Of a stretch of 34,574 nucleotides of DNA, positions 1 to 34,574 are shown in pieces. Position 1 is the first letter of the stretch. Every line of letters starts with the position of its first letter. The notes under the pieces were generated by a model. That model saw only the letters and a program-made list of their open reading frames with translations, was not told the DNA's origin and searched no databases. Source of the DNA: a virus; IMG/VR virus record IMGVR_UViG_3300037069_000583, positions 1-34,574 of that record; one strand, 5' to 3'. A program made the translations under genes and the position numbers.

Positions 1-50
1 GAAGAGACGCGAGGGAGGTGCCTCGGGGGTCTGCCAGGTTCAAAACGTCG

Positions 51-93
51 CCGCTCGCGCAACGCGGGAGGCACCCAACGCCTCGCAACGAGG
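51..93 (+). promoter_or_regulatory. Tandem CAA-triloop hairpins in leader of the packaging operon
   Basis: Two small stem-loops lie directly upstream of the first small gene. CTCGCG (54-59) pairs with CGCGGG (63-68) around the loop CAA (60-62), with one T.G wobble. CCTCG (81-85) pairs with CGAGG (89-93) around CAA (86-88). A competing pairing, GAGGC (68-72) with GCCTC (80-84), would exclude the second hairpin. The same two-hairpin layout precedes the scaffold gene. Function is unknown; translational control or mRNA processing is an inference. Confidence 0.5.
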
Positions 94-107
94 TCGAAGG
101 AGCACCA

Positions 108-224
108 ATGAGCGCGCTGAATGACTACTGCCGGGTCGCATACAGCGAAGCGGTCGAGGATCAGTTCGGCGTCACCTACGACGAGATGCTCGAAGCGCTC
201 GGCAAGGTGACCACCGATGCCTAG
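108..224 (+). CDS. Small hypothetical protein (38 aa) upstream of small terminase
   Basis: The start is the ATG at 108, chosen because AAGGAG (97-102) sits five bases upstream. The 38-residue product is acidic, with a predicted helical middle (SEAVEDQFGVTYDEMLEAL), and has no motif I recognise. Its stop overlaps the ATG of the small terminase gene by eight bases, so the two are probably translationally coupled. The reading frame stays open upstream to at least position 18, but no ribosome site supports an earlier start. Confidence that it is translated comes from the ribosome site and the overlap, not from homology. Confidence 0.55.
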   Translation: MSALNDYCRVAYSEAVEDQFGVTYDEMLEALGKVTTDA

Positions 225-681
225 CGGCGGCGCTCGTGCTCGTTCCGGCCCCGCACGCGACCCGAACGCGCTTCGTCGCGACCGGCCGAGCGACAAGGAT
301 GGTTGGACGACGCTGCCGGCCGAGGGTCGAACGGGCGAGCCGCCCGAATGGCCGCTCGCGACGCAGTCGGACCGTGAGGCCGAGCTCTGGACCCAATATT
401 GGGCGAAGCCGCAGGCCGTGATTTGGGAGCGCGACCGCTCCGAGCACACTGTTGCGCTGTTCGTGCGGCAGTTCGCCGAGGCTGAGCTTCCCAAGGCGTC
501 CGCCGTCAACCGGACGACCGTGCGGATGTACATCGCGGACCTGTATCTGACGCCTGATGCGTTGTCGAAGGCGAAGCTGCGCATCGCGACCGACGAGGTC
601 GCCGAGCAGCGCACCGCGGCGAAGCCGGCAGGCTCATCGGTTCGTGACCGGCTGAGGGCGGTCAGTGGTGGGGCGTCCTGA
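217..681 (+). CDS. Terminase small subunit
   Basis: This 154-aa protein looks like the actinophage terminase small subunit, which binds packaging sites on phage DNA and hands them to the large subunit. It starts with the typical MPSGGARARSGPARDP segment, followed by a basic stretch (NALRRDRPSDKDGW) and a helical region (about residues 55-120) containing WTQYWAKPQAVIWERD. The C-terminus has the usual RDRLRAV stretch. The gene order (small then large terminase, then portal) supports the call. The 3' end overlaps the large terminase start by 17 bases. The exact DNA-binding residues cannot be seen. Confidence 0.85.
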   Translation: MPSGGARARSGPARDPNALRRDRPSDKDGWTTLPAEGRTGEPPEWPLATQSDREAELWTQYWAKPQAVIWERDRSEHTVALFVRQFAEAELPKASAVNRTTVRMYIADLYLTPDALSKAKLRIATDEVAEQRTAAKPAGSSVRDRLRAVSGGAS

Positions 682-1705
682 CGCTCCACTGACGGTCGCG
701 CTGGCGTGGATCGAGGCGCACTGTGTGGTCCCGGACACGAGTCCGGACGACGTGCAGATGTTCGAGCTCACGCCTGAGCAGTTGCGCTTCCTCGGCGCGC
801 ACTACCTGGTCAAGGGTTCGGCGAAGGTCGGCCAGAAGGCGACGGCGTTCGTCTACCGGCGGTCGCAGTGCGTGGCACCACAGAAGGCCGGGAAGTCGCC
901 GCTTGAGGCCGCGCAGGTGTGCTTGGAGGCTGTTGGTCCGGCGCTGTTCGGTGGCTTCGCCGAGGGTGGCGAGGTCTACGACTGTGCCGAGCATGGCTGC
1001 GGCTGCAGGTTCGTGCACGAGTACCTGCCGGGCGAGCCGATGGGCATGTCGTGGCTGGAGGCCGGCCAAGCACCGCTGATCCAGATCACGGCGACGTCGG
1101 AGGAGCAGACCGACAACATCTACGACGCGCTGCGTCCGATGATCGAGCGCGGGCCGCTCGCGGAGATCATCCCGAAGACGGGTGAGGAGTTCATCCGACT
1201 GCCGGGCGGTGGCCGGATCGACGCCGTCACGTCGAACGCTCGTTCCCGGCTCGGTCAGCGCGTGACGTTCGTCCCGCAGGACGAGACGGGCGTGTGGACG
1301 CCGAGCTCCGGCATGGTCAAGGTTGCGGAGACGCAACGCCGTGGCCTCGCGGGCATGGGTGGCCGGGCGGTCGAGATCACGAACGCTTGGGACCCGGCTG
1401 AGGAGTCGGTGGCCCAGCGCACCGCAGAGTCGCTGCGGCCGGACATCTACCGCCAGCACGTCACGCCCCCGGCGAATCTCTCCTACGGGGACAAGCGCCA
1501 GCGGCACAAGATCCACCAGATCGTCTACGCGGGATGGTGGGGTGCTCGCAACCTCGGCTCGATCGAGGCCGAGGCCGCTGAGTTGCTGGAGAAGGACCCC
1601 GCACAGGCCGAGCGGTTCTTTGGTAACCGCGTCGTGCAGGGCTCCGGCGCGTGGATGCCTGACGATCTGTGGGGGCAGGCATATGCCGGCGCTGTGGCTT
1701 CCTGA
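665..1705 (+). CDS. Terminase large subunit, N-terminal (ATPase) part of a split gene
   Basis: The ATPase half of the packaging motor. GTG start at 665 with GAGGG (654-658) upstream. The Walker A-like motif PQKAGKS lies at residues 72-78. Walker B with catalytic acid reads VTFVPQDE, D206-E207. A cysteine-rich insert (CAEHGCGC, about 107-114) lies between them. The frame ends at TGA 1703-1705, just before the nuclease domain, and the rest of the protein continues in the +1 frame. Skipping the T at 1703 gives AGAVAS-EPPSTTKVCGGFDGS, a smooth join and a 544-aa protein, normal for the family. The break may be an assembly or sequencing error, a real mutation, +1 frameshifting at TCC TGA, or a two-polypeptide terminase. 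The upstream region is intact. Confidence 0.85.
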   Translation: MVGRPDAPLTVALAWIEAHCVVPDTSPDDVQMFELTPEQLRFLGAHYLVKGSAKVGQKATAFVYRRSQCVAPQKAGKSPLEAAQVCLEAVGPALFGGFAEGGEVYDCAEHGCGCRFVHEYLPGEPMGMSWLEAGQAPLIQITATSEEQTDNIYDALRPMIERGPLAEIIPKTGEEFIRLPGGGRIDAVTSNARSRLGQRVTFVPQDETGVWTPSSGMVKVAETQRRGLAGMGGRAVEITNAWDPAEESVAQRTAESLRPDIYRQHVTPPANLSYGDKRQRHKIHQIVYAGWWGARNLGSIEAEAAELLEKDPAQAERFFGNRVVQGSGAWMPDDLWGQAYAGAVAS

Positions 1706-2300
1706 GCCCCCGTCGACGACGAAGGTCTGCGGCGGTTTCGACGGGTCGGAGAACAACGACTGGACCGCGATCCGGTTGGAGACCGTCAAGGGCCTCTCGT
1801 TCACGCCTCGCTACGGGCCCGACCGTCGTCCGACGATCTGGAATCCCGCCGAATGGGGCGGTTCGATCCCTCGCCACGAAGTGCATGTGGCGATGGAGGA
1901 GATCAACCGTCGCTATGCCGTCGAGCGCTTCTACTGCGACCCGGAGGACTGGCGCTCCGAGATCGGCGAGTGGGCTGTCGCCTACGGCGAGAAGAAGTAC
2001 CTCGAGTGGCCGACGAACAAGTACATGCGGATGTCGGCCGCGCTGAAGACGTTCGTCACGGACCTTCGGACTGGCGCGCTGAAGCAGGACGGCTGCCCGA
2101 TCACGGCGCTACATGTGGCAAACGCGCGCAAGAAGGCGCAGCCACGGGACCTCTACACGATCCAGAAGCCGCACGGCGCTGACCATCAGAAGATCGACGC
2201 CGCGATGGCGTCCGTACTCGCACATGAAGCCGCTCGCGACGCGCGCGCGGACGGCTGGACCGACGAGCCTGTCTTCTCCTACGGCTGGGCGTCCGCATAG
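1683..2300 (+). CDS. Terminase large subunit, C-terminal (nuclease) part of a split gene
   Basis: This reading frame carries the nuclease domain of the large terminase: GGFDGSENNDWTAIR holds the first acidic cluster, RFYCDPEDW the second, and KIDAAMASVLAHEA the third, in the order expected of the RNase H-like fold that cuts concatemers. It is +1 relative to the ATPase frame. The first in-frame ATG near the break is at 1683, with a G-rich GGGGGCAGG (1671-1679) in front, so independent initiation is possible. More probably the two frames are one gene in the ancestor. The frame is open further upstream (to 1323), but that part is a shadow of the ATPase domain. The portal gene follows after 18 bases. 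Confidence 0.8.
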   Translation: MPALWLPEPPSTTKVCGGFDGSENNDWTAIRLETVKGLSFTPRYGPDRRPTIWNPAEWGGSIPRHEVHVAMEEINRRYAVERFYCDPEDWRSEIGEWAVAYGEKKYLEWPTNKYMRMSAALKTFVTDLRTGALKQDGCPITALHVANARKKAQPRDLYTIQKPHGADHQKIDAAMASVLAHEAARDARADGWTDEPVFSYGWASA

Positions 2301-2318
2301 ACCGAGGGAGGGGCGAGC

Positions 2319-3869
2319 GTGACCGTACCGGCCGATGTGTCGATGTCCGACGAAGCTCGCCAAGCCCGCGCGATGGTCGAGCAACTGTCCACGCAACTGC
2401 TTATCCGCCTCGGCGACGTCGTGCGCTGGCAGAACTACTACGACGGCCTCCAGCCCCTGAAGTTCGCCACCGAGGAGTACCGGAAGTTCTTCGGCAAGCA
2501 GTACGAGGGCTTCCGTGACAACTGGTGCGCTCCGGTCGTCGACACGCTCGCCGAGAAGCTGACCGTCGCTGGGCTGAAGATCCCCGATGGCGCGTTCACT
2601 GACGACAACGACGGTGACATGGGCGCCGACCGGGAGTTCGCTCGGGTGTGGGCGATGAACGAAGGCCAGGAGCAGTCCTCGCAGGCTTTCGTCGAGGGTT
2701 GCATCGCCCGGCGCTCGTTCGCGCTGTGCTGGGGCAACGACGACGACCCGGAAACCCCTGAAATCACCTTCGAGTCACCCGATGAGGTGATCGTCGGCTA
2801 CGAGCCGGGCTCACGCCGGCACCGCAAGGCTGCGCTGAAGCAGTGGACGGACGGCGAGTTCAACTTCGCCACCCTCTACACACCGACGCACCTATGGAAG
2901 TGGCAGCAGAAGGCCGGGCAGACCTCGAAGCTGTGGACTCCCGACCCGAACATGAAGGCGCAATGGATACCGCGTTTCGGTGTCGGCGACGACATCTGGC
3001 CGATCCCGAACCCTTCCGGCGTCGTCCCGATCGTGGAGTTGGCCAACCGGCCCCGGTTGCGTGCGGAGCCGCTGTCCGAGGTCGAGGGCGTCGCGGCCAT
3101 GCAGGACGCGATCAATGCCCTGTGGGCGTTCATGTTCACCACCGCCGACTTTGCTGCGCTCCCCCAGCGTGTGCTCCTCGGCGCGACACTGCCGAAGGTG
3201 CCGCTCCTCGACGCCGATGGGCAGCCGACCGGCGCGCTCAAGTCGATCGATCCCGACGTGTGGATGAAGGCCGCCGCGACCCGCCGCATGATGGCGTTCG
3301 AGGGACCCGACGCGAAGATCGCCCAGTGGGACGCCGCCGACCTCGAGGCGTTCACGAAGGTCATTGAGTTTGCAGTCGGCCACGTCGCGGCGCAGTCGCG
3401 CACGCCGGCGCACTACTTCGTCACCGGCCAAGTGTCCAACGTCTCAGCCGAGGGCCTCGAGGCGCTCGGTCAGGCTCACGTCTCCAAGGCGCGTGAGCGG
3501 GCCGTGTATCTCGGCAGTGGCATCCGCGAACTGGCGGCCGTGCAGTACCTCATGCGCGGCGACAAGGCCCGCGCGTTGGCCGCCCGCATGGGTCGTGTCG
3601 AATGGTGCGACTTCGAGACGCGCTCGATGGCGCAGACCGCCGACTACGCGCTGAAGCTCCGCCAGGCTGAGTTCTCCTTCAAGTACGTCGCCGGGCAGAT
3701 CATCAACGATCCAGTGGAGCTCGCCGATGAGGTTGAGCGTCACGAGACCGAGCAGGCGCAGCAGGCGGCGATGCAGGAGTTCGGCCCGAAGCCGACGACG
3801 CCTCCGCTCGACGCTCCCGCTGAGTCGCCGCCCTCTGATGGCAGGCCGTTCGGCACGCACACGTTCTGA
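2319..3869 (+). CDS. Portal protein (SPP1 gp6-like)
   Basis: This 516-aa protein is the dodecameric portal through which DNA enters and leaves the head. It has the actinophage portal N-terminus with WQNYYDGLQPLKFATEEYR, then FRDNWCAPVVDTLAEKL (about residues 65-85), a mixed wing domain, the helical region around LQALWAFMFTT-like sequence (NALWAFMFTTADFA) and a late AQSRTPAHYFVTG segment. The C-terminal 50 residues are a Gln/Glu-rich helix followed by a Pro-rich tail. GTG start at 2319 with a strong GAGGGAGGGG (2304-2313). It ends TGATG, overlapping the MuF-like gene by one base. Confidence 0.93.
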   Translation: MTVPADVSMSDEARQARAMVEQLSTQLLIRLGDVVRWQNYYDGLQPLKFATEEYRKFFGKQYEGFRDNWCAPVVDTLAEKLTVAGLKIPDGAFTDDNDGDMGADREFARVWAMNEGQEQSSQAFVEGCIARRSFALCWGNDDDPETPEITFESPDEVIVGYEPGSRRHRKAALKQWTDGEFNFATLYTPTHLWKWQQKAGQTSKLWTPDPNMKAQWIPRFGVGDDIWPIPNPSGVVPIVELANRPRLRAEPLSEVEGVAAMQDAINALWAFMFTTADFAALPQRVLLGATLPKVPLLDADGQPTGALKSIDPDVWMKAAATRRMMAFEGPDAKIAQWDAADLEAFTKVIEFAVGHVAAQSRTPAHYFVTGQVSNVSAEGLEALGQAHVSKARERAVYLGSGIRELAAVQYLMRGDKARALAARMGRVEWCDFETRSMAQTADYALKLRQAEFSFKYVAGQIINDPVELADEVERHETEQAQQAAMQEFGPKPTTPPLDAPAESPPSDGRPFGTHTF

Positions 3870-4774
3870 TGGCCGACGTCCTGGCTGTCGCGCGCAGGCA
3901 GTACGTCGCCCGGCAGTTGCTCGCTCGTAGAGCGGTCCTGGCGACGCGCAAGGCGTGGAAGCAACTCGACCCGGCCGCGGTCCGCCCGACGTGGGCGGCC
4001 GTTGTCGGGCCGACGGTGCTGGCCATCACGACCGGAGCGCAGCTGGAGGCCGCGTCCGTCGCGGATTCCAACGCCAACGCGGCGTTGGCCGCGCAGGGCA
4101 TCACTGCGACACCGGTGGGGCTCGTCAATGCCGCAGCGTTCGCGGGCATCGCGTCCGACGGCCGGGATCTCGCGTCGTTGCTCGAGCTGAGCAACATGTA
4201 CGCACTTCGCCAGATCAGCCTCGGCCAAAGCCCCGACCAGGCGCTCGCGTTCGGCGGTCGGTGGCTCGAGCAGGCAGTCGGAACGCAGGTCGTCGACGCT
4301 GGCCGCGTGGCAGCCGGCGTGGCGACCGCTACGCGCACCGACGTCAGTGGTTTCTACCGGGTGCTCAATCTCCCATCATGTGACCGCTGCATCGTTCTCG
4401 CCGGGGTCTGGTACCGCTGGAACGCCGGTTTCGAGAGGCATCCGCGCTGCGATTGCACACAGATCCCCGGTGATCGGGATGCACCGCCTGAGGGGCTGAA
4501 AACGCCGCAGCAGGTCTTCGAGTCGCTGCCGATGGTCGAGCAGAACCGCATCTTCACGGCAGCCGGCGCAGAGTCGATCCGCAGCGGCGCTGACCTGAAC
4601 CAGGTCGTGAACGCCCGCCGCGGCATGTACGTCGCCGGCGGCCGGAAGCTCACAACGGCCAACGCCCGCAAGTTCGGCGGCGCACGCCTCATGCCGGAGC
4701 AGATCTGGAAAGAGGCGCACGGCAATCGCGAAGAGGCGATCCACCTCCTTCAACGGTTCGGCTACATCCGCTAG
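3869..4774 (+). CDS. MuF-like minor head protein
   Basis: A 301-aa protein with the cysteine signature of actinophage MuF-like head proteins: PSCDRCIVLAGVWYRWNAGF followed by HPRCDC (about residues 167-194). This resembles a metal-binding or disulfide patch. The N-terminal 160 residues are Ala-rich and helical. MuF proteins are minor head components made next to the portal and are sometimes ejected with DNA or called capsid maturation proteins. The C-terminal part (NARRGMYVAGGRKLTTANARK) is basic. The gene starts in the TGATG overlap with the portal stop. No protease catalytic site is evident, so I do not call it a protease. Confidence 0.85.
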   Translation: MADVLAVARRQYVARQLLARRAVLATRKAWKQLDPAAVRPTWAAVVGPTVLAITTGAQLEAASVADSNANAALAAQGITATPVGLVNAAAFAGIASDGRDLASLLELSNMYALRQISLGQSPDQALAFGGRWLEQAVGTQVVDAGRVAAGVATATRTDVSGFYRVLNLPSCDRCIVLAGVWYRWNAGFERHPRCDCTQIPGDRDAPPEGLKTPQQVFESLPMVEQNRIFTAAGAESIRSGADLNQVVNARRGMYVAGGRKLTTANARKFGGARLMPEQIWKEAHGNREEAIHLLQRFGYIR

Positions 4775-4777
4775 ACC

Positions 4778-4816
4778 CCGGCGCGCAACGCGCCGGTTCA
4801 CCTCTCGCAACGGGAG
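4778..4816 (+). promoter_or_regulatory. Paired CAA-triloop hairpins before scaffold gene; second sequesters the ribosome site
   Basis: CCGGCGCG (4778-4785) pairs perfectly with CGCGCCGG (4789-4796) around the loop CAA. Five bases later CTCTCG (4802-4807) pairs with CGGGAG (4811-4816), again around CAA. The ribosome site GGGAG (812-816 of the 4 kb block) is the 3' arm of the second hairpin, seven bases before the ATG at 4823. There is no T-run, so a factor-independent terminator is unlikely. A translational control element for the abundant scaffold or capsid mRNA is the simplest inference. Confidence 0.5.
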
Positions 4817-4822
4817 CCTTGC

Positions 4823-5494
4823 ATGACGACGACCGAAGAAATCCCCGACCTCGACGAAGATCTCGATCCGCTCGACCCAGCTGACGCCGACCTCTCCGAC
4901 GAGGAGAAGGCAGCGAAGGCCGCAGCCGATAAGGCTGCCGAGGATTCGCTCGGCGACGCCGGCAAGAAGGCGCTCGACGCGATGAAGGCGAAGTGGCAGA
5001 AGGAACGCGACCTGCGCAAGGCAGCCGACGCGAAACTCGCTGAAGCCACGAAGCCGAAGCCGAAAGACGATGACAAGCCCGACGTGGACTCGATCCGCGC
5101 CGAAGTCGAAAAGGCCGCAACGGCCAAAGTGAACGAGCGCATCATCCGGTCGGAGATCCGCGCCGCAGCTGCGGGGAAACTCCAAGACCCGAAGGACGCG
5201 CTGGCACATCTCGACCTCAAGCAGTTCGAGGTCGACGACGACGGCAACGTCGATGAGGACGAGATCGCCGATGCGATCGCGGACCTGTTGAAAAGGAAGC
5301 CGTATCTCGGGGTCACGCAAGGTGACGGGAAGCGGTTCAAGGGCACCGCTGACGCGGGCGTTCAGGGCAAGGCGGGCAAGCCGCAACTGACCGAAGCCGA
5401 CGTCAAGCAGCTCGCCGCGCAAGGCAAGCACGCCGAGATCGAGAAGGCCCGCCTCGACGGCCGGCTGAACACGCTGCTCGGCATCACCACCTGA
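4823..5494 (+). CDS. Head scaffolding protein
   Basis: A 223-aa, highly charged, Lys/Glu/Asp/Ala-rich protein with almost no aromatic residues and a long predicted coiled coil (about residues 25-125), directly upstream of the capsid gene. That is the standard position and composition for a scaffold, which directs capsid assembly and is then removed. The first 30 residues are strongly acidic (DLDEDLDPLDPADADLSDEE). A central segment (FEVDDDGNVDEDEIADAI) is again acidic. The C-terminal basic/helical part (KQLAAQGKHAEIEKARLDGRL) would be the coat-binding end. The start is set by GGGAG seven bases before the ATG at 4823. Confidence 0.85.
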   Translation: MTTTEEIPDLDEDLDPLDPADADLSDEEKAAKAAADKAAEDSLGDAGKKALDAMKAKWQKERDLRKAADAKLAEATKPKPKDDDKPDVDSIRAEVEKAATAKVNERIIRSEIRAAAAGKLQDPKDALAHLDLKQFEVDDDGNVDEDEIADAIADLLKRKPYLGVTQGDGKRFKGTADAGVQGKAGKPQLTEADVKQLAAQGKHAEIEKARLDGRLNTLLGITT

Positions 5495-5509
5495 CCCCAA
5501 CGCATAGCC

Positions 5510-5538
5510 AGCCCGCACGCAATCGCGCGTGACGGGCT
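5510..5538 (+). other. Stem-loop between scaffold and capsid genes
   Basis: AGCCCGCACGC (5510-5520) pairs with GCGTG-A-CGGGCT (5527-5538), an 11-bp stem with one bulged A (5532) and the loop AATCGC. TCTC follows rather than a T-run. The capsid ribosome site GAGGAG lies about 20 bases downstream, outside the stem. It may stabilise or cleave the mRNA so that capsid is made in excess over the head proteins upstream. A weak terminator is also possible. Confidence 0.5.
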
Positions 5539-5568
5539 TCTCGGCGTGCGCTCACACGAGGAGCCATC

Positions 5569-6636
5569 ATGGCGATTACCAAGTTCATTCCGGAGGTGTG
5601 GTCAGCCACCCTCCTGCAGGTCCTGCTCAAGTCGCTCGTCTACGGCGGCGGCAACGTCGTCAACCGCAACTACGAGGGCGACATCGCCGCCTACGGCGAC
5701 ACGGTGCACATCACCTCGATCGCGGACCCGACCATCGTGGACTACACGAAGGACACGGACCTCGCCGCGGCCGAGGCGCTGACCGACACTGAGCAGCTGC
5801 TCGTCATCACGCAGTCGAAGGCGTTCAACTTCGCCGTCGACGACATCGACCTGCGCCAGTCGCGCAGCGGCGGTGCCCTGATGGCCGAGGCTGCGTTCCG
5901 CTCGGGCTTCAAGCTGCGTGACACGGCTGACCAGTACCTGGCGGGCCTGATGGCCGCAGGGGCGCAGGCCGCCAGCAACCTCGGCAGCCTGTCGGTGGCC
6001 AGCACGGCGACCGACGCCTACGACAAGGTCCTCGTGCCCTTGTCGGAGAAGCTCGACGAGGCGAACGTTCCGGAGGAAGGCCGCTTCGTGGTCGTCCCGC
6101 CCGCGTTCTACTCCAAACTCCTGCTCGACAGCCGCTTCATCAAGGTCAACGAGTCGGGCTCGCAGATGGGCCTGCGCAACGGCAACGTCGGCAACGCGCT
6201 CGGCTTCACTGTGCTGAAGTCGAACAACGCGCCGACCGCTGTGCGCTCCGTCACTGACGGTGTCACGACCTCGGGCAGCAAGTCGATCACGTCCGCAACG
6301 GCCGTGTTCTCGGCGACCGACGTCGGCGCACCGATCACCGGCACCGGCATCGCAGCCTCGACGACCATCGCGTCTGTGCAGTCCGCGACGGCGGCGACCC
6401 TCTCGGCGAACGCGACCGCGAGCGGCACCGGCATCACCTTCGCGATCGGCGCCACGGGCAGCAAGGTCGTCATCGCGGGCTCGAACATCGCGACGACCTA
6501 CGCCGAGCAGATCAACAAGGTCGAGGCGTACCGCCCGCAGGCGCGCTTCGCAGACGCCCTGAAGGGCCTGCACCTGTACGGCGCCAAGGTCGTGCGCCCG
6601 GAGGCCCTCGCGGTCGCCAGCGTCGCCACGTCCTGA
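5569..6636 (+). CDS. Major capsid protein (P22 coat-like class) with inserted domain
   Basis: A 355-aa capsid subunit. The core reads MAITKFIPEVWSATLL at the N-terminus, has VNRNYEGDIAAYGDTVHI (about 31-48), DIDLRQSR, and the C-terminal block EQINKVEAYRPQARFADALK followed by YGAKVVRPEALA, which is typical of the P22 coat-like actinophage capsids. Residues about 225-295 are a Thr/Ser/Ala-rich, glycine-poor beta segment (SVTDGVTTSGSKSITSATAV to GTGITFAIG) that interrupts the core and looks like a module seen in phage surface proteins. It probably projects from the capsid surface. ATG at 5569 with GAGGAG upstream. It is preceded by the scaffold gene and followed by connectors. Confidence 0.9.
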   Translation: MAITKFIPEVWSATLLQVLLKSLVYGGGNVVNRNYEGDIAAYGDTVHITSIADPTIVDYTKDTDLAAAEALTDTEQLLVITQSKAFNFAVDDIDLRQSRSGGALMAEAAFRSGFKLRDTADQYLAGLMAAGAQAASNLGSLSVASTATDAYDKVLVPLSEKLDEANVPEEGRFVVVPPAFYSKLLLDSRFIKVNESGSQMGLRNGNVGNALGFTVLKSNNAPTAVRSVTDGVTTSGSKSITSATAVFSATDVGAPITGTGIAASTTIASVQSATAATLSANATASGTGITFAIGATGSKVVIAGSNIATTYAEQINKVEAYRPQARFADALKGLHLYGAKVVRPEALAVASVATS

Positions 6637-6666
6637 CCTGCAACACCTGAGGGGAGCTGATCCGCC

Positions 6667-7215
6667 ATGACCGCTTTCGCCACGGCGGATCAGCTCGCCG
6701 CAACTCTCGGCATCGACACCCCGACCGATCCGCTCGTACTCGGGACGTGGACGACCGCGCTCGACGATGCATCGGGCTACCTGCGGACTGTGATCGGGCA
6801 GCCGATCACCGCCGGCACAGTGACGCTGAACCTGACGACCGACGAACGCGGCGAGGCCGACATCTGGCTCGTGCCCGTCACGTCGATCACGTCGATCACC
6901 GACCCTGAGGGCAACGTCCTCACGACCGACCAGTGGGAACTCGTGGACCAGCGGCTGAACCTGCGCCGCGCCCACACCCTGTACGTCGTCGAACTCGCCT
7001 ACGGGTACGCGACCATTCCTTCGGAGATTGTTCGCTGGACGAAGGTGCTGGCGAACGCGCAGATCCAGGCCGCATCACAGGGCAACCTCGGGCTGAACAC
7101 CGTCACGTCGGTTGCTATCGACGACGGCAAGGTGACGTACTCCAGCGCCATGACGGTCATGCTCCCCGACTGGGCAGCGCAGTGGCTCAAGTCCACGTTC
7201 GGCGGCCCGCAGTGA
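6667..7215 (+). CDS. Head-tail connector (adaptor) protein
   Basis: This 182-aa protein follows the capsid gene and has the layout of the gp6/gp15-type adaptor that docks under the portal. It begins with a helix (TAFATADQLAATLGI), then ALDDASGYLRTVIGQPI and a beta part with VPVTSITSITDPEGNVL. A LYVVELAYGYATIPSEIVRW stretch leads into the C-terminal helix ending in WLKSTFGGPQ. ATG at 6667 with GGGGAG upstream. It overlaps the next gene by GTGA (7212-7215). Confidence 0.8.
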   Translation: MTAFATADQLAATLGIDTPTDPLVLGTWTTALDDASGYLRTVIGQPITAGTVTLNLTTDERGEADIWLVPVTSITSITDPEGNVLTTDQWELVDQRLNLRRAHTLYVVELAYGYATIPSEIVRWTKVLANAQIQAASQGNLGLNTVTSVAIDDGKVTYSSAMTVMLPDWAAQWLKSTFGGPQ

Positions 7216-7643
7216 GCATTGGGCCTGTTATCGCGGCGTCACTGCCGTATCTGCAAGCGCAGGCCGAGTCCATGCAGACCGACGCCTGCACCATCACCCG
7301 CATTGACCCGAGCGCTACGAAGACGTTTGACCCTGCCACGGGCACCTACTCGGTGCCGGCCGTGCTGACCGTCTACTCGGGCAAGTGCCGGGTGTCGGGT
7401 CACAAGACGCGCTTCGACAAGGTCGAGAACGCAGGCCAGGAGCCCGTCTCGATGATGCGCGTGTACGTGGACCTGCCGGTGGCGGCGGACTACGACGCAG
7501 CGGTCGACGACATCGTCACCATCACGGCCTCACTCGACCCCGGCGCCGTCGGTCAGAAACTACGCGTCCGGCAGCCGCAGTACGGCTCGCAGATGACGGC
7601 CCGGCACATCGGGTGCGAGTGGACGGAACTCGGCAATGGCTGA
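7212..7643 (+). CDS. Head-tail stopper-like protein (DUF6093 type)
   Basis: A 143-aa protein starting at GTG 7212, which overlaps the stop of the previous gene. The frame is open upstream to 6933, but that part is a shadow of the connector gene. It carries the motif set TDACTITRID, DPATGTYSVPAV, YSGKCRV, VDLPVAADYDAAVDDIVTIT and LDPGAVGQKLRVR typical of DUF6093 proteins, which sit between adaptor and tail-completion genes in actinophages. The probable role is the stopper that closes the head-tail channel. The ring function is inferred from gene position. Confidence 0.75.
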   Translation: MSIGPVIAASLPYLQAQAESMQTDACTITRIDPSATKTFDPATGTYSVPAVLTVYSGKCRVSGHKTRFDKVENAGQEPVSMMRVYVDLPVAADYDAAVDDIVTITASLDPGAVGQKLRVRQPQYGSQMTARHIGCEWTELGNG

Positions 7644-8019
7644 CGTCGTCGACGCGCACGAGGTGTTCGACCTGGCCGGTGTTCTCGCGGTGGCCGGTGA
7701 CGTCGCGGCCGAGGATGCGAAGCCGATCGTGAAGCGCGGTGCGCAGAACATCAAGACGGCGTGGCGTGAGGCCTCGAAGGGCATCGCGCACGCTCCGCGG
7801 TATCCGCGCAGCATCAGCTACGACATCGTCACGGGAACCAACAGCGTCGAGGCTGCGATCGGCCCAGAAGACTCCCCCATCAATCAGGGCTTCCTCGGGC
7901 CGATCCTGGAGTTCGGCGGCGCGCATAACGCTCCGCGTAACGACGGCGGTGCGGCGCTGGACGCCGAGGAGCCTCGCTTCGTCGACGAGCTCGGCAAGAT
8001 AGCGGGCCGCACCATATGA
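7636..8019 (+). CDS. Tail-completion protein (HK97 gp10-like)
   Basis: A 127-aa protein with an N-terminal helix and the sequence KPIVKRGAQNIKTAWREASKGIAHAPRYPRSISY, here in two parts, which resembles the HK97 gp10 / minor tail completion family. The C-terminal half has GFLGPILEFGGAHNAPRNDG and ALDAEEPRFVDEL, the usual ending of this family in actinophages. It overlaps both neighbours by a few bases. The family completes the tail end that joins the head. The assignment rests on motifs and order. Confidence 0.72.
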   Translation: MADVVDAHEVFDLAGVLAVAGDVAAEDAKPIVKRGAQNIKTAWREASKGIAHAPRYPRSISYDIVTGTNSVEAAIGPEDSPINQGFLGPILEFGGAHNAPRNDGGAALDAEEPRFVDELGKIAGRTI

Positions 8020-8438
8020 GCGTCTACTCCACGCGCCTGCACACCGACGCCGTCATCGCGGCCATTCAGGACCTCGGTGTGACGGTCGGCGACGGTGGCG
8101 GCGACGCGGACGGCCCGGTGCAAAAAGACCTGACGCTGCCGTACGCGGTGGTCTACGCGGTCGGTGCGACCTTCGACGGTCCGCTGTCGGCGGAGGATCT
8201 GGACGCTGACGCGTGGCCGACAACCCAGGTCACGTTCTGCGGCCAGACGCGCGAGCAGGCGCAGTGGCTGCAAGACACGGTGCGCGCCGGGCTCGTGGGC
8301 CAGGTGCTCGCCGTGGATGGCCGGAACCTGGGCCGCGTGCGTCTGTACATGGAACGCCCGGCCGGCCGCGACACCTCGGTCACGCCTTACGTGTGGTGGG
8401 CCGTGGATCAGTACCGCACATTCAGTTCACCCGTCTGA
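8016..8438 (+). CDS. Tail terminator protein
   Basis: A 140-aa protein at the usual position of the tail terminator that caps the tail tube. Features are the N-terminal helix (LHTDAVIAAIQDLG), LPYAVVYAVGATFDGPLS, DADAWPTTQVTFCGQTREQAQWLQDTVRAGLVGQ and the C-terminal RLYMERPAGRDTS. This helix-sheet-helix layout with a T-Q-V strand followed by an EQAQWLQD helix fits tail-terminator families (lambda U / DUF3168-like). ATG at 8016 overlaps the previous stop by ATGA. Confidence 0.7.
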   Translation: MSVYSTRLHTDAVIAAIQDLGVTVGDGGGDADGPVQKDLTLPYAVVYAVGATFDGPLSAEDLDADAWPTTQVTFCGQTREQAQWLQDTVRAGLVGQVLAVDGRNLGRVRLYMERPAGRDTSVTPYVWWAVDQYRTFSSPV

Positions 8439-8454
8439 ATCCAAGGAGTCCGTC

Positions 8455-8784
8455 ATGGCCGTGCTCGCAACGCAGTCCGTCAGCCGGTCCGGGCTGAGTG
8501 TTTCCTATGCCGCCGCGACGAGTGGCGGCGACAAGGTTTCCCCCGGCGACCACGTGTTCTTGCACGTGAAGAACGCCGGCGGGTCGGTGTGCAACGTCAC
8601 GATCACGACGCCTGGCACGTTCGACGGGCAGGCGATCTCGGACGTGACGGTCGCGGTGCCGGCGACGACCGGGGACAAGCTGATCGGCCCGATCACGGCG
8701 GAGCTGTTCCGCGCGAGCGACGGCTACGCGGCGGTCACCTACGACCAGGTGTCGTCGGTGACGGTCGCCGCGGTGAGCGTCTGA
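8455..8784 (+). CDS. Small Ig-like structural protein (109 aa)
   Basis: The start is ATG 8455, with AAGGAG ten bases upstream; the longer frame back to 8164 overlaps the tail terminator and is a shadow. The 109-aa product has repeated Val/Thr strands (FLHVKNAGGSVCNVTITTPG, DVTVAVPATTGDKLIGPIT) and reads as a single beta-sandwich. Homologous small proteins with the FLHVKNAGG stretch are common in this spot in actinophages and are presumed virion components, perhaps head decoration or tail-associated. That role is inferred from composition and location only. The next gene overlaps by TGATG. Confidence 0.7.
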   Translation: MAVLATQSVSRSGLSVSYAAATSGGDKVSPGDHVFLHVKNAGGSVCNVTITTPGTFDGQAISDVTVAVPATTGDKLIGPITAELFRASDGYAAVTYDQVSSVTVAAVSV

Positions 8785-9038
8785 TGCGGTTCATCACTGT
8801 CGTGCACCCCACACAGGGCGCCGCAACAGTGCCCGAGTCGGCCGTGCCGCACATGCTGGCCAACGGATGGACGGAGCCGGACGCAGCAGTGACGGCCGCG
8901 GTCGAGCTGTTCGACCCGGACGTGCACACGGTCGTCGAGGTCGAGGAGCACCTCGCCTATGCGTCGGTCGCTGAGCGCGACCGCGTGCTCGCGGCCGAGA
9001 AGGCCGGCCAGGACCGCCCCGAGATCGTCGGGGAGTAA
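8784..9038 (+). CDS. Small hypothetical protein between tail terminator and tube genes (84 aa)
   Basis: An 84-aa protein starting in the TGATG overlap at 8784. It opens MRFITVVHPTQGAATVPESA, then HMLANGWTEPD, and ends in an acidic/charged helix (VAERDRVLAAEKAGQDRPEI). The phrase LANGW resembles the last residues of small actinophage head/tail proteins that form a short beta-hairpin. I recognise no enzyme motif. It is probably a minor structural or assembly protein because of its position in the morphogenesis operon. Confidence 0.6.
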   Translation: MRFITVVHPTQGAATVPESAVPHMLANGWTEPDAAVTAAVELFDPDVHTVVEVEEHLAYASVAERDRVLAAEKAGQDRPEIVGE

Positions 9039-9076
9039 GCGCACCATCTCGCACGCCCGCCAAGTCCCGACACGTA

Positions 9077-9090
9077 GCCCTTAGGAGGGC
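9077..9090 (+). promoter_or_regulatory. Ribosome-site hairpin before tail tube gene
   Basis: GCCCT (9077-9081) pairs with AGGGC (9086-9090) around the loop TAGG. The strong ribosome site AGGAGG (9083-9088) lies in the loop and 3' arm, five bases before the ATG at 9094. The stem is only five base pairs, so it would melt easily, but it may tune the very high expression expected of a tail tube protein. Confidence 0.4.
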
Positions 9091-9093
9091 GTC

Positions 9094-9567
9094 ATGGCTC
9101 GCATGGTTTTCGACGGTAACTACGAGGTCTACTTCCTGCCCAGCGCGATCAGCGACGCTTCGGCTCCGTCGCTCGCCGCGATGCAGGCGGGTACCAACCT
9201 CACCGCGTTCATTCCGAAGGACGGCTTCAACCCGGCGGTGACGAACAACCGGGTGCAGGGCGGCGACTTGGCCTCGCTGTTCGTCGACGAGTCGATGGGC
9301 ACGTACACCTCGGCGATGACGATCGCGTGCTTCAAGGACGACACCGCCGACACTGCCTACGACACGATCGGTGTGCAGGGCGCGACCGGTGCGATCGTGG
9401 TCGTCCCGAACGGGCCGGCCGCGCAAGGCGTGAAGGCCTACGTGTGGCCCGACGTCGAGTTCGGTCAGCCGATCCCGATGCAGACGGCCGCGAACGCGCA
9501 GCAGAAGTTCACTGCTGATGTTGCGGTGCGCAAGCAGCCGAACTTCCACGCCACCGTCGCGGCCTGA
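9094..9567 (+). CDS. Major tail (tube) protein
   Basis: A 157-aa protein, upstream of the tail chaperones and the tape measure gene, which is where the tail tube subunit is encoded. It begins MARMVFDGNYEVYFLPS and has a repeated beta pattern, with FNPAVTNNRVQGGDLASLF, then MTIACFKDDTADTAYDTI and TGAIVVVPNGPAAQGVKAYV. The C-terminal ANAQQKFTADVAV segment is typical of the final strand of actinophage tubes. It has the strongest ribosome site in the region, as expected for the most abundant tail protein. The last base of its stop is the A of the ATG of the next gene. Confidence 0.8.
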   Translation: MARMVFDGNYEVYFLPSAISDASAPSLAAMQAGTNLTAFIPKDGFNPAVTNNRVQGGDLASLFVDESMGTYTSAMTIACFKDDTADTAYDTIGVQGATGAIVVVPNGPAAQGVKAYVWPDVEFGQPIPMQTAANAQQKFTADVAVRKQPNFHATVAA

Positions 9568-10160
9568 TGGCCGCTCGTAACGCTCAGGCCAAGACGCCGG
9601 TGGACTTCGCCGGCGTCCTGGCCTCGACGAAGCCAATCGAGCGGTCGGTGCGGATCTGCCTCGCCGGCGATCTGTTGGCCGAGATCGACTCCCTCACTGA
9701 GGAGCTCGCGCAGGCCCGCAGGTCCGACTCGCGGCTGAACGAGCTCGACAGGGCACCCGCGATCGCCAAGCGACTGGTGGAGCTCGAGGACGCCGCGCAT
9801 GAGGCGGAGGTCGAGTTCCGGTTCCGTGCGATCGGACGGAAGGCGTGGCGCGACCTGGTGGCGGCGAATCCGCCGTCGGCGGAGGAGAAGAAGGCCGGCG
9901 CCGATCACAACGAGCGCTTCCTCGTCGAGGCGATCGCTGCGTCGTGCGTCGAGCCGGCAGGTGTGACGCTGGAGCAGGCTGAGCAGCTGCTTGACGTGCT
10001 GACGGAGAGTCAGGCCGGGAAGCTGTGGCTCGCGTGCTTGGCGGCGAACCGGGGGACGAGCGATGTCCCTTTCTCCGCGGCCGCGTCAGAGCTAGCGCGG
10101 CCTACCGAGACGAGCTCCGGCTCTCAGCCCGACTCGGAGTACCCCGAAGCGTCCTCCTAG
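9567..10160 (+). CDS. Tail assembly chaperone, gpG-type
   Basis: A 197-aa protein upstream of the tape measure gene, the position of gpG-type tail chaperones that keep the tape measure protein unfolded and recruit tail tube subunits. It has a helical core (RLNELDRAPAIAKRLVELED) and FRAIGRKAWRDLVAANPP, and the helix CVEPAGVTLEQAEQLLDVLT. Its 3' end overlaps a second frame that is entered by -1 frameshifting at CCCTTTC (10067-10073), which gives a longer gpGT product. The terminal 28 residues (SAAASELARP to the end) are unique to the unshifted form. Confidence 0.85.
   Translation: MAARNAQAKTPVDFAGVLASTKPIERSVRICLAGDLLAEIDSLTEELAQARRSDSRLNELDRAPAIAKRLVELEDAAHEAEVEFRFRAIGRKAWRDLVAANPPSAEEKKAGADHNERFLVEAIAASCVEPAGVTLEQAEQLLDVLTESQAGKLWLACLAANRGTSDVPFSAAASELARPTETSSGSQPDSEYPEASS
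10067..10102 (+). promoter_or_regulatory. -1 programmed ribosomal frameshift signal of tail chaperones
   Basis: The slippery heptamer C-CCT-TTC (10067-10073) is in the right phase of the gpG frame for simultaneous P- and A-site slippage. Five bases later GGCCGCG (10079-10085) pairs perfectly with CGCGGCC (10096-10102) around a ten-base loop. Slippery sequence, spacer and stem-loop together match the canonical -1 signal of siphovirus tail chaperone genes. Confidence 0.85.
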
Positions 10161-10420
10161 GCCGTGTCGTGAGGCGCGGGGAGCCGCTGTTCCTCGAGGA
10201 GGACACGAACGGCTTGCTGGCCCTCCAGGCGGAGGAGGACGGCACCTGCAGCGACTGTGGGCAGCCGGTCGACGAGTCGATGGATCCGCGCAATGAGTCC
10301 GCGTACACGGCGACGCTCGTCGCCTGCTTTGCGTGCGCGGAGGCGGAGAAGGCGAAGCGGGATTTGCGCGAGCAGGACTCCGACCCGGGGATCCGGATCG
10401 GTGTGACCAAGACGAAGTAG
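10073..10420 (+). CDS. Tail assembly chaperone, frameshifted gpT-type extension
   Basis: This frame is expected to be translated as the C-terminal extension of gpG after the -1 shift, giving a fusion of about 284 residues (169 codons of gpG followed by 115 residues). Its sequence after the shift (LRGRVRASAAYRDELRLSA) leads into LGVPRSVLLGR and a repeated acidic segment, the usual gpT layout. CSDCGQP and CFACAEA form a likely zinc knuckle, common in actinophage gpT proteins. It ends with SDPGIRIGVTKTK. The open frame extends upstream to 10025, but without a ribosome site, so independent initiation is less likely. Confidence 0.85.
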   Translation, partial: LRGRVRASAAYRDELRLSARLGVPRSVLLGRVVRRGEPLFLEEDTNGLLALQAEEDGTCSDCGQPVDESMDPRNESAYTATLVACFACAEAEKAKRDLREQDSDPGIRIGVTKTK

Positions 10421-10430
10421 GAGGCGCGCA

Positions 10431-13400
10431 GTGACCGAGCGCAGCGTCTCCGTCCGTCTGATCGCGATCACGGCTCAGTACAACGAGGCGATGAAGGAGT
10501 CGGGGAAGGTCACGACCGACCTCGGCACCGCCGCGGAGCTCACGGGCACGAAGTCGGGCAAGGCCGGCAAGGACGTCGACGCGTTCGGCGATTCGATCGA
10601 CCGCGCGTCGACGAAGGCGAAGGACGCGAAGGCGTCGTTCTCCCCTTTGGTGTTGTCGATCGCGGCGCTCGGCCCTGCGCTGGTACCGCTCGCCGGTGGC
10701 GCGGTCGCGGTCGCTGGCGCGCTCGGTGGGATGGGCACGGCGGCCGCGCTGGCGTTCGGCGGCATCAAGGACCAGATGGCGCAGGGCACCGAGCTCGGGA
10801 AGACCTACACCGGGCAGTTGGCGCTACTGAAGGACAACCTGGAGACGCTGCAGACCACCGCGGCGGCCGGTGTGCTCGGCCCGTTCGAGGCTGCTGTCGC
10901 GGATCTGCAGAAGCAGATGCCGTTCCTGAACGCGACGATCGGCACGTTTTCCACGATCACCGGCCAGACTGCGCTGAACCTCGAGCAGGGTTTTCTTGGC
11001 GCGCTGCACGCGCTGATGCCGCTCTTCGTCGACCTCGGCGTGTATGTCGAGGGTCTGAGTAAGCGGCTGGAGCAGTTCGCGACTGGCGGCGGGTTGCAGA
11101 AGTTCGGTGCGTGGGCTCAGGCCGAGTTGCCGAAGGTGGAGCAGTTCCTCAATCAGATAACGGCGGCGGTGTTCCACCTTCTGGCCGCGTTCGCGCCGCT
11201 CGGTAGCGCGTCGTTGTCGACGCTGACGATCATCGCGCGGGCGATCAACGAGCTTCCGTTGCCGGTGTTGCAGGCGTTGATCCCGCTGCTCGTGAACGCC
11301 TACTTGGGCTTCAAGGCCTTCCAGGGTCTCTCGATCGTGGTGGACACCCTCGGTGCGCTCTCGGCGCGGCTGGCGGCCGTGACGGTGGCCACTGGCGAGT
11401 CCGCGGCCGCGGCACGGGCCGCGTCGCTGGCCTACCGGGGGATGGAGGCGGCGGCCGGACCGATCGGCGTCGCGCTCGTCCTCGCTGGCACCGCGATGAC
11501 CTACTTCAGCACCTCGTCGGACACGGGAACTCGAGCCGTCGACGACTTCAAGAACGCGCTGGTGTCGTCCAAGGGTGCGATCGATGCGAACGTCCTGTCG
11601 ATGGTGTCGCTGAAGCTGCAGCAGGACGGCCTGGCGGACAAGGCCGCGAAGTCGGGGGTCTCGCTGGCGGATCTGACTGCGGCTGTGGTCGGCACGGACG
11701 CCCAGTTCAATGCGCTGGCGAAGTCGTGGCAGGCGGCCGGGGATCCGTCGGGTTTCACGCTGGCCAAGCTTTCGGCGCTGCATATCCAGTTCAAGGACGG
11801 CGCGAAGTCGGCGGCGCAGGAGAACGCAGCGCTCGCGCAGCTGACCGGCACGCTGAACGGAAGCGCCGGCGCCGCGGCCGCGGTCGCCTTCCAGGTCGAG
11901 GAGCTCGCCGGGAAGTACGGCGCGACGACCGACCAGGTGCAGGCCTTCGCGGAGCAGAACAAGCTCAGCCTCGACGGCACCGACAAGTCGTCGACGGCGT
12001 TCATCAAAGCCGCCGACAAGGCCGTTCTGCTCGGCACGACGCTGAACCAGCTGAGGAACGACGCGATCGGTCTGACGTCGCCGTTCACTGAGGTCACGAC
12101 GCGGGTGAAGGACTTCACCGACGCGCTCGCGCAGGAGTCGACGATGGCCGGCGGCGACGTCGTCCGGTCGCAGGAGACGTTGCAGAAGTCGCTGAACTCC
12201 CTCGCGCAGACGCTGCACACCGGCAAGGGCGCCTTCGACGACTACTCCGACGCGGGCCTCGCCTCGCACGCCGCTATCGACCAGGCGGCGACGGATGCCT
12301 CCAAGTACGCGAGCGAGGTCTTCAAGCAGACCGGCAGCATCACCGAGGCGATCACCGCCTACGACAACTGGTACAACGCGCTGATCGCGACCGGCCGCGC
12401 GCAGGGCGTCGGCAAGCAGCAGATCGACGACTACCTCGCGAGCGTCGGCCAGTTGCCGCAGCAGGTCTCGGCCGCGTTGCAGGGCACGCAGGACGCGAGC
12501 ACGAAGGCCGCCGCGGCGATGACCGACGCGATGATCAGCGGCTTGACGCAGGGGCTGGGGCCGCTCGAGGCGACGCTGAACAACCTGATCGTTGCTCTCG
12601 GCGGCACGGCGGCGATTGCTGCAGTCGGTGTCGGCCAGTACCTCGGCGGGACGATCAACTCTTCGATGGCGGACCGGATCGACGCCGACAACTCTCCTGA
12701 GGTCGCGGCGACGAACAAGGCGCTGCGGCTCGCGCTCGCGGCTGATGCGGCGTACGCGGCCGGTGAGCAGGTCGGCAATGCCTACGTCGTCGGATTGTCG
12801 ACGGTCGTGAGCTCGAGCACGGCGTCGAACCTGTCGGGCACCTATAACTCGCAGGTTCCGGGTACCGGGTCGTCGGTGACGAAGGCTTTCGTGCCGCCGT
12901 CGCTGCATGTCGGCACGTTCGGCGGCATCCACGTCGGCTCGCTCGCCCCGCCGACCGCGAAGACCGGCGGCAGCACGAAGACGCCGGCGCAGCTCGCGCA
13001 GCAAAAGATCGTGGCGCAGGACGACCTGCTGAACGCCCAGGCGCTCGCCGCGATCGGCCCGACGAACAAGCTGGCGCTGGCGCAGGAAGCGGTGACGGAT
13101 GCGACGCGTCGGCTGAACAACGAGACGACGGCGGGGACCCTGGCCTACTACCAGGACCTCACGAAGCTGCATCAGGCGCAGCAGGCGCTGACCGACGAGG
13201 TCAAGGCTGAGGCGCAGGCCCGCGCGGATGCGCAGAAGAAGCTCGCCGCCGACACGAAGGCCGAGGCCGCCCTCCTCGCACAGGAGGCGACCGTCACCGC
13301 GCAGTTCTACGCCGACCTGAACAAGGCCGCTGCCGATCACGCGGCGAAGGACACTGCGCTGATCCAGGCCCGGCAGGCCGCGCTCGAGGGTTGGGCGTCG

Positions 13401-14240
13401 GCGTCGCAGAAGGCGACGATCCAGTGGGGCTCGTCGATCTCGTGGCTGACCGGCAACGTCAACGACCAGGTGAACCAGTTCACCCAGTGGGAGCAGGCCC
13501 TCGCGGTCGCGCGTACCCGCGGCGTGTCGGAGGGCGTCATCTCGGCACTCGGCCTCGACCAGGGCCCGCAGGCACTCGGCCAGCTGAAGCAGTTCGCCAA
13601 CGCGACCCAGGACCAGATCGACGCGCTGAACAAGGCGGTCGCGGCGAAGAACGCCGCCGCTGGCGATGAGGCGCACACCGAGGCGGTCAACAGCTACGGC
13701 CAACTCGGCAAGGACCTTCTCGCCGAGCAGCAGACCTACGCCGACGCCGTGACCGCGTTGCAGACGAAGTTCGCCTCCGACATGGCCGCGCTCGCGCAGC
13801 AGGTTCAGCAGGCTCAGGCGACGATCGGCACCGACCAGCAGACCATCAACGCGCTGCCGGCGCAGTACGGCCACGTCGCCAACATGGCGGCGCTCGCCGC
13901 ACTGCCGCAGGGCACGGCGCTGTACACGAAGTCGGCCGACGGCAGCTATGTCCACATCGCCGACCCGTCTGCCCTGTCGAAGCTCGCCCCGGGGACGCCG
14001 ATCTACGACAAGCTCTACGACTCCGGTGGCATCCTGCCTCCCGGCAAGACGGTCGCGTACAACGCGACCGGTCGCAACGAGCATGTGCTGACCGACGCGC
14101 AACTCGCGGCGGTGGCTGGCGGTGGCGAAGTGACGGTCATCGCGCAGGTCGTCCTCGACGGCAAGGTGATCGACCAGCAGATCACCAAGCACAACGCCGG
14201 GAAGCGGCAGGCCATCCTTGTCGGCGGTGTCCGGCAGTGA
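10431..14240 (+). CDS. Tape measure protein
   Basis: At 1269 aa this is the longest gene, right after the tail chaperones, as expected. The protein sets tail length; at the usual 1.5 angstrom per residue it predicts a tail of about 190 nm. Features: a mixed N-terminus, hydrophobic segments at about residues 72-115 (PLAGGAVAVAGALGGMGTAA) and 255-300, long helical/coiled-coil regions (about 850-1000 and 1085-1160), and a C-terminus with a TVIAQVVLDGKVIDQQI strand. I see no muralytic domain. GTG start at 10431, with the ribosome site GGAGG overlapping the previous stop. A GTGA overlap links it to the next minor tail gene. Confidence 0.93.
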   Translation: MTERSVSVRLIAITAQYNEAMKESGKVTTDLGTAAELTGTKSGKAGKDVDAFGDSIDRASTKAKDAKASFSPLVLSIAALGPALVPLAGGAVAVAGALGGMGTAAALAFGGIKDQMAQGTELGKTYTGQLALLKDNLETLQTTAAAGVLGPFEAAVADLQKQMPFLNATIGTFSTITGQTALNLEQGFLGALHALMPLFVDLGVYVEGLSKRLEQFATGGGLQKFGAWAQAELPKVEQFLNQITAAVFHLLAAFAPLGSASLSTLTIIARAINELPLPVLQALIPLLVNAYLGFKAFQGLSIVVDTLGALSARLAAVTVATGESAAAARAASLAYRGMEAAAGPIGVALVLAGTAMTYFSTSSDTGTRAVDDFKNALVSSKGAIDANVLSMVSLKLQQDGLADKAAKSGVSLADLTAAVVGTDAQFNALAKSWQAAGDPSGFTLAKLSALHIQFKDGAKSAAQENAALAQLTGTLNGSAGAAAAVAFQVEELAGKYGATTDQVQAFAEQNKLSLDGTDKSSTAFIKAADKAVLLGTTLNQLRNDAIGLTSPFTEVTTRVKDFTDALAQESTMAGGDVVRSQETLQKSLNSLAQTLHTGKGAFDDYSDAGLASHAAIDQAATDASKYASEVFKQTGSITEAITAYDNWYNALIATGRAQGVGKQQIDDYLASVGQLPQQVSAALQGTQDASTKAAAAMTDAMISGLTQGLGPLEATLNNLIVALGGTAAIAAVGVGQYLGGTINSSMADRIDADNSPEVAATNKALRLALAADAAYAAGEQVGNAYVVGLSTVVSSSTASNLSGTYNSQVPGTGSSVTKAFVPPSLHVGTFGGIHVGSLAPPTAKTGGSTKTPAQLAQQKIVAQDDLLNAQALAAIGPTNKLALAQEAVTDATRRLNNETTAGTLAYYQDLTKLHQAQQALTDEVKAEAQARADAQKKLAADTKAEAALLAQEATVTAQFYADLNKAAADHAAKDTALIQARQAALEGWASASQKATIQWGSSISWLTGNVNDQVNQFTQWEQALAVARTRGVSEGVISALGLDQGPQALGQLKQFANATQDQIDALNKAVAAKNAAAGDEAHTEAVNSYGQLGKDLLAEQQTYADAVTALQTKFASDMAALAQQVQQAQATIGTDQQTINALPAQYGHVANMAALAALPQGTALYTKSADGSYVHIADPSALSKLAPGTPIYDKLYDSGGILPPGKTVAYNATGRNEHVLTDAQLAAVAGGGEVTVIAQVVLDGKVIDQQITKHNAGKRQAILVGGVRQ

Positions 14241-14668
14241 GCACCGGTATCTCGCTCGCCCTGAACCGGGCACGGATCGGCTTGTGGTCGGATCCGTCGT
14301 CGCAGATCGCGATCCCGCACCTGAAGGGGATGCCGGTCACGCGCGGCTACGCGGGGACGTTGGTGCAGTTCGTCGGTGATGACTACTCGACGGGTTTCCG
14401 CGGTCAGGCGAAGACGAAGTCGTACGCGATGACGTGCCGGTACTTGAAGGCCGAGCAGGCGCAACTCGTGGCGCTGATCAACCTGTTCGAGACGGCGCAC
14501 AGTGCACCGGATCCGCGGCTGCTTCTGCGCACCCACCCCGGCCAGGTCGCAGGACTGAACGAGTCGGTCGCGGTGCAGGTCTTCGACCCGGTCGCCACTC
14601 CTGGCGATGGTCTCGTGTGGGACCTGACCTTCACCGCTCAAGTCGTGAACTACACCTTCGCCGTCTAG
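14237..14668 (+). CDS. Minor tail protein, distal-tail-like (143 aa)
   Basis: A 143-aa protein that begins inside the GTGA overlap with the tape measure stop, the normal position of the first baseplate or distal tail gene. It has GTLVQFVGDDYSTGFRG, then SYAMTCRYLKAEQAQLVAL (a helix before a beta sheet) and RLLLRTHPGQVAGLNES. The end is WDLTFTAQVVNYTFAV, a pattern of short strands seen in small actinophage minor tail proteins. The Dit-like role is inferred from location and size. Confidence 0.65.
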   Translation: MSTGISLALNRARIGLWSDPSSQIAIPHLKGMPVTRGYAGTLVQFVGDDYSTGFRGQAKTKSYAMTCRYLKAEQAQLVALINLFETAHSAPDPRLLLRTHPGQVAGLNESVAVQVFDPVATPGDGLVWDLTFTAQVVNYTFAV

Positions 14669-14676
14669 GAGATCCG

Positions 14677-14763
14677 ATGCCCGATGTCGTGATGGTCGTC
14701 AGGTTTGAGGCCTCCGCGGTCGTCACGCACGCCGACGGCACCACCGATGAGGAGACGTCATGA
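14677..14763 (+). CDS. Microprotein (28 aa) within the minor tail operon
   Basis: A 28-residue ORF, MPDVVMVVRFEASAVVTHAD followed by GTTDEETS. AGGAGA (14667-14672) overlaps the previous stop and lies about five bases before the ATG at 14677. The stop overlaps the ATG of the next gene (ATGA). It has two short beta-like strands and an acidic tail. Conserved spacing and coupling suggest translation; the function is unknown. Confidence 0.5.
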   Translation: MPDVVMVVRFEASAVVTHADGTTDEETS

Positions 14764-15146
14764 CGGTCGGATTCAGCACTACTGCTGTTGCCAACAAGTG
14801 GCTGGACTGGCTCGCCGGGGTTGCCGAGACGGCGCCGGCGGCGAACTACATTCAGGTGCACGTCGGTGACCCCGGCTCGGCCGGCACCGCGAATCCGTCC
14901 GCTGTGACGACGCGTTCGCTGGCGACGAATGCCGCATCCTCCGGCGGCTCGCGCGCACTGACGGGCACGTTGCCGTCGTGGTCGATGACGGCGACGGAGA
15001 CGATCACGCACATCAGTGTGTGGACGGCGGCGTCGGGTGGCACGTTCCTGCATTCGATCGCGCTCACCACGTCGAAGTCCGTGGTGAGCGGTGACACGCT
15101 GACGCTGGCGACGCTCGCCGTTTCAGTGGCGCCCCTGGCCGCGTAG
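14760..15146 (+). CDS. Small minor tail protein (128 aa)
   Basis: A 128-aa protein beginning in an ATGA overlap. It opens MTVGFSTTAVANKWLDWLAG and has YIQVHVGDPGSAGTANPS and ETITHISVWTAASGGTFL, a layout I associate with small tail-fibre-type proteins in actinophage minor tail clusters. It is dominated by Ser/Thr-rich beta strands and ends with hydrophobic alanines. The exact place in the tail tip is not known. Confidence 0.65.
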   Translation: MTVGFSTTAVANKWLDWLAGVAETAPAANYIQVHVGDPGSAGTANPSAVTTRSLATNAASSGGSRALTGTLPSWSMTATETITHISVWTAASGGTFLHSIALTTSKSVVSGDTLTLATLAVSVAPLAA

Positions 15147-15161
15147 GCCGGAGGCCGTCTC

Positions 15162-17354
15162 ATGACGACCGCCTCGAGTATCGGCTCCGGTCTGTCTTCT
15201 AGTTCCGGCAGTACTGGTAGCGCGTCACTGTCGGCTGGCGCGGCCATCGGTGACACCGTCTTCGCGAGCATTGTGCTGCGCAACCCCAGTGGCGGCACGG
15301 TCTCCGTCAGCGATTCCCAGGGCAATAGTTGGACGCAGGACACTGCCGATTCTTCCGGCGACTCGATCTGGCGGTCGGTGCTGACGACTGCGCTGACGAC
15401 TTCGGACACGGTGTCGTTTTCGATTTCTGGTGGAACGCACTCCGGCTACGACATAGCCGTCGACACGAGCGCGGGCGGCTGGGTTCCGGACGGCACCGTT
15501 CCTTCCTGGACGGCGGAGTCGTCGAGCACGACCCATTCCGCGTCGGTGACGCCGCCGACGACGGGCGACCTGCTGTACAGCCTCGACGTGTCGCTCGGCG
15601 CAGAGTCAGGCTGCACGACGTCGTCTCCGTTTACCCAACTGACGCTGCGGACGGGCACTGTCGCTCGTGGCATCGTCACGGCCTACGACGTCGCGGCGAA
15701 CACGTCGAGCGTGACCTGCACGCAAACCTGGTCGGGCGGCACGCACACCGGCTCGATGATCGTCATCGCCTACAAGCCCGCGTCGGGTGGTTCGTCGGTG
15801 TCGGCGGCCGCGAGCGCGACTGCGACGGGCACTCTCACTGCTTCGGCGACAAACGCCCGGCTCGGCGACGCCTCCACGACGGCTACCGGATCGGCGACGG
15901 CGACGGCGAACTACGCGACGCACGTCGACGCCACCACGACCGCGACGGGAACCGTAAGCGCGACCGCGAGCAATGCTCGCGTCCTCGGCGCGACGCAGAC
16001 GGCGACGGTGACGCAGGCCAGCTCTGTCAGCCTCGCGAAGGTTGTTGGCGCTTCGCAGGCCGCGACGGTCACGGCGTCTGCGTCGATGAATCACGGCTTG
16101 CGGGCCGACGCGAGCCAGACGGCGACGGTCACCGCGCACGCCACGACAGTCAACGTCGTCAGTACGGAACCGCCCGAGACGGCGCTGACCCTCGCATCGA
16201 CGCCGGAAGCGCTCACGGCGCTCGACCTGGCCTACGGTGCGACGGTTCGGCACGGCCTGGACGTGCTCGACACCTCCGACGTCGAGACCGGCGAGTCGTT
16301 GCCGTTCGTCAGCGGCTCGGTGACCTGGTCTTACCGGCCGCCCGATCCGCTGGCCGGCCAGCAGAACGCGGTCACTGCAGTCCGTCGTCAGGCGACGCTC
16401 GCGGTCGACGGTGCGATCACTTTGAATCTGCTGGCGCGCCGGGTCCGGCTGTGGACGGAGTTCCTGCTCCCGGATGGCCGGTGGGCTCGCTGGATTCTCG
16501 GCGTGTTCATGGCGACGAACCCGAAGACCGACGACGACGGGGTCGTGCTGTCGAAGCAGGTGAGTCTCGCCGACAAGTCCTATCTGTGGTCCCAGACGAC
16601 ACTGACAGACCCGATCTTCATCGCCTCGACGCAGGCCGCGATCCCGTGGGTCACGGCCGACCTCGGCACCAGGTTCGGCGAGACGCGGTTTGCGATCACC
16701 GGCGACATCACGGCGACGGTCGGCGGCAGCGGTCTGACGTTCGACTCCGGCGCGGATCTGCTCACCGTGTACTCGCAGGTTCTCGAGGCGATCGGAAACG
16801 ACCAGCTGACGACGGACGAGACGGGTGCTGCCGCGTCGCAGCCGTTGGCGGTGCTGGCCGGTAAGGGTCCGCAGGCGACCTATGGTGCCGGCGCGCGCAA
16901 GATCGTGCCCGCGAGCAGTATCGAGCCGCTAGTCCCGTCCGTGCCGAACGTGGTGCGGTTCGTCGCCCGTCAGGGGCCGTCGTCGGGCGGCAGCGAGGGT
17001 AACGGCATCTACACCGTTACGAATCAGTCGACGGGGCCGGGTTCGGTGGATCAGCGCGGCTACGACGTGCCGCTGACGGTGCAGGTCGACGCGCCGGATC
17101 AGGCGACGCTCGTGCTGATCGGCGATGCGAACAAGCAGCGGTATTTCGCCGGCGGCGGGCTTCGGTTCACCGGCTCGATCGGCTTGAATCCGACGCTCGG
17201 CGATCAGGCGGTGTTGTCGATCGTGCTGCCGCGCCTCGGCATGTCCGACCCGGCGCAGGCCTGGATCGTGACCGGCTGGACTTATCCGCTCGGGCCGATG
17301 ACGCAGGCGTCCGACGCCCTCATGTCCATCACAGCGGAGGCGAGGGTCCCGTGA
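15162..17354 (+). CDS. Minor tail protein: Ig-like domain, six 20-residue repeats, hub-like C-terminus
   Basis: This 730-aa protein is a mosaic. Residues 1-210 form one or more Ser/Thr-rich beta-sandwich domains (VSVSDSQGNSW, SVTPPTTGDLLYSLDVS, IVIAYKPASGG) seen in phage adhesins. Residues 217-336 are six tandem 20-residue repeats. From about 340 the sequence becomes a baseplate or hub-type domain (LDVLDTSDVETGESLPFV, LLARRVRLWTEFLLPDGRWARW) with DLGTRFGETRFAITGDI and ends SDALMSITAEARVP. This C-terminal part alone resembles a usual actinophage minor tail protein. Start: GGAGG nine bases before ATG 15162. The fusion and repeats suggest a receptor-facing insertion at the N-terminus. Confidence 0.75.
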   Translation: MTTASSIGSGLSSSSGSTGSASLSAGAAIGDTVFASIVLRNPSGGTVSVSDSQGNSWTQDTADSSGDSIWRSVLTTALTTSDTVSFSISGGTHSGYDIAVDTSAGGWVPDGTVPSWTAESSSTTHSASVTPPTTGDLLYSLDVSLGAESGCTTSSPFTQLTLRTGTVARGIVTAYDVAANTSSVTCTQTWSGGTHTGSMIVIAYKPASGGSSVSAAASATATGTLTASATNARLGDASTTATGSATATANYATHVDATTTATGTVSATASNARVLGATQTATVTQASSVSLAKVVGASQAATVTASASMNHGLRADASQTATVTAHATTVNVVSTEPPETALTLASTPEALTALDLAYGATVRHGLDVLDTSDVETGESLPFVSGSVTWSYRPPDPLAGQQNAVTAVRRQATLAVDGAITLNLLARRVRLWTEFLLPDGRWARWILGVFMATNPKTDDDGVVLSKQVSLADKSYLWSQTTLTDPIFIASTQAAIPWVTADLGTRFGETRFAITGDITATVGGSGLTFDSGADLLTVYSQVLEAIGNDQLTTDETGAAASQPLAVLAGKGPQATYGAGARKIVPASSIEPLVPSVPNVVRFVARQGPSSGGSEGNGIYTVTNQSTGPGSVDQRGYDVPLTVQVDAPDQATLVLIGDANKQRYFAGGGLRFTGSIGLNPTLGDQAVLSIVLPRLGMSDPAQAWIVTGWTYPLGPMTQASDALMSITAEARVP
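15810..16169 (+). repeat. Six tandem 60-bp repeats encoding 20-residue units
   Basis: Residues 217-336 of the 730-aa minor tail protein divide exactly into six units of 20 residues, each starting with A-x-x-[TA]-A-T and continuing with G/V-T/S; most end in L-G/R-A-D/G-type residues. Unit 1 is ASATATGTLTASATNARLGD. Later units drift (units 4-6 replace ATGT by ATVT). The nucleotide identity is moderate, so the repeat is old, or selected at protein level. Confidence 0.8.
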
Positions 17355-17524
17355 TCAAACTCGCGGTCGTCACGCAGATCTCGCCGCTGAAGGTGCGCGC
17401 GAACGGCGACACGACGGACACGCCTGCTTCGGCGATGTCGGACTTCACCGGATCGACGGTCGGGACGACGGAGGCGCTGGTGGTCACGGTGGAGAAGCGT
17501 CGCTTCGCTTGGCGGGTTTTGTGA
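17351..17524 (+). CDS. Small conserved minor-tail-cluster protein (57 aa)
   Basis: A 57-aa protein starting at GTG 17351 in a GTGA overlap with the hub-like gene and ending in a GTGA overlap with the fibre gene. Its opening (IKLAVVTQISPLKVRANGDT) followed by TDTPASAMSDF and a final VTVEKRRFAWRVL fits a tiny OB-like beta barrel found beside hub genes in many actinophages. Role in the tail tip is inferred from the location. Its short length makes it easy to miss. Confidence 0.7.
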   Translation: MIKLAVVTQISPLKVRANGDTTDTPASAMSDFTGSTVGTTEALVVTVEKRRFAWRVL

Positions 17525-19299
17525 GCGCGCCGTACCAGGACACGTTCAGCGGCTCGGGCAGTCTCGGCACGATCGAGGTCGGCGGCGTCGCGTGGTCGGC
17601 GCTGACGGGGACTTGGGCGCGGAGCGGTGGCAAGGCTGTCACGACCGCGGCAGCGTCCACGAACCCACTAGCTGTCGTTGACGTCGGCTGGGGCGATGTC
17701 GACGCGTCGATATCGGTCAGTCCCACCGGCGGCGATGCTCTCTACTTCCGCGTCGTCGACGCGTCGAACTGGCTGCGTTTGCGGTTGCGGTCGACGGTGA
17801 CCACCAGTAGCTACCAGTCGGGCTGGGATACCTCAGCCTGGACGACGACCGGCGCGACGTGCAATCTCGGCGGCCCGCAGTTCACGAGCATCTGTAGCGG
17901 TACCGACCCGGCATCGGGACTGTGCACCTCACAGACGGTCTACGGGGGCGCCGGCGAGTGCTCGGTCGGAACCAATCCCAACGGCACGCCGGCGACATTC
18001 CAAACGCGCACGGTCTCCCCGCACTACGTGACGACGAGCTCGACCTCGTACAGCCTCGTTCTCGAAAAGTGTGTCGCGGGCACTGTGACGCAGCTCGGCT
18101 CGGTCGCAATGGGGTCGACGCAGGTAACGTCGCTTCGGGTCACGGCGAACGGCTCGACGATCACGGCCTACGCGAACGCCGTGCAGAAGGGCGTCTTCAC
18201 TGACGCGACCTTCGCAACTGCAACCAAGCATGGGATCGGCCGCGGCGGCCCGACATCCAGCGATTCCTCGGCGATCGACGACTTCGCGCTCACGGCGTTG
18301 AACCGCGCGCCGAACGCGCCCGCACTGAACGGCCCGGTCGGTGGCGTCTCGATCGACTCCTCGGTGACGCAGCGTTTCTCCTGGACGTTCTCCGACCCCG
18401 ACCCCGGCGACTCACAGTCGAAGGCGAACCTCTACTACCGCGTGGTCGGTGCGTCGTCGTGGACGACGGTCGCGATCGTTGGTCCGAGCACTTTCTACGA
18501 CATGCCCGCAGCGACGCTGACTGCTGGCGACGACTACGAGTGGCAGGTCGAGACCTACGACGCTGTGGGGAATCTCGGCGCGCGCTCGGCGTCTTCCTTC
18601 TTCTCTGCGGCGAGCCCGCCCACTGGGCCGACGTGGACGAGCCCGACGAACAACGCGACCGTCAATCAGACGCAGGTCTTCGACTGGTCGGTGACCGCGC
18701 AGGATTCCTACCAGGTCCGACGCGTCGCCGACAGCGCGGGGACTCCCGACACGGGCACCGTCTACTTCGACACCGGCGAGGTTGTCGACGCTGCGGCGCG
18801 CACCATCGCGTTGACGTTCGGCACCAACGGCCGCACGGAGCATGTGCAGATCCGGGTCAAGGTCTCGGGTTTGTGGTCGGACTGGACCGACTCGATCCAC
18901 CCCGTGTCCTACACGCCGCCCGCCGTGCCGTTGCTGACGGTCGCGGCGGTCGCCGCGCCCGGTGAGACCGTGCTGAGCGGCTTCGAGGTCGACATCACGC
19001 AGCCCACGCCGACCGGCAGCGAGCCGGCAGTCATCTCGGCCGACATCTTCCGACGCGAGATCGACGGGGCCGGCAACGAGATCGCCGGCAGCAATATCCG
19101 CGTCGCGACGGCGCTCGCCGCGAACGCGACCTGGACGGACTGGACGTTCGTCTCCGACTCGATCTACCAGTACCAGGCCGTCGGCGTCGCCGCGAACGGC
19201 ACTTCGACTCCGAGCGCTTGGAGTCCGGGACCTGGCGCCGGGCTCGGCTCGGGCGGCATCTACGACACCTCCACCTACGACACTGCCACCTACGGCTGA
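17521..19299 (+). CDS. Minor tail/fibre protein with jelly-roll-like domain and FN3-like domains
   Basis: The start at GTG 17521 (overlap GTGA) is preferred to TTG 17509; the product is 592 aa. Residues 1-255 look like a LamG or jelly-roll-type beta domain (DGDVDASISV-like strands, ALYFRVVDASNWLRLRLRS), with an insert containing five cysteines (ATCNLGG, TSICSG, GLCTSQ, GECSVG, LEKCVAG). After ALNRAPNAPALNGPVGG come three beta domains with the FN3-like pattern (RFSWTFSDPDPGDSQSKANL; YEWQVETYDAVGNLG; QIRVKVSGLWSDWTDS). The C-terminus is GIYDTSTYDTATYG, shared in spirit with the 37-aa gene at 25705. A host-binding fibre role is likely. Confidence 0.7.
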   Translation: MSAPYQDTFSGSGSLGTIEVGGVAWSALTGTWARSGGKAVTTAAASTNPLAVVDVGWGDVDASISVSPTGGDALYFRVVDASNWLRLRLRSTVTTSSYQSGWDTSAWTTTGATCNLGGPQFTSICSGTDPASGLCTSQTVYGGAGECSVGTNPNGTPATFQTRTVSPHYVTTSSTSYSLVLEKCVAGTVTQLGSVAMGSTQVTSLRVTANGSTITAYANAVQKGVFTDATFATATKHGIGRGGPTSSDSSAIDDFALTALNRAPNAPALNGPVGGVSIDSSVTQRFSWTFSDPDPGDSQSKANLYYRVVGASSWTTVAIVGPSTFYDMPAATLTAGDDYEWQVETYDAVGNLGARSASSFFSAASPPTGPTWTSPTNNATVNQTQVFDWSVTAQDSYQVRRVADSAGTPDTGTVYFDTGEVVDAAARTIALTFGTNGRTEHVQIRVKVSGLWSDWTDSIHPVSYTPPAVPLLTVAAVAAPGETVLSGFEVDITQPTPTGSEPAVISADIFRREIDGAGNEIAGSNIRVATALAANATWTDWTFVSDSIYQYQAVGVAANGTSTPSAWSPGPGAGLGSGGIYDTSTYDTATYG

Positions 19300-19310
19300 G
19301 GAGCCCACCA

Positions 19311-19589
19311 ATGCCTCTGTCAACTTCGCACGCCTCCGGCGACACGATTCTCGCCTCCGACATCGACGCGATCGCGACCCAGGTCAACTCCAACACCGAC
19401 GCGCTCACGACGAAGCTCGAGGTCGACGGGTCGAACTTCACCGACGGCGGGGCCGCGTTGGCTGCCGCGATGGGCGTCGCCGGCGCGGTTGTCGTCGCAT
19501 CGTCCGGCGTGACGACGCGGCTGTGGGTGCAGACTGCCGACCCCGGCTCGGCGGCCGCCGACGGCGATGTGTGGATCTCGGCCGCCTGA
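19311..19589 (+). CDS. Small fibre-associated protein (92 aa)
   Basis: ATG 19311 with a GGAG ribosome site (19299-19302) overlapping the previous stop. The 92-aa product opens MPLSTSHASGDTILASDIDA, with NSNTDALTTKLEVDGSNF and a glycine/alanine-rich middle. It ends RLWVQTADPGSAAADGDVW, a motif that also occurs in phage fibre tips (WVQTADPG...DGDVW). It is probably a fibre trimer-stem or connector piece. The next gene overlaps in TGATG. Confidence 0.65.
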   Translation: MPLSTSHASGDTILASDIDAIATQVNSNTDALTTKLEVDGSNFTDGGAALAAAMGVAGAVVVASSGVTTRLWVQTADPGSAAADGDVWISAA

Positions 19590-21010
19590 TGCCGATCAAG
19601 GTCCGAATCAATGGCGCGTGGCATGACGCCGTTGTCGCTGCAGGTGGCACAGCCCCCGGCGTGCCGCAGTCGGTGAACGCCGTGTCTACCGTCAGCGGGC
19701 AGATCGACGTGTCGTGGGCTGCGCCGGCCAGCGCGGGCTCGTCCCCGATCACCGGCTACGTCATCACGGTCACCGACCTGTCGACGAACGCGAGCCGTAC
19801 CGCGAACGCCGCCGCGTCCGCACGCGCCGCCTCCTTCGGGGGCCTCATCGTTGCTGACACCTACTCCGTGGTCGTGCAGGCAGCGAACGCGAGTGGTCCG
19901 TCGCCGACGTCGGCGAAGGTGAATGTCACCGTCGCCGGCACCGCGGGCACCGGCTCAGGCGCGGGCGTCAACTCCTCCGGCTCCAACGTCGGCGAGTTCG
20001 GGTCCGGCGACCTGGCGTGTTACCGCGGCCCGACGAACACCGGCCCGTATGCGGTGTTCGACACGGGCCTCGGCCGGCTTGTGCAGTCGTCCGATCTGAC
20101 CGACTACTCGGGCAACAATCTGTCCGGCGACATAACCTTCTCGACACCGAACACGACGTACTTCCGCAAGAAGATCCGCGCGGACAGGATCACCTACGCG
20201 GCGGACGGGTTGCAGTTCATCCAGTGCGACATCAAAGCCAACGACGGCAGCCGCAGTAAATCCGGCTCGTATTTCAACACGATCAGCGGCTCGGGTCGTG
20301 TTGTGAAGTTCATCGACTGCGTGCTCGACGGCAACGGCGTCTCAGGCGGCTTGACCGGCACCTACCCGTCCGGCTACGGCTTCGAGTCGATGTTCTCCTC
20401 GACAGGCTCCCCCTACATCTTGCGATGCGAGATGAAGGGCGCTGTCGACATCATGAAGTCGATGCACAATGGGTATATCGGCTATTCGTGGCTGCACGGC
20501 AACGTCACCTATTTCGCGACGTCATCGGGGTCGAGCAAGACGCACTCGGACCACGTTCAGATCGCGGCGTCGTCGGAGAACGACTCGACGTGGGAGTACT
20601 GCACCTTCGGCACGCCGAAGAGTGTCGCGAAAGCAGCCGGCACCGACTGGACGCAGTTCGAGTACAACGGCAACGCCTCGGGCGACAACTTCGTCAATGG
20701 CGGCATCTGCCAGTTCGGGTCGGGCTTCAACTCGACCCAGACGATCAAGAACCTCGTGATGCGGTACAACTACTGCAACGACGGCGGGTACGTCTTCAAC
20801 GGCGACGTGACGAAAGCCGGATCGGCGACCGGCACGATCCAGGGCAACCGCTGCGGCCCCTACATGCAGTGGGGCACGATGCCTTCCTCGATGCGCAGCG
20901 CAGCGCTCGACGGCACGGCGCTCACCTTCACCGGCGACAACGTCATCGACGACGACTTCATCGCCTACTGGAATAACGGCGCCCACACGAAAGGCACGGT
21001 GTGGGCATGA
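19589..21010 (+). CDS. Tailspike-like protein: FN3 domain plus parallel beta-helix
   Basis: A 473-aa protein starting in the TGATG overlap. Residues 1-15 (MPIKVRINGAWHDAV) form a short motif also present at the C-terminus of the next gene. Residues 20-115 are one FN3 domain (PGVPQSVNAVSTVSGQIDVS, then WAAPASAGSSPITGY). From about 140 the sequence has the right-handed beta-helix look of tailspikes and polysaccharide lyases: rungs such as GLQFIQCDIKAND, RVVKFIDCVLDGNGV, YILRCEMKGAVDI, IGYSWLHGNV and STWEYCTFGTP. Lyase or esterase activity on host surface glycans is plausible, but catalytic residues cannot be assigned by eye. Confidence 0.7.
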   Translation: MPIKVRINGAWHDAVVAAGGTAPGVPQSVNAVSTVSGQIDVSWAAPASAGSSPITGYVITVTDLSTNASRTANAAASARAASFGGLIVADTYSVVVQAANASGPSPTSAKVNVTVAGTAGTGSGAGVNSSGSNVGEFGSGDLACYRGPTNTGPYAVFDTGLGRLVQSSDLTDYSGNNLSGDITFSTPNTTYFRKKIRADRITYAADGLQFIQCDIKANDGSRSKSGSYFNTISGSGRVVKFIDCVLDGNGVSGGLTGTYPSGYGFESMFSSTGSPYILRCEMKGAVDIMKSMHNGYIGYSWLHGNVTYFATSSGSSKTHSDHVQIAASSENDSTWEYCTFGTPKSVAKAAGTDWTQFEYNGNASGDNFVNGGICQFGSGFNSTQTIKNLVMRYNYCNDGGYVFNGDVTKAGSATGTIQGNRCGPYMQWGTMPSSMRSAALDGTALTFTGDNVIDDDFIAYWNNGAHTKGTVWA

Positions 21011-22269
21011 GCTACGTCGGCCAGCTCGGGACGAAGGCTCAGGCGACGTCGGCCAGTTCTGTCGTCATCACACTCACGGCTGCCGCCGCGGCCGGCTCGT
21101 CGATCGTCGGCGGCGCGGTGCTGAAGTTCACCACTGCGCCGACGAGTCCCGCAGTCACGGACACGCACGGCAACACCTACGTCATCGACGCGCAGGACAT
21201 TCCGAACACCTACTGCATCGCGTTCCGCAGCAACGGGCTCACGCACGCGCTCGCGATCGGCGACACGATCACTATCTCGTGGACGGGCACCGCGACGGAA
21301 GCCGAAGCGTCGGCGGACAACTTCACCGGCACGCTGTATCTCGACGGCACCGCATCATGGGACACCACGCACCTCGCGGTCGCGACGCAGACGATCAGCG
21401 AGACGCGTAATACGGTCGTGAGCTCCGATATTGCCTACTGCGTGTTCGCCTCCTTCGGCGGCCAGACGGCCTCGACGTCGACGATCGCGGCGCCGTTCAC
21501 CAAGACGTCGTTCGCCAACGCATTGGACCGCGCGCTGGTCACCGGCTATGCGCTCGGCACCGGCGGTTCCATGACCGCGACGATGACCTGGAAGGCGAGC
21601 CACACCGGCACCGGCATCGTGCTCAAGTACGCGCCGACGCCGGTCGTGGCGCCGGTCGCGAATGCAGGCGTCGACCAGTCCCACGCCGCAGGCGTGCAGG
21701 TGACGCTCGACGGCACCGCCTCCACCGGCGACTCGATCACCTACTCGTGGTCGCACACCTCCGGGCCGTACACCGGTGGGCTGTCCGACTCGACGATCGC
21801 GCAGCCGACGTACACCCCGACGACGTCCGGTGTCGATGTGTGGACGCTGACGGTCACCGACGCGCACGCGACCACCGCGACCGACACCGTCTCGGTCACG
21901 GCGACGAACCGGGCACCGACGGCCCGGATCACCGGCCCGACGCAGTCCGCGCTCGGCATGACCGTCACCCTCGACGGCTCGACATCGTCCGACCCGGACA
22001 CCGGCGACACGCTCACCTACGCGTGGACCGGCACATCAGGGCCGAACGTCAGCGGCGCGACGGGCACCAGTGCGACGTTCGTCTACGCGGCGAACGGCCC
22101 CGGCACCGACGTCGTCACCCTCGTCGTCACCGACAACCACGGCAGCGCGTCCGCGACCGCGACGATCTCGGTCCTCGCGGGCGCTACAGGCGCGCGGATC
22201 CGCGTGAACGGCACATGGGTTCCGGCGAAGTTGAAGATCCGGTCGAGCGGTGCATGGGTGGCGGTGTAA
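21007..22269 (+). CDS. Minor tail protein with two PKD-like domains
   Basis: The start is ATG 21007 in the ATGA overlap (GTG 21001 is also in frame). The product is 420 aa. Residues 1-210 are a beta-rich domain with YCIAFRSNGLTHALAIGDTI. Residues about 217-380 are two PKD-type Ig-like domains: ANAGVDQSHAAGVQVTLDGT, YSWSHTSGPYTG, VWTLTVTDAHATT, and the second with ITGPTQSALGMTVTLDGSTS, YAWTGTSGPNVSG, VVTLVVTDNHG. The C-terminus ARIRVNGTWVPAKLKIRSSG ends in AWVAV and matches the N-terminal R-V/I-NG-x-W motif of the previous gene. PKD domains usually bind carbohydrate surfaces. Confidence 0.75.
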   Translation: MSYVGQLGTKAQATSASSVVITLTAAAAAGSSIVGGAVLKFTTAPTSPAVTDTHGNTYVIDAQDIPNTYCIAFRSNGLTHALAIGDTITISWTGTATEAEASADNFTGTLYLDGTASWDTTHLAVATQTISETRNTVVSSDIAYCVFASFGGQTASTSTIAAPFTKTSFANALDRALVTGYALGTGGSMTATMTWKASHTGTGIVLKYAPTPVVAPVANAGVDQSHAAGVQVTLDGTASTGDSITYSWSHTSGPYTGGLSDSTIAQPTYTPTTSGVDVWTLTVTDAHATTATDTVSVTATNRAPTARITGPTQSALGMTVTLDGSTSSDPDTGDTLTYAWTGTSGPNVSGATGTSATFVYAANGPGTDVVTLVVTDNHGSASATATISVLAGATGARIRVNGTWVPAKLKIRSSGAWVAV

Positions 22270-22632
22270 ATGCACCCTGTCGACCTGTCCATCATTGCCG
22301 CCTCGGCCACCACGGCGGTGGGCGGCATCATCTACGGCGTTCGCTCAGTGCTCAGCGTCGTGCAGAAGTCAGACAAGCGCGACGAGATCGTCTTCGGTGA
22401 CGGCACGCCGGAAAGGCCCGGCTTCGAGGCGTGGCAACGGCAGACGACGGCGAGCATCGAGGAAGCCGCGCGACTGGCACGGGTCGCAGCGAAAGAAGCT
22501 GCGGCTGTGTCGAATCGGCTCGTGCGGATCGAGAAGGAGTTCAAGCCGAACTCCGGCAGTTCGATACGCGACCAACTGACCCGCATCGAGCAGGCGCTGA
22601 ACGCACCGCCCCGACCGGACGGCGCCGAGTGA
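22270..22632 (+). CDS. Membrane-anchored coiled-coil protein (120 aa), lysis-cassette start
   Basis: The ATG directly follows the TAA of the previous gene. The 120-aa product has one N-terminal hydrophobic segment (LSIIAASATTAVGGIIYGVR, about residues 5-25) and then a charged helical part with ARLARVAAKEAAAVSNRLVR, a probable coiled coil. Similar small anchored proteins (DUF2746-like) open the lysis region of actinophages and may act as holin regulators or spanin-like accessories. The call is by location and topology. Confidence 0.6.
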   Translation: MHPVDLSIIAASATTAVGGIIYGVRSVLSVVQKSDKRDEIVFGDGTPERPGFEAWQRQTTASIEEAARLARVAAKEAAAVSNRLVRIEKEFKPNSGSSIRDQLTRIEQALNAPPRPDGAE

Positions 22633-22645
22633 ACGCGGAGGCATC

Positions 22646-22873
22646 GTGAGCCCCATGAATCTGTTCTGGACGGTGCTGCTCGCTATCGGCTGGACCGTCG
22701 AGGTCATCGCCATCGTCACGAAGCACTACGCCTGGACGTTCTCGGAGTTCATCTGGCGCGTGTGCGACGTCCTACCCGGACAGACGATCTGGCAGTGGCG
22801 TTTCATCCACCTCCTGCTACTCGTGTTCATGCTGTGGCTGACGATCCACCTGGCGTTCCGGATCTGGCGATGA
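22646..22873 (+). CDS. Two-TM membrane protein (75 aa), possible holin component
   Basis: GTG start at 22646 with GGAGG (22636-22640) upstream. The 75-aa protein has two hydrophobic segments: NLFWTVLLAIGWTVEVIAIV (about 5-24) and WRFIHLLLLVFMLWLTIHLA (about 51-70), with an amphipathic, aromatic loop between them. DUF6186-like proteins of this size and topology sit beside lysins in streptomycete-type phages. It ends with an ATGA overlap to the lysin gene. It is one of several candidates for the holin. Confidence 0.6.
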   Translation: MSPMNLFWTVLLAIGWTVEVIAIVTKHYAWTFSEFIWRVCDVLPGQTIWQWRFIHLLLLVFMLWLTIHLAFRIWR

Positions 22874-23571
22874 CCCCCACATGGGTGCCCGGCACGGTGA
22901 CGAAGCCGCCGTCGCGCGTCATGTACGACGCCGTGAACGTCGCCGCGATTCCCGCCGACGCGACGATGGTTGCCGGGTACCTCGACGGCGCGCGAATCCC
23001 ATCCACGCTGCCCGCGCTACGGGCCCGGTTCCCGCACGCGCAGATCGTCACCATCGCGGTCACCGCGCAGCAGGACGCGCAAGTCCTCGACGTGGAGCAG
23101 GGCGATGCGCGGCCCGACCAGGTGCCGGACTGGCTGAAGAGGCAGCGCCTCGCGGGTCACGACCCGACCGTGTACTGCTCGACCGCCATGTGGCCCTCAG
23201 TGAAGGCCGCGTGCGCCGTCGTCGGCGTCGCAGTGCCGCACTGGTGGCGTGCCCACTACAACGGCGTCGCCGCGCTCGAGATGGGCGAGATTGCGCACCA
23301 GTACGCCAACGGCGCATACGACACGTCCGTCGTCGCCGACTACTGGCCGGGCGTCGATCCGCTGCCTACCGCTCAAGGAGCCGACATGCGCGTCATCCGC
23401 AACACCGACAACGGGCGCTGCTACCTCGCTGGCGTCGGCGCCGTGCAATGGCTGGAGACGGTGCCGCAGTTGAACACCTGGCTCCGGTTGTGCGGGCAGA
23501 CCAACCCGGAGCCGGTGACGACCGTCGATCTCGCCGACTTCGCCCACACCAATCCGAGGGAAGCGGCATGA
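22870..23571 (+). CDS. GH25-like endolysin / glycoside-hydrolase-like protein
   Basis: The start is ATG 22870 in an ATGA overlap; the product is 233 aa. It follows the TIM-barrel layout of GH25 or Rv2525c-like proteins: MYDAVNVAAIPADATMVAGY near the N-terminus, QVLDVEQGDARPDQVPDWLK with the D-x-E acidic pair (D74, E76), TVYCSTAMWPSVKAAC, then WWRAHYNGVAAL and EIAHQYANGAYDTSVVADYW, equivalent to the Q-Y...D...W end of GH25 lysozymes. The last 40 residues may bind the wall. Between membrane proteins, it is the likely lysin, cutting peptidoglycan glycan strands. Activity is not proven by sequence. Confidence 0.7.
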   Translation: MTPTWVPGTVTKPPSRVMYDAVNVAAIPADATMVAGYLDGARIPSTLPALRARFPHAQIVTIAVTAQQDAQVLDVEQGDARPDQVPDWLKRQRLAGHDPTVYCSTAMWPSVKAACAVVGVAVPHWWRAHYNGVAALEMGEIAHQYANGAYDTSVVADYWPGVDPLPTAQGADMRVIRNTDNGRCYLAGVGAVQWLETVPQLNTWLRLCGQTNPEPVTTVDLADFAHTNPREAA

Positions 23572-23771
23572 CGAAGCTCGCCGAAATCCGCAAGGCACTC
23601 GTGGCCGCACTTGGACTCGTCGCGCAGGCCGCCAGCGCAGGTCTGCTGCATGGCCGCGCCCTCGCGGTCGCGGAGGCCGTCCTCGGGCTCGCCACGGCGG
23701 CCGGCGTCTATGTCGTACCGAACGGCGCGACGAATCCGAGCGGCTACGTCCCAGGGCATGTGAAGCCATGA
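23568..23771 (+). CDS. Holin-like small membrane protein (67 aa)
   Basis: A 67-aa protein starting in the overlap with the lysin stop. It has two hydrophobic stretches (ALVAALGLVAQAASAGLL and ALAVAEAVLGLATAAGVYVV) separated by HGR, and a polar C-terminus (PNGATNPSGYVPGHVKP). The pattern resembles the DUF7439-type small proteins often annotated as holins that end in VYAVPN. It follows the lysin, a common holin location in actinophages. It is the most holin-like protein here. Confidence 0.65.
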   Translation: MTKLAEIRKALVAALGLVAQAASAGLLHGRALAVAEAVLGLATAAGVYVVPNGATNPSGYVPGHVKP

Positions 23772-23926
23772 GGATCACGGTCTTCATCGAAGACATCGGC
23801 ATCACAGTCGAGGACGACGAGCTGTACGACGACACTCGCGCCGCACAGATCATGCGCATTGTCGGTGCTGGCGTCCTGCACGTCTACGAAGCATGGCAGA
23901 ACACGGTCAACCTCGAATCCGAGTAG
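23768..23926 (+). CDS. Small acidic protein (52 aa)
   Basis: A 52-aa ORF starting at ATG 23768, overlapping the holin-like gene stop (ATGA). It reads MRITVFIEDIGITVEDDELY with DDTRAAQIMRIVGAGVLHVY, so a beta-beta-helix layout with many acidic residues. Translational overlap and a clean ending just before the next ribosome site suggest it is real. No family is recognised. Confidence 0.55.
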   Translation: MRITVFIEDIGITVEDDELYDDTRAAQIMRIVGAGVLHVYEAWQNTVNLESE

Positions 23927-23951
23927 CGCACGACCTACCGAGGAGCATCGA

Positions 23952-24212
23952 ATGGGCCTCCTGGAAGAAATCCGGGAATCAACGCTCACGCCTGGCTCGA
24001 TTTGCAGCGTCGCACGGTTGCTCGCATCGCCCGCGCTCGCCCCGCCTGACCGCAAAGACCTCGCGGCGGCCATCGCCGATCTGTCCCTCACCTCGGCCGC
24101 CATCGCGCGGGCGATGAACAAGCGCGCCGACAAGACCGGCGTCCGCTTCCGAAACGGCGACCCCATCACCCGGCACCGTCGAGGCGACTGTCGTTGCAGT
24201 GACAATCACTGA
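23952..24212 (+). CDS. HTH-like small protein (86 aa) before metallophosphoesterase
   Basis: ATG 23952 with GAGGAG (23940-23945) upstream; 86 aa. It opens MGLLEEIRESTLTPGSICSV, has ARLLASPALAPPDRKDLAAA, then a helix-turn-helix-like SLTSAAIARAMNKRADKTGV and ends ITRHRRGDCRCSDNH. The ending R-H-R-R-x-D-C-R-C suggests DNA or metal binding. Comparable small proteins with an I-x-R-H-R-R-x-D-C tail often lie directly before a metallophosphoesterase gene in actinophages. Function is unproven. It overlaps the next gene by 14 bases. Confidence 0.6.
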   Translation: MGLLEEIRESTLTPGSICSVARLLASPALAPPDRKDLAAAIADLSLTSAAIARAMNKRADKTGVRFRNGDPITRHRRGDCRCSDNH

Positions 24213-25221
24213 AGAGATCGGCGACGCCGAGCGCATCGCCGAGCTCGAGCGCGCGAACCGCTCCCTGAACCAACGCCTCGCCCGGGCGTCCTCCCGCACC
24301 GAGGAGATCGCCTCGGCCGTGCATCGCGCCTTCGCTGATGCGCTCACCACACGCCCCGCGCTGCCCGCCGTCAAGAAGCCCGACCGGGACCGGCGCACTC
24401 GCCGGGCCGAGGTCGCGCTGTGGCACCTCACGGACTGGCAGCTCGGCAAGGTCACGTCCACGTACAGCACCGAGAAGGCGATCGAGCGGGTCGGGCTCTA
24501 CTGCGACAAGGCGGTCGAGCTCACCGAGATCCAGCGCTCGCATCATCCGGTGCGCGGCTGTGTGATCGCCCTCGGCGGCGACATGATCGAGAACACGAAC
24601 ACCTTCCCTGGCCAGGTCTACGAGATCGACTCGCCGCGGTTCGCCCCGATCACGAACCAGCTCACGACCGTCGTGGACCTGATCGAGCACGTCGCCCGTC
24701 GGGCGCTCGGCGTCTACGACTGGGTGCAGGTCATCGGCGAGCCCGGCAATCATGGTCGCGTCGGCAAGCCCGGCGAACACAACCGCTACGACAACTGGGA
24801 CTACCTCGCCTACCTGTTCGCCTCGCAGCGGCTCGCCGGCGAGAAGCGGTTCACCTTCGCATCAGAGACTCACTGGTTCCAGCGCATCGAGATCGGGGCC
24901 TACCGGGCCATGCTGATCCACGGCGACGAGGTGAAGGGCTTCGGCGGCAACCTGCCGATGTATGCCCTCGTCCGCAAGGGCAACGCCTGGAAGTCCGGCG
25001 CGGCCGGCTGGGCGTTCGAGGACATCTACGTCGGCCACTACCACAACGAGAACGAGTCGAGCCTGGCCGCCGGCGGCAAGGTCTACATGACCGGCAGCAC
25101 TGAGAGCGACAACCCCTACGCTGCTGAGTTCGTCGCGGCGAGCGCCAAGCCGTCGCAGCGCCTCCACTTCATCGACCCCGAGCGCGGCCGCGTCACCTCG
25201 CGGCACCAGATCTACCTGTGA
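24199..25221 (+). CDS. Calcineurin-like metallophosphoesterase
   Basis: A 340-aa protein with the five metal-binding blocks of the calcineurin-like superfamily: HLTDWQLGK (D79; the usual His is Gln81), GGDMIE (D128), GEPGNHGR (N184, H185), HGDE (H241) and GHYH (H280, H282). The N-terminal 50 residues are a charged coiled coil. This fold includes nucleases (SbcD-like, Mre11-like) and phosphodiesterases; the substrate is not evident. GTG start at 24199 overlapping the HTH-like gene. It sits downstream of the lysis cassette in the late direction, which is unusual for a DNA metabolism enzyme. Confidence 0.85.
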   Translation: MTITEEIGDAERIAELERANRSLNQRLARASSRTEEIASAVHRAFADALTTRPALPAVKKPDRDRRTRRAEVALWHLTDWQLGKVTSTYSTEKAIERVGLYCDKAVELTEIQRSHHPVRGCVIALGGDMIENTNTFPGQVYEIDSPRFAPITNQLTTVVDLIEHVARRALGVYDWVQVIGEPGNHGRVGKPGEHNRYDNWDYLAYLFASQRLAGEKRFTFASETHWFQRIEIGAYRAMLIHGDEVKGFGGNLPMYALVRKGNAWKSGAAGWAFEDIYVGHYHNENESSLAAGGKVYMTGSTESDNPYAAEFVAASAKPSQRLHFIDPERGRVTSRHQIYL

Positions 25222-25340
25222 CCCGCCGCGCGCACTGCCCCTTCTGCGGCTTCACGACCGAGCAGTGGCGCATCGACCAGGGGTGGCAATGCCAGATCGA
25301 CCTCCTGCACGTCATCGAGCCCCCACCGTTCGCCCGCTGA
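25218..25340 (+). CDS. Small CxxC protein (40 aa)
   Basis: A 40-residue ORF starting at GTG 25218 in a GTGA overlap with the phosphoesterase stop. It reads MTRRAHCPFCGFTTEQWRID followed by QGWQCQIDLLHVIEPPPFAR, so a CPFC knuckle plus a third cysteine (WQC). A complete four-cysteine zinc site would need a histidine such as the His at LLH. Coupling to the enzyme suggests cotranslation. No function is known. Confidence 0.5.
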   Translation: MTRRAHCPFCGFTTEQWRIDQGWQCQIDLLHVIEPPPFAR

Positions 25341-25408
25341 AACGAGCCGCCTTGTTCTCCTTCCTGCACCGCTCAGCCGCCGCCACCCTTCCAGCACAGG
25401 AGCCCCCC

Positions 25409-25705
25409 ATGGCATCGACCGTCACGATCACCTCTGCCACGCTCGACAAAGCGTCCTACGCGACCGGCGACACAATGACGCTCACCATCGTCCGCTCCGC
25501 GACCGCCACGACCGAGGCGGCGCTCAACCTCGCCGTCAACGCGACCGGTGCCGACGGCACCCAGGCGACACCGATCAACGTCACAGCGACGATCGAGGTC
25601 ACGTCACCGGAAGCTTCCACAGTCGGCGTCACCGACGACTCGGGTCGCCAGTGGGCGCAGGCCAGCGACGATGGCACAACCGCAGTCTGGACCGCTACCG
25701 CCTAA
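25409..25705 (+). CDS. Ig-like small virion-type protein (98 aa)
   Basis: ATG 25409, with the ribosome site AGGAG (25398-25402) six bases upstream; the frame open from 25265 has no ribosome site. The product reads MASTVTITSATLDKASYATG, with TMTLTIVRSATATTEAALNL and QWAQASDDGTTAVWTATA. The Thr/Ala-rich beta strands are like a single Ig-type fold. Proteins of this kind sit at the end of actinophage late operons and may be capsid or tail decoration. It overlaps the next ORF by TAATG. Confidence 0.6.
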   Translation: MASTVTITSATLDKASYATGDTMTLTIVRSATATTEAALNLAVNATGADGTQATPINVTATIEVTSPEASTVGVTDDSGRQWAQASDDGTTAVWTATA

Positions 25706-25818
25706 TGATCACGGTCACGGTCACGGCCAGCGATGGCACGACGGCCACGGTCACGCTCGACCCGAGCGGCACTGCGGCCTATGACTCAGCTGTGTTCGAC
25801 CGGTCGGTGTATGGCTGA
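25705..25818 (+). CDS. Microprotein (37 aa) at end of late operon
   Basis: A 37-residue ORF in TAATG overlap with the previous gene: MITVTVTASDGTTATVTLDP then SGTAAYDSAVFDRSVYG. It has two beta strands and a C-terminal Y-D-S-x-x-F-D-x-x-x-Y-G motif resembling the end of the 592-aa fibre (YDTSTYDTATYG). It is the last gene before the terminator. A role as a partner or decoy of the fibre tip is only an idea; it could also be an inherited fragment of a tail gene. Confidence 0.5.
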   Translation: MITVTVTASDGTTATVTLDPSGTAAYDSAVFDRSVYG

Positions 25819-25835
25819 CCCCTCGCTCGACAACG

Positions 25836-25870
25836 AAGCCCCGGCCCTCCTCGCGAGGTGCCGGGGCTTT
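25836..25870. terminator. Strong hairpin terminator between convergent genes
   Basis: AAGCCCCGG (25836-25844) pairs perfectly with CCGGGGCTT (25861-25869). The interior contains a second palindrome, CCTCGCGAGG (25849-25858). The right side continues TTTCGTCGTTTC. It sits between the end of the rightward late operon and the stop of the minus-strand zinc-ribbon gene, so it probably ends transcription from both sides. Confidence 0.85.
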
Positions 25871-25877
25871 CGTCGTT

Positions 25878-26162
25878 TCAGAACGTCCAGCGCGACCCGC
25901 AGTGCAGGCACGTCGCGCGCGTCACCCGCTCCTTGCGCGAGAGGCCCGTCGCGAGCAGCGACACCCCGCCGGTCAGGAGCGCACCGGTGGCCTTGCCGCC
26001 GCTGACGCCCCGCTTCGCCTTCGTCGCGAAGGTGCGGACCTGGCCCTGCGTGTTGCAGTGCGGACAGATCAGCATCGGGTTCGGTGGGGCGGATTGCTTC
26101 TTCAGGTTGATCACCGCGCCGAACACGATGACCCCGACGAAGATCACCCAGAACATCGTCAT
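25878..26162 (-). CDS. Membrane protein with zinc ribbon, lysogeny-side gene
   Basis: Minus-strand gene of 94 aa. The ATG whose A is at 26162 is preferred to 26246, because AAGGGGG lies seven bases upstream of it on the minus strand. It starts with one TM segment (MTMFWVIFVGVIVFGAVINL), followed by CPHCNTQGQVRTF, a basic linker (KAKRGVSGGKATGALLTGGV), a second mildly hydrophobic segment and CLHCGSRWTF. The two CxxC pairs make a zinc ribbon at the membrane. Related proteins occur widely in actinobacteria and their phages. Sitting beside attP on the lysogenic strand, it may be expressed from the prophage, for instance to exclude other phages. Confidence 0.8.
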   Translation of the reverse strand: MTMFWVIFVGVIVFGAVINLKKQSAPPNPMLICPHCNTQGQVRTFATKAKRGVSGGKATGALLTGGVSLLATGLSRKERVTRATCLHCGSRWTF

Positions 26163-26215
26163 TGCGTGGCCCCCTTCATGGTGCCTCGCACAGTAGACCC
26201 GCGAACCGCTCCGGT

Positions 26216-26231
26216 GATACACCCGTTCGGC
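26216..26231. repeat. 16-bp direct repeat, copy 1 (upstream of zinc-ribbon gene)
   Basis: GATACACCCGTTCGGC occurs here and, identically, at 27845-27860. On the minus strand both copies lie upstream of minus-strand genes (54 bases before the zinc-ribbon ATG here). The match extends by two more bases after one mismatch. A shared operator or promoter element of the lysogeny genes is the simplest reading. Confidence 0.6.
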
Positions 26232-26236
26232 TGATC

Positions 26237-26257
26237 CTGTCCCCAATCTGTCCCCAA
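26237..26257. repeat. Direct repeats CTGTCCCCAA x2, probable integrase arm-type sites (left)
   Basis: CTGTCCCCAA at 26237-26246 and again at 26248-26257, spaced 11 bp (one helical turn). A third copy of TGTCCCCAA is in the palindrome at 26390-26408 on the other side of the att core. Paired repeats on both sides of the core are what arm-type binding sites of a tyrosine integrase look like. They could instead be repressor operators. Confidence 0.6.
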
Positions 26258-26283
26258 AGCCCTACCGAGGGGCCGATTTTACG

Positions 26284-26305
26284 TGTGGGCGCTACAGGGA
26301 TTGAA
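26284..26305 (-). other. attP: attP core: tRNA 3'-end sequence
   Basis: On the minus strand this stretch reads as the end of a tRNA: T-loop TTCAATC (26299-26305), T-stem 3' half CCTGT (26294-26298), acceptor 3' half AGCGCCC (26287-26293), then A as discriminator. The 5' half of the T stem does not pair (AGAAG upstream), so this is not a tRNA gene but the identity segment a phage carries to restore the host tRNA on integration. An acceptor start of GGGCGCT would fit a valine-type tRNA. The integrase gene begins 120 bases away. Confidence 0.85.
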
Positions 26306-26389
26306 CTTCTAACCTGCTACGCTCACAACTGTAAAGATGCAGGTCAGAGGCTTGTTATAGCGAAGGATGCGTAGGGATACCGCGCTAAT

Positions 26390-26408
26390 GTGTCCCCAAT
26401 GGGGACAC
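26390..26408. promoter_or_regulatory. Perfect palindrome GTGTCCCC-AAT-GGGGACAC (arm site or operator)
   Basis: The left arm GTGTCCCC (26390-26397) and right arm GGGGACAC (26401-26408) are exact inverted repeats with an AAT spacer. It ends 18 bases before the integrase ATG. It shares TGTCCCCAA with the two copies left of the att core. It may be a right-side arm-type site, an operator that controls the integrase promoter, or both. Confidence 0.65.
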
Positions 26409-26426
26409 TTTCGAGAGGTGGTCACG

Positions 26427-27620
26427 ATGGCGGCTGACATGCGGATGATCGAGCGACGGGGCAGCCGGTTCCGGGTCGTCTGGCGTGTCGCCGGCCGCAA
26501 GCAGTCCTACGCGGTGGCGACCTACGGCGAGGCGAAGGTGATCCGCGGCCTCGTCGAATCGCGGAACCGGCAGATCACCGGCGACCAGGTCGACGCCATC
26601 ATCCGCGAGGGTGAGGCGAAGATCGGCGAGACCGTGACCGCGTTCTGCACCCGCTACGTCGCGTCGCTGACCGGCATCGAGGGAGCGACCCGCAAGGAGT
26701 ACGCCCGGATCGTCACCGACAAGGTGATGCCGTCCGACCTCGGTAACACGCTGCTGGCCGACCTGAACCGCGAACGGGTCCGGCTCTGGCTGCTCGGGCT
26801 CGAGCGGGCCAATCTGGCGCCGAAGACGATCGCGAACTACCACTCGCTGCTCTCGGCCGCGATGACCGAGGCGCTCGCCCAGGGGAAGATCGCGGTCAAC
26901 CCATGCAAGGGCGTCCGGCTGCCACGCCGCGACGATCACACGACGCTCGACGAGCACGTCTACCTCGACCCGACCGAGGTGCGGCTGATCGCCTCGGAGC
27001 TGCCGAAGTGGTGCGCCCACATCCCGATGCTGCTGGCCGACACCGGGCTCCGGTGGGGCGAACTGACCGCGTTGCAGGTCGGCGACGTCGACATCCTCGA
27101 CGGCACGCTGCGGGTCGGCCGCGCATGGAAGCGGCAGGAGAACGGCAGCTACCTCGTCGGGATGCCGAAGTCGCAGCGCAGCCGGCGCACGGTGGCCCCA
27201 GGGGAGGACGCGCTTGACATCCTCACGACCCTAACGGCCGGGCGCCGCTCGACCGAGCTCGTCGTGACCGCGCCGGACGGGATCTCACGGTTGCCCCGCT
27301 CGACCTTCATGCGGCACTGGACGCGGGCGCTGTATGGCAGCGGCACCATGGCCACGCCGAACGGCGGCCTGGTCGGCACCGGTGCGCTGGAGAAGCAGCC
27401 GCACATCCACTCACTCCGGCACACCCACGCCTCGTGGCTGATCTCCCACGGGGCCAGCCCGGCGTTCGTCCAGGCTCAACTCGGGCACGAGGACATCTCG
27501 ACGACGATGCGGATCTACGCCCATCTGATGCCGAACACCCGCGAGGAGATCCGGAGCGCACTGCGCCGGGCTAAGCAGACCGGGCTTGAATCGCCAGAGG
27601 GGGTGCCAGTACCTCGCTGA
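26427..27620 (+). CDS. int: Tyrosine integrase
   Basis: A 397-aa site-specific recombinase that would integrate the phage at the tRNA site carried next to it. ATG 26427 is preferred to 26367 because GAGAGGTGG precedes it and the earlier start runs through the palindrome. Residues 1-60 form an N-terminal arm-binding domain; about 65-160 the core-binding SAM-like domain (ANLAPKTIANYHSLLSAAM). The catalytic set is complete: R209 (DTGLRWGE), K248 (MPKSQ), H328 and R331 (HSLRHTH), H354 (LGHED) and Y364 (MRIYAHL). It is followed tail-to-tail by a small minus-strand gene that overlaps its end by 50 bases. Confidence 0.97.
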   Translation: MAADMRMIERRGSRFRVVWRVAGRKQSYAVATYGEAKVIRGLVESRNRQITGDQVDAIIREGEAKIGETVTAFCTRYVASLTGIEGATRKEYARIVTDKVMPSDLGNTLLADLNRERVRLWLLGLERANLAPKTIANYHSLLSAAMTEALAQGKIAVNPCKGVRLPRRDDHTTLDEHVYLDPTEVRLIASELPKWCAHIPMLLADTGLRWGELTALQVGDVDILDGTLRVGRAWKRQENGSYLVGMPKSQRSRRTVAPGEDALDILTTLTAGRRSTELVVTAPDGISRLPRSTFMRHWTRALYGSGTMATPNGGLVGTGALEKQPHIHSLRHTHASWLISHGASPAFVQAQLGHEDISTTMRIYAHLMPNTREEIRSALRRAKQTGLESPEGVPVPR

Positions 27621-27759
27621 GCACGGCGCCGAGGGCGAGCGCAGCGGCGTGGCTGATCTCCGAACAGGGGAGATAGACGACGATCTCGCCGCCGACCTCC
27701 CGCGCACAGCAGAGCACGTCGTCGACTTCCGGTCCCCGGACCACTCTCAGTGTCGCCAT
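27571..27759 (-). CDS. Small protein (62 aa) antisense to the integrase 3' end
   Basis: Minus-strand ORF; the ATG at 27759 is chosen over the GTG at 27771 because GGGAAG lies 11 bases upstream. The product opens MATLRVVRGPEVDDVLCCAR and continues EVGGEIVVYLPCSEISHAAA, ending in a hydrophobic helix. The L-R-V-V-R-G-P-E-V-D-D-[VL]-L-C-C-A-R stretch looks like a small actinobacterial protein family that I have seen unassigned. It lies between the integrase and the repressor. The gene overlaps the integrase end by 50 bases, which reduces confidence. It may be expressed from the prophage. Confidence 0.5.
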   Translation of the reverse strand: MATLRVVRGPEVDDVLCCAREVGGEIVVYLPCSEISHAAALALGAVLSEVLAPPLAIQARSA

Positions 27760-27797
27760 CCGAACATGCACTTCCCGCCGTTTGGTAAAGGGCTATT

Positions 27798-27844
27798 TGG
27801 GGAAGCATGCGCCGACTTAGTGATCGTTGGCGCTTACTTCCCCA
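27798..27844. promoter_or_regulatory. Imperfect inverted repeat with 19-bp arms
   Basis: The left arm (27798-27816) reads TGGGGAAGCATGCGCCGAC; the right arm (27826-27844) is its near complement, GTTGGCGCTTACTTCCCCA. The arms contain an 8-bp and a 5-bp perfect block, with three mismatches or wobbles overall and a nine-base loop. It lies downstream of the repressor gene and upstream of the 62-aa gene, both on the minus strand. It may be a terminator for the repressor transcript or an operator; there is no clean T-run. Confidence 0.6.
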
Positions 27845-27860
27845 GATACACCCGTTCGGC
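27845..27860. repeat. 16-bp direct repeat, copy 2
   Basis: GATACACCCGTTCGGC, identical to 26216-26231, abutting the right arm of the inverted repeat. On the minus strand it lies about 85 bases upstream of the 62-aa gene ATG. Confidence 0.6.
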
Positions 27861-27871
27861 CGAGTGCGGCA

Positions 27872-28264
27872 TCACCCATGCGAGCCATCCCGCTCTAGTT
27901 CGGTCTCCATGATCACGCGTAGTGTCCGCAGCGTCTCGGGGTGGACCTTCCCGGCGTGGCGCATCAGGTAGACGAGGTCGTCCGGCTCGTCGGCGCGCCG
28001 CGCGGTCCTGGCCGGGGAGATTGTCGGCTCACCGCCCGTGAGGACGGCATCCCACGAGCCCGGCTCCCAGCCGAGGATGCGCTCGATCGCGTCGCGGTTG
28101 TGCGCCCTGATGCTGTCCCACTTCCCGCGCTCGATATCGCCGAGGCGGCGCTCGCCCATGCGGACGGCTTGCGCCAGCTGCTCGCGGGTCAACGGCGGCG
28201 ACATGGTCTCCCGGCGGTGCCTGATCTGCATGCCGAGCCTGATTTTCGCGTCGTCGGTGCTCAT
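27872..28264 (-). CDS. XRE-type repressor, probable immunity repressor
   Basis: Minus-strand 130-aa protein with an N-terminal helix-turn-helix: IRLGMQIRHRRETM, TREQLAQAVRMGERRLGDIE, then RGKWDSIRAHNRDAIERILG and WEPGSWDAVLTGGEPT, a layout standard in actinobacterial XRE regulators. The C-terminal part (about 75-130) has no protease signature, so it is not a LexA-type autocleaving repressor. It faces the Cro-like gene across a shared control region, as the C repressor does in temperate phages. GGAGAG lies a few bases upstream of its start. It is probably the lysogeny repressor. Confidence 0.8.
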   Translation of the reverse strand: MSTDDAKIRLGMQIRHRRETMSPPLTREQLAQAVRMGERRLGDIERGKWDSIRAHNRDAIERILGWEPGSWDAVLTGGEPTISPARTARRADEPDDLVYLMRHAGKVHPETLRTLRVIMETELERDGSHG

Positions 28265-28309
28265 TCTGGTGACTCTCTCCCCACTGCGGCCCCGTGTCTA
28301 GGGTCTTCT

Positions 28310-28440
28310 GGCAATAAAGAGTGGTGTGGGCAGGCACTGATACGCAAGCAGACAGGCAATCTTGGGCCATTTGCCGGTCGAGTTCCATCCAATCGCCTGC
28401 GAAGTGCTTGCTTATTGCCACCTAGTTGCCTACTATTGCC
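28310..28440. promoter_or_regulatory. Switch region: repeated TTGCC boxes and leaderless Cro-like promoter
   Basis: Between the two divergent HTH genes there are repeated TTGCC elements: three direct copies at 28415-28419, 28426-28430 and 28436-28440, about 10-11 bp apart, and inverted or scattered ones at 28310-28317 (GGCAATAA, the exact inverse of TTATTGCC at 28412-28419), 28355-28360 and 28371-28375. A sigma-70-type promoter for the plus-strand gene fits: TTGCTT (28408-28413), 17-bp spacer, TACTAT (28431-28436). The start site would fall on the ATG at 28443, a leaderless mRNA. Repressor binding at the TTGCC boxes would block this promoter. Confidence 0.7.
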
Positions 28441-28442
28441 GC

Positions 28443-28661
28443 ATGCAGCCAGACGGAAACCTCATCCGCCGACTCCGCAAGCAGTCGCGACGGGAGACGC
28501 TGACAGGCTTCGCGGCTCGCGTCGGAGTTGACGCCGGCCAACTGTCCCGCATCGAGCGCGGTCTGCGCACCTACGCAAGCTACGGCTGGCTTCACCGGGT
28601 CGCCGAAGGGCTTGGCGTGCCGGTCGAGGCGATCGCCCGCGACATCGAGGGGCGCGCCTGA
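28443..28661 (+). CDS. Cro-like XRE regulator (72 aa)
   Basis: The product starts MQPDGNLIRRLRKQSRRETL at ATG 28443. The frame is open to 28362, but the 27 extra residues cross the promoter, and position 28443 coincides with the predicted transcription start. A short helix-turn-helix follows: TGFAARVGVDAGQLSRIERG, then LRTYASYGWLHRVAEGLGVP. With 72 residues it is the size of Cro. It is probably the first gene of the early rightward operon and the antagonist of the minus-strand repressor. It overlaps the excisionase in TGATG. Confidence 0.8.
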   Translation: MQPDGNLIRRLRKQSRRETLTGFAARVGVDAGQLSRIERGLRTYASYGWLHRVAEGLGVPVEAIARDIEGRA

Positions 28662-28885
28662 TGAAACTCCTCACCCCCGAAGGGGTCGCCGACGAGATCG
28701 GCCACATCAAGGCCTCCACCATCACTGCTGCCCGGCGTCGCCAGGAACTCGCGGCCACGAAGGTCGGCAGGCAGTACCTCTACCGCGTGGAGGACGTCGA
28801 GGCGTGGCTCCAGTCGCGCCGCACCGCCGTCAAGGAGCCGGGTGCGCTCAATGTCACCCCACGGCGCAGGAGCCGGAAGCCATGA
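28661..28885 (+). CDS. xis: Excisionase-like protein (MerR-type HTH)
   Basis: A 74-aa protein starting at ATG 28661 in a TGATG overlap. It opens MKLLTPEGVADEIGHIKAST, continues ITAARRRQELAATKVGRQYL and ends YRVEDVEAWLQSRRT with a basic tail. The L-T-P-E-G-V-A-D-E and Y-R-V-E-D-V-E-A-W motifs mark the HTH_17 excisionase fold. With an integrase and attP nearby it probably is the directionality factor, though it might also act as a second regulator. It is transcribed with the Cro-like gene, so it would be made early in lytic growth. Confidence 0.8.
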   Translation: MKLLTPEGVADEIGHIKASTITAARRRQELAATKVGRQYLYRVEDVEAWLQSRRTAVKEPGALNVTPRRRSRKP

Positions 28886-28980
28886 GCGGCCGCGAACTCC
28901 TCGCCACTCTCGCGCTGGCCCTCATCCCCACCGTCGCCCTTGCGGCGCTGCTCTTCATCGCCTTGTCGTCCGTGACGTAA
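28882..28980 (+). CDS. Single-TM microprotein (32 aa)
   Basis: ATG 28882 in an ATGA overlap with the excisionase stop; TAA at 28978-28980. The product MSGRELLATLALALIPTVAL then AALLFIALSSVT is one membrane-spanning segment with a basic N-terminus. Immediately after follows a GC-rich hairpin. Translation is supported by the overlap only. It could be a small membrane regulator or toxin-like peptide, but nothing shows this. Confidence 0.5.
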   Translation: MSGRELLATLALALIPTVALAALLFIALSSVT

Positions 28981-28984
28981 CAAA

Positions 28985-29013
28985 GCGCCCCGCCGCTGAG
29001 AACGACGGGGCGC
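28985..29013 (+). other. GC-rich stem-loop and duplicated ribosome-site leader
   Basis: GCGCCCCG (28985-28992) pairs perfectly with CGGGGCGC (29006-29013), loop 13 bases. No T-run follows. Immediately after, GGAGACCGAAC occurs twice (29015-29025 and 29038-29048); the second copy contains the ribosome site for GTG 29050. The hairpin may be an attenuator or RNA processing site within the early operon. Confidence 0.5.
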
Positions 29014-29049
29014 CGGAGACCGAACCCTTCGAGTATAGGAGACCGAACA

Positions 29050-29433
29050 GTGAGCACGCCCCACACCCTCGCCGCCATCACCAAGGCGACGTACCGCGAC
29101 GAGATGCAACTCGAACGCGCCGCCACCGCCGCACGGTTCTACCGGGCCCTCGCCGACGCGATCGAAGCCGACCCCAGGTTGGCGCCGGGACTGTCGGCAA
29201 CCGAGGCGACGGCATCGGCGTACTTCTACGCGAAATACGGCGAGGAGCGCGACTTCCTGGCCGCCGCGAGACAACTCGGTGAGGTGCAGATCGCCCCCCC
29301 GTACATGGTCGTCGATGTCGATCTCGCCGGGGTCATAGCCCGGTTCCACATCGACACCTACAACCTCCCGAAGCGCACCGTGACGAAGACGGTCGAGGTC
29401 GAGGAATACGTGCTCGACGAGGACGCGCTATGA
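29050..29433 (+). CDS. Hypothetical early protein (127 aa)
   Basis: GTG 29050 with GGAGA in the repeat leader. The product is helical at first (MSTPHTLAAITKATYRDEMQ, ARFYRALADAIEADPRLAPG) and beta-rich after about residue 85 (PYMVVDVDLAGVIARFHI). It ends KTVEVEEYVLDEDAL. Homologues of this type are known to me only as unannotated actinophage early proteins. It overlaps the next gene in ATGA. No function can be assigned. Confidence 0.6.
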   Translation: MSTPHTLAAITKATYRDEMQLERAATAARFYRALADAIEADPRLAPGLSATEATASAYFYAKYGEERDFLAAARQLGEVQIAPPYMVVDVDLAGVIARFHIDTYNLPKRTVTKTVEVEEYVLDEDAL

Positions 29434-29738
29434 CCACCGCCCCGCTCTGGCTGCAAGTCGTCGCAGCGCTCGGCGTCGTCTGCTTCGCCGTCGCCATCGC
29501 CGGTGCCGTCCGCGACGAGATCCACGATTGGCGGCGGCGCAGCGCCGAACTCGCCGAAGAGGCCGCCCAGCGCGCCGAGCTCGCCCACCTCGAATCGCTG
29601 TACCGACTGCCCTCCACCGACCCGCGGATCCACGTCATCTGCCCGCAGCACGGCGAGATCTGCGTCGTCGGCTCACCGTCGCTCGCGTCGGGCGAGATGA
29701 CGCTGCACCGGATCCTCGAGCACGGGGAGTCGGTGTGA
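29430..29738 (+). CDS. Single-TM hypothetical protein (102 aa)
   Basis: A 102-aa protein with an N-terminal membrane anchor (LWLQVVAALGVVCFAVAIAG), then a charged helix (RRRSAELAEEAAQRAELAHL) and a soluble end with RIHVICPQHGEICVVGSPSL. The C-x2-H-x3-C arrangement (CPQHGEIC) may hold metal. It is in the early operon with ATGA/GTGA overlaps on both sides. Function unknown; an exclusion or inner-membrane role would fit but is not shown. Confidence 0.6.
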   Translation: MTTAPLWLQVVAALGVVCFAVAIAGAVRDEIHDWRRRSAELAEEAAQRAELAHLESLYRLPSTDPRIHVICPQHGEICVVGSPSLASGEMTLHRILEHGESV

Positions 29739-30013
29739 GCGGCCGGTTTGACCCGAGCGAAGGCGACCTCCGCCACATAGCCATGACGCAACAGGCGCGG
29801 GCCGAAGAACTAGCGCGCCGTCTCGGCGCGGGCCGCCGCGCAGTCCTTTCGGGCCAACCAGCCCAGGTACTGCTGACGCTTCTAAGCGGCCATGACCCCG
29901 AGCCCACCTGTGGCGGATGCGGTCCAGTGCCGTCCGCTCACCGCTGCGACTTCTGCATTAAGGCCGACGTCGCCGAGGACCGGGCGAACGACATCAGGAC
30001 GTGGGACGCGTGA
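29735..30013 (+). CDS. Zinc-knuckle protein (92 aa)
   Basis: Starts at GTG 29735 (GTGA overlap with the previous stop); the longer frame back to 29528 is a shadow. A 92-aa product with helical HIAMTQQARAEELARRLGAG and RAVLSGQPAQVLLTLLSGHD, then PTCGGCGPVPSAHRCDFCIK, two CxxC pairs forming a probable zinc knuckle. It ends DVAEDRANDIRTWDA. It precedes the exonuclease, again with a GTGA overlap. It may bind DNA or a partner protein. Confidence 0.6.
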   Translation: MSGRFDPSEGDLRHIAMTQQARAEELARRLGAGRRAVLSGQPAQVLLTLLSGHDPEPTCGGCGPVPSAHRCDFCIKADVAEDRANDIRTWDA

Positions 30014-30774
30014 GCGCCGGGATTCGCCGCTACAACCGCGGCAAAGGCCACAGCTACACCATCGACGGCCAGCCCGCCATCGGCGTCACCACGGCGCTCG
30101 ACGTGCTCGGCAAGCCCGCGCTCATCAACTGGGCCGCGAACATCACAGCCGGGTACGCCGTCGACCACTGGGACGAGCTCGGCGAGCTGCCGATCTCCAA
30201 GCGGCTCGACGTGCTCAAGGGCGCACGCTACGCCGACGTCGACCAGGCGGCGAGGCGCGGCACCGAGGTTCACAAGCTCGGCGAAGCACTCGTCACCGGC
30301 GCCGAGGTTGAGATACCGGAAGCGCTCGCCGGGCACGCCGAGTCCTACGTCCGCTTCCTCGACGAGTGGGAGCCGAAGCCGCTCGTCGTCGAAGGTGTCG
30401 TCGCGCACCGTAAGTGGCGCTACTGCGGCACATCCGACCTGTTCGCGGAGATGGCCGGCGAACGCTGGGTGCTCGACATCAAGACGTCGCGTTCCGGCAT
30501 CTACCCCGAGACGGCGCTCCAGTTGGCCGCCTACCGCTGGGCCGAGGCCTACCTCGACGAGAACGGCGACGAACAGCAGGTCGCCGACCTCGGCATCACC
30601 CGGGCCGCTGCGATCCACGTCCGCGCTGATGCCTACGACCTGATTCCGCTCGAGACGGGCGAGGACGTGTTCAAGGACTTCCTGCACATCTTGTGGTGCG
30701 CGCGCATGAAGGACCGCATGGGCTCCTGGCGCGGCGACGCCCTCACTCCACCGACGAAAGAGGACGTGGCATGA
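30010..30774 (+). CDS. RecB/Cas4-like PD-(D/E)XK exonuclease
   Basis: The start GTG 30010 overlaps the previous stop; GTG 30001 is also in frame. The 254-aa product has the PD-(D/E)XK nuclease order: GTEVHKLGE (H88), E128 in VVEGVV, GTSDLF (D143), WVLDIKTS (D156, K158) and QLAAYRWAE (Q171, Y175). It sits one gene upstream of the RecT-like protein, the usual exonuclease/annealing pair for recombination and replication of phage DNA. The two genes overlap by ATGA and are presumably translated together. Confidence 0.85.
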   Translation: MSAGIRRYNRGKGHSYTIDGQPAIGVTTALDVLGKPALINWAANITAGYAVDHWDELGELPISKRLDVLKGARYADVDQAARRGTEVHKLGEALVTGAEVEIPEALAGHAESYVRFLDEWEPKPLVVEGVVAHRKWRYCGTSDLFAEMAGERWVLDIKTSRSGIYPETALQLAAYRWAEAYLDENGDEQQVADLGITRAAAIHVRADAYDLIPLETGEDVFKDFLHILWCARMKDRMGSWRGDALTPPTKEDVA

Positions 30775-31724
30775 CCGAGGTTGCGATCCGCACCGAGGCT
30801 GAGGTCTCGATGGTGACGCCACTGACCGTGTGGGCGAACTCCGCGCGGCAGGCCGCGACCGTCGCGGTTTCCCTTGCTCGCACGCCATTCGTGCCGCAGT
30901 CGCTTCGTGACCGCGATGAGGGCGTCACGGCAGCGAACATCACGGCGGCGATCCTGACCGGGCAGGAGATCGGCCTTGAGCCGATGGCTGCGCTCAGGTC
31001 GATCGACCTCATCCAAGGCACACCAGCGCTCCGCGCAGTCGCACTGCGGGCGGTCGTTCTCGCGGCCGGTCACGACATGTGGGTGGCCGAGTCGACACAG
31101 ACCCGGGCCGTCGTGCGCGGCATCCGCAAGGGCTCGTCGCACGAGCAGGAGTCGGTGTGGACGTTGGATCGGGCTCGTGGGCTCGGCCTGCTGAACAAGG
31201 ACAACTGGAAGAAGCAGCCCGGCGCCATGCTCGTCGCTCGAGCGACAGGTGAGTGCGCGCGCCTCGTCGCCGCCGATGCGCTGCTCGGCGTGCCCTACGC
31301 GGCTGAGGAGCTCGACGACGGGATCGAGACGGGCGAGCCTGAGCCGGCGCGTCCCAAGGCCCGCACGGCGCAGCGTCGCAGCGCGCAGGCCCCAGCCGTT
31401 GTGCGTCCAGATGCCCCTGTTGCGGAGCCCGACCCCGAGCCAGATTTCGACGAGCCTGACGGCGAGAGGGGCGACGAACCCGACGCGGCCGAGCCCGAGA
31501 ACATCTCCATCACCGACGCGCAACAGCGCAAGTTCCGCGCCTTGCTCGCGGAGAACAACATCACTGAGCGACCGAAGATTATCGAACTCGTCAGCCGGAT
31601 CGTGCAGCGCGAGGTGGAGTCGAGCAAAGACCTCAGCAAGGACGAGGCGAGCGACGTCATTGAATCGCTCCAGACCGGCGCGTGGTCGCTGCTCATGCCG
31701 CACGCTGCGGAGCAGCCCACATGA
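30771..31724 (+). CDS. recT: RecT-like single-strand annealing protein
   Basis: ATG 30771 in an ATGA overlap; 317 aa. The conserved core lies in residues about 15-190: VTPLTVWANSARQAATVAVS, TPFVPQSLRDR, VTAANITAAILTGQEIGLEP, MAALRSIDLIQGTPALRAVA and a KQPGAMLVARATGECARLVA segment, which fit the actinophage RecT family. A long acidic/proline-rich linker (about 200-245) joins a C-terminal helical domain (SITDAQQRKFRALLAENNIT). The protein probably anneals single strands made by the upstream exonuclease. The C-terminal domain resembles a small helical interaction module. Confidence 0.85.
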   Translation: MTEVAIRTEAEVSMVTPLTVWANSARQAATVAVSLARTPFVPQSLRDRDEGVTAANITAAILTGQEIGLEPMAALRSIDLIQGTPALRAVALRAVVLAAGHDMWVAESTQTRAVVRGIRKGSSHEQESVWTLDRARGLGLLNKDNWKKQPGAMLVARATGECARLVAADALLGVPYAAEELDDGIETGEPEPARPKARTAQRRSAQAPAVVRPDAPVAEPDPEPDFDEPDGERGDEPDAAEPENISITDAQQRKFRALLAENNITERPKIIELVSRIVQREVESSKDLSKDEASDVIESLQTGAWSLLMPHAAEQPT

Positions 31725-32287
31725 GGCGCGCCGAAGCTGTCCTCCTCTCGTCCCTCACCTTCTGTGCGGGCCTGGCAATCGGCACGGCGATGCACAAGCC
31801 GCAACGGGCCACGCTCATCCCGCCGACGAACTACGCCCGCACTCCACCGACCGAGGCGAACCGCGACCTCACCAGACCAGCCGTGGCGGCGTCAAAGGGC
31901 CTTTCGCCCGTCGCTGACCTACCAGCGCCGGGACTTTCACCCCAAGGCATGATCCCTGCGGCTCCTCCATCGCCGCACGCCCTCGCGCCTGCGCCCGCCA
32001 CGGCTCCCACGTCCACTGCGCAGCCCGCGGGAAGGGGAAGCCCTACGGCTGCGCAGTGGGACATCTTGCGTCGCTGTGAATCGGGCGACCAGTACGGCAA
32101 TAAGGAGAACGTGCTCTATCGCGGGGCTTACCAGATTGGTTTCGTCGAGTGGCGGACCTACGGCGGCACTGGTTACGACCCCGCAGACGCATCGCCCGCC
32201 GAGCAGGACGCGGTCGCACTGCGGCTGTGGCAGGCGCGTGGCTGGGAACCGTGGGCGTCGTCGAGTGCCTGTAGTGGGCTGCGATGA
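31721..32287 (+). CDS. Rpf-like secreted transglycosylase
   Basis: A 188-aa protein, ATG 31721 in ATGA overlap with recT. Residues 7-24 form a signal anchor (VLLSSLTFCAGLAIGTAM). A Pro/Ala-rich linker (about 35-110) follows, then a transglycosylase-like domain of the resuscitation-promoting factor type: WDILRRCESGDQYG with the catalytic Glu at 120, GAYQIGFVEWRTYGG, and ARGWEPWASSSACSGLR. The expected cysteine pair (C119, C184) is present. Rpf proteins cleave peptidoglycan and wake dormant actinobacteria. It is located in the early operon, not the lysis cassette, which is striking. Confidence 0.85.
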   Translation: MRRAEAVLLSSLTFCAGLAIGTAMHKPQRATLIPPTNYARTPPTEANRDLTRPAVAASKGLSPVADLPAPGLSPQGMIPAAPPSPHALAPAPATAPTSTAQPAGRGSPTAAQWDILRRCESGDQYGNKENVLYRGAYQIGFVEWRTYGGTGYDPADASPAEQDAVALRLWQARGWEPWASSSACSGLR

Positions 32288-32679
32288 CCCGCGAATGGCG
32301 TCTCCCGCTGCCCTACACCGCGCCGCCCTTGTCTCTCAACGGGCGCGACCACTGGACTAAGCGCCACCGGCTCACCAGGCAGGTCATCGACGACGTGACG
32401 CTGCTCATCCACGCCCACAAGGTGCCCGCGTTGGACGAGGCCACGATCTGGCTCGAATGGACGCCGGCCGTCCGCAGGCAGCGCGACACGGACAACCTAG
32501 AGCCGACTCGCAAGGCCGGAATCGACGCGATTGTGCGCGCCGGAAGGCTCCCAAATGACACGCCGGAGTACGTGCGGAGGCCTGAAAATCGCATCCTTCC
32601 GGTCGGGAAACCGTCGCTTTTCCTCGTGATCCGCGACGGCTTCGACGCCGAACGGGTGCCCTGGAATGGGTGTGAGTGA
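32284..32679 (+). CDS. rusA: RusA-like Holliday junction resolvase
   Basis: ATG 32284 in ATGA overlap; 131 aa. RusA-type signatures: PPLSLNGRDHWTKRHRL near residue 14, RQRDTDNLEPTRKAGIDAIV (D68, D70, K77, D81) and an acidic D92 in NDTPEYV. It would cut four-way junctions formed by recombination. It follows exonuclease, RecT and Rpf-like genes, so the recombination set is complete. The ending is unrelated to the next gene, whose GTG follows the stop directly. Confidence 0.85.
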   Translation: MTREWRLPLPYTAPPLSLNGRDHWTKRHRLTRQVIDDVTLLIHAHKVPALDEATIWLEWTPAVRRQRDTDNLEPTRKAGIDAIVRAGRLPNDTPEYVRRPENRILPVGKPSLFLVIRDGFDAERVPWNGCE

Positions 32680-33030
32680 GTGCCACATCTCAAGCTCGAC
32701 GACGGATTCCCAGACCACCCGAAAGTATGGAGCTTGTCCGACGCTGCCTTCAGGCTTCACACATCCGGGCTCGCGTTCTGCAACCGGCTCCGCACGGACG
32801 GCTTCGTGCCGGCGGACCAAGTTGCGCGCCTCGTGCCCCATTTTAGGCGCAAAACACTGGACGAACTACTCGAATCCGACCGATGGGCGGCAGTTGGTGT
32901 CACCAGGGTCGTCTCCTACGAGATCCGCAACTACCTCGAATGGAACGACTCAGCCGAGGAGATCGAGAAGAAACGGCTGGAAGCGGAAGAGCGGCGGAGG
33001 AGGTATCGGGAACGCCATGCGAACGACTGA
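32680..33030 (+). CDS. DnaD-like replication protein, C-terminally disrupted
   Basis: GTG 32680 directly after the rusA stop. The first 90 residues are the typical N-terminal domain of phage replisome organizers: MPHLKLDDGFPDHPKVWSLS, DAAFRLHTSGLAFCNRLRTD, and VSYEIRNYLEWNDSAEEIEK. A basic helix (RLEAEERRRRYRERHAND) follows and the frame stops at TGA 33028-33030 after only 116 residues; relatives are usually two or more times longer. A +1 frame (33017-33169) carries on with a smooth Ser/Thr-rich tail, and frame 1 stays open after the TGA to 33504. So this may be a frameshifted, truncated or phase-variable gene. Confidence 0.7.
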   Translation: MPHLKLDDGFPDHPKVWSLSDAAFRLHTSGLAFCNRLRTDGFVPADQVARLVPHFRRKTLDELLESDRWAAVGVTRVVSYEIRNYLEWNDSAEEIEKKRLEAEERRRRYRERHAND

Positions 33031-33169
33031 CTTGGACGCGTTCTGGACGCGTTTCGTAGGACGCACACACGACGCGTCTACTCCACTCCACTCCACTCCA
33101 CTCCTTATAAGTACTTCTACTGTCCGTACACATTCATTCACCGCCGTTACGCGCGAAGGCCGTCGATGA
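33017..33169 (+). CDS. Possible C-terminal tail of the replication protein (50 aa, +1 frame)
   Basis: This frame reads MRTTDLDAFWTRFVGRTHDA, then STPLHSTPLLIST and RTHSFTAVTREGRR. Its stop overlaps the ATG of the next gene in ATGA, the pattern of true gene junctions here, while the upstream gene's own stop at 33030 has no such overlap. That suggests the +1 frame is the natural continuation of the DnaD-like gene. It could also be a short independent ORF (GGAGG at 32997-33001 is 15 bases upstream). A base error in the sequence is the other explanation. Confidence 0.45.
   Translation: MRTTDLDAFWTRFVGRTHDASTPLHSTPLLISTSTVRTHSFTAVTREGRR
33081..33104. repeat. Pentanucleotide repeat (CTCCA)4 plus CTCC
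   Basis: Four full copies of CTCCA and a fifth partial one (CTCC). A 5-bp unit changes the frame by slippage, and each frame encodes a cyclic permutation of L-H-S-T-P. It lies in the disputed C-terminal region of the DnaD-like gene. Confidence 0.85.
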
Positions 33170-33504
33170 TGAATGAATCGATCTTGTGGGAGAAGCGCTT
33201 CGCGGACCCGCTCGCCGTCATCCTCGGCCAACTCCGCACCGACTGGCAGATGCCCGGCATTATGGCCGCCCTCGCCGACCAGCGCCTACGTGCCAAAGCG
33301 CCGGCCACCGTCGTCCTCGCTGCCGTCCGTGCCGCATCCAACCCCAAGGTCCGCACCCCAGCCGTGATCCCCATGGAGGGCGAGCACTGGCTCGAGCAAG
33401 CGACCGCGCCGTTGACGCCGCCGAAGTACCGCGGCGAGTTCGCGGGCGATCCTGACGACATTCCCGCCTACCTGGCGTGGCTGAAAGGAGATGTGACTGC
33501 GTGA
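33166..33504 (+). CDS. Hypothetical early protein (112 aa)
   Basis: ATG 33166 overlaps the stop of the +1 tail (ATGA); ATG 33169 is also in frame. The product reads MMNESILWEKRFADPLAVIL, then GQLRTDWQMPGIMAALADQR, LRAKAPATVVLAAVRAASNP and ends [16 protein letters not shown]. Small helical proteins of this kind follow replisome-organizer genes in actinophages and might load helicase, but this is not established. The last codons overlap the DUF6745 gene by GTGA. Confidence 0.65.
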   Translation: MMNESILWEKRFADPLAVILGQLRTDWQMPGIMAALADQRLRAKAPATVVLAAVRAASNPKVRTPAVIPMEGEHWLEQATAPLTPPKYRGEFAGDPDDIPAYLAWLKGDVTA

Positions 33505-34574
33505 AGAGAATCACCGAACTGACCGAGGCGCAGAAGGCTCTGATGGGGCCGTGGGCCGATCAGTGGATTGAGCGGGGTCTGCGCTGCCGCCCGCTCGACG
33601 GGGCCGAGTGGGCGGCGTGGGAGGCGGCGGTTGGGCGTTGTTACGGGTTCGCCGGGTTGGCTGCGCCGCGGGTTGTGGTGCGGGTGCCGAATCCGCTGGT
33701 GGGGGCGTTGGCGTTCCCGATAGCGGCGTACCTGCTCCGTGGCCCGGTCGGTGGCGCGGTCGATGACGCGGTCTATGGCGCGGTCTATGGCGCGGTCTAT
33801 GGCGCGGTCGAGGGCGCGGTCGATGACGCGGTCTATGGCGCGGTCCGTGGCGCGGTCCGTGGCGCGGTCTATGGCGCGGTCTATGGCGCGGTCGAGGGCG
33901 CGGTCCGTGGCGCGGTCCGTGGCGCGGTCGATGGCGCGGTCTGTGGCGCGGTCGAGGGCGCGGTCGATGGCGCGGTCTATAGCGCGGTCGATGACGCGGT
34001 CTATGGCGCGGTCTATGGCGCGGTCCGTGGCGCGGTCGAGGGCGCGGTCGAGGGCGCGGTCCGTGGCGCGGTCGAGGGCGCGGTCTATGGCGCGGTCGAT
34101 AGCGCGGTCGATAGCGCGGTCTATGGCGCAGGGAAAGAAATCCAGGACACCATCCTGCGCCTGCACTACCACCGATTCGGCGGCCAGTTCTGGACCAACT
34201 GGAACGCCTACTGGATGTTCTTCCGCGAAATCGGCCTCGAACTCGACGGCGACACGTGGGCCCGCGCCGAGGCATACGCCGACACCACAACCGCAGGATG
34301 GTGGTGGCCGCACAGGGATTTCGTGATGGTCTGCGACCGGCCGACTGTGATCCGCCGCGAACAGGTCGGCGAACGCGGTTGGGGTTCCCACCGGCTACAC
34401 GCGGAGCACGGCCCGTCGATCTCCTGGGACGGCTGGGGGCTGTTCTATTGGCACGGGACGCAAATCCCGGCCGACCCGGACGAGATCAAGGGTTGGGACA
34501 CGGCCCGCATTTTGGGTGAGCGGAACGCGGAAACCCGCCGCGCGATGATCGAAATCGTCGGCTGGCCGAAGTTC
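33501..34574 (+). CDS. DUF6745 protein with tetrapeptide repeat, 3' end beyond the window
   Basis: GTG 33501 in a GTGA overlap, AAAGGAG upstream (33484-33490). The visible 358 residues have a helical N-terminus ([40 protein letters not shown]), then a P-rich strand ([20 protein letters not shown]), then about 32 G-A-V-X repeats (about residues 80-207). After that the DUF6745 hallmarks appear: [73 protein letters not shown] and [18 protein letters not shown]. Function is unknown to science. The frame has no stop before the window edge. The repeat is of variable length in relatives that I know. Confidence 0.85.
33738..34130 (+). repeat. Tandem 12-bp repeat, 32 full units, coding X-[GDS]-A-V
   Basis: 32 full 12-bp units run from 33738 to 34121, followed by TAT-GGCGCA (34122-34130). 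The constant part GGCGCGGTC is nearly invariant; the first codon of each unit is TAT, CGT, GAT, GAG, TGT or GGT (Y, R, D, E, C, G), and some units carry GAC or AGC in place of GGC. Variation is therefore in one codon, while the rest is kept uniform. Four of the six frames are open through the array (the third plus frame and one minus frame have stops), which explains long shadow ORFs here. Confidence 0.95.

Follow-up and report, generated by a model that had tools for sequence, protein, structure and literature searches.

A fast-reshuffling tetrapeptide array at the domain joint of phage DUF6745 genes, which adjoin a conserved partner gene

The window, i.e., the whole stretch of DNA analyzed here, is a 34,574-base virus record (IMG/VR IMGVR_UViG_3300037069_000583) whose end falls inside a plus-strand DUF6745 gene (33501..34574). 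This gene has a GTG start with AAAGGAG ahead of it and is incomplete, continuing past the window end. Its product begins with an N-terminal helical domain of 79 aa (33501..33737), which carries the family-conserved pattern W..GL.T.P..R......Y..AG...P......SPL and was modelled with a pLDDT of about 86-96. A tandem array of 32 units of 12 bp, encoding [YRDEGC][GDS]AV, follows on the same strand (33738..34121, with a partial unit to 34133), and an incomplete C-terminal domain with motifs including DGW....HG occupies the remainder (34131..34574). The part after the array matched PF20530 (DUF6745) at 59.3 bits (E 4.1e-16; gathering cut-off 27 bits) over positions 36-126 of the profile's 206, with the remainder of the domain off the contig; the family assignment made in an earlier, sequence-only reading of this DNA was thereby borne out. 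Upstream on the plus strand are genes for a short replication-initiation-like protein (phrog_2447; 32680..33030), a RusA-like resolvase (phrog_34; 32284..32679) and, in the same co-directional block, a RecT-like annealing protein (phrog_4171; 30693..31724). This context supports placing the gene among early or DNA-metabolism functions, as the sequence-only reading had done.

Several features of this block were recorded separately. An unusually placed gene with a transglycosylase-like domain (PF06737; 31682-32287) separates the RecT-like gene from the RusA-like one. The replication-initiation-like product is only 116 aa long, versus 295 in phrog_2447, and 3' of its gene is an (ACTCC)5 run (33080-33104), where another frame continues as a plausible linker; these are hints of a frameshift. 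An antisense open frame of 307 aa (33468-34391, minus strand) that crosses the array was not taken as a gene, since any frame through a stop-free 12-bp unit stays open.

Tandem Repeats Finder placed the array at 33740-34129, with 32.5 copies of period 12 and a score of 507; no other repeat in the window came close, the next best scoring 56. Unit-by-unit reading gave 32 complete in-frame units followed by the half unit YGAG, in agreement with the repeat number first reported. The claim that one codon only varies held in part. Codon 1 is the main site of change (TAT 10, CGT 7, GAT 7, GAG 6, GGT 1, TGT 1; i.e., Y10 R7 D7 E6 G1 C1), but codon 2 varies as well (GGC 26, GAC 3, AGC 3; G26 D3 S3), and unit 1 reads RGPV whereas residues 3-4 are AV in the other 31 of the 32 units. 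Save for GAG versus GAT, changes are confined to codon positions 1-2. Since the longest exact repeat within the array is 46 bp, its assembly was possible. The unit count rests on one metagenome assembly, and the exact number deserves less trust than the existence of the array because many related contigs stop within arrays: 29 of 80 in one set of related loci and 40 in the array scan described below (e.g., the viral contigs L075, L116, L260, L262, and L337). Short-read assemblies frequently cut array genes of this class, and metagenome assemblies probably contain too few of them.

With the C-terminal domain as query, searches returned 7, 61 and 80 loci, plus two annotated phages. Arrays occupy one and the same joint, that between the N-terminal domain (about 80 residues) and DUF6745, in more than 100 relatives from phages and prophages, and nearly all phage and prophage members of the family have an array there. 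The period is four residues in every relative, the constant pair is AV, QV, AT, QL, SV, SL, or NL, and the longest array has 76 units, the shortest only a few. Scanning by DNA pattern only, ignoring the flanks, gave 99 stretches, 87 of which had a DUF6745 N- or C-domain; therefore, the joint is the usual home of such arrays, although other sites occur too. Stretches with only one of the two domains are cut by contig ends, save L238 (IMGVR_UViG_649633091_000001), where an array frameshifted within the gene yields ...GGPARGPAPGPALGP; this frameshift is either a sequencing error or the mark of a broken copy. A QL-type array was also found in an unrelated protein (MCNFWSCLLTKDGKVLW...; L191:8983-10011 and L226:3-212, contig 3300050014_000410), a third array context besides DUF6745 and gp54 of mycobacteriophage Tweety, and the other exceptions were short or low-complexity look-alikes. 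The window itself is without a close relative, the best reaching 62% identity over 134 columns in the C-domain tree. Neighbors in related phages include integrase, helicase, RecE/RecT, exonuclease, and initiator genes, which is consistent with early expression of DUF6745 genes. A literature search found no mention of DUF6745, and we know of no function for this family or for the partner gene described next.

Clustering of neighboring genes revealed one that recurs, encoding about 100-150 residues with the motifs QGD, GHxH, HxEH, and PGxY (motif order, QGD...GHxH...HxEH...VxD); the sequence-only reading had missed both this partner and the breadth of the family. The N-domain, C-domain and partner profiles derive from loci found in the same analysis. 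In a six-frame profile search, every one of the 42 viral loci with both flanks had the partner next to DUF6745, either up- or downstream and nearly always within 1 kb. The reverse search, which used only partner sequence (an alignment of seven close rows), found DUF6745 adjacent in 76 of 80 loci, among them all 41 with both flanks; the other four were contig ends. An independent draw by Pfam family alone covered 198 Actinomycetes genomes, 16 of them with a DUF6745 match; the partner was present in 13 of the 14 loci that matched most of the domain, and weak or partial matches were without it. Nearly all partner copies end in [VI]xD (e.g., L074:5135-5458, L017:5019-5327, and L016:6604-7047), and 210 of 212 partner-profile hits have Asp as their very last residue, the ending being VAD in 144 of these (some loci counted twice). 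Such a fixed C-terminus suggests a recognized or modified tail. Searches of Pfam, NCBIfam, PADLOC, and PDB sequences returned no credible match to the partner. A PHROG family annotated as of unknown function, phrog_27831, matched 18 of 109 upstream neighbors and, judging from these counts, is most likely the partner gene. The six-frame profile search found no partner in the window, which ends inside the DUF6745 gene; since the partner lies downstream in near tree relatives (e.g., L086, L101, L013, and L014), that of the window phage is predicted just past the contig end.

In actinobacterial chromosomes, too, DUF6745 (PF20530) genes encode both the N- and the C-terminal domain of the phage copies and adjoin the same partner. 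Unlike the phage copies, one clade of these chromosomal copies (97% SH-aLRT) has a non-repetitive joint and no array; in its loci (L016-L054) DUF6745 is followed directly downstream by the partner. This clade is possibly domesticated and, as it keeps both genes, the basic function can work without an array.

To describe how arrays vary, we used the 81 arrays of at least 10 units. Base 1 of codon 1 was variable in 80 of these, base 2 of codon 1 in 49, and base 2 of codon 2 in 70, while each of the remaining nine unit positions, including all third positions, varied in 1 to 10 arrays. Counting codons seen twice or more, the arrays held 311 extra residue types versus 23 extra synonymous codon types. 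The synonymous share (23/334, versus about 27% expected of single changes) makes such variants about four times rarer than expected (binomial P about 6e-21, a guide only, as the arrays are related). The same side-chain classes arise through different codons: arrays whose first codon ends in G encode R, G, W, and some E, and those with C or T encode R, D, G, Y, S, and H. Core codons are uniform inside an array and different between arrays. L118 and L129, with flanking DNA 88.5% identical, have GAC/GCC at codon 2 in one and GAG/GCG in the other; therefore, the third base has swept the whole array while the acidic/Ala pair was kept. On the C-domain tree, in which many branches are weak, constant pair and array presence together change at least 38 times.

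Four Mycobacterium abscessus prophage alleles provide the closest comparison. Their flanks are identical over 990 bp (0-1 SNP), and they hold 46, 19, 62, and at least 20 units, the last being on a cut contig. Except for the first edge unit, all four draw on one set of six DNA units and no others (three first codons x two second codons), arranged in different orders, with zero synonymous variants. Repeat number and unit order thus differ between flank-identical alleles, the comparison that the sequence-only reading had proposed, and it follows that shuffling by recombination is fast and that diversity at residues 1-2 is maintained. A diversity-generating retroelement target was also considered, and the same six units reordered in four alleles fit shuffling better than fresh mutagenesis. 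Arrays expand, contract, and reshuffle at a pace well beyond that of the gene around them, with frame and unit grammar kept, and the variety at residues 1-2 is not neutral. Together, the uniform cores, the reshuffled alleles and the synonymous deficit support the earlier proposal of homogenization by recombination combined with selection at the variable codon.

The companion proposal, selection on one face of a repeated helix, was not supported. On an alpha-helix a 4-residue period drifts by 40 degrees per repeat, and at 100 degrees the hydrophobic moment drops from 0.22 over 18 residues to 0.07 over 36 and 0.03 over the array. AlphaFold gave pLDDT mostly >90 for the N-domain and the DUF6745 part and rendered the array as long helices at low confidence only (pLDDT 45-70 in the window and 37-79 in L035); the alignment for folding left out the annotated phage proteins L009 and L010. 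A fold search with the L035 model recognized no solved fold in the PDB (best E 0.64), its best VIA-align result (Z 3.6, rmsd 6.3 over 77 residues) was not usable, and in BFVD it matched a single phage fragment and the DUF6745 protein of Microcystis phage LMM01, nothing else. Glycine-zipper matches on the array (PF13436 and PF13441; 45 and 36 bits) appear to reflect the composition of GA-rich repeats, and are doubtful because most units are charged and the QL and SL relatives do not fit. Matches to microcin and FliH were likewise composition effects, and a membrane span is unlikely given the charge in most units. With the DUF6745 gene as query, PADLOC-DB 2023 returned only weak, repeat-driven matches and nothing credible outside the repeat.

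The closest known counterpart is Tweety gp54, reported in 2007 to have tetrapeptide repeats whose variation is restricted to first and second codon positions, a pattern 'consistent with selection for variation' (PMC2884959). Mutants of Tweety able to escape the Phrann gp29/gp30 defense map to gene 54 and have altered repeat numbers, and the authors' reading is that repeat number tunes the juxtaposition of the two ends of the protein; such counter-defense tuned by repeat number has been reported for Tweety only (review, PMC9262239). Tweety gp54, Che8 gp57, Taj gp58, and Wee gp57 resemble the DUF6745 arrays in having a 12-bp unit with two constant and two variable residues (X1 codons GGG/TGG/CGG/GAG/CAG, X2 codons AGC/TAC), constant third codon positions, and varying copy number (14-49) between near-identical flanks (PMC2884959). 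We counted 49, 31, 14, 19, and 27 units in Tweety, Taj, Wee, Melissauren88, and Che8, respectively, with a near-constant GCCGCA core; the Tweety figure includes one edge unit beyond the published 48. In contrast to DUF6745 genes, this group has AA as its constant part, no DUF6745, and no partner gene. Tweety gp54 had no Pfam hit, tblastn with it found mycobacteriophages only, and homology of its N-terminal flank to the DUF6745 profile was undetected with hhalign (probability 0.2). Judged by sequence comparison, then, the window gene is not in the Tweety gp54 family, yet it has the same build and mode of evolution. A more distant parallel is VR2 of bbp36 in Bordetella phage BMP-1, in which repeat number also differs between isolates and whose role is unknown, but this is a 24-bp element (19-bp repeat plus spacer) in another gene (PMC2884959). 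The defense-related role suggested in the sequence-only reading is plausible for DUF6745 by way of Tweety gp54 (PMC9262239).

Taken together, arrays that differ within identical flanks and a constant partner look like a length-tunable host-interaction system, probably one in an arms race with host defenses. More specifically, we tentatively favor, as quite possible, a two-gene early phage module in which the array sets inter-domain spacing or surface and can be retuned to changing host targets. The DUF6745 gene would be the larger half of this module and the gene for the small protein ending in VxD the other, and the two proteins presumably bind each other. Array length or surface is presumably of functional relevance: copy number and the Gly/Arg/aromatic/acidic mix would set spacing and surface between the two domains, and recombination would retune which host factor the DUF6745 protein engages. 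That the Tweety tuning model carries over to DUF6745 is our best inference by analogy, and the target would then presumably be host or prophage defense, likely a variable defense or toxin-antitoxin complex. The functional analogy may fail, because gp54 has no N-flank homology, no DUF6745, and no partner. Also weighing against the module reading are the low-confidence array model, the array-less chromosomal clade, the lack of a credible PADLOC match, and the absence of the partner from the window.

A somewhat less probable reading is that the module is itself a defense, exclusion, or toxin-antitoxin cassette whose array tunes recognition of incoming phages instead of suppressing host defense. 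Two genes in variable order, present in prophages and actinobacterial chromosomes, would suit such a cassette, but phages too carry the module, in early DNA-metabolism blocks, PADLOC was without a credible match, and a toxin-like family was not found. We consider it unlikely that the array is a neutral, self-expanding spacer, fed by slippage and recombination and tolerating any small or polar residue at positions 1-2. The low-confidence structure of the array, the acceptance of similar arrays by unrelated proteins (Tweety gp54 and L191) and the relatives without an array all agree with it; however, it predicts synonymous variation as well, contrary to the 23 versus 311 counted, and it leaves unexplained why L118 and L129 keep both residue classes while core and third bases sweep and why the same classes recur via different codons.

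It is very improbable that the repeated DNA itself is functional, as an iteron-like binding or recombination site. Such a role would explain the conserved synonymous bases, i.e., the third bases constant within each array, and would match the replication and recombination neighbors, including the initiator-like gene upstream in the window; but core DNA is wholly different between phages (GCGGTC, CAGCTC, AGCGTG, GCCACC, etc.) while the 4-residue grammar, the frame, and the residue classes are preserved. An assembly artefact or collapsed repeat might be suspected in a metagenome contig, particularly as so many related contigs end inside arrays. Arrays in annotated isolate records (prophiGD102-1, Tweety, Taj, Wee, and Che8) and in isolate genomes, together with the 46-bp longest exact repeat of the window array, make this scarcely credible.

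So far, one mycobacteriophage has been known to tune a protein rapidly through repeat number. The same design and the same unusual codon pattern are now seen in upward of 100 phages and prophages, joined there to other domains and accompanied by a partner gene that is strictly conserved. A curiosity thereby becomes a testable general mechanism, with a first handle on two protein families that lack a function. It is possible, though we put it forward with reserve, that DUF6745 and its partner constitute an undescribed, widespread two-gene phage-host conflict system, in which the recombination-driven array would serve as a recognition surface or as a ruler that can be adjusted, and the near-invariant C-terminal VxD of the partner as a recognized or modified tail. 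If so, phages would have converged on the principle of Tweety gp54 as a general means of fitting one protein to host targets that change.
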